Shown: piece after piece, positions 1 through 64,000 of the stretch | How positions within the stretch are numbered: position 1 is the first letter of the stretch | Layout of the letters: each line of letters begins with the position of its first letter | Assembly (NCBI GenBank): GCA_021772985.1 | Contig: JAJFKX010000025.1 | Location: 1 to 64,000, forward strand | Length of the DNA: 64,000 nucleotides | Reading direction: 5' to 3' | DNA from: Gammaproteobacteria bacterium | GTDB taxonomy: Bacteria; Pseudomonadota; Gammaproteobacteria; Xanthomonadales; Wenzhouxiangellaceae | Program-made: the position numbers and the translations under genes | Notes under the pieces: model-generated | Databases searched by the model: none | Told to the model about the DNA's origin: nothing | The model's input: the letters and a program-made list of their open reading frames with translations, nothing else

Positions 1-36
1 ATCGTTGTTCCAGAGTCAGTTGTCGGTACGTTATAG

Positions 37-123
37 TCATAACACTTGAATCCGTCGTGTGAGAGCTTCCGATTCTACCGGCACTGGCTCTGTTTGATTA
101 ACTTTCAAGTGTTGCGGTTATTC
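37..123 (+). repeat. attC-like site (integron cassette recombination site)
   Basis: ATAAC-CACTTGAA at 39-50 is complementary to TTCAAGTG at 104-111 followed by GTTAT at 117-121, giving the two-box imperfect palindrome of an attC site about 87 bp long. The right core G-TTATTC partly fits the GTTRRRY consensus. It would close a cassette lying mostly left of the window. Two similar sites follow within 1.2 kb, which is the main support; no integrase gene is visible. Confidence 0.5.
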
Positions 124-213
124 TGGGAATTCACCCACCCATTAATTTTTGAACACAGATAGCATCCGATCAGTAGGTTCTGAATGTATTGTAAGATAGC
201 GGCTATCAGTACC

Positions 214-229
214 GGGTGTCTGAATGCAT
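214..229 (+). repeat. GGGTGTCTGAATGCAT repeat, copy 1 (right arm)
   Basis: This 16-bp word is identical to 4186-4201. Its complement resembles the TAGACACCCATTA word at 1370, 2185 and 4154. Both 16-bp copies lie just upstream of, or overlap, the first codons of an ORF in the cassette-like region. Confidence 0.7.
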
Positions 230-266
230 CACAGTAGCCAGAGTAATGGCATTAAAAGAGATTAAG

Positions 267-767
267 ATGATCATGAATACAGGGGCTGAACTGCATTTTT
301 TCTGTGGCAAAGCTGCGGCAGGCAAGACTACTTTGTCAAAGCAGGTAGCATCTGAAAAGAACGCAATTCTTATTAGCGAGGATATTTGGCTTTCTAAGTT
401 GTATCCAGACGAGTTAAATGAATTGCCAGACTATGTTAGGTTTTCAAATCGCCTTAAATCAGTGCTTTTTGATCATGTAACTGATCTATTGAATCGCGGT
501 ATTTCGGTAGTGCTGGACTTTCCTGGAAACACTGTAGAGCAGCGTTCCTGGTTCAAGCCTGTTATAGAAAAAGCAGGTTGTAATCATGTTCTGCACTATA
601 TTGAGGCTAGCGATACTTTATGTAAGCAACAGTTGCATAAACGAAATCAGGATCTGCCAGAGGGCAACGCACCTCTAACAAACGAGTTCTTTGATTTTGT
701 GACCTCCTATTTTCAAGAACCGTGTTCAAGCGAGGGTTTCAATATTAAAAAGCACGTTAAAAACTAG
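267..767 (+). CDS. P-loop ATP-binding kinase-like protein (cassette gene)
   Basis: This 166-residue cytoplasmic protein has an N-terminal Walker A loop G-K-A-A-A-G-K-T-T at residues 14-22, followed by a short zeta-toxin/adenylate-kinase-like fold (a D-F-P-G segment mid-protein, basic lid-like C-terminal half). Such small P-loop kinases, usually annotated as AAA family ATPases, are common integron-cassette genes. The substrate is unknown. The frame is open from GTG at 216, but that codon lies in the repeat at 214-229. I chose ATG 267 because AAGAG at 256-260 stands 6 nt upstream. The gene lies between two attC-like sites and is oriented with them, as expected for a cassette. Confidence 0.75.
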   Translation: MIMNTGAELHFFCGKAAAGKTTLSKQVASEKNAILISEDIWLSKLYPDELNELPDYVRFSNRLKSVLFDHVTDLLNRGISVVLDFPGNTVEQRSWFKPVIEKAGCNHVLHYIEASDTLCKQQLHKRNQDLPEGNAPLTNEFFDFVTSYFQEPCSSEGFNIKKHVKN

Positions 768-782
768 TTATGGGATTCGGCT

Positions 783-859
783 ACTTAACAAAGCATTTCA
801 GGGGAATACCAAGCCGACGCTTCGCTCTGGTTTACCTTCCCCTGAACACGGCGCTATAG
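783..859 (+). repeat. attC-like site
   Basis: ACTTAAC at 783-789 matches the left core RYYYAAC exactly. TTCAGGGGAA (797-806) pairs perfectly with TTCCCCTGAA (837-846). GCTATAG (853-859) is one base off the GTTRRRY right core. The 77-bp length and box spacing fit a cassette attC, and the site immediately follows the P-loop kinase gene. Confidence 0.65.
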
Positions 860-1311
860 TGCAAAGGAAAACTAAAACGCACCTCATTGCTTTCTTTCTG
901 ACGCCAGTTGGCCCATTGTTCGTGTTGCTGACTATAGCTTTGGTATCTGGTGAACTGACTCTTCTATGGCGGTTGGAGCCACTTTTGGTTTTTTGGAGTT
1001 TCACGCTTGTCTATGCAATTACAGGGTTGATCGGCATTCCGTTGCACTTCGCATTGGTTAGGATTGGCTTCGCAGTACTACCTGTATACCTGGTAGCAGG
1101 TGCAGTGCTCGGTTATGGTGTGGCTGTCGTCTATCAACTTATCGCCATCTATCAACTTACCAGCGAATGGTGGCTTGCGCTGTGTGGCGCGGCAGCTGCG
1201 TTGGTGTTCGCTTGGCTGTTAGGCGTGCGTTTGCGCTATAACAAATCACTCAACACCACTCCGACTGCTGCGCAGCCTCCGTCCGACGCGGTCAATCGCC
1301 GCTTGGGTTAG
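859..1311 (+). CDS. small four-helix membrane protein (cassette gene)
   Basis: The 150-residue product has four hydrophobic segments at about residues 8-30, 36-60, 66-92 and 103-122 and no domain I recognise. It starts at GTG 859, directly at the preceding attC right core, so its signals must be very short or lie in the previous cassette. The C-terminal tail from about residue 128 is encoded within the next attC-like site (1240-1322), so its Pro/Thr-rich sequence is probably dictated by recombination-site structure. Orphan membrane proteins of this kind are typical cassette cargo. Confidence 0.6.
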   Translation: MQRKTKTHLIAFFLTPVGPLFVLLTIALVSGELTLLWRLEPLLVFWSFTLVYAITGLIGIPLHFALVRIGFAVLPVYLVAGAVLGYGVAVVYQLIAIYQLTSEWWLALCGAAAALVFAWLLGVRLRYNKSLNTTPTAAQPPSDAVNRRLG

Positions 1312-1322
1312 CTCAAACGTTA
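1240..1322 (+). repeat. attC-like site overlapping the 3' end of the membrane-protein gene
   Basis: The site opens with TATAACAAATCACTCAA and closes with CTCAAACGTTAG at 1311-1322. AACGTTAG is the classical attC right core, and the centre (GCTGCGCAGC) is self-complementary. The layout resembles the roughly 60-100 bp attC sites of mobile integrons. The inner L boxes pair imperfectly. The stop codon of the 859-1311 gene lies inside it. Confidence 0.55.
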
Positions 1323-1369
1323 GTCCGAATTAATATTCAAGATTATCAATGTTTAAACGCGAAAGAGTC

Positions 1370-1388
1370 TAGACACCCATTAATCCCC
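1370..1388 (+). repeat. TAGACACCCATTA repeat, copy 1 (left arm)
   Basis: TAGACACCCATTAATCCCC here recurs with one to three changes at 2185 and 4154. The last copy forms a hairpin with GGGTGTCT at 4186. The copies lie between genes, suggesting a small REP-like or mobile-element-derived repeat. Confidence 0.6.
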
Positions 1389-1487
1389 CAAAGTGCAGTA
1401 GATAGACATTCGCTCATTGCTCTACAATATCAATTCAAATAGTCAATTAATCAATGATTAAGTGGCGTGGTTAAATCGAGGGAAGAT

Positions 1488-2156
1488 ATGGCGAAGATAC
1501 TGCTAACGGGATTCGAAGCCTACGGACATACCCCCCATAATCCAGCGGAATCCGTTGCGCGCAGTCTTGACGGAAATCTTGTCGGTGAATCAGAGATCAT
1601 CACACGCATAGTCCCAAATAATTTTTTCGAATGTATCGAATTTGTGCAGGACTCGATTACCGAAATTGAGCCGGAAGTAGTAGTGATGATGGGCGAGTAT
1701 GGAGGACGGGCGACAATCACCGTCGAACGTATCGCCCAGAACTTGAATGACTCGACCAGGTACGGGCTAAAAGACAATATGGGATGTTCACTTCAGGACC
1801 AAATGACGGCACCCGACGGCCCTGCAGCATACTATTCAACACTGCCATTACGAGCCATGGTAAAGGCCATGCGTGAGTCCGGTATTCCTGCTGATATTTC
1901 AGATACTCCAGGTACATTTTGCTGCAACCACTTGATGTATGGTGTTCTTCATCACATTCATTCGAACAATCTGCCGACTCGTGCAGGATGGATTCACCTT
2001 CCTCATCTGCCACAGGTCGCAGCGCTACCGGAGAATCTTGGGTCTCCGAGCATGTCGGTGGAGACGTCTTCATTGGGGGTCGAGATCGCAATACGCTCAG
2101 TTCTTGAAAACTCTCAGGACATCAATGAGCCAATCTCGTCACGATTGCAGATTTAG
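1488..2156 (+). CDS. pcp: pyroglutamyl-peptidase I (pyrrolidone-carboxylate peptidase)
   Basis: This cytoplasmic cysteine peptidase of family C15 removes N-terminal pyroglutamate from peptides. The 222-residue length fits the family. The family triad is visible: Glu80 in I-T-V-E-R, Cys146 in G-T-F-C-C-N, and His170 in W-I-H-L-P. The N-terminus M-A-K-I-L-L-T-G-F-E is also characteristic. I chose ATG 1488 over GTG 1467 because GAGGGAA lies just upstream and the family begins there. It sits in the cassette-like region just upstream of an IS30 element, an odd setting for a housekeeping-type peptidase. I see no clear attC of its own. Confidence 0.92.
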   Translation: MAKILLTGFEAYGHTPHNPAESVARSLDGNLVGESEIITRIVPNNFFECIEFVQDSITEIEPEVVVMMGEYGGRATITVERIAQNLNDSTRYGLKDNMGCSLQDQMTAPDGPAAYYSTLPLRAMVKAMRESGIPADISDTPGTFCCNHLMYGVLHHIHSNNLPTRAGWIHLPHLPQVAALPENLGSPSMSVETSSLGVEIAIRSVLENSQDINEPISSRLQI

Positions 2157-2184
2157 TTGGCCTAATAAGTAAATAAGAAGTAAA

Positions 2185-2199
2185 TAGACACCCATTACC
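2185..2199 (+). repeat. TAGACACCCATTA repeat, copy 2 (left arm)
   Basis: TAGACACCCATTACC lies between the pcp gene and the left end of the IS30 element. It matches 1370-1382 over the first 13 bases. Confidence 0.6.
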
Positions 2200-2268
2200 T
2201 TCTGTCAATTTGATCTACGGTTCGCACACTGATCGAGTGCATCAGAGCATCAATGCCCGTTGGGTGCG

Positions 2269-3494
2269 GTGAGTTCAATTGATCAACGCAACACTTTATA
2301 TTCACATAGTAATATGAGGTGTCGACAATGTCATATCGAACTAGGATTATTTATTCTGCTCATCAAAAAGAGTTAATGTGGGATCGGTGGAAGAAAGGAA
2401 GTACATTACACGATATAGCGCGACTATTTAATCGTGGGCATTCTTCGGTTCAACGAATACTTCAAGAAGCTGGTGGCTTCCGCCCCAGGACAAGGAAGCG
2501 TTCAATTCTGTCACTAACACTTGATGAAAGAGAAACGATCTCGAGAGGTATAGCGATGGATTTATCAATGCGAACAATTGCTACAAAGTTAGGTCGGTCA
2601 CCCTCGACAGTAAGCCGAGAAATTAGGCGCAATGGAGGGTATGCTAGTTATCGAGCGGTTGCCGCCGATAAAGCAGCGTGGCGAAGAGCTCTTCGACCTA
2701 AACCGTGTAAGCTTGCTGGGCAATTGAATCTGAAAAACCTGATTGCCCGAAAGTTACAATGCCATTGGTCTCCTGAGCAAATAGCAGGCTGGTTAAAGCG
2801 TCAATACCCGAACGACGAACATTATCACGTGTCACACGAAACGATTTATAAGAGTTTATTTATTCAAACCAGAGGCGTTCTTAAAAAGGAGCTTCTAGCT
2901 TGTTTGAGAAGCCGACGAGTTATGCGGCGCTCTCGTTATTCAAGTCTGAAAAGGAAAGGACTCGGCACTATTGTAGATGCGGTGTCAATCAGTGAACGGC
3001 CGGCCTCTGTCGAGGATCGTGCTGTTCCAGGGCACTGGGAAGGTGACTTAATTGCTGGATCAAATAATAGCTATATCGCCACATTAGTAGAACGGCATTC
3101 GCGCTACGTGATGCTAGCTAAAGTTAAGAATCGTCGCACTGATACAATCATCGACGCATTGATCAAACAATCACAAAAGCTACCAACTGAACTTTACAAA
3201 TCGCTAACTTGGGATAGAGGCTCAGAACTTGCTGGCCACAAGACTTTTACTCTGGCGACAGATATTGATGTGTACTTCTGTGATCCACACAGCCCTTGGC
3301 AACGTGGTTCCAATGAGAATACAAACAGGCTTCTGAGGCAATATTTCCCAAAAGGGACAGATTTATCGATACACTCACAGTCTAAGCTGAGTGCAGTGGC
3401 TCGACAATTAAATGAGCGGCCTCGTAAAACGTTAGAATACGAGACGCCAGCTGGACGATTTAACGCATGTGTTGCGTCGATCGGTTGAACTCAC
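2269..3494 (+). mobile_element. IS30-family insertion sequence
   Basis: A 1.2-kb element bounded by terminal inverted repeats of about 26 bp. The left end (2269-2294) begins GTGAGTTCAATTGATC and the right end (3469-3494), read inward, begins GTGAGTTCAACCGATC. They differ at only a few positions and share the ACGCAACA core common in IS30 ends. It holds one full-length transposase gene whose last codons lie in the right inverted repeat. I see no clear target-site duplication; IS30 duplications are only 2-3 bp and hard to judge. Confidence 0.88.
2328..3488 (+). CDS. IS30 family transposase
   Basis: The 386-residue DDE transposase appears intact. Two N-terminal helix-turn-helix regions (about residues 10-50 and 65-110) would bind the inverted repeats. 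A central linker with H-W-S-P-E-Q-I-A-G-W is typical of IS30. The catalytic core supplies Asp in H-W-E-G-D-L-I (about 239), Asp in T-W-D-R-G (about 296) and Glu in G-S-N-E-N-T-N (about 330), followed by the family's R-Q-Y-F-P-K-G-T-D motif. ATG 2328 is taken as the start because GAGG at 2314-2317 is well placed; GTG 2319 is too close to it. Confidence 0.95.
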   Translation: MSYRTRIIYSAHQKELMWDRWKKGSTLHDIARLFNRGHSSVQRILQEAGGFRPRTRKRSILSLTLDERETISRGIAMDLSMRTIATKLGRSPSTVSREIRRNGGYASYRAVAADKAAWRRALRPKPCKLAGQLNLKNLIARKLQCHWSPEQIAGWLKRQYPNDEHYHVSHETIYKSLFIQTRGVLKKELLACLRSRRVMRRSRYSSLKRKGLGTIVDAVSISERPASVEDRAVPGHWEGDLIAGSNNSYIATLVERHSRYVMLAKVKNRRTDTIIDALIKQSQKLPTELYKSLTWDRGSELAGHKTFTLATDIDVYFCDPHSPWQRGSNENTNRLLRQYFPKGTDLSIHSQSKLSAVARQLNERPRKTLEYETPAGRFNACVASIG

Positions 3495-3569
3495 AACCCA
3501 TTGCTGCCAGTCCTTCCGGGTTTTGAGATCGCCATCCATGGCAATCCGCATACAGTAAGCAGGTTCCGT

Positions 3570-3944
3570 TTACGGAAAATGCACGACTGACAAGAGGTTC
3601 CCGTCCGGGTCACGAAACCAGGCAACCCTTGATCCATCTGGTGTGGTCAATGCGCCATTTGCTTCGTGTGGAAACCCTTCGAATTGTTCAAATTCAACCC
3701 CGTTCGCTTTGAGTATGGTGATAGTGCTATCCACATCGGGTACGGCAAATCCGAGTACGGTATGCTCAGTTGGAGTGGTCGATTTGACCGGTGCAACCCT
3801 TAGTTCACTACCGCTTACGTCAAATACTAAGGCGCCATCTGATTTGCCCTTGAGTTCAAGCCCAAGCACATCACGATAAAACACTTCAGCCTTGGCCAGA
3901 CGAGAAGTCAGGATAATTGATTGTAATTTTGATTGTGAAAGCAT
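3570..3944 (-). CDS. VOC family (glyoxalase/bleomycin-resistance fold) protein
   Basis: The 124-residue single-module protein has the beta-alpha-beta-beta-beta signature of the vicinal oxygen chelate superfamily: N-terminal I-I-L-T-S-R-L-A-K-A-E-V-F-Y-R-D-V-L-G-L and a C-terminal F-R-D-P-D-G-N-L-L-S-V-V. These proteins are metal-dependent lyases, isomerases or dioxygenases, or bind small toxins; the substrate cannot be read from sequence. The start is preceded by AAGGAG on the minus strand. The gene runs against the cassette direction and lies 75 bp from the IS30 right end. Confidence 0.85.
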   Translation of the reverse strand: MLSQSKLQSIILTSRLAKAEVFYRDVLGLELKGKSDGALVFDVSGSELRVAPVKSTTPTEHTVLGFAVPDVDSTITILKANGVEFEQFEGFPHEANGALTTPDGSRVAWFRDPDGNLLSVVHFP

Positions 3945-4206
3945 GTTTCGCTCCTTTGATTAATGAGTTGACACTTCTGGTCAACAAAAGGAACGACGCA
4001 ACTGGAGTAACAAATGAAGAACATCTGCAACCCCGGAAACGCAAAAACCGCGACTTGCGCGGCTCAATAGAAATTCCATCCTAGTCGATATCAAATAAGG
4101 TTGTCAATCAGAACAGCAATTATTCGCCGATGACTGACTTTAAAAAGTATCAATAGACATCCACTAATCCCCAGAATTAGATCGTGGGTGTCTGAATGCA
4201 TTCAAG
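3945..4206. other. intergenic stretch with repeat hairpin, no gene seen
   Basis: No ORF with coding character is visible. The stretch contains a possible GC-rich small stem (CCGCGACTTGCGCGG near 4050) and ends in the paired repeat arms at 4154-4201. Confidence 0.4.
4154..4201 (+). repeat. paired TAGACA...GTCTGA repeat forming a hairpin
   Basis: AGACATCCAC (4155-4164) is complementary, with one G-T position, to GTGGGTGTCT (4184-4193), so the left and right arms of the recurrent motif form one stem-loop here. The right arm GGGTGTCTGAATGCAT (4186-4201) is identical to 214-229. GTTAGGT at 4209-4215, just after, fits the attC right core consensus, but I could not find a matching left half. Confidence 0.6.
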
Positions 4207-4677
4207 GTGTTAGGTGATACAATCAAATTCGGCAAGATCGAATTTCATTGGTTTCCAGGAGACACCACAAAAATGTCTAGACGAGGCCTGCTCTTATGGT
4301 GCTTTTACGCACTTTTTGCCGGGTTCGCATTGTATCTGAATTGGGATGCGAGTCTGTTCGAATTTGGCGGACGACTAGGCCTGGTCAAATGTTGTATATG
4401 GCTTGGGCTTTGTTGGTTTCTCGCTTATAGCATCTACTGCAGTACACGTGAAGATTTATTCCGAAGCATTGGAAATATCCTGTCATTTTATTGGGGCCGT
4501 CAAATTGGTATGGATTTGTACCTTGGCCTCTCGCTCGGCCTTTTAATAATATACTTAAATGAAGGCACTCTTGCTGTATTACTTTGGTTCATCCCAATAG
4601 TGGCCTTCGCAAATCTAGCTGTATTGCTTTACTTTGCGATTCACTTCGATTCTATCGTGCTCAAATTTCTAGCTTAA
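4207..4677 (+). CDS. small membrane protein of unknown function
   Basis: Up to 156 residues with four hydrophobic segments at about 28-46, 58-78, 101-118 and 122-148, and no recognised domain. The frame opens at GTG 4207 immediately after the repeat hairpin. ATG 4273 (M-S-R-R-G-L-L-L-W), just before the first membrane helix, is an equally good start. Position and character resemble the cassette membrane protein at 859-1311. Confidence 0.5.
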   Translation: MLGDTIKFGKIEFHWFPGDTTKMSRRGLLLWCFYALFAGFALYLNWDASLFEFGGRLGLVKCCIWLGLCWFLAYSIYCSTREDLFRSIGNILSFYWGRQIGMDLYLGLSLGLLIIYLNEGTLAVLLWFIPIVAFANLAVLLYFAIHFDSIVLKFLA

Positions 4678-4741
4678 GTAGAATTCGTAATAGGTGATTG
4701 TGCTCACTGGAATCTTGATCGCTCCCACATCCCTGAATAAG

Positions 4742-4772
4742 ATATAGGACAGGCATGATTCAAAAACAATAG
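4742..4772 (+). repeat. 31-bp direct repeat, copy 1
   Basis: ATATAGGACAGGCA followed by GAT and CAAAAACAATAG. It matches 5998-6028 at 29 of 31 positions and lies just upstream of the SnoaL-like gene. Confidence 0.75.
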
Positions 4773-4786
4773 AAACGTAATTATTC

Positions 4787-5554
4787 ATGACCTCAAAAAG
4801 AAAAAACCAAATTTACACATTGCTCAAAGGCATCGAAACTGGTGATGAAGCATCGATCGCCGTTGTCAATCCTGACAAGTACATCCAGCATAATCCTCAG
4901 ACTCACGAAGGAGGAGAAGGCCTTGCGGCACTGTTCAAACGACTAGCCAAAAGCTCACCCCGCGTCAATATCGTGCGCATCTTCTCGGATGATGACTATG
5001 TTTTTGCTCACACTGAGTACGACTTTGATACTTCGAGGATCGGTTTTGAAATCTTCCGATTCGAGGACGACCTGACTGTTGAGCATTGGGACAACATCCA
5101 GTTGAGAGAAGGACCCAATCCCTCCGGTCACTCCATGGTTGATGGTCCAACCGAAGCAACCGATCTTGACAGAACTGATTACAACCGGGAAACCGTACGA
5201 TCCTTCATTGCCGAGGTCCTTATCAATGGTCAGCTCGACAAATTAGCAAATTACATTGATAACGAATGCTACACCGAACATAACCCACGTATCGGTGATG
5301 ATCTGTCGGCGCTACGCTCGGCTTTATCCGGTCCAGCGTCTAACCAGGATATCACTATAAAGTACGACAAAATACATCGTACCCTGGCAGCGGGAAGTTT
5401 TGTGCTGACTGTCAGTGAAGGTTCTGTAAATGGAGTTCACTCCTCGTTTTTTGACCTTTTTCGAATTGCCGATGGCAAACTTGTAGAACACTGGGATACC
5501 ACCGAGACAGTCTCCCCGCGCAGCGAATGGAAAAATGACAACGGCAAATTCTAA
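4787..5554 (+). CDS. tandem SnoaL-like (NTF2-fold) protein
   Basis: The 255-residue protein consists of two consecutive SnoaL/NTF2-like modules. Each carries a Y-hydrophobic-x-H-N-P motif (residues about 32-36 and 161-165) and ends in V-E-H-W-D (about 98 and 235). SnoaL-like domains are small alpha+beta barrels used by polyketide cyclases, ester cyclases and many uncharacterised hydrolase-like proteins. No signal peptide is present, so it is probably cytoplasmic. No good Shine-Dalgarno sequence precedes ATG 4787. It is followed 65 bp later by an EthD-domain gene, and both lie between 31-bp direct repeats. Confidence 0.8.
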   Translation: MTSKRKNQIYTLLKGIETGDEASIAVVNPDKYIQHNPQTHEGGEGLAALFKRLAKSSPRVNIVRIFSDDDYVFAHTEYDFDTSRIGFEIFRFEDDLTVEHWDNIQLREGPNPSGHSMVDGPTEATDLDRTDYNRETVRSFIAEVLINGQLDKLANYIDNECYTEHNPRIGDDLSALRSALSGPASNQDITIKYDKIHRTLAAGSFVLTVSEGSVNGVHSSFFDLFRIADGKLVEHWDTTETVSPRSEWKNDNGKF

Positions 5555-5619
5555 GGCTGAACTTAAACCATTGGTATTACCGTCACATACGAATCAAGTA
5601 AACACAGGAGCATACATAG

Positions 5620-5982
5620 ATGATCAAATTTATTATGTGTATAACGCGGCACCAAGCAATGTCCCGCGAACAATTCAAAAATTACTGGGTGAATAAACAT
5701 GGCCCATTCTTCATGGAAAATGCTGGGGCAATGAGGGCTAAAAAATATGTGCAATCGCTTACGGTAGACACCCCTCTAAACGAAGCATTGAGGAGTTCTA
5801 GAGGAATGCTGCACGAATTTGATGGCGTCGCCGAGGTATGGTTTGAATCGGAACAAGACCTGATGGAAGGAATGAGTTCGCCGGAGGGCCAGAAACTAGC
5901 TGCTGCGTTGCTGGAAGATGAGGGGAATTTTATCGACCACTCAAAATCTTCCGCATTCATCGTTACGGAGCATCAGCTTTAA
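5620..5982 (+). CDS. EthD domain protein
   Basis: The 120-residue single-domain protein starts M-I-K-F-I-M-C-I-T-R and has the EthD motif F-K-N-Y-W-x-N-K-H-G-P at residues 20-30. EthD proteins are dimeric ferredoxin-like alpha/beta barrels, originally found beside a cytochrome P450 for ether degradation and otherwise of unknown catalytic role. ACAGGAG precedes the start at a good distance. Likely co-transcribed with the SnoaL-like gene upstream; EthD and SnoaL proteins often occur together in small-molecule modification clusters. Confidence 0.82.
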   Translation: MIKFIMCITRHQAMSREQFKNYWVNKHGPFFMENAGAMRAKKYVQSLTVDTPLNEALRSSRGMLHEFDGVAEVWFESEQDLMEGMSSPEGQKLAAALLEDEGNFIDHSKSSAFIVTEHQL

Positions 5983-5997
5983 GAGCAGGTATCGGAA

Positions 5998-6028
5998 ATA
6001 TAGGACAGGCAAGATCCAAAAACAATAG
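5998..6028 (+). repeat. 31-bp direct repeat, copy 2
   Basis: Second copy of the repeat at 4742-4772 (29/31 identical, same orientation), 16 bp after the EthD stop codon. The two copies bracket the SnoaL-EthD pair exactly. Confidence 0.75.
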
Positions 6029-6231
6029 GACCACTCAAAACCTGATATACCTGAGTTATCCCAGCCCGAGAACCATAAAAACAGGGCAAATTCCACACCA
6101 AACCACCCGTGTTTTTTAGCTTCTTAGACAGTTGCCTGGTCGTGCAGGCAACGCAATAAGCAATTACAAACCGGGAAAACAGATAACACCTCAAACTTCA
6201 CCCTTTACAAGACGGACAGGCAATATTTCAG

Positions 6232-6261
6232 TTGACATATTCCTTTATAGGAATATATTAT
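6232..6261 (+). promoter_or_regulatory. ArsR-type promoter and palindromic operator
   Basis: TTGACA (6232-6237) is a perfect -35. A -10 of TATATT (6254-6259) follows at 16 bp, or TATTAT (6256-6261) at 18 bp. The palindrome ATATTCCT-N4-AGGAATAT (6237-6256) fills the spacer, the expected place for an ArsR dimer to block RNA polymerase. The ATG of the regulator is at 6266, only 5-7 nt after the -10, so the transcript would start at or next to the start codon. Confidence 0.7.
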
Positions 6262-6265
6262 AGGT

Positions 6266-6610
6266 ATGGCTCGGGCACCTACCACATTTGATTCATTTAA
6301 TGCGATAGCAGAACCGAGACGACGGGCAATCATTGAATCGCTGATCGGCAAGGAAATGACGGTTAATCAGGTTGTGGAAACCATGGGATGGAATCAGCCC
6401 ATGGTTTCAAAGCACCTCGGTGTTCTGAAACAGGTGGGATTGGTTTCAGAAAGAAAACAAGGCCGGTACCGTGTTTACAAAGTGAATGCCGCACAGTTGA
6501 AACCTATACAAGAATGGGTAATCCAGTTTGAACAGTATTGGATGAACAGCCTGGATCATCTGGAAAACTACTTAAATGAAATTCAATCAATAGAGGTAAA
6601 GGATGAGTAA
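6266..6610 (+). CDS. ArsR-family transcriptional regulator
   Basis: The 114-residue winged-helix repressor has the ArsR signature: L/I-A-E-P-R-R-R-A-I-I near residue 15, a recognition helix around M-V-S-K-H-L-G-V-L-K (about 48-57) and the wing G-R-Y-R-V-Y. No paired cysteines of metal-sensing ArsR members are present, so it belongs to the metal-independent type usually paired with an SRPBCC protein. The next gene overlaps its end by 8 bp. The promoter appears to produce a leaderless mRNA, and no Shine-Dalgarno sequence precedes the ATG. Confidence 0.9.
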   Translation: MARAPTTFDSFNAIAEPRRRAIIESLIGKEMTVNQVVETMGWNQPMVSKHLGVLKQVGLVSERKQGRYRVYKVNAAQLKPIQEWVIQFEQYWMNSLDHLENYLNEIQSIEVKDE

Positions 6611-7115
6611 TAGCAACAAACAGATGGTGGAACCGTCGATAATAACCCGAGAGTTTGATGCGCCAAGGCAATTGGTTTTTGACGCATGGACCCAGGTAGA
6701 GCATTTGAAAAACTGGATGTTCCCACAACAGGGATTTACCTGTGAGTACGTTTCCGCCGAGATCAAACCAGGAGGCACCTCTCTGCATAAGATGACCGCC
6801 CCGAATGGCCATGAAATGTGGCTGTTGACCAAATACGAGGAAGTAAACTCTCCTGACACCCTCGTTTTCAGGCAGTATATGTCAAACGAAGCCGGTGACA
6901 TTCTGCCTAATATGCAGATGCCCAACTGGCCAAAGGAAATGCGGGCGACCATCAAGCTTGAAGATCAAAATGGCAAAACCAAATTACAGCTAATCTGGCA
7001 ACCCATAGACCCGACCAAAGAAGAAGCCGAAGCATTTGAAGCCTCTCGCGCTCAACACGGTAACGGCTGGGGCGCAGGCTTAGAACAGCTGACCAGATAT
7101 CTTGGAACCTTGTAA
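6603..7115 (+). CDS. SRPBCC (AHSA1/START-like) domain protein
   Basis: The 170-residue protein starts I-T-R-E-F-D-A-P-R-Q-L-V-F-D-A-W-T and has the I-K-P-G-G mid-domain motif of the AHSA1 branch of the SRPBCC superfamily, which forms a deep hydrophobic ligand cavity. It is translationally coupled to the ArsR regulator by an 8-bp overlap. In the many known ArsR-SRPBCC pairs the partner is thought to bind the small molecule or modulate the regulator; the ligand is unknown. An inverted repeat follows the stop codon. Confidence 0.88.
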   Translation: MSNSNKQMVEPSIITREFDAPRQLVFDAWTQVEHLKNWMFPQQGFTCEYVSAEIKPGGTSLHKMTAPNGHEMWLLTKYEEVNSPDTLVFRQYMSNEAGDILPNMQMPNWPKEMRATIKLEDQNGKTKLQLIWQPIDPTKEEAEAFEASRAQHGNGWGAGLEQLTRYLGTL

Positions 7116-7149
7116 TAAGCCCTGCTTGGTCTGAGGTCCGTTTTTTTGC

Positions 7150-7176
7150 AGCGCTCCGGTTTTTAGCCGGAGCGCT
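7150..7176 (+). terminator. hairpin after the ArsR-SRPBCC operon
   Basis: AGCGCTCCGG (7150-7159) and CCGGAGCGCT (7167-7176) form a perfect 10-bp stem with a 7-nt loop, 35 bp after the SRPBCC stop. A T-tract precedes rather than follows the stem on the plus strand, so this is not a textbook terminator. It separates convergent genes. Confidence 0.5.
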
Positions 7177-7265
7177 ATCATATTAAGCCCTCAGAGTGAA
7201 ACTGCCTATTTGTGTATAAACTTGAACCCGCCGTGTTATCAGCGGACTTAGTCAGTTAAATCACT

Positions 7266-7694
7266 TCAATCTGCTTTCTGCTTATTTTTCAATTCAGCAT
7301 TGCCGGCAATCGCAGGGGCCGATGGACAAGTGATGGTGCAGGCCGACAACGATCCCTTACAATTGCGAGTGCCATTGGCAAATGCGCAACTGGCAATCAC
7401 CGAATCCGGTCCCACCGACATGGTATTACCGGAGCTGCCATTGCTGTAACCACAATAGATACTCCAATAACCATTGGTTTCTGCGATATTGCCGCCGACA
7501 AAAGGCAGACCCACCAGACCACAATTATTGTAGCCACCAAACCCGATACCATCGGAAACCGCGCTATAAGCGCAATTGATCGAGTGTGGAATGATATGCT
7601 GCTGAATGCTATCCGGGGCTGGGCACTGAAACGTAACCTGTGCCTGGGTGACACCGAAACTCATAGACAATAAAACGATCATTAACTGTTTCAT
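7266..7694 (-). CDS. secreted cysteine-rich small protein, unknown function
   Basis: The 142-residue product has a clear signal peptide with cleavage near V-T-Q-A-Q (about residue 19). The mature part contains about eight cysteines and many Gly/Asn/Ser residues, fitting a disulphide-stabilised extracytoplasmic domain. It vaguely resembles DUF3757-type proteins (early F-Q-C-P), which I cannot confirm. A perfect AAGGAGG precedes the start. It is 10 bp downstream of the 108-residue gene, so the two form an operon. Confidence 0.7.
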   Translation of the reverse strand: MKQLMIVLLSMSFGVTQAQVTFQCPAPDSIQQHIIPHSINCAYSAVSDGIGFGGYNNCGLVGLPFVGGNIAETNGYWSIYCGYSNGSSGNTMSVGPDSVIASCAFANGTRNCKGSLSACTITCPSAPAIAGNAELKNKQKAD

Positions 7695-7704
7695 ATTAAC
7701 CTCC

Positions 7705-8031
7705 TTACCAGTTTTGGACAGTTACACTATGGGTACCTTGTGCATCAGTTATCTGTACTTCTGCAGGTGGCTCCAATAACGGCTGGGATGATGTACCACT
7801 GGCTACATAGTAAGTAACCAATTGGCTGGCTTTACTTGGCGTGTTCTGCCATAACTCCCAACCGCCACCGTAGGTCTGTTTAAAAAATAGCTCGTATCCA
7901 CCGGTTGGATACACCGCACTGGCCAATCCATAGATGACGTCGGCATCCTCTGTTGAAGTGCCAAAATTGCGAACGTATGCTTTATAGGAAATTTCCGAAC
8001 CGTTAGCCAGCTCTGTTTTGTGGCTAGACAT
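7705..8031 (-). CDS. small protein of unknown function, operon partner of the secreted protein
   Basis: The 108-residue protein lacks a signal peptide and membrane segment. It contains an aromatic/Gly-rich core (G-G-Y-E-L-F-F-K-Q-T-Y-G-G-G-W-E-L-W) and is mostly beta by composition. AAAGGGGTG precedes the ATG. No family recognised. The C-terminal segment V-Q-I-T-D-A-Q-G-T-H resembles an edge strand of an immunoglobulin-like or lectin-like sandwich, which is only an impression. Confidence 0.6.
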   Translation of the reverse strand: MSSHKTELANGSEISYKAYVRNFGTSTEDADVIYGLASAVYPTGGYELFFKQTYGGGWELWQNTPSKASQLVTYYVASGTSSQPLLEPPAEVQITDAQGTHSVTVQNW

Positions 8032-8193
8032 TGCTTACACCCCTTTATATTTGATGAATAACCGGTGCAATAAATTCAGCTGCACCGTGGCATTCGAGTC
8101 ACATGCTTAATACCCCTTAACGCGAATACCTGATCTTAGTATAAGAAACTTTTCCTAGAAATCAATTTAACCCAAAAGTTACTGTAAGCTTTT

Positions 8194-9447
8194 CTAATCC
8201 ATGGCACCCAGCGTCTCTAACCGCCCTTTGGCAATAAGATTATCAGGGTTCAATTCAAGCGATCTTTGCAAAACTTCAATAGCCTTTTGGTTTTCCTCAA
8301 TTTTCATGTAACTTGCCCCCAAGCTACTGAATGCCCGCCAGGAATCTGGATGAGATTCTGCGTTCAACTCAAATAAAGCAACGGCTTCCTGAAATTGATT
8401 CAAACTCATGTACTTCCAACCCAACCCGTTGATCCCTGGTTCTGTCTTTTCCCCTGCGTTACGCGGGTTTGATAAAAATTCCCGATAAACCGACCGCGCT
8501 GCATCGATAGAATCATGCGACAGGGTGTAATCGAGGATATTGGTGAGACTCGGCAATTCTATACGACGAATGCTGAATGGTGTTCTCGCGATACCACTCG
8601 CATTCGGATCGCCCACATAATCGTTGATATAAAGGTGATTGCTCGATGCATCTGCATAGATACCATTAGGGTTTGAGAACAACGCGTTGCTGCCGGTGCC
8701 ATCTTGTTGACCACGCTCACCGGTTCCGGCAAGCACGCTAACAACTCCGGCCGGTGAAATCCTGTAGACCTTGTTGTCCTGAAAACTGGTAGCGTAGAAC
8801 ACACCATTTAAATAGGTAATGTGTCCAATTCCATTGCCTTGCGAGTCAGCGAATAACGATGTTTCACCCTGGGGTGTAATTTTTACGATCTTTGAGCTTG
8901 AAAAACTCACTACATAAACATTATCGACCTCATCTTTAGCAATGCCGTTAGGGCAATTAAAGTGTTCAGATCTGGCAAATTCACCAAGCTGCCCGGTAGC
9001 ATCTATTTTCATTATCGACTGATCGTTGCAATTGCAGATCAGCAATTCATTGGCTTCATTGAAAATCAATCCTACCGGGCCATTCAGCCCCTCATCAACC
9101 ACGGTTGATACTTCCCCTGAGCGGGATACGCGGTTGATGTAATGACCGAAATAACTCGCTTGGTAAAGCGTGCCGTTGTTATCAAATGTATTACCGGATG
9201 CGCCATAAAATCCGGTTGCGTACGGTTTCATTTCAAGACTATTAGGGTTCAAACGCCAAACGGTTTCCTTAAAATCAGCAATGTACACATAACCCAATTG
9301 ATCAACCAAAATCCCTCCTACAGCACCTGGATGACTGGCAACAATGGTGCTGACAATGGGCTCTGATATTGGTGGAACTGTTGTTGTGGCAACTGATACC
9401 GAGCTCACGGTGACTAAAAAAATTGCGCTGACAATAAGCTTGAACAT
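8194..9447 (-). CDS. secreted NHL-repeat beta-propeller protein with C-terminal TPR
   Basis: The 417-residue protein has a signal peptide (about 1-20). Several NHL-type blades follow (about 40-290), seen in recurring G-I/V-x-x-D-x-x-N-x-x-Y-V and N-G-I-A-K-D-E segments. A short C-terminal TPR unit (about 335-410) contains F-S-S-L-G-A-S-Y-M-K and L-E-L-N-P-D-N. NHL propellers bind proteins, peptides or glycans; the TPR suggests a protein-interaction role in the periplasm. No catalytic motif seen. AAGG precedes the start. About 160 bp separate it from the small operon downstream, so it is probably an independent unit. Confidence 0.8.
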   Translation of the reverse strand: MFKLIVSAIFLVTVSSVSVATTTVPPISEPIVSTIVASHPGAVGGILVDQLGYVYIADFKETVWRLNPNSLEMKPYATGFYGASGNTFDNNGTLYQASYFGHYINRVSRSGEVSTVVDEGLNGPVGLIFNEANELLICNCNDQSIMKIDATGQLGEFARSEHFNCPNGIAKDEVDNVYVVSFSSSKIVKITPQGETSLFADSQGNGIGHITYLNGVFYATSFQDNKVYRISPAGVVSVLAGTGERGQQDGTGSNALFSNPNGIYADASSNHLYINDYVGDPNASGIARTPFSIRRIELPSLTNILDYTLSHDSIDAARSVYREFLSNPRNAGEKTEPGINGLGWKYMSLNQFQEAVALFELNAESHPDSWRAFSSLGASYMKIEENQKAIEVLQRSLELNPDNLIAKGRLETLGAMD

Positions 9448-9748
9448 GACTGACCTTCATTATGTAGTGTAAATAATCGATTACGATGGTAGCTCAACAA
9501 CTGTGCTCAAAGTACGAAGTAACGTTGAGTAGCGTAATTTAGGCGGTAAGAAACAAGCACCCAAGAGTACAGAAACTTTTAATCTGTATAATCGATTTGA
9601 CCCCATTTCCTTCGACGTCATTTGAGCTGCTTGATCATCCAACAGTGCCAGGGACTATAAAACCGGCCTTCGCAAACTGATAGAAACAACTCGAGATGAA
9701 GCCTGGTCAGTAAGCCAAATAATTTTGTGACAGGATGGGTATGCAATT
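9448..9748. other. 300-bp intergenic region, no gene seen
   Basis: Divergent spacer between the NHL-TPR gene and the FISUMP pseudogene. It should hold promoters for both, but I cannot assign -35/-10 boxes with confidence. CAGGATGGG at 9732-9740 is a possible Shine-Dalgarno for the plus-strand gene. Confidence 0.4.
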
Positions 9749-10351
9749 ATGAAAACAATCAGCAGGGTGATGTCATGGGTCCTTTTGGGGCTTCTGGTTC
9801 CAGTGGCAGGGCTAGCTCCAGCCACGGAAATTACCGACCTGCGTGATGGCAAATTGTACCCTACTGTCACGATTGGAAGTCAGACATGGCTGGCGGAGAA
9901 TCTAAGCTTCGACACCGGACAGGAAAGCCGTTGTCTAGCAGGCTTGCAAGCCAACTGTGAGCAATATGGACGGCTGTACACCTGGCTGGCAGCAATGCGA
10001 GCTTGCCCGGCCGGCTGGCGGCTCGCCTCAGAGGCCGATTGGCAGGCCCTTGAACGATCCCTTGGGATGACGGAAGAACAAGTGCGTAGCCGGGAATATC
10101 GGGGGAGGGACGAAGGGACACAGCTTCGCGATGGTGGCACTTCCGGCTTCAGCATACTCCTGTCCGGCTACATGCGGCCCGACGGAACCCCGCGACGGGC
10201 GCGTGAGCGAGCTGCGTTTTGGACGGCGACAGAGCACCAGCCGGGAGCTACGTCGTGACACCGTGACTTAAGCCAAGACCCACGAATCTATCGATCACCA
10301 GTGGAACAGGGTTACTATCTCAGCGTCCGATGCATACTGGCCGCCAACTAG
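9749..10351 (+). pseudogene. secreted FISUMP-domain protein interrupted by in-frame TGA
   Basis: The open part (9749-10258, 169 residues) has a signal peptide and a Fibrobacter succinogenes major paralogous (FISUMP) domain: D-x-R-D-G-x-x-Y-P-T-V-x-I-G-x-Q-T-W-x-A-E-N-L, then C-P-A-G-W-R-L and A-F-W-T-A-T-E. A TGA at 10256-10258 stops it, yet the same frame continues to TAG 10349-10351. The continuation encodes H-R-D-L-S-Q-D-P-R-I-Y-R and then Y-Y-L-S-V-R-C-I, the expected end of the domain. A Trp is expected at the stop position (W-x-R motif), so one TGG-to-TGA change explains the break. Confidence 0.8.
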
Positions 10352-10539
10352 TTCGGCTACGCTAGCGCCTACCAGCGTTGGTTATTGACTCGGGTTACCT
10401 TAGTGGCGCATTAAAGAGCGTTATAACACCTGCAACACAACCACTTACACATAACAAGTACTTTGAAAACTTCACAACAGGCCGAATCCCTTTAATGCTG
10501 TATCTTTTTTATGGGCATATATACATATAGGAGGAAACT

Positions 10540-10896
10540 ATGAATGAAACAAATACCGGTTACATTCTTACCGAAATTTGGAATACCAAACCCTCTTAGC
10601 TGGCTCTTTCATCCGACCAGAGGAAACATTTCTTCGATGCTAAAGTTCATCCCTTTATCGGCGAAATGCTGGCTGCAGGGGCCGAAATACTGGGCTGCGC
10701 GATCAATGACAATGATAGCAGTGAGCGCATCGACTACCGCTATATGGCGGTGTGGAAAATACCCAGTAAGTCGTTCTCTGAGCAACTCGAATCAAGCACT
10801 AAGAAAATAGGTTTTCTTGACTATTTTGAGCAAGCAAATTTTAGCGGTCAGCTTATTCCGCCACCTGTCATGAACAATGACATGATTACACTGTAA
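10540..10896 (+). pseudogene. DUF6616-like protein gene interrupted by in-frame TAG at codon 20
   Basis: AGGAGG at 10529-10534 precedes ATG 10540. The frame reads M-N-E-T-N-T-G-Y-I-L-T-E-I-W-N-T-K-P-S, meets TAG at 10597-10599, then continues without another stop for 98 codons (L-A-L-S-S-D-Q-R-K-H-F-F-D-A and so on) to TAA 10894-10896. The Y-I-L-T-E-x-W-N-x-K-P-x-[W]-L-A-L pattern suggests the stop replaced a Trp (TGG). The full-length product would be about 118 residues, consistent with a small ferredoxin-like family; my family assignment is moderate. Internal ATG 10666 could give a C-terminal fragment only. Confidence 0.75.
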
Positions 10897-11019
10897 TAGT
10901 CCTGCTGACATTGGTATCAACTATTAAAAATAATCTACCGCAGACAATATATACCGTAACTGTCACCGGTGTTGTTGAGGCTGTCTTATCTCAAGATATG
11001 TAGCTGATCATCCGGCGTG

Positions 11020-11604
11020 TCAGGAATCAAAAAAGCAATTACTTAAGCTGGTTACAGCAGCTGTCACCGCATGCGGGAACAACCTATCACCGATAAACGC
11101 CTGATTCAGACTGAGCAATACCAATACCGTCATACGCGCAGCAACCACATCTCTGTGAGGGGCCGCCGACCTGGTGTTCCAGCATTGGATAAGTTGCTCC
11201 AGAAACAATTGATCCTGTTGCTGATGGGCCAATAAATAGTCTGCTGGAACCCGCCGTTTTATCGCCTGCAATTCAGCCTCGTGCCCCATTAGCTGGACCA
11301 GCGGGTCATTGCAGATAGCAGTAAACATCTTGCGCAAGCGGTTTGCAAATGCTTTGCGGGTCACTGTCCTGGCTTTCAAAATCGGTAAGCGAATCTCATT
11401 TTGTGTCTGCTCCAGTAACTCCATGAACAGCAGTTCTTTAGATGGGTAAAACTTATAGAAAGACCCCTTGGCGATGGCCGCTGCAGTGGTCAATTGCTCT
11501 ACACTGGTTTTTGCGACTCCGGCACCTGCAAACAAATGACGGGCAACATCACGTAATCGCTGGTTTATCTGAGTTTGTTCGTATTGGTCAAAAGCGCGTG
11601 GCAT
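11020..11604 (-). CDS. TetR-family transcriptional regulator
   Basis: The 194-residue protein has an N-terminal TetR helix-turn-helix (about residues 12-58: V-A-R-H-L-F-A-G-A-G-V-A-K-T-S-V-E-Q-L then I-A-K-G-S-F-Y-K-F-Y-P-S-K-E) and an all-helical ligand domain. It is divergent from the 11687-12514 membrane-protein genes, and a TGACTA/TAGTCA inverted repeat lies between them. It probably represses itself and those genes in response to a small lipophilic compound; the ligand is unknown. Confidence 0.9.
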   Translation of the reverse strand: MPRAFDQYEQTQINQRLRDVARHLFAGAGVAKTSVEQLTTAAAIAKGSFYKFYPSKELLFMELLEQTQNEIRLPILKARTVTRKAFANRLRKMFTAICNDPLVQLMGHEAELQAIKRRVPADYLLAHQQQDQLFLEQLIQCWNTRSAAPHRDVVAARMTVLVLLSLNQAFIGDRLFPHAVTAAVTSLSNCFFDS

Positions 11605-11628
11605 TACAATTTCCTTTTAGTGACTATT

Positions 11629-11651
11629 TGACTATATTATATTATTAGTCA
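11629..11651. promoter_or_regulatory. candidate TetR operator
   Basis: TGACTA (11629-11634) and TAGTCA (11646-11651) are perfect inverted half-sites with an 11-bp AT-rich centre. A further TGACTAT lies at 11621-11627. It sits in the 82-bp divergent intergenic region, 25 bp upstream of the TetR start. Confidence 0.55.
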
Positions 11652-11686
11652 TAGAATGATCGAAGCTATTTTATGGATTCCCAGCC

Positions 11687-12076
11687 ATGTTGAAGATCAG
11701 ATGGCGATTGATAATGTTGCTAGCGCTAAACGGCTTTGCTTTTGCAGCGCTGACGATTTTTGCGGTGATATCAGGTATCGAGCATTGGGTTATGCTGATA
11801 ATGCTTGCCGGTATAGCAGTAGCTGCTGCCACGAGGGCGCCTGAAGCTCCATTAATCAATGCCTTTTTTGCGGGCTTTTTTGCACTTTTGTGTGCGGTTT
11901 GGACACAAGCGGTTTTTTTGCAGACTTACTTTGAAAATAATCCTGTATATCGTTCCATCGATATTCCTTTTGGCCTTGATCCACAGCTTTACATTCTGTT
12001 GATCGCTCCAGTGGGTGCCTGTGTGAGTGGTTTATTCACACAATTGATAGCCTGGTTAGTGACCAGACTAAAATAA
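11687..12076 (+). CDS. small four-helix inner-membrane protein
   Basis: The 129-residue protein has four hydrophobic stretches at about 9-29, 31-47, 57-77 and 99-125. No enzymatic motif or named family is recognised. It begins 82 bp from the divergent TetR gene and is followed 48 bp later by a MAPEG gene on the same strand, so the two are probably one TetR-controlled operon. A role in membrane lipid or hydrophobic-compound handling is inferred only from that context. Confidence 0.7.
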   Translation: MLKIRWRLIMLLALNGFAFAALTIFAVISGIEHWVMLIMLAGIAVAAATRAPEAPLINAFFAGFFALLCAVWTQAVFLQTYFENNPVYRSIDIPFGLDPQLYILLIAPVGACVSGLFTQLIAWLVTRLK

Positions 12077-12124
12077 CCAATTCCAGGTGTTCTCAATTCC
12101 AATTATCTGCCTCAGGAAAGTTAA

Positions 12125-12514
12125 ATGACCAGTGATTTATGGGCTTTGGTAGCAACTCTTGGTCTGTGTTTTTTCCAAATCGGGTTGGCCAGTATTGTCA
12201 CTTTGCGCCAATTGGGTCCGGCATGGGTGGCCGGCCCGCGTGATCAACCCAGGGAGGTCGCCGGAATCAGTGGCAGGATAGTGCGGGCACATCGAAATTT
12301 GTTGGAAATTTTTCCACAATTTGCTGCTGCACTGTTTGTTGTACATATTGCAGGGGAAAATGGCGATCTTGCAATTTTAGGCGCATGGATGTTCTTTATC
12401 GCACGCTGTATCTATGTACCTGCTTACATGTTCGGGCCGGTCGGCTTAAGACCATTATGCTGGGTGGTTGCACAGATAGGGATAATAATAATTCTGTGTG
12501 AGCTTTTTGTATGA
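12125..12514 (+). CDS. MAPEG family membrane protein
   Basis: The 129-residue four-helix protein has the MAPEG signature G-R-I-V-R-A-H-R-N-L-L-E-I-F-P (about 49-63) followed by hydrophobic helices and Y-V-P-A-Y. MAPEG proteins (eicosanoid and glutathione metabolism) act in the membrane; bacterial members often have glutathione transferase or peroxidase activity, or unknown function. Likely co-transcribed with the membrane protein upstream and controlled by the divergent TetR regulator, which fits a xenobiotic or lipid-peroxide response. Confidence 0.88.
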   Translation: MTSDLWALVATLGLCFFQIGLASIVTLRQLGPAWVAGPRDQPREVAGISGRIVRAHRNLLEIFPQFAAALFVVHIAGENGDLAILGAWMFFIARCIYVPAYMFGPVGLRPLCWVVAQIGIIIILCELFV

Positions 12515-12586
12515 GCCGATATTTGACCTGATTACCGAACCCCGCTCTGATCAGAGTTATATTTTGAACTCTAATAGTCGATTGTA

Positions 12587-12638
12587 TTGACAAGCCATTA
12601 TGTTTGATAGATACTTGATTAATCAATTACTAATCAAG
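12587..12638 (+). promoter_or_regulatory. MarR promoter and palindromic operator
   Basis: TTGACA (12587-12592) and GATACT (12610-12615) are spaced by 17 bp. CTTGATTA (12614-12621) and TAATCAAG (12631-12638) form a perfect 8-bp inverted repeat starting at the -10. This lies between the GTG/ATG candidates of the open frame, so the regulator should start at ATG 12648. Confidence 0.6.
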
Positions 12639-12647
12639 CAATACGCA

Positions 12648-13073
12648 ATGAACACAGTTACTAATACCAGATCAATGAAACTGGTGATGTCATTATCATC
12701 GCTGTACAGTCAGTTGATCAAAAAACTGGACCTGCGACTAAGTATTCATGGCATCAGTTTTACGGAGTATTTGGTTTTGTCCAACCTGGATAGCGCTCCA
12801 AACAAAACCATGCGCCGCATTGATCTGGCAGAAAGTATTGGACTGACTGCATCGGGCGTTACTCGAATGCTGGCGCCGATGGAAAAGATACATCTGGTTC
12901 AAAAGGAAAAAAACCCTCGTGATGCCAGGGTCAGTCTGGTCAAACTTTCTGATGCAGGCGAACAAATATACAGGGATGCAAGTATCAGTTTTCAGGAAAG
13001 TGCTGAGCAACTAATACAGCCCCTCAATGATAAACAACTCGACCAGCTTCTTCGGCTGGTTGAATTAGTGTGA
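12648..13073 (+). CDS. MarR-family transcriptional regulator
   Basis: The 141-residue winged-helix protein has the MarR pattern: helix 3 M-R-R-I-D-L-A-E-S-I-G-L-T, recognition helix A-S-G-V-T-R-M-L, and the wing N-P-R-D-A-R-V-S-L-V-K-L-S-D-A-G. The frame is open from 12600, but the promoter/operator lies at 12587-12638, so ATG 12648 is preferred. The inverted repeat over the predicted transcription start argues for autorepression. A methyltransferase gene follows 77 bp later. Confidence 0.88.
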   Translation: MNTVTNTRSMKLVMSLSSLYSQLIKKLDLRLSIHGISFTEYLVLSNLDSAPNKTMRRIDLAESIGLTASGVTRMLAPMEKIHLVQKEKNPRDARVSLVKLSDAGEQIYRDASISFQESAEQLIQPLNDKQLDQLLRLVELV

Positions 13074-13150
13074 TATGAAATTCCTATATATTGCCTGAGC
13101 CAAACAGCAATAGAGCCTGGATAAGTTCCAACGTAACTGGTTTCGAATTA

Positions 13151-13855
13151 ATGAAAACAAATCCAATGTACTCAAGCTATGCCGGGGCTTACGCCGAAGC
13201 AATCAAAGCTAATATTTACAATGCCCATTTTGAGCGCCCTTCTTTGCTTTCGTTATTGCCGGATGTACAAGGAGCTTCAGTATTGGATCTTGGCTGTGGC
13301 CCGGGTGTGTATGCCCAAGTCCTGACAGAAAAAGGTGCAACCGTAACCGCCATAGATGGCTCAGCTGAGATGGTGGCTATGGTTAAGGATAGCCTGGGTG
13401 AAAAAGTCAGGTGCTACGCTCAGGACCTTAAACTGGGCCTGCCTGATGAAAACGATAATGCTTATGACTTAATCATCTGCCCTTTGGCTATTCATTATTT
13501 AAAAGATTGGACCGTGCTATTAAAAGATATACGCCGGGTATTTAAAAAAGATGGTGTATTTGTTTTTTCCACACACCACCCAATGGTTGATTTTAACTCT
13601 TCACTTTCAGGTAACTATTTTCAAACCGAACTGGTGGAGGAACAATGGAATACCATTGGAAAACCTGTCGAAGTAGCCTTTTACAGAAGGTCGTTAACTT
13701 CTATATTTGAAGCAATCAAAAACGCTGGGCTGGTGGTGACGGATTTTAACGAAGGAACTCCTTTACCTGAGCTGGAACTATCCAACCCTGAAAAATTTGC
13801 AGAGCTTAAAACCAAGCCCTGTTTCCTGTTTTTCAGATGTGAAATAAGAACATAA
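13151..13855 (+). CDS. class I SAM-dependent methyltransferase
   Basis: The 234-residue methyltransferase has motif I at V-L-D-L-G-C-G-P-G (about 43-51), motif II with the acidic ribose-binding residue in T-A-I-D-G-S (about 66-71) and a post-motif near D-L-I-I-C-P-L-A-I-H-Y. It resembles UbiE/Methyltransf_11 small-molecule enzymes. The substrate is unknown. The frame opens at TTG 13091; ATG 13151 (M-K-T-N-P-M-Y) is the natural start, though its Shine-Dalgarno is weak. A SpeD-like gene follows 81 bp downstream. Confidence 0.88.
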   Translation: MKTNPMYSSYAGAYAEAIKANIYNAHFERPSLLSLLPDVQGASVLDLGCGPGVYAQVLTEKGATVTAIDGSAEMVAMVKDSLGEKVRCYAQDLKLGLPDENDNAYDLIICPLAIHYLKDWTVLLKDIRRVFKKDGVFVFSTHHPMVDFNSSLSGNYFQTELVEEQWNTIGKPVEVAFYRRSLTSIFEAIKNAGLVVTDFNEGTPLPELELSNPEKFAELKTKPCFLFFRCEIRT

Positions 13856-13936
13856 GCAGATGAACACCTGCCCGACACACATGCAATGCTGTTTATAACA
13901 AAATTCGTTCTCTAATTAATATCACCGGATATCATA

Positions 13937-14293
13937 ATGAAAGACCTGGCGCCTGAGATCACCCGACAACGATTACTTATCGAAGGTCTGTATTCGATTC
14001 TTTTGGATCAATCAAAAATAGAAGCCTATTTGCTGGGCCTTGCCGACCACCTCAATCTGCACAGCTATGGGAACCCGCTTGTGCATGCACCCGAAGGTAT
14101 CGGAAAACAGGAAAATCAGGGATTTGACGCATTTTTGCCGTTGATAGACTCTGGAATTTCGCTTTACGTGTGGACGTCATCTAAATTCTTTGCCACAGTA
14201 TTATTCACCTGTAAAGCGTTTGATACTGCTGAAGCGATTGCATACACCTGCCAATATTTCGCCACAACTGAGCTGCAGAATCGCTCGTTTTAA
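13937..14293 (+). CDS. S-adenosylmethionine decarboxylase-like (SpeD-fold) protein
   Basis: The 118-residue protein begins M-K-D-L-A-P-E-I-T-R-Q-R-L-L-I-E-G and contains D-S-G-I-S-L-Y-V-W, then T-V-L-F-T-C-K-A-F-D. This matches the core of prokaryotic AdoMet decarboxylases, where an E-S-H-x-S motif supplies the pyruvoyl serine and a D-x-x-x-C-x-x-F segment follows. Here Asp-Ser is kept but the His after the Ser is Gly. It may be a catalytically altered homologue; the function is unknown. It lies after a methyltransferase on the same strand. Confidence 0.65.
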   Translation: MKDLAPEITRQRLLIEGLYSILLDQSKIEAYLLGLADHLNLHSYGNPLVHAPEGIGKQENQGFDAFLPLIDSGISLYVWTSSKFFATVLFTCKAFDTAEAIAYTCQYFATTELQNRSF

Positions 14294-14335
14294 GCGCCAA
14301 ACTCTTATTTACTGGCATCGGTTAATAATCTAAGC

Positions 14336-15046
14336 CTATTCGCCATGGTTTTTAGTATCTTGCAATAACCTGCTTTTGACCATTCTTATCCGGCGGCGGC
14401 TGATAGGAATTTGCTGGTTGTCGCTGGTCACTGCTGCACACTGGCCACGACCAAGAACCAATAACTGGGTCACCTGTGCTGTATTAACAATATGTGAGCG
14501 ATGCGTACGAACAAATGCAGGCGGTAATTGCCGCTCCAGTCTATCCAGTCTGTCGTAATGCAACAGACTGCGATCATCTGTTGTGACAACCTCTACATAG
14601 TCATCAGCACCGGCAAACCGCACGATACTACTAACCGGAACGATCTCCACCCGACCTAGCGAACGAATGATCAAACGCATTTCCTCACTGCGTGCTTCCC
14701 GAGCTCTGGCAATCGCCCGTGACAACCGTTCTGCGGATACCGGTTTTGAGACAAAATCGACCACATCATGATCAAAAGCTTCCAGGGCCCGGTCCACATT
14801 CGCGGATACAATCACGGTTGCCGGGTGATTCGATTCCACACTGCGCAACGCTTCAAAACCATCGCGGCCGGAAAGATCCAGATCCAGCAATAACAACTCA
14901 ACCGGTAACTCAGCCAGGTATTTACAGGCCGTATCCAGGTTATCAGCCAGGGTAATATCATCAGGCTCGATAGCCAGTTCATGGGCGACCAGTCGGCGTA
15001 ACCGCCTGGCTGCCGGTGCTTCATCTTCAACTATCAGAACATTCAA
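14336..15046 (-). CDS. LytTR-family response regulator
   Basis: The 236-residue regulator has a receiver domain (1-120, phospho-acceptor Asp55 in L-L-L-D-L-D-L-S-G; acidic pocket E7-D8) and a C-terminal LytTR DNA-binding domain (about 130-230) with F-V-R-T-H-R-S-H-I-V-N. LytTR proteins bind paired short direct repeats. It is 24 bp downstream of the LytS-like kinase and forms one two-component operon with it. Confidence 0.93.
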   Translation of the reverse strand: MNVLIVEDEAPAARRLRRLVAHELAIEPDDITLADNLDTACKYLAELPVELLLLDLDLSGRDGFEALRSVESNHPATVIVSANVDRALEAFDHDVVDFVSKPVSAERLSRAIARAREARSEEMRLIIRSLGRVEIVPVSSIVRFAGADDYVEVVTTDDRSLLHYDRLDRLERQLPPAFVRTHRSHIVNTAQVTQLLVLGRGQCAAVTSDNQQIPISRRRIRMVKSRLLQDTKNHGE

Positions 15047-15070
15047 CCAGTACTCCTTGTGTAATCACAT

Positions 15071-16789
15071 TCAATGAGTACTAACCGTCCCGGTAAAACA
15101 AAGCTGAGATACCCAACCACCATCAGCGCCTGGCCCATCAGTAAATGACGCTGATGTGCCGAACGCAGCGGTCAGTCGCTTGCGCACATACGCCAAGCCT
15201 TCACCTCCAGATGCGTTCTTCTGACTGCCTGGTGCATCTACCGGCGGTGTTGTCAGCGTTAATGTCAGCTGCTCAGCCAGGTTAATTTGATTAAGCTTGA
15301 ACATCGCACCGTCTGCAAAGCGGCCATGGGTAAAAGCGTTTTCGATCAGTGTGTGAATAATACCCGGTGGTACCGCGAATTTTTCGTCTATATTTTCTAC
15401 CTGCAACGAAAAAGCCCGATCAACCCGGTAAGACATCACTTCCAAATGTCGTTGACACAGTGCAATTTCATCTGCCAGGGGAACCAGGGGCCGGTGGCTC
15501 ATCTGGCCCAGCAGGCGGAATTCTTCGGCCAATGCATCAATCATTTTTACCCCGGTGGCTGGGTCCGATTCAACCCACTCTGTTAACGCATTCAGGGTAT
15601 TCATCAAAAAGTGTGGGGCAATACGACGCCGCAACAACTCCAGTTCCAGTTGCTCAGCCCGGCTTTGGATCGCTTGTCTGTCTGCCCGGATGTGGCGCAT
15701 TACCCGAGCCTGGTCGACAAACAATGCCACTGTTAACATGCCGGCAGCAAAATAGAAGGTCCGATCCAGGAAAGCCTGCTCGTCGACAATAATCAGCAGC
15801 AGAAAACCAATCAGCGCACCAGCTGTAATAACAGCACCCTTGATACCTGTCAGTGCAGGCTTAATTACGCTTAATAAGGCCATTAAACAAATCGCTGCCA
15901 AACTAAGCAGCGCCTTGAAATCAAAACCTGGTGCAAATGTTACAACCAGGACAATGACAGTTACTGCTATACCCAGTAAAACACGCCAGTATTTTGGCTG
16001 AAACCGTCGCGCCACATAAGCCATCATGGCTAATGCAAACCCGGATGCACAGAAGGTAACTGCAATCAGCCGCCAGATTTGCCATGGATACGAATAAACA
16101 ACAAACCCCCGTAATGATTCAGCACATAACTGTCCACCCGCAAACATCGCCATCAGAGCAATCATTACCGTTCCGAACTGGCGTCGATCTGTAATAGAAA
16201 TAAGACCAAAATACACCGCGGCCAGCACAAAGGCGCTGGCGGTCAGCAATGCCGGCACGTAATAGAAGCTAAGTGGTGCAGTTGCCGGCCGGGCGGCGGC
16301 TACGTAAAGGTAATGAACCGGCGTATGCACCTGGACTAGATTATGGAAACTAGCCATCTTGATACTCAGCTCATTTGCACCTGCGCGTAGCAAACGCCAC
16401 GGGACAAATATGGCTGCATCCAGCTTTCCCGGAGTTTCCTCTGCTTTTGATGCCCCTGGTGCCCCATTGCTACCTATCAGGTCACCGTTCCAATAAAACT
16501 CACTTGAAGCCAATGCACCGATATGCAGCGCTAATGGGGTTTCAGCAGCTACAACTTCAGGCGGCAGTTCAATACTGGCCTTAAACCAAATTATTCGACC
16601 TTGTGGATTAAGGTCATGCAACTCGCGGACTTCGCATTCAGCAGCATTAAAATCCGGCGGATTTGTTACATCACTAACACATACGATCGCATCTTCTACA
16701 ACCTGGAAGAATCGTGGACTTTCCTGAGCTGCGGATGACCCCGCAAATATCACTACAGCAAAGTTAAAAAGTAACAATCGAATCAACAT
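15071..16789 (-). CDS. LytS-like sensor histidine kinase with 7TMR-DISM sensor
   Basis: The 572-residue protein has a signal peptide (1-21). A periplasmic beta-sandwich resembling 7TMR-DISM extracellular domain 2 (about 25-165) and seven predicted membrane helices (about 175-360) follow. Next come a His_kinase (PF06580-type) helix with the phospho-accepting His at about 393 (R-R-R-I-A-P-H-F-L-M-N-T-L-N) and a C-terminal HATPase domain with N-A-F-T-H-G and G-E-G-L-A-Y. 7TMR-DISM sensors detect carbohydrates or other small ligands; the ligand is unknown. It is divergent from the secreted hydrolase gene at 16921. Confidence 0.92.
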   Translation of the reverse strand: MLIRLLLFNFAVVIFAGSSAAQESPRFFQVVEDAIVCVSDVTNPPDFNAAECEVRELHDLNPQGRIIWFKASIELPPEVVAAETPLALHIGALASSEFYWNGDLIGSNGAPGASKAEETPGKLDAAIFVPWRLLRAGANELSIKMASFHNLVQVHTPVHYLYVAAARPATAPLSFYYVPALLTASAFVLAAVYFGLISITDRRQFGTVMIALMAMFAGGQLCAESLRGFVVYSYPWQIWRLIAVTFCASGFALAMMAYVARRFQPKYWRVLLGIAVTVIVLVVTFAPGFDFKALLSLAAICLMALLSVIKPALTGIKGAVITAGALIGFLLLIIVDEQAFLDRTFYFAAGMLTVALFVDQARVMRHIRADRQAIQSRAEQLELELLRRRIAPHFLMNTLNALTEWVESDPATGVKMIDALAEEFRLLGQMSHRPLVPLADEIALCQRHLEVMSYRVDRAFSLQVENIDEKFAVPPGIIHTLIENAFTHGRFADGAMFKLNQINLAEQLTLTLTTPPVDAPGSQKNASGGEGLAYVRKRLTAAFGTSASFTDGPGADGGWVSQLCFTGTVSTH

Positions 16790-16920
16790 GGGCCTATTTT
16801 AACCCGCCCAACAATGCAGCATGGCACCGCTGACCGAATGCTTGTTACCACCCACCGATGTGAAGCTGTAAAAAGAAAGTTATCTGGTTATTGTGCGCTT
16901 AAACACAACCGAGATTTACC

Positions 16921-18369
16921 ATGACTGTTTCAACCTTTAGTAAATATGTCTTCACAGCGCTGACTGGGTTAGTTGCTTTATCCAGCGTGCACGCGGGAAC
17001 GCCTGAAATCACTTTTGAGCCTTATCAGTTTGAAGCCTCTGACGGCACCACTGTAGATGCTGAACGAGGCGCGTATAAAGTATCAGAAAACCGCAGCAAC
17101 CCGGATGCCCGCGATATTGAGCTCCAATTTGTTCGCTTCAAATCAACCAGCGACAACCCCGGCTCCCCGATTGTTTATCTCGCCGGCGGTCCGGGTGGTT
17201 CAGGGGTTGGCACAGCCCGTGGACGGCGGTTCCCATTATTTATGGCGATGCGTGAGTTTGGTGATGTGATTGCTTTCGATCAACGTGGTACCGGCTGGTC
17301 AAACCATATACCTGAATGCGAGACCGAGCACCGGTTTCCACTGGATATGCCCTTAACAGCCGAACATTCGATTCCGGTATTGCGCCAGGCCGCAGATGAA
17401 TGCAGTGCTTTCTGGAAAGCGCAGGGTGTTGATCTGGCTGGCTACAATACGTTTGAAAATGCCCGCGATATTGAAGTGTTACGCCGAGCGCTTGGATCTG
17501 AAAAGCTGAATTTATGGGGCATCAGCTATGGTTCGCATCTGGCCATGGCGGTACTCAAAGTGATGCCGGATGATATCGAGCGAATAGTCCTGACCGGTAT
17601 CGAAGGCCTGAACGCTACCGTTAAACTGCCAGGCCGTACCGATGCTTATTTTCAGCGCCTGCAAATGGCAATTAATGCTGACCCGGGTGCTGCTGAAGCT
17701 TTTCCGGACCTTGCCGGACTGATGCACAGTGTGCATGACAAGCTTGAGGCCCAACCTATCGCAACCACTTTTACTGATTCGTCCGGCGAAACCATAACCA
17801 TGACCATCGGCAAACTGGAGATGCAAATGGTTGGATCCTTTTCGATTGCTGATCCCGCCACTGCAGCACGGTTGCCTGGCATGTATGCAATGGCCGCTGC
17901 CGGGGATCTGAGCCTCATAGCACCGTTTATTTATGAAAACCTGCGACGCGACCCGGTTTCATTCCGTGGCATGTCCGAAGCTATGGATATCATGTCTGGC
18001 ATCTCTGCCCAGCGGTTGGCATTGGTGCGCGAACAGGCCAAATCTTCATTGCTGGGCGACCTGTTGAACTTTCCTATGCCGCATCTTGTAGGTGCATTTG
18101 GCCTGAGCGACCTGGGCGATGAATTCCGGGCACCGGTCAAAACCAGCGTTCCAACACTGATTTTATCCAGCACCCTGGATGGACGAACCTACCCTGATGC
18201 TGCTGCCGAAGCCATCAGTGGCCCGGCAGTTCAAATGGTCGTGGTTGAGAACGGTGGTCACAATGTGTTTATGCAATCACCTGAAATCAGCGACCTCATT
18301 TTACGCTTCATGCATGGAGAAACCGTAGCCCGGAAGGTAACACTGGCTTTGCCCAAGTTCCTATATTAA
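16921..18369 (+). CDS. secreted alpha/beta hydrolase of the TAP/prolyl aminopeptidase type
   Basis: The 482-residue hydrolase has a signal peptide (1-25). The oxyanion loop is A-G-G-P-G-G-S-G (about 87-94). F-D-Q-R-G-T-G follows. The nucleophile elbow G-I-S-Y-G-S places Ser at about 202, Asp420 lies in L-D-G-R-T-Y, and His447 in G-G-H-N-V-F. This is the architecture of tripeptidyl aminopeptidases and prolyl iminopeptidases (S33), so it probably trims peptides in the periplasm or outside. A strong terminator follows. It is divergent from the LytS/LytTR operon, a possible target relationship. Confidence 0.88.
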   Translation: MTVSTFSKYVFTALTGLVALSSVHAGTPEITFEPYQFEASDGTTVDAERGAYKVSENRSNPDARDIELQFVRFKSTSDNPGSPIVYLAGGPGGSGVGTARGRRFPLFMAMREFGDVIAFDQRGTGWSNHIPECETEHRFPLDMPLTAEHSIPVLRQAADECSAFWKAQGVDLAGYNTFENARDIEVLRRALGSEKLNLWGISYGSHLAMAVLKVMPDDIERIVLTGIEGLNATVKLPGRTDAYFQRLQMAINADPGAAEAFPDLAGLMHSVHDKLEAQPIATTFTDSSGETITMTIGKLEMQMVGSFSIADPATAARLPGMYAMAAAGDLSLIAPFIYENLRRDPVSFRGMSEAMDIMSGISAQRLALVREQAKSSLLGDLLNFPMPHLVGAFGLSDLGDEFRAPVKTSVPTLILSSTLDGRTYPDAAAEAISGPAVQMVVVENGGHNVFMQSPEISDLILRFMHGETVARKVTLALPKFLY

Positions 18370-18429
18370 TCAACTGCTATATCAGTCCAGGCATAGGTAA
18401 AACATAACCTGGACAGCATGCCCAACCCT

Positions 18430-18468
18430 GACGGTCATCAGTTATTCACTGATGACCGTCTTTTGTTT
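18430..18468 (+). terminator. intrinsic terminator after the secreted hydrolase gene
   Basis: GACGGTCATCAG (18430-18441) and CTGATGACCGTC (18449-18460) form a perfect 12-bp stem with a 7-nt loop, followed by TTTTGTTT. It lies 61 bp past the hydrolase stop. Confidence 0.9.
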
Positions 18469-18714
18469 GAATCATCAAAACCTGCCTGAGTTAGTGGGGT
18501 TGATCTGAAATCTGATTTCCATTTCCGCCTTTTCGTACCGAACAGCGAGCGATTTTCCTACATACAACCAGTGGCGATATCAGTAAATTAGTATCCAGCG
18601 ATTAAACACGGGTGCCGAATCAACATTTTGCCTCGAGTTGATTGCTGAACTAATACAGAGCGGTATTAGCAACTGTTGAAGTGCAACCGAAAACAACAAC
18701 CAAAGGAAACACTC
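18469..18714. other. intergenic region, promoter of the GIY-YIG-like gene expected
   Basis: No gene is seen. AAAGGAAAC at 18700-18708 is the ribosome-binding site of the next gene. I cannot assign promoter boxes with confidence. Confidence 0.4.
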
Positions 18715-19065
18715 ATGTTACTGGAACAAACCTGGCGCGGCGTAAGCAATAACCGATATGACTTTCAGGTTCATCCGAACCAATCTTCATGGCCTTACTG
18801 GGGTGGTGTTTATATGCTTTGCAGCAAGAACGAGTTGGGTTGGGTTGTACATTACATTGGTGACAGTGACGACTTATCCAAAACACTGACACCCGGTGAT
18901 GATAACGAACTGCATTCCAGTGCCTTATATGCCACCCATGTTCACATCATCCTGGGTAGTGACCCGATGAAGAGAAAGCGGATCGCAAGAGACTTAACGG
19001 CGGCTTTACAGCCAGTCTACAACGCCAACGTTAACGTGTTGGAGCAGCTGAGTCAGGTAGCATAG
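18715..19065 (+). CDS. GIY-YIG-like small protein
   Basis: The 116-residue protein has G-V-Y-M-L at about 29-33 and H-Y-I-G-D-S-D-D-L-S-K at about 46-56. This matches the two-strand GIY...YIG core of GIY-YIG nucleases with a normal spacing. A later R-I-A-R-D-L-T-A-A-L-Q-P-V-Y-N-A segment resembles the family's terminal helix ending in P-x-x-N. The catalytic Arg after YIG and the metal-binding Glu are not clearly present (E replaced by D in R-D-L), so nuclease activity is doubtful. The ATG at 18715 has a good AGGAAAC site; the open frame starts earlier at TTG 18676. Confidence 0.6.
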   Translation: MLLEQTWRGVSNNRYDFQVHPNQSSWPYWGGVYMLCSKNELGWVVHYIGDSDDLSKTLTPGDDNELHSSALYATHVHIILGSDPMKRKRIARDLTAALQPVYNANVNVLEQLSQVA

Positions 19066-19095
19066 TGCAAACTAGCCTGCTACGCCGATAACCGC

Positions 19096-19665
19096 TTAAT
19101 CACGGCGCAGCACTACCCCATAATGGTAAGGCGGCAGCTCGATAATATCGCTTTCCGGTAAAAATCCAGCTTGTTGTGCCCATTGCAGGCATTGTTCCGG
19201 ACGGGGGCGAACACTCATCGGCGGTCCACGAGGTGTCTCCGGATCAAAATTCCAGTGGATAATCCCAATACGCCCACCATTGTTCAAATTACGATACGCC
19301 TCTCGCAACAAACTAACCGGTTGCTCATGGTGGAGAATGTTAAACACCATTGCATAATCCATACTTTCCGCAGCTAATCCGGTGCCTTCATTGATGAAAT
19401 CTCTAGCGCTGAATTCGATATTACTCAGGCCATGATGTTGCGCATGCTTGCCGGCTGTTGCCAGCATTTCAGGCTCGATATCCAAAGCGTAAACTGTACC
19501 TGTTACACAATGCGCAGCAGGGATGGTAAAGGTCCCGTATCCGCAGCCAAATTCGACCACATCCTGGCAACCCGCAGTTAATCCCAGCTTGTTCAGGATT
19601 ATGTCTGGATCAAAATATGCATCCCAGGTCCCCTGCTGTGGCATGCCACTTTCGCGGATTTTCAT
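19096..19665 (-). CDS. class I SAM-dependent methyltransferase
   Basis: The 189-residue methyltransferase has motif I V-V-E-F-G-C-G-Y-G-T-F (about 37-47), L-D-I-E-P-E-M-L (about 62-69) and the active-site loop N-I-L-H-H-E-Q-P. It resembles Methyltransf_31/UbiE-type small-molecule methyltransferases. It is convergent with the GIY-YIG-like gene, 30 bp apart. No partner gene indicates its substrate. Confidence 0.87.
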   Translation of the reverse strand: MKIRESGMPQQGTWDAYFDPDIILNKLGLTAGCQDVVEFGCGYGTFTIPAAHCVTGTVYALDIEPEMLATAGKHAQHHGLSNIEFSARDFINEGTGLAAESMDYAMVFNILHHEQPVSLLREAYRNLNNGGRIGIIHWNFDPETPRGPPMSVRPRPEQCLQWAQQAGFLPESDIIELPPYHYGVVLRRD

Positions 19666-20197
19666 GTTGTTGCAAACCTAATTTTTTATCTGACATGAGC
19701 GATTTGCGCAAGTATAACAGCGTACTAACAACCCGATAGCCATCTTGCTTACTTTTGCTGTTGGCTAATGGGGAATCGATTTTCTACGCCTTCGACATGG
19801 ATACCAATAACTTTGAATCGAACTGCATCACAATTCATTGAGTCAGTCACAACGGTGGATCACCAGGTGACAGTAGGATTATCGTTGTGCTGCTGTCCGA
19901 GTGGGTCTCGGTAGCTATTGCCACCAACTCAGATGGTCCCAGCCTGAGAATAGCAGCCTCCAATATTGCTTAACTGTATGCCGGTATTGATCGATAGCTG
20001 TTAACTACAGCTTATTGATACCCAACTCACATTTAGAATGTAATAAAACAGCGTCTCAGCACTAAGTGTTTCCTGGTACTTTTCCTGTTTAAGTTTGATG
20101 AGTTCATGCTACTTAGAACTTTTCATGCTAACCGCATTTTCTCCTGATACTATAAGTTTGAATCCCGGTAGAGTTTTGATTAACAGGCAAACGTAAC
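19666..20197. other. 530-bp intergenic region, no gene seen
   Basis: No ORF with coding character and no RNA gene was recognised. A segment at about 19941-19976 (AGCCTG ... AATATTGCTTA-CTG) resembles 24531-24566. GATACTATAAG near 20152 could hold a -10 for the downstream regulator gene. Confidence 0.4.
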
Positions 20198-22165
20198 ATG
20201 ACATCCAAAAGACAACGCGGTGTTCGTGTTTCATCAGCAAAACTTCAGCATGCTCTGGTTGAATCCGGGCTGAAAACTCAGACGGCAGTTGCAGAACGCA
20301 TTGCCGATGATGAACAACTGGAATCGGTGCCCCGCGGTCTGGTTAATAAGGTGTTTCGCGGCGAACCTGTGGATCCGCGCAGCGTTGAACGGGTTGCCAG
20401 AGCATTGGGTGTAGATGCCTGGACGTTGTACATCTCAAATGATGACCTGCAGGCAACGACTCCAACAGCAACCATGAAACAACACACAGCCGCCGGATCC
20501 GGAATGCTGCAATCGCGCCTGATTAAACGAGTTGCCGTTATCCTGGCTAGCCTGTTGTTGGTTGTGGTTCTAATTTTTCAGCTCACCCCGGATGCGATCT
20601 ACAGATCACCTTCTGAAACACCGAGAGAGCAACCCAAACCCCGTACCCAACAGCCTACTGTCAGAGTCCTGCCAGTGGCTGCACCCGGTCATGCACAGAT
20701 TACCCGATCACTAACTAGCGAGCTGGATCAGCTATGGAGGGTAGTGCCCGACACCAGTGAGGCCGGCACCGGTGCTCCTGACGCACAAACCCTGTTGCGA
20801 CAGGGTTCGGTGGATCGTGTTGTTGAGGCCCATTCCACATTAACAGGCCGCTGGCTTGGAATGACCGTGTACTTGCATCAAACAGGGTCCATGCAAGCCG
20901 TCTGGCAGGGTATTTTACCCGCAGCGGCATCGCAACAGCGAACGGATTTGTTGATGCGCGCGGCAGCCACCGCAATTACCACCGAAGCCGCCCTGCCAAC
21001 CTACGCTCAGGAAGCGCAGGCCAAATATTTGACTGGCCGCGGCTATCTGGACCGGGCGCGTACTGAAGCCAGCACCCGGCGGGCGTTGACCGAGTTTGAA
21101 AGTGCGTTACGCATCGACCCGGCATTTGCCGAGGCCTATGCCGGGCTTTGCGAGGCATTGGTGATGGAACATGTGCGCACCGGTGCGTTGGACCGCTTGA
21201 CCGAGGCCGACGCGCAATGTGCCCGTGCGCTGGAGTTAGCGCCAGAGAATTTGGAAGCGCTGCGTACCCAGGCATACCTGGATCGCAAACACGGCCGGAT
21301 CAATACTTCATTAAACGGGTTTACCTCAGTGTTACAGAAATCACCCGCAAACACCAATGCCTTGCTGGGCATTGCCGATGTTTACCTGACACTTTATCAG
21401 CGTGGCGAAGATGATCAGGCATTAGACAAAGCTCTATCAGGCCTGAGCCATGCAGGCAAACTGGAACCGGCTTTTTGGAAAATCCCTTTCACCTTGGCCC
21501 GGGTACATTATTTTGATGACAATCTCGATGCCGCTATTATCGCAGCTGACCGCGCTGTCAATTTGGATGCGAACTTGCTAACCCTAAGCAACTTGGGCAC
21601 CTATCAATATTGCCGGGGAGATTTCGAAGCAGCACGTTCTGCTTACTTGCAAGCCCGGGATTTAGCACCGATGTCGTATGTCGGTGAGCAACAGCTGGCT
21701 GCCGTTAACTATAATTTGCAGGCTTTTGACGCCGCTGTACGAGGTTTCAAAACAGCATTGGATTTACATCAGCAAAGTGGCGCCGCAGAAGATCATAGAG
21801 TTTGGAGTAATTATGCTGACGCCTTGCGCCATGCCGGGCAGCACAGCGATGCCGCCGATAATTATGCAAAAGCCATCGCACTGGTGGAACAGGATATTAC
21901 CCGGGGCGATGGTAACCCCTCACACGCCATTGCACGTGCTTATTATTACGAGATGCTGAGTTTGGTTAATCCGGGTCAGGCCAACCTGCAGCTGGCTGCG
22001 CTGGAGGAACTTGCAGACCTGCGCGAAACCGCTGATTCGCTTTCCGTGATGTTCCTGGCCATTATCTATCAGCTACGTGGCTTACCTGAGCAGGCTGAAC
22101 AATTAAGAACCATTGGTGCCCAGGGTTGCCCGGGCTTTGCCGAGTCTCCAGATTTCGAGTTATAG
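20198..22165 (+). CDS. membrane-anchored XRE-type HTH protein with periplasmic TPR domain
   Basis: The 655-residue protein has three parts. A cytoplasmic N-terminal lambda-repressor-like helix-turn-helix spans about 10-85 (A-V-A-E-R-I-A-D, later S-V-E-R-V-A-R-A-L-G-V-D-A-W-T-L-Y). A single membrane helix at about 109-127 (V-A-V-I-L-A-S-L-L-L-V-V) follows a basic segment. A large extracytoplasmic part has a TolB-N-like alpha/beta region (about 150-265) and many TPR units (about 270-640). This is a ToxR/CadC-like layout but with an XRE rather than winged-helix reader head. Role inferred: a one-step signal transducer from periplasm to DNA. Confidence 0.82.
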   Translation: MTSKRQRGVRVSSAKLQHALVESGLKTQTAVAERIADDEQLESVPRGLVNKVFRGEPVDPRSVERVARALGVDAWTLYISNDDLQATTPTATMKQHTAAGSGMLQSRLIKRVAVILASLLLVVVLIFQLTPDAIYRSPSETPREQPKPRTQQPTVRVLPVAAPGHAQITRSLTSELDQLWRVVPDTSEAGTGAPDAQTLLRQGSVDRVVEAHSTLTGRWLGMTVYLHQTGSMQAVWQGILPAAASQQRTDLLMRAAATAITTEAALPTYAQEAQAKYLTGRGYLDRARTEASTRRALTEFESALRIDPAFAEAYAGLCEALVMEHVRTGALDRLTEADAQCARALELAPENLEALRTQAYLDRKHGRINTSLNGFTSVLQKSPANTNALLGIADVYLTLYQRGEDDQALDKALSGLSHAGKLEPAFWKIPFTLARVHYFDDNLDAAIIAADRAVNLDANLLTLSNLGTYQYCRGDFEAARSAYLQARDLAPMSYVGEQQLAAVNYNLQAFDAAVRGFKTALDLHQQSGAAEDHRVWSNYADALRHAGQHSDAADNYAKAIALVEQDITRGDGNPSHAIARAYYYEMLSLVNPGQANLQLAALEELADLRETADSLSVMFLAIIYQLRGLPEQAEQLRTIGAQGCPGFAESPDFEL

Positions 22166-22349
22166 CTAACACTTTCATTCACTAACTCAAACCATCCACT
22201 CTTAGCTACGGCTAAAACATACAAAAACGTCCTAAAGACGCATGCCATCTCTGCATTAACAGCGAATACTGGGCGCTGATATTTCCACAGTGTCTTGCGC
22301 TAACCCTCCGCTGGGGGCAGATTGCCGGCAGCAAGCCCGATAGGACCTC

Positions 22350-23870
22350 ATGAATCATTTAAAAACCACTACAGCTATTTTCACCTTGGCCCTGGCGATC
22401 CAAACTACTGCGATGGAATTTGAGCTTGACTTCGACATCTTAGTAAAAAGTGGCAACCCCTCTCCTGATGGCAATGGTGTGTTCTCTAATGAGTTTCTAG
22501 TACCCATGCTGAATAACTCCGGTGATGTGGTTTTCTGGGCCAAGCTGTTGGCCACCACCGACCCGGGTACTTTGGATGACTTTGGTTTTTTCCGGGCTGA
22601 TACTCAAAGCATGCTCAATATCGCCCGGGGTGGCGCTCCATCCGCCGCCGGCAACGCTTTGCGACTGGATCGCAATTCGATAACTGCGGGCAGCCCATTC
22701 ACAGTCCGGGCTTATGCCATTGATGGCGCCGGCCGGGTCAGTTTTGCAGCCCCGGATAACCTGGGCTTGTGGGCTGTGTATCAATCCAATGGATCACAAT
22801 CTAATGTTGTTATCCAGCAAGGTGAAAACGCCAGCTTCGGTGATGACGTTAATCTGGTTGTATCAGCGATCAGCCTGGAAACCAATGATGCGGGTGAACT
22901 CACCTATTTTGTTTTTGCCGATACTGATGTCCTGCCCAGCCAACCATTGCTGGTTCGCAGCGGGCAGGGTGATCATCAAGTGTTGTTCAGCCAGGGCCAG
23001 GATTTGCCTGATGGCCGGCAAATCACCTCTTTACTGCTGGCCCAGGGAGGTATTGGACTCAACAACTCGGGTCGGGTGGCGACGCTGCTACAGACTGCCG
23101 GAGCCAACTTTGGGATATATACCACCGATGGGCTGGTAACCAGCAAAATCATGCATACCGGGGAGCCGGCAGTTGATGGCTTGGGCAGTTTTATTTTTGC
23201 TCAGGGAGCGATACCGGCGTTTAACGACAACAATCAGGTATTAGCATTGCTTGATGTGGACGATATTACCAACGATTATCGCGGCCTGTTTTTCCATGAC
23301 GGTACGCAGCTGACTGAATGGCGGCGCACCGGTGACAACACCTTTGGCGGCGTATTGACCAGTTTTGTCGGTAATTTCGATCTGAATAATGTCGGCTCCG
23401 GCGTTTATGATATGTTTTCTGGAGGTGTCACCCGGCTGGTGATGCGGCAGGGCGGCAATGAGCAGCTGGTGGTTACTGCCTTCGAAACCTTGCCCCCACC
23501 GATTAACTTACCGATCGAAAACCCCTTTGCCTTTGTTATCAACAACAACGATCAATTGATGTTTACCGCCGGGGTCCGCGATAACGGCTTAGCCCGTGTC
23601 GGTTTATTTCTCTATGATCCTGAAAACGGACTGGTATTGATTGCCCGAACTGGAGCGCCTTTCCAGGGGGATATTCTGGCTGAGTTTGAAGTGGCTCTGC
23701 CAGTTTTCCCAGTGACCAACCGTTACCGTGAAAATGCCATGAACAGCTTCAACGATCAGGGGGAAATCGCCTTCCGTTATACCCTGGAAAATGGTGAGGC
23801 TGGTATCGCGTTGGCTTCAGTGGAGTTTTTGCCGGAAGGGTTTATTTTTCGGGATGGGTTTGAACAATAA
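22350..23870 (+). CDS. secreted beta-propeller-like protein (DUF7453-type) with I-F-R-D-G-F-E tail
   Basis: The 506-residue protein has a signal peptide (1-21). Repeated blocks of 50-60 residues contain an N-N-x-G-x-V or N-D-N-N-Q-V/L turn followed by hydrophobic strands and G-L-F-F/L-Y/H-D-x-E/G. These suggest a beta-propeller exposed outside the cell. The extreme C-terminus I-F-R-D-G-F-E-Q resembles a short tail on many secreted Lysobacterales proteins, whose function is not known to me. No enzymatic motif recognised. The 183-bp region upstream carries no other gene. Confidence 0.7.
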   Translation: MNHLKTTTAIFTLALAIQTTAMEFELDFDILVKSGNPSPDGNGVFSNEFLVPMLNNSGDVVFWAKLLATTDPGTLDDFGFFRADTQSMLNIARGGAPSAAGNALRLDRNSITAGSPFTVRAYAIDGAGRVSFAAPDNLGLWAVYQSNGSQSNVVIQQGENASFGDDVNLVVSAISLETNDAGELTYFVFADTDVLPSQPLLVRSGQGDHQVLFSQGQDLPDGRQITSLLLAQGGIGLNNSGRVATLLQTAGANFGIYTTDGLVTSKIMHTGEPAVDGLGSFIFAQGAIPAFNDNNQVLALLDVDDITNDYRGLFFHDGTQLTEWRRTGDNTFGGVLTSFVGNFDLNNVGSGVYDMFSGGVTRLVMRQGGNEQLVVTAFETLPPPINLPIENPFAFVINNNDQLMFTAGVRDNGLARVGLFLYDPENGLVLIARTGAPFQGDILAEFEVALPVFPVTNRYRENAMNSFNDQGEIAFRYTLENGEAGIALASVEFLPEGFIFRDGFEQ

Positions 23871-24068
23871 AAAAGATCATCTCAAAACCCCGTCAGGCAT
23901 CAAGCTAGTAATATAACAATGACGATAAGGAGATAGCCGATGCCGGTGGGCTGCCCGAATAACATTGCACCAATTTTATCTTTCTGATTTTGCTAGAGTA
24001 GCCGCCACGGCAGCTGAAATATGCCGCCAAACGCAACTGGCTTTATAGCAAGATTAGAGGAATCTGGT

Positions 24069-24509
24069 ATGGAATACCTGCACACCATGGTTCGGGTAAA
24101 CGATCTCGAGCAGTCTTTGGATTTTTATTGCAAAAAATTAGGCTTGGTTGAAATCAACCGTTACGACAATAAAAACGGTCGCTTCACATTGGTATTCCTG
24201 GCTGCACCTGGTGATGTTGAGCAAGCCCGGCAACAACAGGCCCCATTGGTTGAATTAACCTATAACTGGGACACGGAAGAATATGCCGGTGGCCGAAATT
24301 TTGGGCATCTGGCTTATCGTGTTGATGATATTTATGCCCTATGCGAGCACCTGCTGCAATCCGGCGTCACCATTAACCGTCCTCCTCGTGACGGTCATAT
24401 GGCATTTATACGTTCACCGGATGGCATTTCAATTGAGCTATTGCAAAAGGGCGATGATCTACCCGGTAAAGAACCGTGGTTCTCAATGCCAAACAGCGGC
24501 GAATGGTAA
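24069..24509 (+). CDS. lactoylglutathione lyase (glyoxalase I)-like VOC protein
   Basis: The 146-residue VOC protein resembles glyoxalase [15 protein letters not shown] at the N-terminus, L-V-E-L-T-Y-N-W (about 74-81), [11 protein letters not shown] (about 89-99) and a terminal D-G-I-S-I-E-L-L-Q. Potential metal ligands are Glu76, His92 and Glu139 by approximate count. Expected role: isomerising the methylglyoxal-glutathione hemithioacetal in the cytoplasm. ATG 24069 is chosen for AGAGGA upstream; the frame is open from 24021. Confidence 0.85.
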
Positions 24510-24647
24510 CAACCATATCTGAGTCCAACCAGCCTGGAGCAGGTAGCATCTAATATTGCTTATCTGTTCACGGGCATCGTTCCATGGACATTCACTCGTT
24601 TGCCGTTCACCGTTTGACTTGATTTTAAGCGCTGTTTCTCACGCCAT

Positions 24648-26096
24648 TCAATTGGCACGTAACTGCAACAATCTACTGCCCAGTTGGGATGAAATTTTTA
24701 TTTCATCATCAGCTACGTGCATCCAGGTCATTGGAAACAAAGCCACTGGTGTTATCAATGCATAAAACCTTTGGTTTCCTGAGTCATTGATCATTAATAC
24801 CGGCAAACGTGTTGAGGTTTTAGTCCGATATTGATTCAGCCATTGACCCAGTGCGTTGGCATCGACCTGCAATACCCCACCACAGCTGTCGCTGGTAAGT
24901 CCGCTGAGTACCAGCTTGCCACTAATATTTTGATCATCGAATTGACCAGCGTACTGGTAGTCGCCGACATCACAAGTTGTACTATACGCTTGCTCGCCGT
25001 CACTCAAAAAAGCTGCGGCCAGCATAGCGGCCGAAAATTCCATTTGTGAAGTCCAGCGTGCATTCGACAGCAGTGCTACGCTTAACTGTTCATCAGGATA
25101 CAGCAATAGAATCGACCGCATGCCGTCATTGATACCCGAATGATGGACAATATGCCTGCCATGGTAATCGCTGCCTATCCGCCAACCTACTGCAACACGA
25201 TACCAATCAGTGCCGACAGTGGCACCTGCGTTGGTGACAACCGGCTGCAGCAGGCGCTGAAACAGGCCGGCTGAAATTACGGAACCGTCGAAATGTGCTG
25301 CACCGAAAGCAGCCAAATCACTTGCACTGCTGCCCAGACCGGCACCAGCCCAACTGAAACTATGATCAGCCACAGCTAGTTGCTGCACCGAACCATCAGC
25401 TGACACAGCATACTGCATGGAATCCTCTCGCCGTGGCTGATTTACCCTATTAGCAGCCAGCGTGTTTAACTCTAACTGCTTTGCCAACCCTCTCACTTGA
25501 TCATCGAAACGTTGGCTGGCAGCTTTTTCCATAACCGCCGATAGCAAAGTGTAGCCACTGCTGGAATAGAGATAACCGGAACCCGGAGTAAATGCCAGTG
25601 GCCGGTTGATAAACAACTCCAAGGCTTCCACTGCCGAGGTATACGGCCCGTTGTTACTGGCTCTCTGGACAAGATTGTAATGTTGAATGCCGCTGGTGTG
25701 TGCAGCCAGCTGCTCCAAACTGATAGCGCTTAGCGCGGTCGGAATTTCAGGCAAGTATTCACCAACACGATCCGACAATGCTAATTGCCGTTGCTCTATC
25801 AATCCGGCCAGCAGGGTAACCGTGATCAGCTTGGAGACACTGGCCAAACCAAAACGGGTGGATTCAGTAACCGGCAACGCCTGCTCAACATCAGCATACC
25901 CGGTTTGACCCTGCCATAGCAGCTGCCCGCGGTAATGCACCGCAGCGGCCATACCCGGCACTTGGTTAGTTTCACGTAACAGATCCAGCAAGCGGTTTGC
26001 GGTTTGTTGGGGTGACGCTGAGAGCACATCACCGGTACATGTAATTGCTATCACCAATAGCAACCGTTTCAATATTATTGGGTACATGCTCGACAA
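24648..26096 (-). CDS. secreted serine hydrolase of the class C beta-lactamase/DD-peptidase family
   Basis: The 482-residue protein has an N-terminal signal peptide (about 1-27). S-V-S-K at about 88-91 (L-A-S-V-S-K-L) is the S-x-x-K catalytic motif, Y-S-S about 174 stands where Y-x-N is usual, and H-H-S-G around 320 is the third motif. An additional C-terminal domain of about 120 residues follows. The family covers esterases, D-aminopeptidases and carboxypeptidases. It is 7 bp downstream of the repeat-protein gene, so the pair is an operon. The altered second motif may change activity. Confidence 0.85.
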   Translation of the reverse strand: MSSMYPIILKRLLLVIAITCTGDVLSASPQQTANRLLDLLRETNQVPGMAAAVHYRGQLLWQGQTGYADVEQALPVTESTRFGLASVSKLITVTLLAGLIEQRQLALSDRVGEYLPEIPTALSAISLEQLAAHTSGIQHYNLVQRASNNGPYTSAVEALELFINRPLAFTPGSGYLYSSSGYTLLSAVMEKAASQRFDDQVRGLAKQLELNTLAANRVNQPRREDSMQYAVSADGSVQQLAVADHSFSWAGAGLGSSASDLAAFGAAHFDGSVISAGLFQRLLQPVVTNAGATVGTDWYRVAVGWRIGSDYHGRHIVHHSGINDGMRSILLLYPDEQLSVALLSNARWTSQMEFSAAMLAAAFLSDGEQAYSTTCDVGDYQYAGQFDDQNISGKLVLSGLTSDSCGGVLQVDANALGQWLNQYRTKTSTRLPVLMINDSGNQRFYALITPVALFPMTWMHVADDEIKISSQLGSRLLQLRAN

Positions 26097-26103
26097 GCCC
26101 GTT

Positions 26104-27471
26104 CTAAAGAGATACCGGCTTACCGGTCAGATCGAAGTAATTGGCCCCGGCTGGCAAGCCCTGGCCATCGTAAAGATTTTGCGCCCTGGCCCAGCCCTGC
26201 TGCAGATGGTTTACCGGGTTCCCGCTGGTATTCATATAGCGGATGATCGTCCGGCGGTTAGTGTCATCATATTCATACAAAATGACAGCAACACCGGTAT
26301 CCAGTCGGTTGACCGGTTTCCCGTTGATATCAAGGAACTTAATTGCTATCAGGTTATGGTTGTCATCATAGCTGTAATCGAGTTGACAGAATCCACGTGT
26401 TTTGTGGGCAACCCGATTGCCCTCGGTATCGAAATACGACCGGGACAAAAACTGTATGCCGTCATTGCTCCATAGCACCTGAGCTCGGGCATAACCCCAG
26501 GCTTCCACCATCATCGGCTTACCATATTGATCAGCAAAATATGAACTCAGCATATTGCCAAAGTCATCATATGATCTGATACCACGCCCCCAACCGTAAG
26601 CATTCAGGATGGCATTGTCCCGTTCGTCTTCGTAACGAACCATCAGCTCATAACCCCATCGGGTATAGGTCTGGATTCCACGTGCAACATTCGGACCGTT
26701 TCCACGCAATGGATTACCCTGTCGGTCCAGCACATTCCAGGATTGCACTAACCCCTGTTTGTCAAAAACCATTTTATCCTGGGCTGCGCCAGTGTCATTC
26801 GCCAGCAGTTCACCGTTTGTATCAACATTCTGCATCAGCGCCAGCCAACTATCCGGACCATACTTCAGTATCAGGGTGCCAAATGCCAGCCCAGGCCGCA
26901 TGTTGACAGGCTGACCCTGCAGGTCGGAGCGCTGTTCAAGCACTGTGCCATCAACACGTATTTGCCAACGGTATTCAGCAATACCCCAGCTGTCCTGTAT
27001 CCGCTTGCCGTTGGTATCCTCGAAGTGCAATGAGCTCCTGTAACCCAAATCGTTAAGATTATAGATTTCGCGGTAAACATCACCCCGGCTGAGCATTGGG
27101 TTGCCCTGATAATCAAAACAATAACGAATTTCCTGTCCATCCTGGTAATAAATATCTACCCTGGAGCAATGCCAGAAATAATTAGCTGTATGGTTGGGTT
27201 CCAGCAATAAATTGCCACGCCGGAAGCTGACCTGGATCAGCCGGCCAGCCTGATCATAATCGAAGCGATAATGGTTGCGGACACGTGCTTGTTCACTGCT
27301 GAGTGAACCAGCACCGGCAATATCTGCAAATGGGCTTTCCCGGAACGCTAACGTTGTGAACCGGGTTGAATACTGGATTTGTCTGCCGTTGCTAAACTCT
27401 GAAGCTGCTGTGGGCGGCTGGAAATATAGCGTCAACATAACAACGGCTACGCGTAACATGTTTGAGAACAT
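26104..27471 (-). CDS. secreted protein with tandem YD/Rhs-like repeats
   Basis: The 455-residue product has a signal peptide (1-23). About a dozen degenerate units of 30-40 residues follow a Y-D-x-x-G-N/R-L-I-x-x-x-F/Y-x-D-x-x-G-K/N-P pattern (for example Y-D-D-F-G-N-M-L-S-S-Y-F-A-D-Q-Y-G-K-P). These look like short YD repeats of the kind that build beta-shells in Rhs/teneurin proteins, but no toxin domain or core motif is present. It is translated just before the serine hydrolase gene (7-bp gap). Function unknown; a cell-surface binding role is a guess. Confidence 0.72.
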   Translation of the reverse strand: MFSNMLRVAVVMLTLYFQPPTAASEFSNGRQIQYSTRFTTLAFRESPFADIAGAGSLSSEQARVRNHYRFDYDQAGRLIQVSFRRGNLLLEPNHTANYFWHCSRVDIYYQDGQEIRYCFDYQGNPMLSRGDVYREIYNLNDLGYRSSLHFEDTNGKRIQDSWGIAEYRWQIRVDGTVLEQRSDLQGQPVNMRPGLAFGTLILKYGPDSWLALMQNVDTNGELLANDTGAAQDKMVFDKQGLVQSWNVLDRQGNPLRGNGPNVARGIQTYTRWGYELMVRYEDERDNAILNAYGWGRGIRSYDDFGNMLSSYFADQYGKPMMVEAWGYARAQVLWSNDGIQFLSRSYFDTEGNRVAHKTRGFCQLDYSYDDNHNLIAIKFLDINGKPVNRLDTGVAVILYEYDDTNRRTIIRYMNTSGNPVNHLQQGWARAQNLYDGQGLPAGANYFDLTGKPVSL

Positions 27472-27665
27472 CTAAACACCTCACTGACAGGAATGGTTGT
27501 GGCCAGCATAATCAACAGGCGGCAGCTGTCATGAGCGTTACGGTATTTTTATCTGAGCAAACCCTGAGCAATAACTGAGCACAGGCAAGTACTTGAAAAA
27601 TAAATGCGTTTTGGAAGTTGTTGCGCCGTTAGCTCAGCCCTCGCATTAACAAAAAATCAATCTGA

Positions 27666-29714
27666 TCACATCCCGGCAGCAGGCAGCACTATTTGTAACC
27701 GGGCCAAATCCAGTTGTTCGCGTGAATTGACAGTGTAATAGACGGTACCGCCATCGGCTGTAGCGCTAAGATCAGATACGCTGCAACTGTCGCTGACCGG
27801 TATTTGCAACATCAGTCTATTATTCAAGTCGTTAAAGTGATAACGGTATAGCGCATCACTGGTTGCAGATAACGGTGCGATGTACCAGATACCATGGCTG
27901 TCCACCACCCAGCTGCTGCGGCACATGTGCGGAATTAGTTCCGCTTCACTGTCATCAGCAGCTAGCGCCACCAGTCTGTCATTAGAATCGCCTTGCAAAG
28001 CACAATACAGAGTTTCAGACCGCGGTTGCTGCTGCACATCAGTACACGCTTTAGCCGTTACCAGCCGGCTGTCACCCGAATCGATATTTAGTTCATACCA
28101 GCCATTCTGCTGATCTGCAGATGCTGGCACGAATACACTGAAATCACCAGCAAAGCGAACCGGCGCAGAGGCTGATGACAGATACCGTACAGGAACCAAA
28201 TCCTGTTGCTGAAGGCTATATATTGTGCTTTCCTGACCATCATCGGCCAGTGCGAAAGTGACTGCCACATGCCGGCCAGATTCACTGCTGTGTATGGCAA
28301 CTGCTGGCTTATCCAGATTTTGAATCAGCGGAACAGCTTTGCCGTTCTCTTCCTGCAACCAGACATTGCTTATTTCGTCCCGGCTACTGATAAACAACAA
28401 CCCGTCTGAACTGGCACTTACTGAACGAATGCTATGGTCAACGATACTGACGGGGCGTGGAAATGAATTGCCTGTTTGGGATACCGACCAGGTATTGAAA
28501 CGATCAGCAATTCTGAGCGTTTGGACGCTGTAGGGCCCGGTAACCCCAAAGCGATCGATGCGATGATCTTCCCCATATGCTTTATAGCCAGTATCTACAT
28601 TCAGATAAGTCAGCCCAGGTTTCCATGGACTGCGGTGAGCCACCAGTACTTCATCAATAGATAACCAATCATAAAAACCGATATCTCGCAATGTCATCAG
28701 CGTATCAATATCTGCACTGCCTATCGGCCAGCGTTGCAGGCTTTGCCCTCGGCGCATATCACAAACAAAACTGATCCGGTCATCGTTCAGATAGCGCAAT
28801 TGGCTAATTTGCACACAGTCAGAATTGGGTAATCCCAGCCTGACTGGAGCAGCTTCAGGTTCGACCTGTATAACATCCCAACCTCCCTCGGCTGTGCGGT
28901 CGGTAAAAACCAATGTTTGCTCGGTTTGCCAATCGGGTGCAGCCGCATAAGCATCGTTGCAAGGGATAACCCGTATGCTCTGAATGCTTTCCAGATCCAG
29001 TACATGTATCTCACACCTGGGCTGGGTCGCCAATACCGCCAGAAAACCGTCAGCAGGCGAAAAACGCGGCGCACGCAACTCCCCAGCGTGCGAAAACAAA
29101 GTGTAGGACGAACGTGTATAAATTTCTTTTACCCGCAAAACCTGATTTCCGCCGGTCAATGTGATGTATGCCATATAATTGCCATCACTGCTGAAATCGA
29201 ATTCACGGACATGTGGCAGACTTACTTCAAAAGCCTCGCTGCTAAACTCCAGTTCACCCAGAACCGGGGCATCGCCGTTAAGCAAATACCACATACCCAT
29301 CGTGATCAGCAGCACAGCGGAAACCAAGCGCAGGCTGAAACCTGAACGATGGTGCTTTGCCTGAACAAAGATTGGTTTTTGCAACAGTCGGTAACCCAGA
29401 CGCGGAATGGTTTTGATATAACGTGGATCGTCAGGTGAATCACCCAATATCCGCCGTAGATCTGAAACTGCACGGGTGATGGCCTCATCACTGACTGGAC
29501 GGTTACCCCAAGCCTTCGCAATCAATTCATCCTTAGTCAGGATCAAAGATTCAGCTTGTGCCAAAGCCACTAACAGTTTCATACACTGTGGCGGTAGCTG
29601 GCATATTAGCGTATCTTTTTGCGCGCTAAGCGCTCGCGGATTGACTAGCCAGTCACCGAGATAAAATCCCGGTAATAGCTTTACGGATGCTGGAGAAGGA
29701 TTAACGCTATTCAC
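27666..29714 (-). CDS. CadC/ToxR-like membrane transcriptional regulator with TolB-like propeller
   Basis: The 682-residue protein has a winged-helix DNA-binding domain of the OmpR/ToxR type (about 15-112: E-L-I-A-K-A-W-G, then D-L-R-R-I-L-G-D and I-K-T-I-P-R-L-G-Y-R-L). A single membrane helix lies at about 128-147. A large periplasmic part resembles a TolB/WD40 propeller (F-D-F-S-S-D-G-N-Y-M-A-Y, repeated P-R-F-S-P-A type turns). It likely senses a periplasmic signal and regulates nearby transcription without phosphorelay. The 194-bp gap to the repeat-protein gene downstream may include that operon's promoter. Confidence 0.86.
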   Translation of the reverse strand: MNSVNPSPASVKLLPGFYLGDWLVNPRALSAQKDTLICQLPPQCMKLLVALAQAESLILTKDELIAKAWGNRPVSDEAITRAVSDLRRILGDSPDDPRYIKTIPRLGYRLLQKPIFVQAKHHRSGFSLRLVSAVLLITMGMWYLLNGDAPVLGELEFSSEAFEVSLPHVREFDFSSDGNYMAYITLTGGNQVLRVKEIYTRSSYTLFSHAGELRAPRFSPADGFLAVLATQPRCEIHVLDLESIQSIRVIPCNDAYAAAPDWQTEQTLVFTDRTAEGGWDVIQVEPEAAPVRLGLPNSDCVQISQLRYLNDDRISFVCDMRRGQSLQRWPIGSADIDTLMTLRDIGFYDWLSIDEVLVAHRSPWKPGLTYLNVDTGYKAYGEDHRIDRFGVTGPYSVQTLRIADRFNTWSVSQTGNSFPRPVSIVDHSIRSVSASSDGLLFISSRDEISNVWLQEENGKAVPLIQNLDKPAVAIHSSESGRHVAVTFALADDGQESTIYSLQQQDLVPVRYLSSASAPVRFAGDFSVFVPASADQQNGWYELNIDSGDSRLVTAKACTDVQQQPRSETLYCALQGDSNDRLVALAADDSEAELIPHMCRSSWVVDSHGIWYIAPLSATSDALYRYHFNDLNNRLMLQIPVSDSCSVSDLSATADGGTVYYTVNSREQLDLARLQIVLPAAGM

Positions 29715-29855
29715 AGGTTGTGAAGTTTAACATTGGGTTTTTACAGTGTCCTGAAGCCGGGCCAATAACTGGCTATGCAATTAGCTGCACAACCACAAGT
29801 TGCAGCATACGTATTTTGAATGTTCTTTTTTTTCGTCGCCGAGAGGCAACACTGT

Positions 29856-31271
29856 TCACAAGGGCAGACTTATTTCAAATTGCATGCCACCATCATCAGG
29901 TATTGTTGCTACTATTTCACCACCGAGCAAATGTGTCAGCTCACGGGTTATAGCCAAACCCAGCCCGCTGCCACCTTGGCTTCTTGCTCTGGCCTGACTG
30001 GTGCGATAAAACCGGTCAAAAATATTCTCAAGTTCGGTTGCAGAAACCCCAGAGCCATAATCTCTTATCAATATACGAATAAGTTCACCATCAGCACTGA
30101 CATTAATACCAACCTGGCCGTTTTCGGGGCTGTGGGTTAATGCATTTTGCAACACATTGACCAATACCTGACGCAGTCGCATTGGATCAGTGGTGATTTC
30201 CGGAAACTCTTCGGAGCTAAGTGTGCAACGTACCCTATGGTTACGAAAAGGTACTGCTCTGATAGCCGAGTTCAATACTTCCTGAAGCTCGGTTGGTACC
30301 ATATTTAATGTGAGTTCACGGCTTTCCGCAAGGCTTAGCTCTTGTAAATCAGCCACTAAGTTTTGCAACTGCAGCACATCATTAAACAAGTTTTCAACAA
30401 GCTCAGATGTCAGCTCGCTGACATCATCACGTACAGCCTCCAAACTGCATCGCAAACCGGTTAACGGGGTACGCAACTCGTGCGCCACGTCGCTTACCAT
30501 CCGCTTGCGCAACAACTCTGTCCTGGCCAACCGGCTGGACATATCGTTAAACCGGCTAGCCAACTGCCCAACTTCATCGTCACCACTAATAGCTACCTGA
30601 TAACCCAGTTCACCAGTACCGACACGCTCACTGGCATCAGCCAGATCCCGTAACGGCCTGGTAATCTGACGGCCCACGAAAAACACGATTACCAACCCAG
30701 CCGGGATAAAAATAGCCAGTAATAGCATCGCAGTACTACGGGTCGCGGACAAAAATTCCTGTTGCGGGCGAGATAATGAATCTCGAGGCAATGGCAACCA
30801 CATCACCTGGCCAACCGTAACTCCGCCAACAATAACTGGTGCTGCATTCTGCATGCTCTCCATCAGCATCCAGCGGTTACCACTATTAGAATCAGACAGG
30901 CGAACATGCAAGCTATCACCTTCTATTTTGGCGGCTGTCACTTCAATTGTTTCCGGCGACCAGTACCGTTCACCGTTATTACCCATCACCAATAATAATG
31001 CCGGCCTTTCAGGCAATTGATGATCTGCCAGGGCGCGTTGCACAGCCTGCCAGCCACCACCTTCATATACATGGGCAAGCCTGCTTGCAACCGGGTTCGG
31101 TGTTGGTGTATTGCGGTCTACTTCCTGTCTCAAAAACGTTTCGAATCGATATTCAGTGGAGCGATTTTGCAACCAGACAAAAGTAATCGCACCCACTGCC
31201 AGGACCAACGCCAGCAGCAGTAACAATTTGCCCCGGATGCCCAGTTTAGCTACCGAAAAACCGGCGTTCAT
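29856..31271 (-). CDS. sensor histidine kinase, HAMP type (BaeS-like)
   Basis: The 471-residue kinase has membrane helices at about 14-33 and 170-195 bracketing a periplasmic sensor loop. A HAMP domain follows (about 197-250). A HisKA helix has the phospho-accepting His at about 263 in D-V-A-H-E-L-R-T-P-L. An HATPase domain contains N-A-L-T-H-S, D-Y-G-S-G-V and G-G-S-G-L-G-L. Its ATG overlaps the stop of the response-regulator gene (TAATG), so translation is coupled. The partner regulator and a serine hydrolase lie upstream in the same operon. Confidence 0.93.
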   Translation of the reverse strand: MNAGFSVAKLGIRGKLLLLLALVLAVGAITFVWLQNRSTEYRFETFLRQEVDRNTPTPNPVASRLAHVYEGGGWQAVQRALADHQLPERPALLLVMGNNGERYWSPETIEVTAAKIEGDSLHVRLSDSNSGNRWMLMESMQNAAPVIVGGVTVGQVMWLPLPRDSLSRPQQEFLSATRSTAMLLLAIFIPAGLVIVFFVGRQITRPLRDLADASERVGTGELGYQVAISGDDEVGQLASRFNDMSSRLARTELLRKRMVSDVAHELRTPLTGLRCSLEAVRDDVSELTSELVENLFNDVLQLQNLVADLQELSLAESRELTLNMVPTELQEVLNSAIRAVPFRNHRVRCTLSSEEFPEITTDPMRLRQVLVNVLQNALTHSPENGQVGINVSADGELIRILIRDYGSGVSATELENIFDRFYRTSQARARSQGGSGLGLAITRELTHLLGGEIVATIPDDGGMQFEISLPL

Positions 31272-31966
31272 TATGCTTTTTCCTGACCTGAGGTACTGAA
31301 TCGATAACCATAACCAGTAACCGTTTCAATATATTCAGGAGCCAGCCGGTCAAGCTCAATGCGTTTACGAATATTCGAAATGTGGATATCGATATTTTTG
31401 CGGCTGCCTTCAAAATCGCGCCCCAGAGCACGTTCGATCAATTCGTCACGACTGTAAGCCCTGCCGGGTGCATTCATCAGCGTTTCCAGGATACGGTATT
31501 CACTGTTGGTCAACCGCACCGCAACACCAGCCTTGGTCACACAGCGCTGTTGTTTATCCAGACTGAGGTCTCCAGCCTGGATCAAATGCGCTTGCCGCTG
31601 TTCATTACTACGGAGCCGCGCCTTTACCCTGGCTAACAGTTCCTTAGGGCTGAAAGGTTTGATCAGATAATCATCAGCGCCCAAACCCAACCCGGCGATA
31701 ATATCGTTCTCTGTACTCAATGCAGTCAACATGATGATCGGGGTATCCATGTTGATGCGCACTCGCCGGCAAATTTCCCGGCCATCCAGGCCAGGCAGCA
31801 TCAGGTCAATAATAAATAAATCGAAGTACTCTTGTTCCACCCTCGCCAAGCCGGCCAGACCATCTGCCTCGGTATGCACCTCAAAACCATCACGTTGCAA
31901 ATACAAGGCGATGGTTCTGCGGGTGGTTTCGTGGTCTTCAATGACCAGAACTTTTTGCACACTCAA
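31271..31966 (-). CDS. OmpR-family response regulator
   Basis: The 231-residue regulator has a receiver domain with phospho-acceptor Asp54 (F-I-I-D-L-M-L-P-G-L-D-G), Thr in M-L-T-A-L-S, and Lys in I-K-P-F-S. A winged-helix domain follows with the loop G-S-R-K-N-I-D-I-H-I-S-N-I-R-K-R-I and the end V-T-G-Y-G-Y-R-F. It is 9 bp downstream of the serine hydrolase gene and overlaps the kinase gene by one base. Confidence 0.94.
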   Translation of the reverse strand: MSVQKVLVIEDHETTRRTIALYLQRDGFEVHTEADGLAGLARVEQEYFDLFIIDLMLPGLDGREICRRVRINMDTPIIMLTALSTENDIIAGLGLGADDYLIKPFSPKELLARVKARLRSNEQRQAHLIQAGDLSLDKQQRCVTKAGVAVRLTNSEYRILETLMNAPGRAYSRDELIERALGRDFEGSRKNIDIHISNIRKRIELDRLAPEYIETVTGYGYRFSTSGQEKA

Positions 31967-31975
31967 TCCTGTTTA

Positions 31976-33385
31976 TTAATCAACTGCATACCCAATCCAC
32001 TGCCGCAACTGATCTGCAACAGGTGAAGCATTGTGGTTGGTGTTGGATAACACTACCAGCGCATAACCACTTTCCGGAAATACCGAGAAATCGGCATTAA
32101 TCCCAGGCGCGCCTCCATTATGGCCGACGTAGCGTTTTCCGTTAACCCGTCCATCCTGATAAAGATAAGCATAACCGCCCGCATCATTTCGCGATCCTTT
32201 AGCGGTGGTCATTTGTTCTCGGTAGTCGGGGTCAATCAAAGTACCATCGTATAAGGCTGTTGCAAATGCCAGTAGATCATTGGCTGACGCATAACCACCG
32301 CCAGCAGGACTGCCGATATTGCCTCTGATATGTTCATTGGAAACCAGCTCACCAGCACTATCGTCAGGCACAAAATAACCATTTGCCTTGCCACTGGCCG
32401 ACTCGGTTTTGGTGTAGTGATCGGAATGCGGCATCCCAGCGGGTGTGTAGATGTGCTTGCGGATGTAATCGTAATAACTTTGACCGGTAATTTCCTCAAT
32501 GATCAAACCAAGTACCACCGGCCCGCAGTTGCTATATTGCTGTTGTGCTCCCGGCTCAAAATCCAAAGACTCTTCAACAAACAGCTCAGCAAGCTCACCC
32601 ACGGTGGTGATACTGTCCTTACGCTGTTCGTACTCATCAGTCCAGTAGGAACCCATGCCGGAGGTGTGGGTTAACAAATGATGGATGGTCACCCGATCAC
32701 GAACCTGTTGATTAGGGTAATCAGGCAGGTGTTTGCCTACCGTATCGGTGAATGCCAGCTTACCCTGAGCAACCAATTGAGTAACCGCCAGGCCGGTAAA
32801 CATTTTATTCATGGAACCCAGGTTGATCGGCGTATCCAGGGTGTTTTCACGACCGTTTTCAATATCGGCCAGACCGTAGGCTTCAGCAAACAACGGCCGG
32901 CCGTTTTGAGCCAACAAAATGCTGCCGGAAAATTCACCTTTGGCCACACGATCCGCCATGTACTGCTGGAGTCTGATCACAACCTCTTCTGAACTGAGGT
33001 TTTTATCTTCAGCCTTTGGAGGAGCCCCGCTCCTGGCTACCGCCATAGCGTTGATTTTTAAGCCCGGCGCTAAATCCAGAGTGATATTCATCCATTTATC
33101 ACGCTCCGAAGATGCCATAAAAGTAATCTGTTCTGCATCACTTGAAGTAATACTGTGCACAGTAATATCGCCATTGTCATCGTAGAGCATGTTCATTATC
33201 CTGGCTAATCCAGTTGCCCCTCTACGCTCAATAAAATCCTGGGTAAATACTTCAGTTGTTATTTCGTTACGTTGTTCACCCATATTCCAGTAATCCACAA
33301 AATGGTTGGCAGCGGCATGCTCTGTTGCGTTAGCTGTGCTTTGAATCAGCACAACAACCAGTAGTGCGATCAGCAATTTATTCAT
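31976..33385 (-). CDS. secreted serine hydrolase (beta-lactamase family), first gene of a two-component operon
   Basis: The 469-residue protein has a signal peptide (1-20). A small N-terminal region (about 25-125) rich in short strands is shared by many secreted family members. The class C beta-lactamase-type domain contains S-M-N-K (L-G-S-M-N-K, about 190), Y-S-N (Q-Q-Y-S-N, about 292) and H-N-G (V-G-H-N-G-G, about 432), all canonical. It may act on peptidoglycan peptides or esters. ATG 33385 has ACAGGAG upstream; the frame opens at 33439. It is the promoter-proximal gene ahead of an OmpR regulator and kinase, suggesting the system senses what this enzyme makes or destroys. Confidence 0.86.
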   Translation of the reverse strand: MNKLLIALLVVVLIQSTANATEHAAANHFVDYWNMGEQRNEITTEVFTQDFIERRGATGLARIMNMLYDDNGDITVHSITSSDAEQITFMASSERDKWMNITLDLAPGLKINAMAVARSGAPPKAEDKNLSSEEVVIRLQQYMADRVAKGEFSGSILLAQNGRPLFAEAYGLADIENGRENTLDTPINLGSMNKMFTGLAVTQLVAQGKLAFTDTVGKHLPDYPNQQVRDRVTIHHLLTHTSGMGSYWTDEYEQRKDSITTVGELAELFVEESLDFEPGAQQQYSNCGPVVLGLIIEEITGQSYYDYIRKHIYTPAGMPHSDHYTKTESASGKANGYFVPDDSAGELVSNEHIRGNIGSPAGGGYASANDLLAFATALYDGTLIDPDYREQMTTAKGSRNDAGGYAYLYQDGRVNGKRYVGHNGGAPGINADFSVFPESGYALVVLSNTNHNASPVADQLRQWIGYAVD

Positions 33386-33554
33386 GTATTCGGCTCCTGT
33401 TCTTATTCGGTATGGCTTTAAATTGATGGCTAAACACACCCATCAAGCCGCTTTGATAGTTTTGAAAGCCAGCTTAAGTGCTGTGAGTAAAGAACGGGTA
33501 AAGAATGGGTAGTTGGGTTATAGCTTGAAATTTCGGGCACTAATCTGCCATGGG

Positions 33555-33976
33555 TTAAACCATGCCGCGTTGTGCCTCAAAGTATCTGATCATTCCTGCA
33601 TATGGACTGTCAGGCATTGCCCTCGATTTGATCAGTTGCAGATGCAAATCCTGAATCTCCGCAGGCACACTATCTGATCTGCTGATCGAGAGTTCAAGTA
33701 CTCGTTCTTTAGCATTTTGGGTTTCGACCTTTGCTCGAATCACGGCTAGCTCAGCTCCGTGTCTGACCACCCATATTGATGGATCTCCCAGCACTTCGGC
33801 GAGTGCATCGGAACCTGCCAGAACCAAAGCCAGGGAGCGCAATAAGGTGGATTTCCCAGTGCCGTTTTCACCTAGTATCACCGACTATTTTCGATTGTCC
33901 CACCCGGCAAGTCGAAATCAACAAACAGTCGTTCGGAACAGCGGACATTTTCGAGTTCGAGTGATTTAAGAAACAT
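33555..33976 (-). pseudogene. remnant of a RecF-like AAA ATPase
   Basis: From ATG 33976 one frame reads M-F-L-K-S-L-E-L-E-N-V-R-C and runs to D-L-P-G-G-T-I-E-N-S-R before a stop. A second frame continues with V-I-L-G-E-N-G-T-G-K-S-T-L-L, an intact Walker A loop, and ends after 108 codons. Intact relatives are several hundred residues with Walker B and a signature motif, all missing here. So the gene carries a frameshift near 33888 and has lost its C-terminal two thirds. No intact partner gene lies beside it. Confidence 0.78.
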
Positions 33977-34144
33977 GACAGTAAAACCCTCGATGGATAC
34001 TTCAAAGTATAGCTGAATAGGTGGCTAACTAATAAACTCCCACGCTTCACAGGCTGGCTGCAAATTGCTTAATTATTCCAATTCATTGACTGCCGTCAGC
34101 CAGACTAATTGTGACTGGGTTTTGGATTTTAAATTTGAGCCGTT

Positions 34145-35524
34145 TTATTGCAAAGGCTTCAAACTTTGCAGCACTGTGGGAATCAATTCTGTCACCGTCG
34201 GGTGAATATGCGTTGCCCTAGAAAGTACGGTATAAGGTTGCTGCGCATACATGTTGTCTAACAATACATGTACCGCCTCATCGCCGCTGAGTCCAAGAAT
34301 AGAGGCGCCCAGTATTTCCCGAGTATCGGCATCGACCAGTACTTTCATAAACCCCCGGGTTTCTCCGAATTCACGGGCGCGGCCGACGCGGCTCATCGGC
34401 CGTGTCCCAATCAACGCATTGCGTCCCGACTCCCGAACCTGCCGCTCCGTCATCCCGACCCTGCCCAGTGGGGGGTCGATAAAAAGGCCATAACATAGTA
34501 TCCGGTCATTCACGCTGCGGGAGTCACTGTCAAGGAGGTTCGCAGCTACAATTTCGAAGTCGTTATAGGCTGTATGGGTAAAAGCGCCACGACCGTTAAC
34601 TTCCCCCATGGCCCAGATACCCGGCACATTGGTCTGTAGCTGGTCATCAACAACAATCAAACCTCGTTCAGTCATTTCAATACCGGTGTGCTCAAGCCCC
34701 AGGTCATGGGTGTTTGGTACCCGGCCTACTGCCAGCAACACATGACTGCCGTCTATAGGTGTCGAATCATCCGCACAATCAATATTCATGCGCACACCCA
34801 TCGGACCGCGTTCGAACCCAATACACTCTGCATTGAGACGAATGTTGACGCCTTCACCCTCAAGGATTTCCTGGACCGCTGCCGAGACATCATCATCCTC
34901 ACGACCGATAAGGCGGTCCTGAACCTCGATGACGGTAACCTCGGCACCAAACCGACGATACATTTGTGCGAACTCAAGACCAATGTAGCTGCCACCAACA
35001 ATGAGCAGATGCTCGGGCAGAAAATCAACTTCCATCATTCCTGAATTGGTCAGATAGTCAATATCCTCTATTCCTGGGAAATCCGGCACTCTTGCGCGTG
35101 CTCCCACATTAATGAATATTCGTTCAGCGGTCAGCGTTTCACCATTGACCTCGATTGATTTTGGGCCATTAAACAGTGCGTGACCGCGGATCAGAGATAC
35201 ATTTTCCATCCCTTTGATCCAGCTTTCCACATTACGATTTGAGCTTCCCGCAACCTCATCTTTACGTGCTTTTACCTGGGCCATATCAACCGTTACAGAC
35301 CCACCTACCTGCACGCCAAATGATCCGGCACGCCGCGCCAGATCCGCTATCCGTGCACTGCCCACCAGTGTTTTGGTGGGGATGCAACCCACATTGACAC
35401 AAGTACCTCCAAGTAAATGTCGCTCGACAATCGCTGTTTTCATACCTGCCTGACCAAGTCGCTCAGCCAGTGGCGGCCCTGCCTGTCCGGCTCCAATCAC
35501 AACGGCATCATAATGTTGGGTCAT
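34145..35524 (-). CDS. class I pyridine nucleotide-disulphide oxidoreductase (mercuric reductase-like)
   Basis: The 459-residue flavoprotein has the N-terminal FAD fingerprint G-A-G-Q-A-G, a redox-active disulphide Cys42-x4-Cys47 in G-G-T-C-V-N-V-G-C-I-P-T-K, and a central NAD(P) fingerprint around G-G-S-Y-I-G. A C-terminal dimer motif H-I-H-P-T-V-T-E follows. It lacks the N-terminal heavy-metal domain and the C-terminal Cys pair expected of true mercuric reductase. It is therefore probably one of the MerA-like FAD oxidoreductases of uncertain substrate. No mer genes are nearby. Confidence 0.9.
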   Translation of the reverse strand: MTQHYDAVVIGAGQAGPPLAERLGQAGMKTAIVERHLLGGTCVNVGCIPTKTLVGSARIADLARRAGSFGVQVGGSVTVDMAQVKARKDEVAGSSNRNVESWIKGMENVSLIRGHALFNGPKSIEVNGETLTAERIFINVGARARVPDFPGIEDIDYLTNSGMMEVDFLPEHLLIVGGSYIGLEFAQMYRRFGAEVTVIEVQDRLIGREDDDVSAAVQEILEGEGVNIRLNAECIGFERGPMGVRMNIDCADDSTPIDGSHVLLAVGRVPNTHDLGLEHTGIEMTERGLIVVDDQLQTNVPGIWAMGEVNGRGAFTHTAYNDFEIVAANLLDSDSRSVNDRILCYGLFIDPPLGRVGMTERQVRESGRNALIGTRPMSRVGRAREFGETRGFMKVLVDADTREILGASILGLSGDEAVHVLLDNMYAQQPYTVLSRATHIHPTVTELIPTVLQSLKPLQ

Positions 35525-35773
35525 ATGAATTCTCGCGGGTAAACTTTCAGCAGTATTGAATTAATCATATCGAAATGACCACGGAATTACATAATGCGCC
35601 TTTCTACACAGGCATGTATTTTTATCAATCATTGACTGTTGCTGTTTCGATTGTTGTGATCAGCAGCAGTTTCCAATGTGACAGCTCTACTGCTTGAAAT
35701 AAGCTGACTTGGTGGGTTGGTTCAAGCAAAGCAATTCAAAAAACCACATTGCTCAAGACGGCAATACCTGCGT

Positions 35774-36307
35774 TCATTTGTGCAATTTTTCCAAGCGGAT
35801 CTTTGCTGACCGCAAAAGTATTCTTGAATAAAGCTTATGAAATCCGAGCAATATATTGAACCCGCTGCTTAACTCCTGCTTACCCGTTTTTTTGTTTTCA
35901 CGGGACACAACTGCAGAACCAAACCATAACAAGGTTTGTCCCGGATTGGTTGTATTTTCGGTAACCATAAACCAGGATCTGGTACGCTCGGCAAAGTCAC
36001 ACATCAGCAACTGATTCCCGGTTCGATGCTCTACGTGCCAGGCGGCGAATGTGTCTGTCAAACCATTGGCCACCAGTTTAGCCTGATGATCAGTTGAAGG
36101 TTTTGCAGCGAGGTATTTTAAAATGACTCGTTCCAGTCTGAAGATAGGCGTGGTGTAAAACGCCAATACAAAATCAGATAACACCACTGACTTTTTAAGC
36201 CTGACAGTATAACAATCTGTATAGGCTTGCACTGCTGCAGATTTTGATCCAGCATTGTATTTATTCAAAATTGCATTTTCTGGTAATGAACAAGCCTGTA
36301 TGGACAT
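35774..36307 (-). CDS. conserved protein of unknown function next to acyl-CoA synthetase
   Basis: The 177-residue cytoplasmic protein has conserved-looking segments F-A-E-R-T-R-S-W-F-M-V and L-L-G-F-H-K-L-Y-S-R-I-L-L, which I associate with a gammaproteobacterial family annotated only as hypothetical. The alternating strand pattern suggests an SRPBCC-like beta fold. It starts 15 bp after the end of the AMP-ligase gene and is probably co-transcribed with it, hinting at fatty-acid or lipid handling. Confidence 0.65.
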   Translation of the reverse strand: MSIQACSLPENAILNKYNAGSKSAAVQAYTDCYTVRLKKSVVLSDFVLAFYTTPIFRLERVILKYLAAKPSTDHQAKLVANGLTDTFAAWHVEHRTGNQLLMCDFAERTRSWFMVTENTTNPGQTLLWFGSAVVSRENKKTGKQELSSGFNILLGFHKLYSRILLRSAKIRLEKLHK

Positions 36308-36322
36308 AATTTAACCTGCGGT

Positions 36323-37987
36323 TCAGTTATTGCTCAGCCATTCAATTGAGTCGTTATAGCTTTCCAGGGCATGCGCCAAAAAGTTTTTCTCAATCACATG
36401 CCGTTTAACTTTTAGAGTTGGCGTTAATTCACCGGATTCTGTAGTCCATGCAGAATTCGAAATCAGAATCCGGCCAACCCGCGCATGCTTTTCCAACGTT
36501 TGATTCACCTGACTTAAGGTAACCTGTAATGATTGGGTAATCTGATCGCGGTTGAGTGCCTTGGCATGCTCACTTAAATTAATCACCAATACCGGTTGTT
36601 TTAACATGCTGCCCATTAAGCACATCAATTCAATATATTCGTTTTCCGCAAATTGTTTTTCAATTGGAATGGGAGCAACGTATTTGCCTTTTTCAGTTTT
36701 AAATATATCTTTTTTTCTTCCGGTTATTGACACATATCCCTGTTCATCAACAGCACCCAAATCACCTGTATGCACATAGCCGTTTTGGATTGTCTCAGCG
36801 GTTTTTTCAGGGTCTTTGTAATAACCCAACATGGTTGAATCACTGCGTATCAAGATTTCACCGTCATCAGCAATTTTTATCTTGCAGTTTTCCCCAGGAT
36901 GGCAAATAGTGCCCAATTTCACCGGCATGCCTGGTTTGTTCAAACAGCCCACAGCCAAGGTTTCGGTCATACCCCAGCCTTCACTGATGGTGATGTCGAT
37001 TTTCTGATACCACTCCAATATTTTTTCTGATAGCGGTGCTGAGCCACTTAAAAATAACCGGGCATCTTGTAAACCAAGGCCCTTTTTTATGGATTTTTTG
37101 GTTAAGCTGCTTATTACAGGTATTTTCAACAGCCTGGATAACTTTTTCTGAGGCACTTTCTCCAACACGCTCTTTTGAAATAAAGTCCACAACCTCGGAA
37201 CAGAACCGAACATGGTTGGTGAAGCCCTTTGCAAATCTCGGGAGAAACTCTCAAGTGACTCTACAAAATAGCACTGAAAGCCATAAGTTAAAAAACTTGA
37301 CTCAATATATGCACGCTCGGTGCAATGTGCCAGCGGTAGATAAGATAAACAACGATCTTCACTGGTCAGTTGCATGCGCTGCCCAGTGTGCTTGCCTGCA
37401 TTCACATAATTGGCAAAACTGTGCAGCGCACCTTTTGGTTCTCCGGTGCTTCCAGAAGTGTACAAAATGGTCATTACAGCTTCTGGATCAGGTGTGAAAT
37501 CAAGCGAATTAACCGGTTGTTTTAGCAGATCGCTCCATTGATGCTGCGCATGCATGGTCGGGTAAGGAAAAGCTAACCGTGTGATTGCAGAATCTATTCC
37601 TGATTCCTGCTCTGGAGAGTTATCAAGTTTACCCACGAAAATGGCCCGGCATTCAGCATTTTCCAGAATATATCGGATCGTACCGGCATTCGCAGTTGGA
37701 TAAATCGGTACGCTGATATAACCAGCCAGCATCAAGGCAAAATCGGTGATGAACCATTCCGCACAATTCTTGGACAAGATAGCAACCTTATCGCCAATGA
37801 CAATTTCCATCGCCACCAACGCACTGGCCAGATGCTTGGCCTGCTGATAAATCTCCTGCCAGGTAAAGGTTTTCAGTTGCCCGGCGATCGGCTGAAACAG
37901 CACCTCGCGATCACCGCAGTGTTCCGCCCAGAAACGCAGTTTATCGATAGGTAGTGGTAAATCGCGAGTGTTAATGCTGTTATTCAT
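36323..37987 (-). CDS. long-chain acyl-CoA synthetase-like AMP-forming ligase
   Basis: The 554-residue adenylate-forming enzyme has the P-loop motif Y-T-S-G-S-T-G-E-P-K-G (about 175-185), G-W-G-M-T-E-T (about 330), Y-x-H-T-G-D-L-G (about 403) and the hinge region G-R-K-K-D-I-F-K-T (about 420). The length and C-terminal lid match bacterial FadD15-type long-chain acyl-CoA synthetases. Expected reaction: fatty acid + ATP + CoA to acyl-CoA, in the cytoplasm or at the inner membrane. The 35774 gene follows it in the operon. Confidence 0.9.
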   Translation of the reverse strand: MNNSINTRDLPLPIDKLRFWAEHCGDREVLFQPIAGQLKTFTWQEIYQQAKHLASALVAMEIVIGDKVAILSKNCAEWFITDFALMLAGYISVPIYPTANAGTIRYILENAECRAIFVGKLDNSPEQESGIDSAITRLAFPYPTMHAQHQWSDLLKQPVNSLDFTPDPEAVMTILYTSGSTGEPKGALHSFANYVNAGKHTGQRMQLTSEDRCLSYLPLAHCTERAYIESSFLTYGFQCYFVESLESFSRDLQRASPTMFGSVPRLWTLFQKSVLEKVPQKKLSRLLKIPVISSLTKKSIKKGLGLQDARLFLSGSAPLSEKILEWYQKIDITISEGWGMTETLAVGCLNKPGMPVKLGTICHPGENCKIKIADDGEILIRSDSTMLGYYKDPEKTAETIQNGYVHTGDLGAVDEQGYVSITGRKKDIFKTEKGKYVAPIPIEKQFAENEYIELMCLMGSMLKQPVLVINLSEHAKALNRDQITQSLQVTLSQVNQTLEKHARVGRILISNSAWTTESGELTPTLKVKRHVIEKNFLAHALESYNDSIEWLSNN

Positions 37988-38055
37988 GACTGGATATGAC
38001 TACGACTTCGACCAAAGACACCAGCAAGCTTTATAGCATCTTGCTTAACATTCAC

Positions 38056-38604
38056 CTAAAACGGGTTCAATGTATACCCACCTGTTTGCAGCAATGCGTG
38101 CGCCGTCATTGCAGATAACGACATAGTTACTCCTGGTAATAAATCTTCTGTGGTAACACCATAATATGCTGCACTCTGGCCGCACACATAGACTTCCACC
38201 TGCTTATCCAGCAAAGCGGCAATCAGTGCAGCGTTGACATTTTTCTGGTTATGCACTGTTGCATAATGTGCATCCACCGTTACATCCTGGACAGCCTGGC
38301 CATGAATAACAAAAGCAAGTTTAATATTTTCAGGCTTTACACCAGCTTCTGCGTGCATATTTAAAAACCGCGCCCCGCTCAGCAACGAGCGATTAAGCTC
38401 GGCGGGTTGTGCTGCCCCATTTACATCAAAACTGACTTTAAAAACCGCTCCCGATGGAATGGGCTGCATCCCTGGAACTGTTGCTACCTGACCAAATTTT
38501 GAAATAACAGCTCCATCATGAAACTTATCGAGTTGAGCAAACGCAACTGTATTTACGCAGATGCTGAAAACAAATCCTGCAAACAGCTTACTTAATCCTG
38601 ACAT
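38056..38604 (-). CDS. exported DsrE-family protein
   Basis: The 182-residue protein has a signal peptide (1-23). The DsrE/YchN-like fold is seen in K-L-A-F-V-I-H-G-Q-A-V, then L-I-A-A-L-L-D-K-Q-V-E-V-Y-V-C-G-Q-S-A-A-Y and the end segment S-L-S-A-M-T-A-H-A-L-L. The single Cys in V-Y-V-C-G-Q is at the position used for sulphur transfer in DsrE/TusD relatives. Exported single-domain DsrE proteins are common but their substrate is unclear. It is transcribed alone. Confidence 0.85.
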   Translation of the reverse strand: MSGLSKLFAGFVFSICVNTVAFAQLDKFHDGAVISKFGQVATVPGMQPIPSGAVFKVSFDVNGAAQPAELNRSLLSGARFLNMHAEAGVKPENIKLAFVIHGQAVQDVTVDAHYATVHNQKNVNAALIAALLDKQVEVYVCGQSAAYYGVTTEDLLPGVTMSLSAMTAHALLQTGGYTLNPF

Positions 38605-38659
38605 ATCAACTTCCTATTGCCTGAGTGTGCATAAATTTTATGCTCAGATTAAATCAATA

Positions 38660-39316
38660 TTATCGACTTAACCATGCGACGCTTAATACAATACTATCAA
38701 CAGCCCCATGTACAACTACCAACGGCCACAGACTTCTCGATATACGGTTCAAATAAACCATACCCAAGGTAAATCCAATCAACCCGGTGAGTAGCATTCC
38801 AGTTAAGCCTTGTGAAATATGGGCTGAACCGAACCATGCGCCACTGATTGCACAAGCCAAAACTCTACCCCATTTCGAATCTGAAGTTAAAACCAATAAC
38901 CGGTGCAATAGAAAACCACGAAAAAATAATTCTTCCCCAAACGCAATGAATACCCAGGTTACTACAGTAACGTCCAGTAAAAACCAAACGAAATCGATGG
39001 GTTGCTGGGTCACAGCACTCGACGTCGTGGGCTGCCCGAACAACCCGATTAGAATAAACCCACCACCGAGATAGGCTATACCAAACCAAAATAAAACCCT
39101 TCCAACATGCTTCATGAACATGGCTTTAGGTGGCAATGCTTTCAACCCGAGTTGATCACGGCTGATCCCTCTGATACGGCTGATCATTGCAATGCAAACC
39201 ATCCCTGCACCCATCACCAATACACCGGTATCAATCACATCGTAAACACGTAGAGACCATGCCCCCCAAAAAACCATGCTTAACACCATCAAATCAATAA
39301 TCGCTGCTCGTTTCAT
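38660..39316 (-). CDS. CPBP-family intramembrane metalloprotease
   Basis: The 218-residue protein has about six to seven membrane helices and the CPBP (Abi/CAAX prenyl endopeptidase) motifs: E-E-L-F-F-R-G-F (about 129-136), then G-S-A-H-I-S-Q-G (about 166), and V-V-H-G-A-V-D (about 203). These supply the conserved Glu-Glu, Arg and His residues. Bacterial members cleave membrane proteins or confer bacteriocin self-immunity; the substrate here is unknown. It is divergent from a TetR regulator 60 bp away with a palindrome between them, so it is the likely target. Confidence 0.9.
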   Translation of the reverse strand: MKRAAIIDLMVLSMVFWGAWSLRVYDVIDTGVLVMGAGMVCIAMISRIRGISRDQLGLKALPPKAMFMKHVGRVLFWFGIAYLGGGFILIGLFGQPTTSSAVTQQPIDFVWFLLDVTVVTWVFIAFGEELFFRGFLLHRLLVLTSDSKWGRVLACAISGAWFGSAHISQGLTGMLLTGLIGFTLGMVYLNRISRSLWPLVVVHGAVDSIVLSVAWLSR

Positions 39317-39340
39317 AGTTGCACTGCCATTTAAATAGAA

Positions 39341-39357
39341 TTAGAATCTTATTCTAA
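39341..39357. promoter_or_regulatory. candidate TetR operator between CPBP and TetR genes
   Basis: TTAGAAT-CTT-ATTCTAA is a perfect 7-bp inverted repeat with a 3-bp centre, and another TTCTAA half-site follows at 39361-39366. It lies between the divergent starts at 39316 and 39377, where it could control both. Confidence 0.65.
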
Positions 39358-39376
39358 TAATTCTAACATCATACCC

Positions 39377-40018
39377 ATGACAAAGATCAATAGCCCACAG
39401 GTCATACACCCGGTCAAACAACAGCGTAGCCTGCAAACACAGCAAAAAATCCTGGCAGTAGTGGAAAAATTGGTACTCAGCGGTCAGTTTGAACAGAGCA
39501 CTGTGCAAACTATCGTACAGCAGGCCGGCTGCTCAGTAGGTGCGTTTTATGGTCGTTTTAAAGATAAACGTGCGGTCTTATTCAGCTTCTACGACACTCG
39601 TTGCAGCCAATTGGAGCAGCTAGCCATAGCAGTTCTAAACCCACAGCGTAGAGCCAAACTGGCAACCATCATAAAAGACTTCACCCATTTGATTGTCAGT
39701 CATTCATTGCAGCATGCAGAATTTATTCGCACTGGCCCTTTTTCCAGCCAAACAGTTAAAAATGATGTTTTCTTGGTCCGTGCTCAGCAGCTTAATGCGT
39801 TGCTTTATAAGTCTTTGCAAAAGTTGTTAGCTCAAAGGAAACAAGAGCTAAAGTACCGTATCAACAACCAAACAAGCATGTTCCTACTTGCAATCATTGG
39901 CGGATTAACGCGTGATGGTATCGTCACTGGAAGGTGGTTAATAAAAAAAGGATCTATTGATGGTCAGCGATTCGAGCAGGAACTTAACCGGGCTGTCAGC
40001 CGCTATCTCGGTTTGTAA
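39377..40018 (+). CDS. TetR-family transcriptional regulator
   Basis: The 213-residue protein has a TetR helix-turn-helix at about 17-65 (T-Q-Q-K-I-L-A-V-V-E-K-L, then V-Q-T-I-V-Q-Q-A-G-C-S-V-G-A-F-Y-G-R-F-K-D-K) and a helical ligand domain. It starts 60 bp from the divergent CPBP gene with the TTAGAAT palindrome between. Ligand unknown. Confidence 0.9.
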   Translation: MTKINSPQVIHPVKQQRSLQTQQKILAVVEKLVLSGQFEQSTVQTIVQQAGCSVGAFYGRFKDKRAVLFSFYDTRCSQLEQLAIAVLNPQRRAKLATIIKDFTHLIVSHSLQHAEFIRTGPFSSQTVKNDVFLVRAQQLNALLYKSLQKLLAQRKQELKYRINNQTSMFLLAIIGGLTRDGIVTGRWLIKKGSIDGQRFEQELNRAVSRYLGL

Positions 40019-40228
40019 AATAATGGTTTAGAGGCCCTCAATGAATGTGATATTGCCTCGGCACAAATTGTCTCCTCAAGTTATTTAACCTACACTGGTC
40101 AAACTGCATAAATTCGTATCAATAGGGGTTGTTGAAGTTTGCGCCAATGCTTGAGCTTAGCGCATTCCATCGGCAGTACCGGCGAACAGCAGGTACTATA
40201 AATCAGCACAAATAAACAGGAGGGAACC

Positions 40229-42160
40229 ATGCCTGCAAATCATCAAAGCCGTTTGGATTTCATTAAACAACACCCCAGAGCGCAAGCCTGGGCCAGTCTG
40301 GCTGACGCCACCGCAATGCAACAAAAAGTTACCCCGGGTCCAGTCAAACTGGATGAAGGTTGCTTCCAAGGCAAGCGGGCTGTGATTATTGGTTCCGGAG
40401 TTTCCGGACTAACAACCGCTTATGAATTACTGGCCAGTAAAACCGGCATGGAAGTGGTGGTGCTGGAAGCCAATAATCGTACTGGTGGGCGCTGCTTAAG
40501 CCTGCGTACCGGTGATACCTTGATTGAGGATATCAACAGCGACTTATTCAATTCACCTCCCGCCAAACCACAGGTGGTTCGCTTTAAACGGCCACTGGGT
40601 GATGCCGAACCGTACCTTAATGCAGGGCCTGGCCGTATTCCTTCCAGTCATAAAAGACTTTTAGATTACCTGAAACAGTTTGGCGTTGAGATTCAGGTGT
40701 ATGTGATGAACAGCGACTCCAACCTGACTCAAATGAAAGGCGGGCCATTTCACAGTCAACCAGTAGTCAATCGTCGCCTGATTTACAACACCAATGGCTG
40801 GTTGGCAGAAATGGTTTACCAAAACGCCGGCACCTTAATCGATAGTGTAAAACCTGATGTCGATGATCTGCAAAAGGATTCGTTGGCTGAAAAACTGCAG
40901 AGTCTTATGGTCACTTTTGGTGGTCTGGATAAAGATGGACGTTATGTCCCCCACCCCAATCCGGATGGACAGGATGAAACTACATCAGACCGTGGCGGCT
41001 ATACCGCCTTACCATGTGTAGATGCAGGCGAAGTGGCCAAGGCGCTTAAACTGGAAACCTTACTGGAATCTGAATTCTGGTCAAAAACAGGGGTTTATCA
41101 ATCGATGGACTTTCTTTGGCAACCCACATTGTTTCAACCAGTCGGCGGCATGGATAAGGTGCAACACGCGTTTGCCCAGCAGGTTGCCGCATTGGGTGGC
41201 GTTATTCATTTGAATAACCCGGTCAGTAAAATCGATTGGGATTCTGCTACACAAAAATACCTCATTCATGTCAATCAAATCGGCACCGACGAAACCATGG
41301 TTTACGAAGCTGATGTTTGCTTCTGCAATGCGGCTATACCTTTTTTATCGCGGATGTTATCCAACCGCTTACAGGGCAACACACCAAACCTGGGCTTTGA
41401 TGATGACTTCAAACAGGCACTTAAAACTGTTTATAAATCACAGTTTGACCCTGACTACCAAGAGGATAAATCATGCTATGTGCCCCGGTTTTTGGCCTGC
41501 ACTACCAAAGTTGGCTGGCAGGCCAACCGGAATTTGTGGCAAGGCAGTGAGCTGGCATCGGTTAGTAAAACCGTGCTTAACGATGAACACCAGGAAAGCC
41601 TGAGTGTTTACGGTGTGCCCGATTCCGAAATTGGTGTGGTACCCATTTTTGGTGGAATTTCCTGGACCGATCACTGCATTACTCAAATCTGGTATCCGTC
41701 CAATGACTACCACGATAAAAAAGGAATTTTGACCGGTTGTTATAACTTTTCTGAAAATGCTTACGAGATGGGTTTGTTACCTGCTGAAGCACGCCTGGAC
41801 ATAGCCCGTGAAGGTGCCGGTGCGTTCAGCAAACCGTTCGCAAAAGGCCTGGATGACGGCGTGGCTATTGCCTGGCAAAACATGCCGCACATTAAAGGTG
41901 GTTGGGCACAATGGCATGAGGTTGGTGAAAATACCGAAGAAAGTGTCGCCACTTTCAACATACTGATTCAGGGTACTGGAATAGATGGCAGCGACCCAAG
42001 TTTCTTTATTGTCGGTGATCAGCTGTCTTCTTTACCAGGCTGGCAGGAAGGTGCTATTGCTGCAGCAGTAAATGCACTCAGCCGTTTAAGACGGCCAGAT
42101 CTGGCGATTGCACATTTTTCTGTATTACCGGATACCCGATTAATAGTCGAGGGCGTTTAG
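40229..42160 (+). CDS. FAD-dependent flavin amine oxidase
   Basis: The 643-residue flavoprotein has the dinucleotide-binding motif V-I-I-G-S-G-V-S-G-L-T-T-A-Y-E-L-L (about 52-68), E-A-N-N-R-T-G-G-R (about 83-91), G-P-G-R-I-P (about 132-137), and a C-terminal FAD-binding segment F-I-V-G-D-Q-L-S-S-L-P-G-W-Q-E-G-A-I-A-A-A (about 593-613). These match L-amino-acid oxidase/flavin monoamine oxidases, which oxidise amines to imines with release of hydrogen peroxide and ammonia. No signal peptide is seen. AGGAGGG precedes ATG 40229. The length exceeds the usual 500 residues because of an N-terminal extension and internal insertions. Confidence 0.88.
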   Translation: MPANHQSRLDFIKQHPRAQAWASLADATAMQQKVTPGPVKLDEGCFQGKRAVIIGSGVSGLTTAYELLASKTGMEVVVLEANNRTGGRCLSLRTGDTLIEDINSDLFNSPPAKPQVVRFKRPLGDAEPYLNAGPGRIPSSHKRLLDYLKQFGVEIQVYVMNSDSNLTQMKGGPFHSQPVVNRRLIYNTNGWLAEMVYQNAGTLIDSVKPDVDDLQKDSLAEKLQSLMVTFGGLDKDGRYVPHPNPDGQDETTSDRGGYTALPCVDAGEVAKALKLETLLESEFWSKTGVYQSMDFLWQPTLFQPVGGMDKVQHAFAQQVAALGGVIHLNNPVSKIDWDSATQKYLIHVNQIGTDETMVYEADVCFCNAAIPFLSRMLSNRLQGNTPNLGFDDDFKQALKTVYKSQFDPDYQEDKSCYVPRFLACTTKVGWQANRNLWQGSELASVSKTVLNDEHQESLSVYGVPDSEIGVVPIFGGISWTDHCITQIWYPSNDYHDKKGILTGCYNFSENAYEMGLLPAEARLDIAREGAGAFSKPFAKGLDDGVAIAWQNMPHIKGGWAQWHEVGENTEESVATFNILIQGTGIDGSDPSFFIVGDQLSSLPGWQEGAIAAAVNALSRLRRPDLAIAHFSVLPDTRLIVEGV

Positions 42161-42171
42161 CCTTTTAACTT

Positions 42172-42199
42172 ATGGGTGCTGAAAATTCACAGCACCCAT
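42172..42199. terminator. hairpin after the amine oxidase gene
   Basis: ATGGGTGCTG (42172-42181) and CAGCACCCAT (42190-42199) form a perfect 10-bp stem with an 8-nt loop between convergent genes. No T-tract follows on either strand, so it is terminator-like only. Confidence 0.5.
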
Positions 42200-42246
42200 T
42201 ACACCAGCTGGTTCAAAATAACCACGTATCTTTTACCTGAATCTAA

Positions 42247-42660
42247 TCACGCTGCCTGTTTTTGAAGCTGTTGGGACACATGCTCATATTGATATGTGGT
42301 GATTTCATGCATGTTTTCATCGGGATCATAAAAATACAGCGACCACGCCAGCTTATGATCAGCAAGCCTTGATAACAGGCCATGCCCTTCCAAATGTGCT
42401 TTCCATTGCAAAAACTCATCCCCATCAGCACCAAATGCCAATGCAGTAGAAGGCGTGAACGTTTCCCTTTCGAACAAGGCCAGGTGTATTTTCCCGGCAG
42501 GATCTTCCAATGTTAAAGGACCATGCTTATCAGCCCACAGTTTGAGTGATTCCACAACTGAAAAACCCAGCGCTTGCTGATACCATTTTGCTGCTGCTGC
42601 TCTGTCAGTGACGTAAATATGGATATGGTCGATTCCGGTTAATTTTGGATGTGTGTTCAT
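42247..42660 (-). CDS. VOC family protein
   Basis: The 137-residue VOC protein shows I-D-H-I-H-I-Y-V-T-D-R-A-A-A-A-K-W-Y, F-S-V-V-E-S, K-I-H-L-A-L-F and S-L-Y-F-Y-D-P-D-E-N-M-H-E-I-T-T-Y. Metal-binding positions His10, His55 and Glu117 or so are plausible. It resembles glyoxalase/dioxygenase-fold proteins used in resistance or catabolism; substrate unknown. It is convergent with the amine oxidase gene. Confidence 0.85.
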   Translation of the reverse strand: MNTHPKLTGIDHIHIYVTDRAAAAKWYQQALGFSVVESLKLWADKHGPLTLEDPAGKIHLALFERETFTPSTALAFGADGDEFLQWKAHLEGHGLLSRLADHKLAWSLYFYDPDENMHEITTYQYEHVSQQLQKQAA

Positions 42661-42776
42661 TGGTTTATCTCATTGATTATTGAATATATGCCAATAGCAT
42701 AAAACCTCAACTTAACTTTAGGTCAAGCAATAATGTCCGAACCAACTTCTGCTTCTCAAAGTGGGCTATTACCAAG

Positions 42777-43688
42777 CTACTCTGAGTGCATCGATTTACT
42801 CCATTCAGCTATTTGTTCAAGCAACCAGACACGCGCAGGCTCATGATCGGTGCGTGGATGCCACACTGCGATAACATCAAATCCGGGCACATCGATAGGC
42901 TTCTGGATCATACGCAGATTTTCTGAACGCCTTGCGAATAATCTACGTGGCATCAAGGCTATCAGGTCGTCTTGTTGCAATACCTCAGTAAGAATCAAAA
43001 AACTCGGTACTGAAAGCGAAACTCTTCGGCTGGTACCCAGTGCTTTGAGGGCGCTATCAGTTGGGCCTGCAAACGAACCACTGGATGGTGAAACCAAGAC
43101 ATGATCATAAGCTAGAAATTGTTTTAACGACACTTTTCGCGACTGAATCGGGTGTTGTCTACGCACTACGGCAACGTATTCTTCGTGATACAAAAATTGC
43201 GTTCGAAGCGATGTGTCGGTGAATTCAGGAATGGTAATAGCCATATCGATACTGCCACGCGCCAGCATCAGTGCCAGATCTGTAATCTCCAGATTGCGAA
43301 TACCCAGTTTCATTTTGGGCGCCAAATGTCGAAGCTTTGCCAACATCGGTACGACTAATGCAGACTGCATATAATCATTAACCGATAGCATCAGCTTTGC
43401 CTGGCTGTTGTAGGGATCAAACTGTTCCGGACTCAGCAGCTGTGTGGCGTCAGCAATCAGTTGCCGAACTGCAGGTGCCAACGCCTCGGCTCGCGGCGTA
43501 GGTAATAAACCATGTTGGGTACGTACAAACAACGGGTCACCAAAAACCTCTCTCAGGCGCGACAACATGCCACTGACTGCTGGTTGAGTGACGTGCAGTA
43601 TTTCAGCAGTTCGTGAAACATTCTGTTCTTCAAGCAGCACGCTTAGCGCTCGTAACAGGTTCAAATTCAAGCTTCTGATATCAGACAT
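42777..43688 (-). CDS. LysR-family transcriptional regulator
   Basis: The 303-residue regulator has an N-terminal winged helix-turn-helix (L-N-L-N-L-L-R-A-L-S-V-L-L-E-E-Q-N-V-S-R-T-A, then V-T-Q-P-A-V-S-G-M-L-S-R-L-R) and a C-terminal periplasmic-binding-protein-like effector domain. It resembles NodD/LeuO-type members. It is divergent from the nitronate monooxygenase gene at 43776, with an 87-bp AT-rich gap, so it probably regulates that gene and itself. Confidence 0.92.
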   Translation of the reverse strand: MSDIRSLNLNLLRALSVLLEEQNVSRTAEILHVTQPAVSGMLSRLREVFGDPLFVRTQHGLLPTPRAEALAPAVRQLIADATQLLSPEQFDPYNSQAKLMLSVNDYMQSALVVPMLAKLRHLAPKMKLGIRNLEITDLALMLARGSIDMAITIPEFTDTSLRTQFLYHEEYVAVVRRQHPIQSRKVSLKQFLAYDHVLVSPSSGSFAGPTDSALKALGTSRRVSLSVPSFLILTEVLQQDDLIALMPRRLFARRSENLRMIQKPIDVPGFDVIAVWHPRTDHEPARVWLLEQIAEWSKSMHSE

Positions 43689-43775
43689 ATTTATATTAGA
43701 AATAAAATAATTTAATTGGATTTATATCACTTAACACCCTAGGCTGACAATATTAAACAGACACATTGGCAAAAG

Positions 43776-44783
43776 ATGTCTGCTACAGAGTCAGGAGCTA
43801 ATAGCTTGAAAATTATTGAACAACTAGATCATCGCATCATCCAGGCGCCTATTGGTTCGGCAACTACCGTCGAACTTGCCGCCGCGGTCTCAAATGCCGG
43901 CGGCATGGGCTCACTGGCAATGTCGTGGACTGAAGCTGGAGCTGCTCATGCACTGGTTTCCAAATTGAAGAGCATGACCGACGGCTTGTTCGCGGTTAAT
44001 TTTGTTCTGTCATTTCAACCCAAAGCGCTTGCAGCTGTGCTGCACGCCGGCGCACCGGTGATCACTTTCTCCTGGGGAATAGATGCGGCTCACATTCACA
44101 ATGCAAAACGTGCAGGCGCCCTGGTCGGTGTCCAGGTTGGTTCCGCCGCTGGCGCACAGCAGGCGATTGACTGCAATGCAGATTTTGTGATTTGCCAGGG
44201 TATGGAAGCTGGTGGCCACGTGCAGTCCACTACTTCTCTGAAACAACTGTTGCCGCAAGTGTTGGCAGTGGCCGAACACACGCCGGTGTTTGCTGCAGGT
44301 GGAATGGCAGATAACCTCGATGTTTGGAGGGCACTGGATAGTGGTGCCGCTGGAGCTATGCTGGGTACCCGATTTGTTGCAGCTCAAGAGAGCAATGCAC
44401 ACCCAGCCTACCAGCAGGCTGTGGTTAATGCGGGTGACCATTCTACCGCCTATACCGGATGTTTTAATGGCGAATGGCCTTGCGCCAGCCACCGGGTATT
44501 GCGCAACCAAACCTTGGAACGCTGGGAGGCAGCTGGATGCCCAATGTCAGGGCATCGACCTGGTGAAGGAGAATTGATTGCAACCACAGCTTCGGGTTGG
44601 GAAATCCCCCGTTACCATATGGCAGCACCGGTGGTTACCACTTCCGGTGATGTTCTCAACCTTGCACTTTACGCCGGCACCGGGTGTACCAAAATCAAAG
44701 CGGTTTTGCCTGCTGAAAAAATTGTTCAGCGACTATCTGAAAAACCCAACCCCACTACAAGTCACAACCCCAAGCCAATTTGA
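43776..44783 (+). CDS. nitronate monooxygenase family protein (NPD/FabK-like)
   Basis: The 335-residue FMN-dependent TIM-barrel enzyme has I-I-Q-A-P-I-G near the N-terminus (about 21), G-G-M-G-S-L-A (about 41-47), I-C-Q-G-M-E-A-G-G-H (about 138-147), A-A-G-G-M-A-D (about 169) and M-L-G-T-R-F-V-A (about 191-198). The Gly-Gly-His motif at about 145-147 is where the catalytic His sits in nitronate monooxygenases. It may oxidise alkyl nitronates or act as a related FMN reductase. Divergent from a LysR regulator and followed 98 bp later by a methyltransferase gene. Confidence 0.88.
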   Translation: MSATESGANSLKIIEQLDHRIIQAPIGSATTVELAAAVSNAGGMGSLAMSWTEAGAAHALVSKLKSMTDGLFAVNFVLSFQPKALAAVLHAGAPVITFSWGIDAAHIHNAKRAGALVGVQVGSAAGAQQAIDCNADFVICQGMEAGGHVQSTTSLKQLLPQVLAVAEHTPVFAAGGMADNLDVWRALDSGAAGAMLGTRFVAAQESNAHPAYQQAVVNAGDHSTAYTGCFNGEWPCASHRVLRNQTLERWEAAGCPMSGHRPGEGELIATTASGWEIPRYHMAAPVVTTSGDVLNLALYAGTGCTKIKAVLPAEKIVQRLSEKPNPTTSHNPKPI

Positions 44784-44881
44784 AAATAGCTGGAAGCGAG
44801 CGCACTACATGATCAGTATTGCTCAACCCTCTAGCTTCACAATTTACGAAAATTAAAAAATATAAAACAGGAGTAAGAGAA

Positions 44882-45943
44882 GTGGATATTGATATGAATA
44901 AAGTCGAGCAGTTTGCTGGACAAGTTGTTGGTGACATCGCTGCAACTTTCTCGGGTGTCATGACCAATATTGGTCACAAGCTCGGTCTGTATAAGGCCAT
45001 GGCTGGTGCTGGTGCAATGTCACCTAAAGCACTGGCTGATAAAACCAATACACATGAGCGATATGTACACGAGTGGCTCAACAACCAAACAGCAGGCGGT
45101 TATGTAATCTTTGATACAGACTCCGGAGAGTACACCTTACCGGACGAGCACGTCCCGGTGTTGGCTGACGATGAAAGCCCGGTATTTCTGGTGCCGGCAC
45201 TGGACGTTGCTTCGTCCTTGTGGTTAGACGAGGACAAAATTACTGACGTGTTTCGTAGTGGCCGTGGCATTGCCTGGTCCGAACATCATCATCGCCTGTT
45301 CTGTGGCAGCGAAGCGTTGTTTCGTCCAGGCTATAAAGCACACTTAACCGCCAGCTGGATTAAATCGCTCGATGGCGTTGAGCAGAAACTGAAGGCCGGA
45401 GCAAAAGTTGCCGATGTCGGTTGCGGTCATGGCGCTTCCACGATTGTGCTGGCGCAGCAATATCCGAACTCAACATTCTACGGTTTCGACAGTCATGACG
45501 AATCTATAGAAATAGCTAATCAGCGGGCGCAGCAAGCTGGCCTGAACGGGAATATTCACTTTAGTGTAGCTACAGCTAAAGATTATGCTGAACAGGACTT
45601 TGACCTGATCTGCTTTATGGATTGCCTGCATGACATGGGTGATCCGGTTGGTGCTGCCGAACATGCAAGGCAACGCTTGTCCGAAGATGGCACGGTAATG
45701 TTGGTTGAACCCGCTGCGGCTGATTCAGTGAACGACAATATAAACCCGGTAAGCCGCCTGTATTACGCTGCCTCAACTGCTGTGTGTACACCCTGTTCAT
45801 TATCACAGGAAGTCGGCCTTGCACTGGGTGCTCAAGCTGGCCAACAGCGCCTGTCCGAAGTTATGCAGACAGCTGGGTTTAATAGTACCCAACGGGTTGC
45901 AGAGACACCGTTTAATATTGTGCTTGAAGCCAAGGCTGCATAA
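44882..45943 (+). CDS. SAM-dependent methyltransferase with N-terminal winged-helix dimerisation domain
   Basis: The 353-residue enzyme has an N-terminal helical/winged region (about 10-90: A-L-A-D-K-T-N-T-H-E-R-Y-V-H-E-W-L) and a C-terminal Rossmann methyltransferase with V-A-D-V-G-C-G-H-G-A (about 175-184), G-F-D-S-H-D-E and D-L-I-C-F-M-D-C-L-H-D. This two-domain design is typical of small-molecule methyltransferases, some acting as 3-component or cofactor methylases. GTG 44882 is chosen because AGGAG at 44869-44873 lies 8 nt upstream; ATG 44894 is the alternative. Substrate unknown. Confidence 0.86.
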   Translation: MDIDMNKVEQFAGQVVGDIAATFSGVMTNIGHKLGLYKAMAGAGAMSPKALADKTNTHERYVHEWLNNQTAGGYVIFDTDSGEYTLPDEHVPVLADDESPVFLVPALDVASSLWLDEDKITDVFRSGRGIAWSEHHHRLFCGSEALFRPGYKAHLTASWIKSLDGVEQKLKAGAKVADVGCGHGASTIVLAQQYPNSTFYGFDSHDESIEIANQRAQQAGLNGNIHFSVATAKDYAEQDFDLICFMDCLHDMGDPVGAAEHARQRLSEDGTVMLVEPAAADSVNDNINPVSRLYYAASTAVCTPCSLSQEVGLALGAQAGQQRLSEVMQTAGFNSTQRVAETPFNIVLEAKAA

Positions 45944-45981
45944 TTGCCGGCTCGTTTTTTCGTATTGAGAAACTGCAACCT

Positions 45982-46044
45982 GGAAGTAACAAATTGAGTC
46001 TCACCAGCTACCCGGAAATCACTCTGGTGTGACTCGTTACTTCC
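45982..46044. terminator. long imperfect inverted repeat between convergent genes
   Basis: GGAAGTAAC (45982-45990) pairs with GTTACTTCC (46036-46044). After a 5-nt bulge, GAGTC-T-CACCAG pairs with CTGGTG-T-GACTC around a 16-nt loop, giving about 20 paired bases. It lies 39 bp after the methyltransferase stop and beyond the end of the minus-strand genes. It may act as a bidirectional terminator, though no clear T-tract adjoins it. Confidence 0.55.
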
Positions 46045-46045
46045 T

Positions 46046-46210
46046 TTACTCAAGCTGCTCCGTCACTTGATCATATGACAATAGCAGAAGTGTTTCGATG
46101 TTACTCAACCGTTCGAAAAATTCAGCCAACTGCTTTTTAAGCTGATTATTGTCGATACCTGTCACACGGACAAAAGCGAAAACACCTATGCTTGCCTCTA
46201 TCAGTTGCAT
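46046..46210 (-). CDS. possible small protein (54 residues)
   Basis: The ORF M-Q-L-I-E-A-S-I-G-V-F-A-F-V and on to Y-D-Q-V-T-E-Q-L-E is amphipathic with leucine-rich heptads (K-K-Q-L-A-E-F-F-E-R-L) and could form a coiled coil. It lies 60 bp downstream of the amidohydrolase gene on the same strand and stops next to the inverted repeat. No clear Shine-Dalgarno and no homologue known to me; it may be a gene relic. Confidence 0.35.
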   Translation of the reverse strand: MQLIEASIGVFAFVRVTGIDNNQLKKQLAEFFERLSNIETLLLLSYDQVTEQLE

Positions 46211-46270
46211 GCCTGTTTGATTGCAAACATCCAGGATAGCGTCTCCGCAGCATGGTAACCTCTGTATTGG

Positions 46271-47611
46271 TCAACGTCCCGCCAGGTCCAAACCATCAAG
46301 ATCGATAATCTCACCATTTTTGATCACCATCGAGATGGCTTTGGCATTATTGATATCTATACTTGGATCTGCGTTCAACAATACCAGGTCAGCCAGTTTA
46401 CCCTGCTGCACTGTGCCCATATCCCGCTCCCGTCCAAGGAACCTCGCACCATGCAGTGTTGCCATCCTGATAATTTCCAGTGGTGGAATACCGGCAGCAG
46501 CCAGTAATTCCATTTCACGATGTACCGCAGGGCCTAGAGTCTGATCCGTCCCGACCACCAAGACTGCACCAGCGGCATGCAATTGCTTCAGGTTTTCCTG
46601 TGCCACTGGTGTCATCAACTTCATCCACCAGGTCCATTGCCGATCCTGGTATTGCTGCCGGGTTTCGGTTTTTAATCGAATAATTTCATCGGCACTTAAC
46701 GATGTCTGATACAACGGTTGGTCAAGGTATTCAGGATGCTCTGCAAGCCGGCTGTAATTCTCGCCAATGGTGAGTGTGGTTACCATCGGTATTTGTTTGG
46801 CCGCCATCAACTGTGCAAATTTCTCCGAGATTGGTCCTACGATTACCGGATGTGACAGATTGTCGATCCCCGCGAAAATTGCCTGTCGCGCACGAATTTC
46901 ACTGGGTGTGTGGACGGTGGTGCGGATGCCATGATCATTGTAATATTCGATGATCTTTTCCATCAGATTCACCGGTAAATGCGGAATCATCGGGCGCATG
47001 CCCCAACCACGCTCCTCTAAAGTCAGCTTCAGGATATCCGGCTTGCGGGCTATATGACGATCCAGCACTGGAATAGCTTCCGGCCAGGAGGAAACCGTTG
47101 AATCACCAAAATAGCTGCCATGACTGCCGGGATAGGTAACGATAGCACCGGTTGCGAAAATACGTGGAGAAACGATTTCACCTGAACGCTCGGCAGCTCG
47201 CATCGTAAATATAAAATCCGGATGATTACCAGAGTCATAAATGCTGGTAACACCCGAATACAAATAGGAATGCAACGCATGAATTCCTTCATTGCGGTTA
47301 ATCCCTGCCTCAGGCTGGCCATCTTCATTCAGCACGCTACCACCCTGAAGGTGTACATGCATATCCATTAATCCGGGTATCAGAAACTTACCCGAAGCAT
47401 CAATGCGATTACCCTGCAGACTGCCACCGACTGCAGCAGGAACCACTGCAGATATTCGCTCGTTGATCACCTGCACCGACATATCTGATTTAGCCGGACT
47501 GCCTGTTCCATCAATCACCGAGACGTGCTCGATAACATAAGTAGCCGCCGCCAGCGATGCAGGCAAAAACAAAATTGTTGCCATACACAAGGTTTTTAGA
47601 CCGGTTTTCAT
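46271..47611 (-). CDS. secreted amidohydrolase (imidazolonepropionase-like)
   Basis: The 446-residue protein has a signal peptide (1-23) and an amidohydrolase TIM barrel: metal motif M-D-M-H-V-H-L (about 81-87), Lys in I-L-K-L-T (about 195), later histidines in T-T-V-H-T-P-S (about 236) and N-L-S-H-P-V (about 255), and catalytic Asp in V-V-G-T-D-Q-T (about 357). A C-terminal M-G-T-V-Q-Q-G-K-L-A-D-L-V-L-L segment closes the composite barrel. Secreted members often cleave dipeptides or other amides; substrate unknown. Confidence 0.9.
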   Translation of the reverse strand: MKTGLKTLCMATILFLPASLAAATYVIEHVSVIDGTGSPAKSDMSVQVINERISAVVPAAVGGSLQGNRIDASGKFLIPGLMDMHVHLQGGSVLNEDGQPEAGINRNEGIHALHSYLYSGVTSIYDSGNHPDFIFTMRAAERSGEIVSPRIFATGAIVTYPGSHGSYFGDSTVSSWPEAIPVLDRHIARKPDILKLTLEERGWGMRPMIPHLPVNLMEKIIEYYNDHGIRTTVHTPSEIRARQAIFAGIDNLSHPVIVGPISEKFAQLMAAKQIPMVTTLTIGENYSRLAEHPEYLDQPLYQTSLSADEIIRLKTETRQQYQDRQWTWWMKLMTPVAQENLKQLHAAGAVLVVGTDQTLGPAVHREMELLAAAGIPPLEIIRMATLHGARFLGRERDMGTVQQGKLADLVLLNADPSIDINNAKAISMVIKNGEIIDLDGLDLAGR

Positions 47612-48015
47612 TGGTGCGTCCTTGGAATTGTTCGAAAATCAGTATATAGGAACCGTTGATTTTATTTGCTCTAAAAGCTGAGGCTGCACTATACCTGCTG
47701 ACATACCCGGTGATTAAAGACATCAATTAAGAATATCTGCTCAGGCTATAGTTTAAGCGATAATTATTACCCCAATGGTGGAGCTTTGCTGCATAAATAT
47801 ATGGCTATACCGACTATGTAAAATAAAACCCAAACACATCTTGGGTTTTGAATATGTGATATAGCCGTGGTGGACTGAAGAACAACAAAAACAGCAGCAA
47901 TAACACCAGCCACAAAAGAAATATTGCCAACAAGAATTCAGTTAAAGGGTATTCCCCATTGTCACTATCCTGGTTCAGGAATATGAATCAATGGGGGTAC
48001 CTGTACAATTGGAAT
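47612..48015. other. 400-bp intergenic region with nested palindromes
   Basis: No confident gene. It contains the nested inverted repeat at 47803-47866 and a second pair CCCCATTG (47954-47961) / CAATGGGG (47989-47996). A minus-strand frame open from 47987 to 47814 encodes a strongly hydrophobic stretch but lacks an ATG/GTG start. Confidence 0.5.
47803..47866. terminator. nested hairpin between two minus-strand genes
   Basis: AAAACCCAA (47825-47833) pairs perfectly with TTGGGTTTT (47841-47849) around a 7-nt loop, with T-rich flanks on both strands. An outer pair GGCTATA (47803-47809) / TATAGCC (47860-47866) encloses it. On the minus strand it lies about 150 bp past the alpha/beta hydrolase stop, so it is probably the operon terminator. 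Confidence 0.65.
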
Positions 48016-48972
48016 TTAATTGACTTTTCTGGCTAAGAAATCACGTATGTAGCCAGCCATCAACTGTCCGTCTTCTTCCAGCGCGAAGTGCCCGGTGTCA
48101 AGTAAATGTACCTCAATATCCTTAAGATCCCGCTGATAAGGATGCGCCCCGTCGGCAGGGAAAATGTAGTCATTCTTACCCCATACGATTAAGGTTGGTG
48201 GTTGATATTCACGGAAATAGGCCTGCCACTGTGGATACAAAGGAACATTGGTACGGTAGTCATAAAACATCGCGAGCTGAATTTCATTATTTTCTGGCCG
48301 GGTCAGATGTTGCAAATCCACCTGCCAGTTGTCCGGGCTGATCTTCTCGGCGTCGCGTACTCCATGGGTATATTGCCATTGCAAACCATCCAGGGAATGA
48401 AAGCCTTCCAGTGCCTTACCATTTTCCAGGGTGTTGGCATTCCAATAGCGCTTGATCGGTTCCCAGAATTCTTTCAGTCCCTCTTCATAAGCATTGCCGT
48501 TTTGCACAATCAAAGCGGTAACCTTATCCGGGTATTTGGCTGCAATTCGATAACCTACAGGTGCACCGTAATCCATCAGGTACAAGCTGTACTTTTCGAC
48601 TTCCAGGGCCGCCAGAAAACCTTCTACAATATTTGCCATGTTGGCAAAAGTGTAATCAAATTCTGACATTGGTGGCTGTGTGCTTCTGCCAAAGCCGGGA
48701 TAGTCTGGTGCCAACAAATGATATTCATCTGACAGATCACGGATTAAATTTCGGAACATATGCGATGAGGTTGGATAACCATGCAGCAATACGATAGTGG
48801 GTGCATTTTTGGGACCTGCTTCACGGTAGAAAATATCCAGCCCCTCTACCTGCACTGTTTTATAGGTGGTCGGTGTAGTGGCTGCTGCTGCATTGGCAAT
48901 ACTGCTGGTACTGATGGCCAGCAACAATGCCAGAGATGTCAGTAATGAGGTTGTTGTGAATAATTTTTTCAT
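48016..48972 (-). CDS. exported alpha/beta hydrolase, epoxide hydrolase/haloalkane dehalogenase-like
   Basis: The 318-residue protein has a signal peptide (about 1-28) and an alpha/beta-hydrolase fold with V-L-L-H-G-Y-P-T-S-S (61-70). The nucleophile elbow is L-M-D-Y-G-A-P with Asp134 rather than Ser, and His near 298 lies in D-T-G-H-F-A-L. An Asp nucleophile implies an alkyl-enzyme intermediate as in epoxide hydrolases or haloalkane dehalogenases. It is the last gene of a three-gene operon with NTF2-like and AhpD-like genes, divergent from a LysR regulator. Confidence 0.87.
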   Translation of the reverse strand: MKKLFTTTSLLTSLALLLAISTSSIANAAAATTPTTYKTVQVEGLDIFYREAGPKNAPTIVLLHGYPTSSHMFRNLIRDLSDEYHLLAPDYPGFGRSTQPPMSEFDYTFANMANIVEGFLAALEVEKYSLYLMDYGAPVGYRIAAKYPDKVTALIVQNGNAYEEGLKEFWEPIKRYWNANTLENGKALEGFHSLDGLQWQYTHGVRDAEKISPDNWQVDLQHLTRPENNEIQLAMFYDYRTNVPLYPQWQAYFREYQPPTLIVWGKNDYIFPADGAHPYQRDLKDIEVHLLDTGHFALEEDGQLMAGYIRDFLARKVN

Positions 48973-49021
48973 TTTAATTCTCCAAGTCAGTTTTCAAATT
49001 AGTTTCTGTGGGTTACCTGAT

Positions 49022-49408
49022 TTAGTGACTAATTTCAGGGTGAAGATGAAAGACTTTGCTGGTGATCTTCCAGCCGACATCAGTTTTCAGCAGTGTGAAT
49101 AAGTCGGTGAAACGATTGCCGGTCCATTTATCCAGCTCTAGCCGGACACTGGCTACAGTGTTATTCAGATCGATACTGGTGATCTGTGCCTGTAATTCTC
49201 GTGCCGCGCCGTTCTGGTCATTCCATTCAAACAACTGCTGAATAGGTCCGGCTAACAGGTCATCACCGATATAGCCAAAGATTGTTGCATCCTTATGAAA
49301 CGCTGGTTTCATCTGCTCGCCACTACCGTTTTTAGCGCCATCCAGATAACCTTGGATCACTTTACTGATCGCGTCATACTCGATGACTTTATTGGTTGCA
49401 TTACTCAT
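49022..49408 (-). CDS. NTF2-like (lumazine-binding/SnoaL-type) protein
   Basis: The 128-residue protein has the NTF2 fold pattern: I-S-K-V-I-Q-G-Y-L-D-G-A-K-N-G-S (about 14-29), F-H-K-D-A-T-I-F-G-Y-I-G-D-D-L and a C-terminal F-T-D-L-F-T-L-L-K-T-D-V-G-W-K-I. It resembles the Lumazine_bd_2 group. No signal peptide. Middle gene of the AhpD/NTF2/hydrolase operon (gaps 28 and 49 bp). Confidence 0.85.
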   Translation of the reverse strand: MSNATNKVIEYDAISKVIQGYLDGAKNGSGEQMKPAFHKDATIFGYIGDDLLAGPIQQLFEWNDQNGAARELQAQITSIDLNNTVASVRLELDKWTGNRFTDLFTLLKTDVGWKITSKVFHLHPEISH

Positions 49409-49436
49409 GAGTTTTACTCCTCTGATGATCCGGGAA

Positions 49437-49979
49437 TTAAGCTGCTGACGGGATCAGCGAGGCATAGCCATTTTTAGCCAGGCTCTCTCCAACGACTTTG
49501 AAATAGTCGGGGCTCCCGGTGACACCAAATGCATCGACCAGCCGGTTCACATAATTGAACAACGAGACCACATTGATGGTGTCTTCAATCATCTGCTCAG
49601 CAATACCCTGAGCTTTCAGTGCATCGATATCTGCAATATTGATTTGCGCCGGTGTCCGGGTCAGTTTTTCAGCGAATACCAGTAATATTTTGAGCTGATT
49701 GCTGATGCCTTTAATATCCGGCCCCATTTCCAGGGTTACTGCTGTGGCCTGGTCAACGCCCATTGCAATCAATGTGGCGCGATGCGCCTGTACACAAAAA
49801 TGACAACCATTGATACGTGATACATGTGCAGCAATGATTTCGCGCTCTGCCTTGGTAAGCTCAGATTCCCCCAGCATTACCTTTTCGGTGAAGTCGAGTA
49901 ATGGTTTATACAATCTGGGTGAATGCAGAAATACATCAGCAACACCTTTGAAATTGCGTGAGTAGCTAAAATTTGCCAT
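49437..49979 (-). CDS. carboxymuconolactone decarboxylase/AhpD-family protein
   Basis: The 180-residue protein contains I-N-G-C-H-F-C-V-Q-A-H-R-A-T (about 53-66): the C-x-x-C-x-x-x-H signature of AhpD-like alkylhydroperoxidases. E-R-E-I-I-A-A-H-V-S precedes it and an all-helical remainder follows. It may reduce peroxides through the Cys pair. First gene of the three-gene operon, 141 bp from the divergent LysR start. Confidence 0.9.
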   Translation of the reverse strand: MANFSYSRNFKGVADVFLHSPRLYKPLLDFTEKVMLGESELTKAEREIIAAHVSRINGCHFCVQAHRATLIAMGVDQATAVTLEMGPDIKGISNQLKILLVFAEKLTRTPAQINIADIDALKAQGIAEQMIEDTINVVSLFNYVNRLVDAFGVTGSPDYFKVVGESLAKNGYASLIPSAA

Positions 49980-50120
49980 TTTGAATCTCCATTATATGAG
50001 TTATTAATACTTGGTCTGGTTACTAGCCATTAATTGGCCTGTGTGCTTATTTAAAGGGATTTATGAAAAATCGACAAACGATATTTTCTTGTGTTAGGCT
50101 TACAAAAAATAAGTCATAAT

Positions 50121-51026
50121 ATGAGCAGACGCGTTTATCCCCTTAATTCGTTACGAGCCTTTGAGGCCTCCGCCCGGCAATTGAGCTTTGTGAAAGCTGC
50201 ACAGGAATTGCATGTAACCCCAGCGGCTGTCAGCCACCAGGTGAAACGGTTAGAAGCATATCTGGGTGTGCAGCTTTTCCGACGCTTACCTCGCGGGCTG
50301 TTACTGGCAGAAACCGGCCAAGTGTTGTTATCCGAGCTGCGGGAGATCTTCCAGCAATTGGATAAAGCCATGGAACGGGTGATGGAAAGTGAATCACGTG
50401 GTGGCTTGACGATTAGCGTGGCACCCATCTTCGCAGTTAAATGGCTGGTCCCCCGGCTACGCAGATTTGATGATTTATACCCGGATATTGATGTACGGAT
50501 GTCATCCAGCCTTGGCTTGATAGATTTTCAACGTGATGGCTTTGATGCTGCGGTGCGCCTGGGTAGCGGACAGTATCCAGGACTGGAGTCAGTCAAGTTA
50601 TTTGACGAGTCGGTAATCCCGATGTGCAGTCCACGTTTATTGGACGGCCCACATGGATTGCATGCGCCTGATGATCTCCACCACCATGTGCTACTGCACA
50701 ATGATTCGATGGCATACGACCCTTTAGCCCCAGACTGGCGTGCCTGGCTGAAAGCCGTCGATGCCACTCGCGTGGATGCTTCGCGAGGGCCCCATTTTGG
50801 CCAGCCCGATCACGCCCTGCAGGCTGCCATCGACGGCGCAGGTGTGGTGCTGGGTTGGCAATATCTGGCTGCAGATGACATTCTGGCCGGGCGCCTGATA
50901 CAACCATTCAGTCTCGCCCTGCCACTTGGTTCATCGTTTTATCTGGTGTATCCGGAAGCGTATACCAGTAGAAAAAAAATCACGGTTTTTCGTGATTGGC
51001 TAATAGAGGAAGTCGGCCAGGATTGA
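50121..51026 (+). CDS. LysR-family transcriptional regulator (GcvA-like)
   Basis: The 301-residue regulator starts S-R-R-V-Y-P-L-N-S-L-R-A-F-E-A-S-A-R, with a recognition helix V-T-P-A-A-V-S-H-Q-V-K-R-L-E, the GcvA-subfamily pattern. The effector domain contains R-L-G-S-G-Q-Y-P-G-L and Q-A-A-I-D-G-A-G-V-V-L-G. ATG 50121 is preferred over the open frame start at 50091. It is divergent from the AhpD/NTF2/hydrolase operon and likely controls it. Confidence 0.92.
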   Translation: MSRRVYPLNSLRAFEASARQLSFVKAAQELHVTPAAVSHQVKRLEAYLGVQLFRRLPRGLLLAETGQVLLSELREIFQQLDKAMERVMESESRGGLTISVAPIFAVKWLVPRLRRFDDLYPDIDVRMSSSLGLIDFQRDGFDAAVRLGSGQYPGLESVKLFDESVIPMCSPRLLDGPHGLHAPDDLHHHVLLHNDSMAYDPLAPDWRAWLKAVDATRVDASRGPHFGQPDHALQAAIDGAGVVLGWQYLAADDILAGRLIQPFSLALPLGSSFYLVYPEAYTSRKKITVFRDWLIEEVGQD

Positions 51027-51219
51027 ATAGTTGAATATTCTTGTGCGTAATTTTAAAGTTACCTGAACACTCACAGATCATTATTTATAGGACAAAGACC
51101 ACAGCAATGATCAAATACATTGTCGTGGTCTTATCAGCCATATTTGATTTTGGAATAGATTCTAAGTTAACCCCTTGTAACAACAACCACCTGGGAAATT
51201 ATACCTGTCAGGTTTTTAA

Positions 51220-51813
51220 TTATTGGACACCCTGAGCTGGAAGGTAGGTGAAAGGGGGGTAATAAGGGTGTTTCAGCCACTCACCATCCTTCTCATATTC
51301 GGTCACCCAACGACAGCTCTGATCACATGTGATCAGCTCGCGCATATGCAATGAATTTCCTTGTGGAAAATCGATAGTAAAATCTCTGATCATCTTGCCT
51401 GCCTCTTCAACTGTACCTATTCCATCGAAGATATTGCCATCGGTAGTAACACCCCAAAACTCAATTTGCTCGGATACATAGTTCCAGCCAAATGTTTTGT
51501 GGGCCAGTTCAACTGGTTTGCCGTTAACGATCTTGAAATCCCGCCAGATCATGTACTTTTTATCTGGCCCCCATTCAACCAGCAACTCAAAACCATCGAT
51601 ACCTGCTTGCTTCATTCCAGCAACTGCCTCCTGACCAAAACCACTGATGTCCATTGACCAATGCCCAACATGAAAATCAAGGCTTTGTAGTTGATTCGCC
51701 TTAGCTGTAACTGCTGCTTCACTTGCAGTCACATCTTGGGTATGGATAAGGGCTGGTGTTATCGCCAGGCACACTATTGCACCAGCAATCTGGATTCGTT
51801 TGAGTATTTTCAT
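51220..51813 (-). CDS. exported protein of unknown function (DUF1579-like)
   Basis: The 197-residue protein has a signal peptide (about 1-30). The mature part is mostly beta strands: F-H-V-G-H-W-S-M-D-I-S-G-F-G (about 47-60), G-F-E-L-L-V-E-W-G-P, K-T-F-G-W-N-Y-V-S-E-Q-I-E-F-W-G. The pattern resembles DUF1579/lipocalin-like proteins. Neighbours give no functional clue; it may be transcribed alone. Confidence 0.7.
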   Translation of the reverse strand: MKILKRIQIAGAIVCLAITPALIHTQDVTASEAAVTAKANQLQSLDFHVGHWSMDISGFGQEAVAGMKQAGIDGFELLVEWGPDKKYMIWRDFKIVNGKPVELAHKTFGWNYVSEQIEFWGVTTDGNIFDGIGTVEEAGKMIRDFTIDFPQGNSLHMRELITCDQSCRWVTEYEKDGEWLKHPYYPPFTYLPAQGVQ

Positions 51814-51879
51814 TTGTCAAAATTTCCTTTTAATCAGGTTAATACGAAGCTATTGAGATTTCTTCATGAACAATCCAGG

Positions 51880-52050
51880 TCAGTCATCCAGATTTACAGT
51901 GAGTACTCGAACGTACTCTCCTGCAAGCCACTCAACGGCGCTGAGATCAAAGAGGCTGTCACCGAACCAATCGTGAAGCAGAACCAAGCTGGCGCATGTG
52001 CCTTTTCCCCCAACAACGTAGACGGTAAGCTTTTCAAATTGAATGGCCAT
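51880..52050 (-). pseudogene. N-terminal remnant of a dienelactone hydrolase-like gene
   Basis: ATG 52050 opens a 56-codon frame reading A-S-L-V-L-L-H-D-W-F-G and A-V-E-W-L-A-G then V-R-V-L-T-V-N-L-D-D. This matches the first strand/oxyanion region of dienelactone hydrolases. It stops at 51880-51882, before any nucleophile Cys or Ser. The rest of the roughly 200-residue enzyme is missing, so it is a truncated relic. Confidence 0.6.
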
Positions 52051-52428
52051 CAACAAATGCTTTTCGACCGATTGACTAAACCCAGAGCAAGACCAAAACA
52101 AAGGTATTAAGAGGATTTGTTCAGCTGTTAAGCTTGGCAATAAATGACCACTTTTGATGTCTCGGTTGAATATTTGGCTAGCTTGTTGGGCATCGTTGTT
52201 GCACTGGTGCATAAAATTTATTTGTAATTTCTGATACGAATCATTTCTAACAAAGCAAAAAGCCGTGGACAATGAGCAGCAGATGATTAAAAACTGAGCA
52301 CTGCCTGAGCATACCCAAGTGTCTGCTATTAATGCTTTTCCCAGGCACGTAATGAGCACTGATGAGATGGGCGACTATTCTGGGCGCACAAAGAAATCGA
52401 ACTGCCAACAACAAAGTCCGAATCGAAG
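52051..52428. other. intergenic region upstream of the CadC-TPR regulator
   Basis: No other gene is supported. The minus-strand frame continues open to 52359 but lacks coding character. The plus-strand promoter of the regulator should be here; I cannot assign it. Confidence 0.4.
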
Positions 52429-53922
52429 ATGACTAATATGCATATCCTTTCAGGCATTAAAGCGCCGAAGAAAACCAAGTTTGTTTTTCCACCGTATGAA
52501 TTCGATATCCGGATTGGAGAATTGCAATGCTCCAACCAGCGTGTACCACTTCGTCCACAAGCAGCAGAAGTGCTCGGATTACTGCTGAGTAAAAAAGGCG
52601 AAGTCGTCAGCCGCAAGGAAATTCAGCAACAGCTCTGGGGACAAACAATAGTTGAATTCGATCAAGGCTTGAATTTTTGTATCCGACAGATTCGACAGGC
52701 TTTAAACGACCATGCAGCCAACCCCAGGTTCATCGAAACAATACCCAAAAAGGGCTACCGATTTATTGCATCAGTAACACCACAGGCAACGCGGATTAGA
52801 AGCTTGATCGCTGCTGGCATGGCTATGTTACTGGTTGCAATCGGCACCGTCGGTTTCATCAACAGTAGACCGCCAATCACTGCGTTAGGCATTGGCTCTT
52901 CAGTTTTGGGCACTGAACATTCTGCAGCTCGTGACGCCTACATATATGGTCGGACACTGTTAAATGAATACGCTACTGACCTGGTTCCGCAGAGCGTCAA
53001 GCATTTTCAGAAAGCCATAAAAATTGACCCGGGATATGCACTCGCCCACGCAGCACTGGCCGAGGCTTATCTGAACCCTTTTGGAGAACAGGCAATATCA
53101 ATGCCCAAGGCGAGGTTGGTGGCTCAAACAGCGCTTAATCTGGATCCCGGTTTAGCCATAGCCCATCACACATTAGGCTATATCTACTGGTGGGGTGACT
53201 GGGACTGGAAAACTGCGGAACAAACCTTTCGGCATGCCAGTTTGATTGATAAAACCTGGGCAGATCCTCACCGATCCCTGGCGCTGCTGGCGCTGGCAAA
53301 GGGTGACATCTCCAATGCTATCCACCATATGGAAACATCACTCGAACTTGATCCACATTCAGGGCTTGCAGATGCCCAGGCAGGTTGGGTATTTTATCTG
53401 GCCAGACAGTACCAGCGTGCCGTTGATTACTGCCAGTTCAGTCTGGAACTTAGCCCGGATAATCAGAGCGCAATGACCTGTCTGGTCCTGGCTAACTACC
53501 ACATGAACAATTTACCGGAATCAGTTGCAATTGCAGAGCAAATCCTGCTTGTCAGTGGTGCTGAAAACCGGTTACCGCTAAAAGGTTCAGGCCCAATGGA
53601 AAAATTGCAAAGTTTTTGGCGATTAGAGTTGCAACGCTACCATTTAACTCCCGTGACTGTGGCCGGACGCCATGCGTTGCTGGGCAACAAACAGCAAGCC
53701 ATTCACTACCTGAATAAAGCCTACCGGCAACGCTCCCGGAAGTTGTTTTTTATTTCTACCCATCCACAATTCGACAATATTCGTGATGAGCCCGGTTATG
53801 TTGAACTGAGTGCCAAAATCATGAATCCACTGATGCCTGATGAAACCAAACAAATAACAACCACTGATCAACCGATAACTTATCTTGCAAACAATGCCAT
53901 AAACTCCTCTGAGGCTGGATAA
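52429..53922 (+). CDS. CadC-like membrane transcriptional regulator with TPR domain
   Basis: The 497-residue protein has an OmpR/ToxR-type winged helix at about 18-115 (V-P-L-R-P-Q-A-A-E-V-L, then F-C-I-R-Q-I-R-Q-A-L-N-D and I-E-T-I-P-K-K-G-Y-R-F). One membrane helix lies at about 124-142. Periplasmic TPR units span about 165-450 (K-A-I-K-I-D-P-G-Y-A-L-A-H-A-A-L-A-E-A-Y, L-N-L-D-P-G-L-A-I-A-H-H-T-L-G). It is a one-component membrane regulator. A Na+-solute symporter gene follows 252 bp downstream and may be a target. Confidence 0.87.
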   Translation: MTNMHILSGIKAPKKTKFVFPPYEFDIRIGELQCSNQRVPLRPQAAEVLGLLLSKKGEVVSRKEIQQQLWGQTIVEFDQGLNFCIRQIRQALNDHAANPRFIETIPKKGYRFIASVTPQATRIRSLIAAGMAMLLVAIGTVGFINSRPPITALGIGSSVLGTEHSAARDAYIYGRTLLNEYATDLVPQSVKHFQKAIKIDPGYALAHAALAEAYLNPFGEQAISMPKARLVAQTALNLDPGLAIAHHTLGYIYWWGDWDWKTAEQTFRHASLIDKTWADPHRSLALLALAKGDISNAIHHMETSLELDPHSGLADAQAGWVFYLARQYQRAVDYCQFSLELSPDNQSAMTCLVLANYHMNNLPESVAIAEQILLVSGAENRLPLKGSGPMEKLQSFWRLELQRYHLTPVTVAGRHALLGNKQQAIHYLNKAYRQRSRKLFFISTHPQFDNIRDEPGYVELSAKIMNPLMPDETKQITTTDQPITYLANNAINSSEAG

Positions 53923-54174
53923 ACATTGCAGATGTATGTACCTGGTGTCTATTGATAATAACTGCGATAAAACCAACAACATCATAGTTTTATAAACAGG
54001 GTAAAATATTCGATGACTGACGAATTTTATTGACTGCAGGCAATTACACCTGCAAGCCATAACCACAGCAAAGAAATACACAACCACAAAACAGCTAACG
54101 GTTATCATGGTTTTAAATTTCATTTTCGTTAAGATTATGAGTGCACCAAGCTTGTGCATAACTGGGACTCACGC
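53923..54174. other. intergenic region upstream of the symporter gene
   Basis: No gene seen. It should contain the symporter promoter. No terminator with a T-tract is evident after the regulator. Confidence 0.35.
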
Positions 54175-55680
54175 ATGACAGATACAAACATTATCGCCGC
54201 CATACTAATGGTCTACCTTACTTTCATGCTGGTTATCGGCGTATGGGCAAGGCGCAGTGCTGGTACCAGCGAGGGCTATTTTCTTGCCGGGCGCAAACTG
54301 CCCTACTGGATCGCGGCATTCAGTATGAACGCTACCGGTGAAAGCGCCTGGTTGCTGCTGGGACTTTCCGGTGCGGCTTATCTTACCGGATTACAGGCAT
54401 TTTGGATTGTTGCCGGTGAAGTCATAGGCGTTGGTTTGGCATGGATGCTGGTTGCCAAAAAACTGAACGACCGATCGCGCAAACTTGACGCCATAACCGT
54501 CCCAGACTTTCTGGCTGAGAGCTTTAGGGAAAAAACCGCAGCTCGGCATGCCAGCAAAATTCGCCTGATAAGCGTGGTCATCATTCTGTCTATGGCGACC
54601 GCCTATATCGCTGCACAAATGTTGGCAACCGGCAAAGCGTTCAATGTTTTCCTGGGCTGGGATTATTCCACCGGTGTCTGGGTGGGCGGCCTGGTAACCG
54701 TTGCTTACACCGCTTTTGGCGGCTTTAAGGCGGTCGCTTATACCGATGCCGTGCAGGCGTTATTTATGTTATTTGCACTGCTGGCTATCCCCTTGGTCGG
54801 ATTGATGCATATTGGCGGCATCACTCCGCTTTGGCAGGGCCTGGAAAATGTAGGCCCAGCTTATTCATCTATTCTAGGAGCTACTGATGTCACTACCTTC
54901 TCGATCATTGCAGTACTGAGCGCCTTGGCGATCGGCCTGCCGATGCTCGGCGTTCCCCAATTACTGGTCCGCTTTATGGCGATCAGGGATACCACCGAGG
55001 TCAAGAAAGCAGCGGGTGTATCCATTGTTGTAATTTTATTGTTTGATGCCGGAGCGGTGGCCACCGGATTGGTCGGCCGGGTTTTATTTCCGGATGTAAT
55101 AACCCTTGGCGGCGATAGTGAAAATATCATGCCGACACTTGCACAAGAACTGTTCCCACCGGTCATTACAGGGCTAATGGTTGTTGCTGTTTTGTCTGCG
55201 GTCATGTCAACGGTAAGCTCATTGCTGAACCTGGCATCCTCAGCGATCATACATGACTTCTATAACAAGGTTCGCCACGCCTTCTCCACCTCAAAACAAT
55301 CCAGCAAACTACGTGAAGCATCACTCGCCCAATGGACAACACTACTGCTGGGCCTGGGTGGCTGCCTGATTGCCATGCAGCAAAGCGGCATGATATTTGG
55401 CCTGGTGCTGTTCGCCTGGAGCGGTTTGGGTGCTGCATTTGGCCCCGTGATCTTGTGCTTACTGCATTGGAAAAAAACCACCCAACAAGGTGTGATGGCA
55501 GGCATGATTACAGGCTTTAGCACCAGCATATTGTGGGTCTTATTTGCCAAAGAACATTTTTATGACCTGTATGAGATGGTACCAGCCTTTATCGCGGCAT
55601 TATGTGTAACCATTGTCGTCAGTTATATGACAGCAACCAAAGTATCGAATCCGAAAGACAGCACGGCACCTTCAGCCTGA
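54175..55680 (+). CDS. sodium:solute symporter (SSS family, PutP-like)
   Basis: The 501-residue inner-membrane protein has about 13 hydrophobic helices. SSS motifs include S-E-G-Y-F-L-A-G-R-K-L-P-Y-W (about 29-42), F-S-M-N-A-T-G-E-S-A-W-L-L-L-G (about 46-60) and A-Y-T-A-F-G-G-F-K-A-V-A-Y-T-D (about 177-191). The closest pattern is the Na+/proline symporter branch, but substrate cannot be fixed. ATG 54175 (M-T-D-T-N-I) is preferred to GTG 54154. Confidence 0.9.
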   Translation: MTDTNIIAAILMVYLTFMLVIGVWARRSAGTSEGYFLAGRKLPYWIAAFSMNATGESAWLLLGLSGAAYLTGLQAFWIVAGEVIGVGLAWMLVAKKLNDRSRKLDAITVPDFLAESFREKTAARHASKIRLISVVIILSMATAYIAAQMLATGKAFNVFLGWDYSTGVWVGGLVTVAYTAFGGFKAVAYTDAVQALFMLFALLAIPLVGLMHIGGITPLWQGLENVGPAYSSILGATDVTTFSIIAVLSALAIGLPMLGVPQLLVRFMAIRDTTEVKKAAGVSIVVILLFDAGAVATGLVGRVLFPDVITLGGDSENIMPTLAQELFPPVITGLMVVAVLSAVMSTVSSLLNLASSAIIHDFYNKVRHAFSTSKQSSKLREASLAQWTTLLLGLGGCLIAMQQSGMIFGLVLFAWSGLGAAFGPVILCLLHWKKTTQQGVMAGMITGFSTSILWVLFAKEHFYDLYEMVPAFIAALCVTIVVSYMTATKVSNPKDSTAPSA

Positions 55681-55790
55681 CTCAATTTCAAAAATGGCGC
55701 TTGGGATGATGATTGGATAGCAGCGAAAAACGAGCTGTCGGCAGATCATTCAATCAAGCCTCATTTTGGAAACTGCAACAGGCAAGGTAA

Positions 55791-56042
55791 ATGGCCAAAC
55801 CCAACAAAAAAGGACCGGTAAGAACCATCCAGGTCAGCTGTGCTGCCTGCAAGACAGCATTATTTCGCTACCGCAAGGGTGGCAAAGGCGCCTTGGTGAA
55901 ATGCTTTAAGGAGCGCATCGTCAAGGATTACACACGACAACCCTGCCTTTGCCCAGGCTGTGGGGCTGAATTTGCCCGCGACACGCTGGTCCGTGGCACA
56001 CCAGCCTATAAAATAATTGGCGGCAAAGTGACCAGCAAATAG
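55791..56042 (+). CDS. small zinc-ribbon-like protein
   Basis: The 83-residue basic protein has C-A-A-C (about 17-20), a lone Cys about 38 and C-L-C-P-G-C (about 52-57), giving two Cys pairs that could bind one zinc. Lys/Arg-rich flanks suggest nucleic-acid or ribosome contact. No named family recognised. GCAAGG precedes the ATG. Probably monocistronic between the symporter and MFS genes. Confidence 0.7.
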   Translation: MAKPNKKGPVRTIQVSCAACKTALFRYRKGGKGALVKCFKERIVKDYTRQPCLCPGCGAEFARDTLVRGTPAYKIIGGKVTSK

Positions 56043-56173
56043 TCCGGCCAGCTCATTACCTGTTTTGCTGTTATTGTTCAGCTCACTGTCAAACACTGGG
56101 GTAAAACCATAAATACTGTATATCCAATTCCTCCGATACACCGGCTTATCAGGGATAGAATGGCTGGGTGGCG

Positions 56174-57490
56174 ATGAACTATACGCATCTAAAACAGACA
56201 ATTGAAGAACAGCCACTAACCGGCCTGCAGCTGGTTGTGATCGCCATTTGCTTCACGCTTAATATGATGGATGGAATGGATGTTCTGGTCATTTCATATT
56301 CAGCGAGCTTGATCATGAATGAGTGGAACCTGCCGGCCAGCCAGTTCGGTATTGTCTTCAGCGCTGGATTATTTGGCATGGCAATCGGCGCAATGCTGAT
56401 ATCACCGCGGGCTGATCTTATCGGTCGCCGGAAAATGATCATGATCAGCGCAACCGTTATTGCCACCGGAATGATATTAAGCAGTTATGCATCTTCGGTT
56501 TTGCAACTCGGTATTTTGCGCTTGCTGACCGGTATCGGAATCGGTTCGATGTTGGCCTCAGTGACTTCAATGTCCACGGAGTATTCATCACGCAAGCGGC
56601 GTAACCTGGTGATTGGATTTGTACTCGCAGGTTATCCGATTGGGGCCACCCTGACAGGTTTTTTGGCTGCCTGGTTATTACCAGAGCATGGCTGGCGGGT
56701 TTTGTTTCTGGCTTCCGGTTGTATCTCCGCAATGATGCTTCCGCTGATTTATTTCCTGATGCCTGAATCCCTGGTATTTTTGGCCAAGCGGCAGCCATCA
56801 GGGGCATTGCAAAAATGCAATGTGATTTTGAAAAAAATGCAACTGGACCGACTGGAAAACCTACCTGATTTATCTACACAACCGTTGTTGAAATACAATG
56901 TCCGAACCCTGTTTGCAGCAGAAAGAAAAACCTGGACCATATGGCTTTGGGTGGCATTTTTTATGGCGTTTCTAAGCATGTATTTCATCATCAGCTGGGT
57001 CCCCAAGCTGGCCGTTAATGCCGGCTTAGGGCTTGAAAACGCTATTTATGCAGGTTCTTTGTTCAATTTGGGAGCTTTTTTTGGCATTATCTTATTAGGC
57101 CATTATTCCAATCAATTCGGGCTACGCCGCTTGATCAAAGTGTTCTTCATTTTCACGGTGGTTTTTATGTTGACCTATGGCTGGGTCCAGGTACCGGTGC
57201 CGGTGATGCTGGCTGAAATATTTCTGTTGGGTTTTTTCTTACAGGGCGCATTTATCGGCCTATATGCCATTGCTGCCCGAATTTACCCCACAGAAATCAG
57301 AACCATGGGGGTGGGGTGGGCAATAGGGGCGGCACGGACAGGGGCCATTATCGGTCCATATATTGGTGGATTGACCATCGCCATGGGTTGGTCGACAGGA
57401 CTCAATTTCACTGTTTTTGCCTTGCCATGTTTAATCGCAGCATTAGCGGTTGGCTATATCCAGGCACCTGCTCTGGAAGAAACTGGATGA
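56174..57490 (+). CDS. MFS transporter, aromatic acid:H+ symporter (AAHS)-like
   Basis: The 438-residue protein has 12 hydrophobic helices. The loop 2-3 motif D-L-I-G-R-R-K-M (about 82-89) and D-G-M-D at helix 1 (about 33-36, L-N-M-M-D-G-M-D) are hallmarks of aromatic acid transporters such as PcaK/BenK. It probably imports an aromatic or other carboxylic acid with protons. ATG 56174 is assumed; GTG 56168 is in frame. No catabolic operon is adjacent. Confidence 0.87.
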   Translation: MNYTHLKQTIEEQPLTGLQLVVIAICFTLNMMDGMDVLVISYSASLIMNEWNLPASQFGIVFSAGLFGMAIGAMLISPRADLIGRRKMIMISATVIATGMILSSYASSVLQLGILRLLTGIGIGSMLASVTSMSTEYSSRKRRNLVIGFVLAGYPIGATLTGFLAAWLLPEHGWRVLFLASGCISAMMLPLIYFLMPESLVFLAKRQPSGALQKCNVILKKMQLDRLENLPDLSTQPLLKYNVRTLFAAERKTWTIWLWVAFFMAFLSMYFIISWVPKLAVNAGLGLENAIYAGSLFNLGAFFGIILLGHYSNQFGLRRLIKVFFIFTVVFMLTYGWVQVPVPVMLAEIFLLGFFLQGAFIGLYAIAARIYPTEIRTMGVGWAIGAARTGAIIGPYIGGLTIAMGWSTGLNFTVFALPCLIAALAVGYIQAPALEETG

Positions 57491-57543
57491 CTTTTTATTA
57501 AAAGACCAGATAGACATTAAGTATCAGCCAGGTATACCCCGGC

Positions 57544-57848
57544 ATGCTGAGCATAGACGGAAAAACGGGAACCTGGCAAGACCAGTTTGACAATGCCAAA
57601 GCCAATCTGGTGATGGGTTTTCGGGATACCAGACCAGCTGAAAAAGTTGGTATCGTAATTATGCGAGCCGGCTCCGGCGGTGGCCGACATAATCAAGTAG
57701 CTGCAATGGTCAGGTGGGCTCTGGATATGATGAGTACCGGACTCCTGTGACTCAGGTGGTTTATCGCTAACCCGGTTTTCCGATGATGGACTGTGTCCCG
57801 GATATGCGCCGCGGCATTGTCAACGATCAGGGCGAATATATGTTTTAG
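57544..57848 (+). pseudogene. decayed gene fragment of unknown family
   Basis: The frame from 57544 encodes 68 residues (G-T-W-Q-D-Q-F-D-N-A-K-A-N-L-V-M-G-F-R, ending A-L-D-M-M-S-T-G-L-L). The next frame then continues T-P-V-T-Q-V-V-Y-R, a TAA at 57768-57770, and P-G-F-P-M-M-D-C-V-P-D-M-R-R-G-I-V-N to TAG 57846-57848. The two parts look like one protein interrupted by a frameshift near 57740 and a stop. I do not recognise the family. Confidence 0.45.
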
Positions 57849-58004
57849 CTATGCGTCTGCTTTTATTCTGCAAACAAGGCTGCTGAGAGTGATCTGATAT
57901 TAAGCACTGTTTATCCACACCCGGTAGCTGATTAGATGGACGACAGCGCTAAATTTAGGCAAGGTATGCTATCCAGGATCAACCTGACAGCAAGAGATTA
58001 AATA

Positions 58005-60869
58005 ATGCCTAAAACCATATTAGCTTCATTGGCTGCTGTTGCAGCCTTGACTTTAGCGGCATGTTCCAAGGAAGCACCACCAACTACCACGGCAGAAACA
58101 CCGCCCGAGACAACAGCTGAAGCACCCGGCCTGAGTATTGAGTTTGAAAAATATCAACTCGACAATGGGCTTGAAGTTGTCCTGCATGTGGACAAATCCG
58201 ACCCGATCGTAGCGATTAATCTGGCTGCTCACGTTGGCTCCAGCAGGGAATTACAGGGCCGAACCGGGTTTGCGCATTTATTTGAGCATTTGCTTTTTCT
58301 GGACTCAGAGAATTTAGGCTACGGCGGCCTGGACGAAATGAATACCCGTATTGGTGGTGCTGGTACCAATGGCTTTACCACCAGCGACATGACCCAGTAT
58401 TTTCAGGCAGTACCAGCCGATGCCCTGGAAAAAATTATTTGGGCGGAAGCCGACAAGTTAGGCTTTTTTATCAACACCGTTACCCAACCAGTGATCGATA
58501 ACGAAAAACAGGTGGTAAAAAATGAAAAACGCCAGCGCGTGGATAATCAGCCTTATGGCCATAATTTTGACCTGATTGGCAAAACCATATACCCGGCCGA
58601 CCACCCCTACAGCTGGCAGGTGATAGGCAGCCTGGCAGATTTGGATGCCGCCACTTTGCAGGATGTTAAAGATTTTTACCGTCGCTGGTATGTACCCAAC
58701 AATGTTACTTTGACTTTGACTGGTGATTTTGATCCTGCCCTGGCCAAAATTTTAGTTGAGAAATATTTTGGTGAAATACCCAAAGGTGAAGAGGTTGCAC
58801 CAAGACAGCCGCGTAAAGCCGTGCTAAGTGAAACTATCTCATTAATGCATGAAGACAGCTTCGCCACTGTACCCCAGCTCACGATGATCTGGCCAGGTGT
58901 TGAAGAATATCACCCGGATAGTTATGCATTAAACATTCTGGCGGAATATTTGAGCGTAGGTAAACGCGCGCCCCTGAATGAGATTTTGATCGATGAGACC
59001 AAACTGACATCCAGCGTTGCTGCCTTTCATTTTGCCAAGGAGTTGGCCGGAGAATTTTACTTACAAATAGGCGCCACCGCGGATGGCGACCTGGATGCTT
59101 TACCACCGGCCATCAATGATGCATTTATGCGTTTTGAGGAAAATGGTATTTCCGAAGCCGATCTGGATCGCATTAAAGCAGGTCTTGAGGTGGCTTTTTA
59201 TAATCAAATTCAAAGCGTCCTGGGCAAAGCCATTCAACTCAGCCAATACAATATTTTTACCGGTGATCCGGGCTTTTTTGCCAAAGAAATTGGTGCCATA
59301 CAAGCAGTGAGCACTCAGGATGTCATGGATGTATACAACATGTACATCAAAGATAAGCATCATGTATTGACCAGTTTTGTACCCAACGGCAAGCCTGAGC
59401 TGGCACTTGCCGGCGCACAACCAGCAGCGGTAGTGGAAGAACCCATTGTCCAGGGTGCGGAAGCTGAGGTGGCTTTCGATCCCACCCAACGGACTTTTCA
59501 ACCCACACCATCGAGCTTTGACCGCACTGCCGAACCAGAATTTGGCCAGCCCTACACGCTACCTGCACCGGAAGTTTGGCGCAGTCAAATGGATAATGGT
59601 ATTGCAACCTACGGTATCGAAAGTACAGAAACTCCTTTAATTTTCTTTGCACTCAGCATTGCCGCAGGACGTGACCGGGGAGACCCGGCCAAACCCGCCG
59701 TCGCTGCACTAACCGCTGACCTGCTGCAGAAAGGCACTGCTAATCGCAGTACTGCCGAGTTGGAAGATGCAATCAAGGCTCTGGGCTCTGATATTTCAAT
59801 CAGTGTTGGTGTGGATAACACCACTATTCTTGGTAATACCCTGGCCAGAAATTTTGCTGCGACTATCGCCCTGGTCGAGGAAATGTTGTTGGAACCCCGC
59901 TGGGATCAACAAGAATTTGACTTATTAAAACGCCGCCAGTTGGACCAACTGGATCAAGCTGCCGGAAACCCCAATGCCATTGCACAACGAGAATCCGCAA
60001 AATTAAGTTACCCCGCAGGCCATATTTTGAGTTACACCACTTATGGGACCCGGGAGAAACTGGAAACCGTCACCCTGGATGATTTGAAAGCTTTCTATAC
60101 AACCAACTATTCACCGGTGAACGCATCCCTGCGAATTGTGGGTGATACAAGCCTTGAAGACGTAAACCAGGCTTTTGCCGGGATCAGTTCGAGCTGGAAT
60201 ACAGCCACACCAGGTCAAACCGCACTGTCGCCCGCCCGCCCGGTGGAAGCATCTGAAATCTACTTCTATGATATCCCCGGCGCTAAACAATCGATATTGG
60301 TTATTCAACGCCCCTCACTGGCAGCCACAGACCTGGATTATCCCTTGGCGGGTGCAATGAATTTCCTGCTAGGCAACATTTATACCTCGCGGCTTAATAC
60401 TGAATTGCGGGTTAATAAAGGTTATACCTATGGTATTCGCTCTGGTTTTGCCGGCGGTAAAAAAGAAGGCCGCTTCGCGATCACCAGTAGTGTGCGTTCA
60501 AATGTGACCAAAGAGTCAATGGAACTGATTCGCGATATTGTCAGTGATTATGGGCCCGGTTTCAGCGCAGCTGATCTGAGCACTTTAAAAGGCGCTTTAT
60601 TGCGTGGTCAGGCGCGGCAAAATGAAACACTGCTTGCTAAACTTTCGATGCTCGGGGCGATCGCAAATTTTGGTTATCCAGATGATTATCAGGCGCAGAA
60701 TGCCTCACGTATTGAAGCAATGACCCTGCCTGATTTCAAAACACTGGCAGCGACATACCTGCGTCCTGATGCCATGAATTGGCTGGTGGTAGGTGACGCA
60801 GAAACCCAGGCTGCTCGGCTGAGCGAGCTTGGCTATGGCGAACCGGTGTTGTTGGAAAAGGTGGAGTAG
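58005..60869 (+). CDS. lipoprotein M16-family metallopeptidase (insulinase-like)
   Basis: The 954-residue zinc peptidase has a lipobox L-A-A-C (Cys about 20), so it is anchored in the outer or inner membrane facing the periplasm. The inverted zinc motif is H91-L-F-E94-H95, with a third ligand Glu near 170 (D-N-E-K-Q-V-V-K-N-E). Four M16 domains are present: the first half carries the active site (about 45-480) and the second half (about 535-940) is a non-catalytic mate with R-x-x-x-Y-T-Y/G-I-R-S-G. It degrades short or unfolded peptides in a closed chamber. Followed by an inverted repeat at 60877. Confidence 0.93.
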   Translation: MPKTILASLAAVAALTLAACSKEAPPTTTAETPPETTAEAPGLSIEFEKYQLDNGLEVVLHVDKSDPIVAINLAAHVGSSRELQGRTGFAHLFEHLLFLDSENLGYGGLDEMNTRIGGAGTNGFTTSDMTQYFQAVPADALEKIIWAEADKLGFFINTVTQPVIDNEKQVVKNEKRQRVDNQPYGHNFDLIGKTIYPADHPYSWQVIGSLADLDAATLQDVKDFYRRWYVPNNVTLTLTGDFDPALAKILVEKYFGEIPKGEEVAPRQPRKAVLSETISLMHEDSFATVPQLTMIWPGVEEYHPDSYALNILAEYLSVGKRAPLNEILIDETKLTSSVAAFHFAKELAGEFYLQIGATADGDLDALPPAINDAFMRFEENGISEADLDRIKAGLEVAFYNQIQSVLGKAIQLSQYNIFTGDPGFFAKEIGAIQAVSTQDVMDVYNMYIKDKHHVLTSFVPNGKPELALAGAQPAAVVEEPIVQGAEAEVAFDPTQRTFQPTPSSFDRTAEPEFGQPYTLPAPEVWRSQMDNGIATYGIESTETPLIFFALSIAAGRDRGDPAKPAVAALTADLLQKGTANRSTAELEDAIKALGSDISISVGVDNTTILGNTLARNFAATIALVEEMLLEPRWDQQEFDLLKRRQLDQLDQAAGNPNAIAQRESAKLSYPAGHILSYTTYGTREKLETVTLDDLKAFYTTNYSPVNASLRIVGDTSLEDVNQAFAGISSSWNTATPGQTALSPARPVEASEIYFYDIPGAKQSILVIQRPSLAATDLDYPLAGAMNFLLGNIYTSRLNTELRVNKGYTYGIRSGFAGGKKEGRFAITSSVRSNVTKESMELIRDIVSDYGPGFSAADLSTLKGALLRGQARQNETLLAKLSMLGAIANFGYPDDYQAQNASRIEAMTLPDFKTLAATYLRPDAMNWLVVGDAETQAARLSELGYGEPVLLEKVE

Positions 60870-60876
60870 CCAGATC

Positions 60877-60902
60877 TGCCGCGGACTCTGTTCTCCGCGG
60901 CA
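60877..60902 (+). terminator. hairpin after the M16 peptidase gene
   Basis: TGCCGCGGA (60877-60885) and TCCGCGGCA (60894-60902) form a 9-bp GC-rich stem with an 8-nt loop. No T-tract follows; it lies 8 bp after the stop codon. Confidence 0.5.
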
Positions 60903-60913
60903 ATCCAGTGGTC

Positions 60914-61327
60914 TTACGCCGGCACGGCTTCCGCTAGCTCAACGGGTACCTGTTGGTTACTTTCGTAGAGATCTAGATGACTTACCTGTGGCGGTTGAAT
61001 TTTGCCTTGCATCTTTGCTTTAGCATATTCCAACAGCTGCATGACTTGTTCAGACTTGAGCGGAGAATGTAAGCAAACTTCCCAATCTGATGAACCCTCA
61101 GGGTATTTTGTGACTGGCACAATCAAGCGATTTCGATGCTGTTGGGTAACTGCCAGACTATTACCAGCTTGGGTATCGCCATCTACCAGCACTACTTTGG
61201 CATCCTGGTCTACCCATTGCCATTGACTGTAACTGTAGGTTTGCAGCACCAGTAAAATATTTTTCAGCACCCGTACCTGACGTTCCGCAAGCCCGTCCTG
61301 TCCAATGGTCAAAAAATCGCTTCTCAT
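60914..61327 (-). CDS. protein of unknown function with receiver-like N-terminus
   Basis: The 137-residue protein contains I-L-L-V-L-Q-T-Y-S-Y-S-Q-W-Q-W and A-K-V-V-L-V-D-G-D-T-Q (about 44-54), which looks like the central strand of a receiver-type Rossmann fold with an Asp. Later W-E-V-C-L-H-S-P-L-K-S-E-Q-V-M-Q-L-L resembles the Lys-Pro/Ser end of receivers. It could be a degenerate receiver or the head of a larger protein in other species. Convergent with the M16 gene, 45 bp apart. Confidence 0.6.
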   Translation of the reverse strand: MRSDFLTIGQDGLAERQVRVLKNILLVLQTYSYSQWQWVDQDAKVVLVDGDTQAGNSLAVTQQHRNRLIVPVTKYPEGSSDWEVCLHSPLKSEQVMQLLEYAKAKMQGKIQPPQVSHLDLYESNQQVPVELAEAVPA

Positions 61328-61643
61328 GTTTCAACTCCTGCTAGTTCACTTCAGCTGGTTAGTCAGTACCTCCTGTTGCTGACAACCAGGCACACAGTTT
61401 GTGTTGATGCTCAGATTAGGCCATTGCAGCTAGTTGAACCTTCCCGAAACCTTCCGATTAAATATTGATAAATATAACCAGGCAGGACACTTTGCTTTGG
61501 CGTTAAACAAGTAGCTGCCTCGCTTTTGTTGCCGTAAGGCCGCTGTGTTAGGGTATTAGGTGCTGAAAGCAAATGATAAACAAAGGGTAAGCAAGAGGTT
61601 ATTAGCTTTTAGCAAAATCCGAAAAAACAAAAAGGGGAAAATC
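61328..61643. other. 315-bp intergenic region between divergent genes
   Basis: No gene seen. AAAGGGGAAAA at 61629-61639 is the ribosome-binding site of the next gene. Promoters for both directions are expected but not assigned. Confidence 0.4.
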
Positions 61644-62192
61644 ATGAATAAAACAGCATCATTACGTTGGCATAATTCTAACAGTGCTTTTTTAGTTGTA
61701 TCACTGATTATGTTAGTTCAGTTCCTGGCAACCAGTGCTGTGTTAGCCCAGGTTCCTGATGAATGTCCGTATGTATGTAACGGCACTTACGCCCTTTGCA
61801 TATCGGCGACCTGTGATGATCAGGGTAATTGCGGGCAAGGCGACACAACCAATAGTGGTGGTGGATATTGTTACGTATTCGAAGGCACTTCCTGTTCTTA
61901 TTACGGACCCTGCGAGACAAGTGGGCTGTATTCCACGTATTCAGAGAATTTATTGGATACCTATGGTTTTCAAAATCAGTCATGTGATGCCCTGCCAGGC
62001 AACTCTGATTGTATGGGTGAAATATGCAGCCTCACCGGTGATAGTGTCAAACTGAAAAACATCAACACAGGTGAAACCGACACAGTTCCCACAGCTAACT
62101 GTGAATGCACAACGCCAGTTTCAGGCGCCGGCACATTTCAGGCACTATATCTAAACGAGGGAAATTGTACTGTTAACTGGTCGACGCGTTAG
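61644..62192 (+). CDS. secreted cysteine-rich protein of unknown function
   Basis: The 182-residue protein has a long basic N-terminal region and a signal peptide cleaving near A-V-L-A-Q (about residue 36). About 16 cysteines are spread in short-spaced clusters (C-P-Y-V-C, C-I-S-A-T-C, C-Q-style repeats). Such density implies a disulphide-rich extracellular domain. No family recognised. ATG 61644 is chosen for the AGGGGA upstream; the frame is open from TTG/GTG codons at 61560. A weak hairpin GTGGGCG...CGCCCAC follows at about 62256-62280. Confidence 0.75.
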   Translation: MNKTASLRWHNSNSAFLVVSLIMLVQFLATSAVLAQVPDECPYVCNGTYALCISATCDDQGNCGQGDTTNSGGGYCYVFEGTSCSYYGPCETSGLYSTYSENLLDTYGFQNQSCDALPGNSDCMGEICSLTGDSVKLKNINTGETDTVPTANCECTTPVSGAGTFQALYLNEGNCTVNWSTR

Positions 62193-62353
62193 CGTTTCCT
62201 CAAGTACGGAGTGATCACCAACACCTGCAGTTCATACCTCAGCTTCTGTTGAAAATGTGGGCGTCTTAGCCGGCGCCCACTATTCCTGGTTTATCTGCAA
62301 GTGAAGAGATGGTGTCTCAACACTTGTTCTCGATCAAAGTAATACAGTTAGAC

Positions 62354-62782
62354 CTAGATTCCATTGAGCAGATCAGCGCAGGTTTTTTGCACCTCAACGA
62401 GGACCGAATTTTGATCAAACAATATTCGATATTGGTCTGCTATTTTAGCCAGTGCATTCTTCAAAGAGGCTTGATTGGATAACACCACCAACATTTTGCT
62501 TGATTCAAATTCGAGACCCTCATCACCTTTCCAGGCGCCTTTACTGTCAATAACGGTAAAACCCTGCTCCATTTCCTTGCTGATGTTTGATCTTAAAAAT
62601 GCCTCCCACTGAGCTTCCGTTACTTCATCACTGCTGCCAATTGACATGCCAAAATAAACGATCCCCCGTTGAGTATAGGTGCATTGATTAACCTGACCCT
62701 GTGAATGCATACAACCGGTTAACACAAGGGCAAGTGCTAAAAAAATTAACAGCAATAAATACTGGTTTTTTGAATGACTCAT
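62354..62782 (-). CDS. DUF3574-family lipoprotein
   Basis: The 142-residue protein has a signal peptide ending in the lipobox L-T-G-C (Cys24), so it is a lipoprotein. The mature part fits DUF3574: Y-F-G-M-S-I-G, E-A-Q-W-E-A-F-L, G-F-T-V-I-D-S-K-G-A-W and K-M-L-V-V-L-S. Function unknown. It is 12 bp downstream of the haloalkane dehalogenase-like gene and likely co-transcribed. Confidence 0.82.
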   Translation of the reverse strand: MSHSKNQYLLLLIFLALALVLTGCMHSQGQVNQCTYTQRGIVYFGMSIGSSDEVTEAQWEAFLRSNISKEMEQGFTVIDSKGAWKGDEGLEFESSKMLVVLSNQASLKNALAKIADQYRILFDQNSVLVEVQKTCADLLNGI

Positions 62783-62794
62783 TAAACTAAGTGC

Positions 62795-63715
62795 TCACTT
62801 GTTTAGAAAGGCAAGCAACGGCGGAATCACCTGCTGGTGGGCGTCCTCCTGGATGTAATGACCTGCATCCTGAATTCGCATAACTTCTGCTTTTGGAAAG
62901 TCTTTTAGCCACAGCTTATCGAGAACCTCCGGCCTGAACGCAATATCTTTCATCGGCCAGGCGATAAACACGGGTTTGTCGGTAAATGCCGGCACCAGCC
63001 GGCTATTTATTTCAGCTAAAAAATCGCTGACCCGCCCTTCAGGCCCGGAAGGGATTTCACGTGGGAATACCAGCATCGAGGTACGCGAAGACCAGCTCGG
63101 ATGGGGCGCCAGATAGGCTGCCTTTTCCTGGTCGCCCAGTCGCTCCGGGTACACCAGCCCCGCTTTAAATAAGAATACCTTGACGAAGGCATTCATCCCC
63201 TTGACCATGAATTCACCAATGCCGGGTGTGCGGAACAATCGCAGTGCTAATGGCAACGACACCTTAGCTGGAGGACGGTGCGCAAATGTGTTCAACACAG
63301 CAAGGCTTCGCAATCGCTCAGGATATCGCGCAGCCCAGGCCAACCCGATTGGCCCGCCCCAGTCCTGAACAAGGATTGTTGCGTCATGCAAATCGAATGA
63401 TTCGAGCAGGGCTTCACATCGATCAGCATGCTGCGGGATTTGATAAAGCGCTGCAATATCAGGTTTTTCAGAGCGCCCAAAACCAAGATGATCCATCACA
63501 ATTGCCCGGTAACCTGCCTGGGTAACCGCCTGGATAAAGTGCCGATAAAGATAACCCCAGGTCGGATTCCCATGTACCATCACAATCGGTCGGCCAGTAC
63601 GCGGTCCTTCATCGACATAGTGCATCCGGCCATCCGGACCATCAAACCAGCGAGGCTGGTAGGGCCAGGTTCCTCCGAAGGTCCAGTCTTGGTCGGTCAT
63701 GCGGTGTTTGGCCAT
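62795..63715 (-). CDS. haloalkane dehalogenase-like alpha/beta hydrolase
   Basis: The 306-residue hydrolase has H-G-N-P-T-W (48-53) with the halide-stabilising Asn50. The nucleophile elbow V-Q-D-W-G-G-P holds Asp118 and Trp119, and His about 289 lies in D-A-G-H-Y-I-Q-E-D. The Asn, Asp and Trp set matches haloalkane dehalogenases, which replace a halogen on an alkyl carbon by a hydroxyl. Some relatives instead hydrolyse other substrates. No signal peptide. First gene of a two-gene operon with a DUF3574 lipoprotein. Confidence 0.88.
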   Translation of the reverse strand: MAKHRMTDQDWTFGGTWPYQPRWFDGPDGRMHYVDEGPRTGRPIVMVHGNPTWGYLYRHFIQAVTQAGYRAIVMDHLGFGRSEKPDIAALYQIPQHADRCEALLESFDLHDATILVQDWGGPIGLAWAARYPERLRSLAVLNTFAHRPPAKVSLPLALRLFRTPGIGEFMVKGMNAFVKVFLFKAGLVYPERLGDQEKAAYLAPHPSWSSRTSMLVFPREIPSGPEGRVSDFLAEINSRLVPAFTDKPVFIAWPMKDIAFRPEVLDKLWLKDFPKAEVMRIQDAGHYIQEDAHQQVIPPLLAFLNK

Positions 63716-64000
63716 TTGTTATTCCTGAATAATGTAGTCGTAGTGTCTCAATTCTGACTTATTATTCATCAAAAGCTGAACCAGTACTCTTTCAACTTAA
63801 TAATTGCGGGTTCAGCGTTCCTGTGATGTTTAAGAATTACCACACCTATACGCAAGCCAGACGCAGTATTTTTGAATACAATGAGGTTTTCTACAACTGT
63901 AGCCCATTGATTCAACACTTAGCCATATAACATCGTATGATTATGACGTGACAGCTAGTGTCACTTGGCTTGTGTGGCTGATATTTTGAGGAGGTTCAAC
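63716..64000. other. intergenic region ending in a ribosome-binding site
   Basis: No gene is visible in these 285 bases. GAGGAGG at 63988-63994 is a consensus Shine-Dalgarno sequence 6 nt from the window's end, so a plus-strand gene probably starts just beyond 64000. Confidence 0.55.

Follow-up and report, generated by a model that had tools for sequence, protein, structure and literature searches.

The DUF6616 (PF20321) gene at positions 10540..10896 (+) of the window, meaning the whole stretch of 64,000 nt that was analysed, is interrupted by an in-frame TAG at 10597..10599 (+), and the locus is quite probably a recently inactivated, non-essential gene. Just upstream, a Fib_succ_major (PF09603) gene is broken near its own 3' end, and both are most likely dispensable genes that have recently become pseudogenes or that carry polymorphic nonsense alleles. 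What we describe below thus looks like ordinary recent gene loss and not like an altered genetic code.

The architecture of the interrupted gene can be read directly from the sequence. A Shine-Dalgarno motif (AGGAGG, 10529..10534, +) and a 5-nt spacer precede the ATG at 10540, which is followed in one and the same frame by 19 codons, the TAG, 98 sense codons, and a terminal TAA (10894-10896), confirming the layout given in the first-pass annotation. When translated through the stop, the frame matches PF20321 over residues 9-117 (E 2.1e-29, 102.5 bits against a curated cut-off of 27), and even the part from Met43 onward matches the profile by itself (E 2.9e-18). Owing to these two matches, the open frame 3' of the TAG is beyond what chance would provide. 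With respect to family membership, the profile score lies above the curated cut-off, and the reading frame is not intact, as codon 20 is the TAG. No lesion besides this single TAG was seen in the gene: the 98 downstream codons are open and their conserved residues have been kept.

The interrupted residue is Trp in all 10 aligned homologues from named genomes (two rows being identical), and in the five closest ones it is found in the context PSW(L/I). A premature stop therefore stands where every aligned homologue has a sense codon, which is one of the marks of a nonsense pseudogene. The alignments strongly support the view that the TAG would have arisen from a Trp codon, and the proposed change from TGG to TAG is thereby well supported; orthologues lacking Trp at this position, named beforehand as evidence that would speak against it, were not found among the aligned sequences. 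The stop itself recurred neither in these homologues nor in two other hits among the genomes of the order. The locus resembles the rest of the DUF6616 family in that the profile match spans the stop and that a conserved Trp, DYRYMAVW, and other invariant residues are present; it differs in that its frame is broken at residue 20, whereas the frames of the homologues and of the two other hits are uninterrupted.

The protein that the repaired gene would encode is predicted to fold in the order strand-helix-strand-strand-helix-strand plus a C-terminal helix, which is ferredoxin-like (mean pLDDT 88.5, pTM 0.76). Among the Foldseek matches listed (E from 1.4e-4 upwards, query TM-scores of 0.47-0.74, 7-17% identity) are small ferredoxin-like dimeric proteins, chlorite dismutase and coproheme decarboxylase domains, and olivetolic acid cyclase, which are dimeric alpha-beta barrel proteins. 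A sequence search of PDB chains yielded no credible relative (the best hit, at E 0.0033, was a designed repeat protein), and our literature search found no paper naming DUF6616. The ORFs surrounding two of the homologues did not suggest a function either. A gene with an EthD domain, which has this kind of fold, is located at 5620-5982 (+), 5 kb before the start of DUF6616.

The neighbouring Fib_succ_major gene (9749..10351, +) contains an in-frame TGA at 10256..10258 (+), with 30 domain codons standing 3' of it. With this stop read through, the Pfam score goes up from 94.9 to 107.1 bits and the match becomes complete (1-186 of 187 profile positions), and these 30 codons hence belonged to the gene. 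The original residue is uncertain: of 12 alignments spanning the position, eight show Tyr in the relative, two Trp, one His, and one Gln (28-37% identity; eight of the 12 alignments come from one genome), and two further hits do not extend to it. The idea that two adjacent genes each lost a Trp codon is consequently well supported for the DUF6616 gene and not established for its neighbour. The distance of 250 bp originally quoted between them fits no measured one, since 188 bp separate the terminal stop of the Fib_succ_major gene from the ATG at 10540 and the distance from one internal stop to the other is 341 bp.

Both genes look like imports. Within the order, DUF6616 was found in three of 299 genomes, and within the family in two of 43 (own genome included in both counts); it was not found in the one other genome examined from the genus. 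Its closest relatives found, at 62-65% identity, come from an Acidobacteriota metagenome-assembled genome, Pseudonocardia, and Actinomycetospora. Judging from this distribution, and not from a tree, the DUF6616 gene was probably gained by horizontal transfer. Its G+C content of 44.1% is not unusual locally and not foreign here, which weakens the case for a recent import. Of 369 genomes of the class, six (this one among them) were found to have the Fib_succ_major domain, the copy at 9749-10351 (+) being the sole one in this genome, and the G+C content of that gene is 58.8%, versus 42.5-49.0% in nine nearby genes.

Bacterial pseudogenes stemming from failed horizontal transfer are a known pattern (PMC522871). 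The present case is similar in that an accessory gene, sparse among relatives, has been disabled by a stop; it is dissimilar in that there is a single lesion and in that import is deduced from distribution and not from a tree. With one lesion only, the DUF6616 gene would be at the very start of its decay.

How might these stops have arisen? A single G-to-A change probably hit the second Trp codon of a DUF6616 gene that was probably gained horizontally, from which at most a 19-residue peptide would now be made, presumably with loss of function. As no other lesion is visible, the stop is likely young or a polymorphism within the species. The TGA near the 3' end of the Fib_succ_major gene would have been acquired in a separate event, and if the two stops have a cause in common, it is most likely that selection on these accessory genes was relaxed, rather than any joint mechanism of mutation or translation. 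In most bacteria, transitions outnumber other kinds of mutation. In the DUF6616 gene (with the TAG counted as Trp), a stop would result from 10 transitions, six of them in Trp codons, and from 29 transversions; in the Fib_succ_major gene (with the TGA counted as Trp), it would result from 31 transitions, 14 of them in Trp codons, and from 52 transversions. Since transitions are commoner and many of the stop-making ones lie in Trp codons, a first lesion is likely to hit such a codon. A special mutation bias, which the first-pass annotation had put forward together with pseudogenisation and suppression of stops as a possible shared cause, is thus not needed. From that set, pseudogenisation fits best and suppression finds no support (see below). 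The notion of a shared cause is only half supported.

The open and conserved stretch of 98 codons after the TAG would be compatible with continued use of the gene as well. One or both genes might then be expressed at a reduced level by readthrough, the UGA being misread by the ordinary tRNA-Trp and the UAG by near-cognate tRNAs, an explanation that we regard as unlikely. It gains from the intact frame 3' of the TAG, although a young lesion predicts such a frame equally well, and from PMC7918605, which reports in-frame stops under some purifying selection across bacteria and suggests readthrough of persistent ones. The argument of that study rests on stops common to at least two species; our case is alike in that intact coding sequence continues past the stop and unlike in that no homologue or species with the same stop was found. 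The tRNA complement also speaks against it. The sole tRNA-Trp among the 40 tRNAs detected has the anticodon CCA, a 5-bp anticodon stem, A9, and G24. It therefore carries none of the three tRNA-Trp changes (a 4-bp anticodon stem, A9C, and G24A) that are linked to UGA readthrough in PMC13092985. Compared with the UGA-to-Trp decoding described there, the stop of the Fib_succ_major neighbour is indeed UGA, but the stem is an ordinary one of 5 bp and the DUF6616 stop is UAG.

Mistakes in assembly or base calling at either site or at both are given little probability as well. In favour of them, the assembly, with 62 contigs, is a draft; on the other hand, two independent single-base errors would have to have occurred 341 bp from each other, each of them creating an in-frame stop. 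A comparison with the one other genome examined from the genus likewise speaks against such errors. For this, 545 open reading frames (ORFs) from 786,359 bases of that genome were set against 957,177 of the 4,848,222 bases here (9,318 N). The alignments of 136 shared places contained 29 stops. Those near alignment ends were taken, as judged by eye, to be sequence beyond the true gene ends, and no interior stop (at least 30 columns from both alignment ends) was present in 131 of the 136 places, comprising 44,146 residues. The remaining five were dropped as shadows, each being antisense to a longer open frame of this genome. The single frameshift candidate consists of two long matches of low identity (27% and 23%) to one protein, and two tandem paralogues are the more likely reading of it. 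The count of similar stop events that had been called for thus came out without any credible interior stop in the sampled comparison with the genus mate. Because this comparison leans toward conserved, shared genes and undercounts decay among accessory ones, it says little on how often accessory genes decay.

It is also conceivable, if distinctly doubtful, that the stops are tolerated dampers of expression. Both imports would then be made in small amounts through near-cognate misreading of UGA and UAG, leaving each import nearly silent and recoverable by a single natural reversion, and the pair would serve as a reversible reserve of the population.

Genome-wide suppression of stops, or a code in which TAG or TGA means Trp, is hardly credible: in-frame stops in two adjoining genes would suit it, but TAG, TGA, and TAA terminate 31, 56, and 83, respectively, of 170 sampled long ORFs, the 554 query Trp positions in the 131 clean places face Trp 322 times and a stop never, and none of the 40 tRNAs detected has a suppressor anticodon (CTA, TCA, or TTA), with ARAGORN assigning sense anticodons to all of them in a search that returned 40 matches, left 61 of 211 first-look candidates unscored, and did not seek tRNA-Sec on its own. 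Codon reassignment in this genome is accordingly very unlikely.

A promoter and terminator scan of 9480-11020 gave one promoter-like and zero terminator-like sites, no more than in shuffled sequences; the window was also scanned for Rfam families and tRNAs, with no match, and the repeats around the two genes include no insertion footprint. A coding-potential scan across the stops (the TAG ranking 20th and the TGA 772nd among the stops scored, with N-containing codons in the training set) supports nothing, as codon bias is too weak here, and was used for the stop-codon count only. Elsewhere in the window, an intact transposase gene with HTH_38 and rve domains, which is probably IS30-like, is located 7 kb upstream of the pair (2319-3488, +). 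At 33555-33881 (-), a 108-residue ORF starts at a P-loop (AAA/ABC-like, with weak Pfam matches) and appears to be a piece of a larger ATPase gene.

Returning to the preferred reading of recent gene loss, the locus is to be annotated as one interrupted DUF6616 gene and not as a 76-residue ORF starting at Met43. Should strains that share the TAG turn out to be under purifying selection 3' of it, the two genes would offer a small case in which to test how nonsense codons are tolerated in imports.
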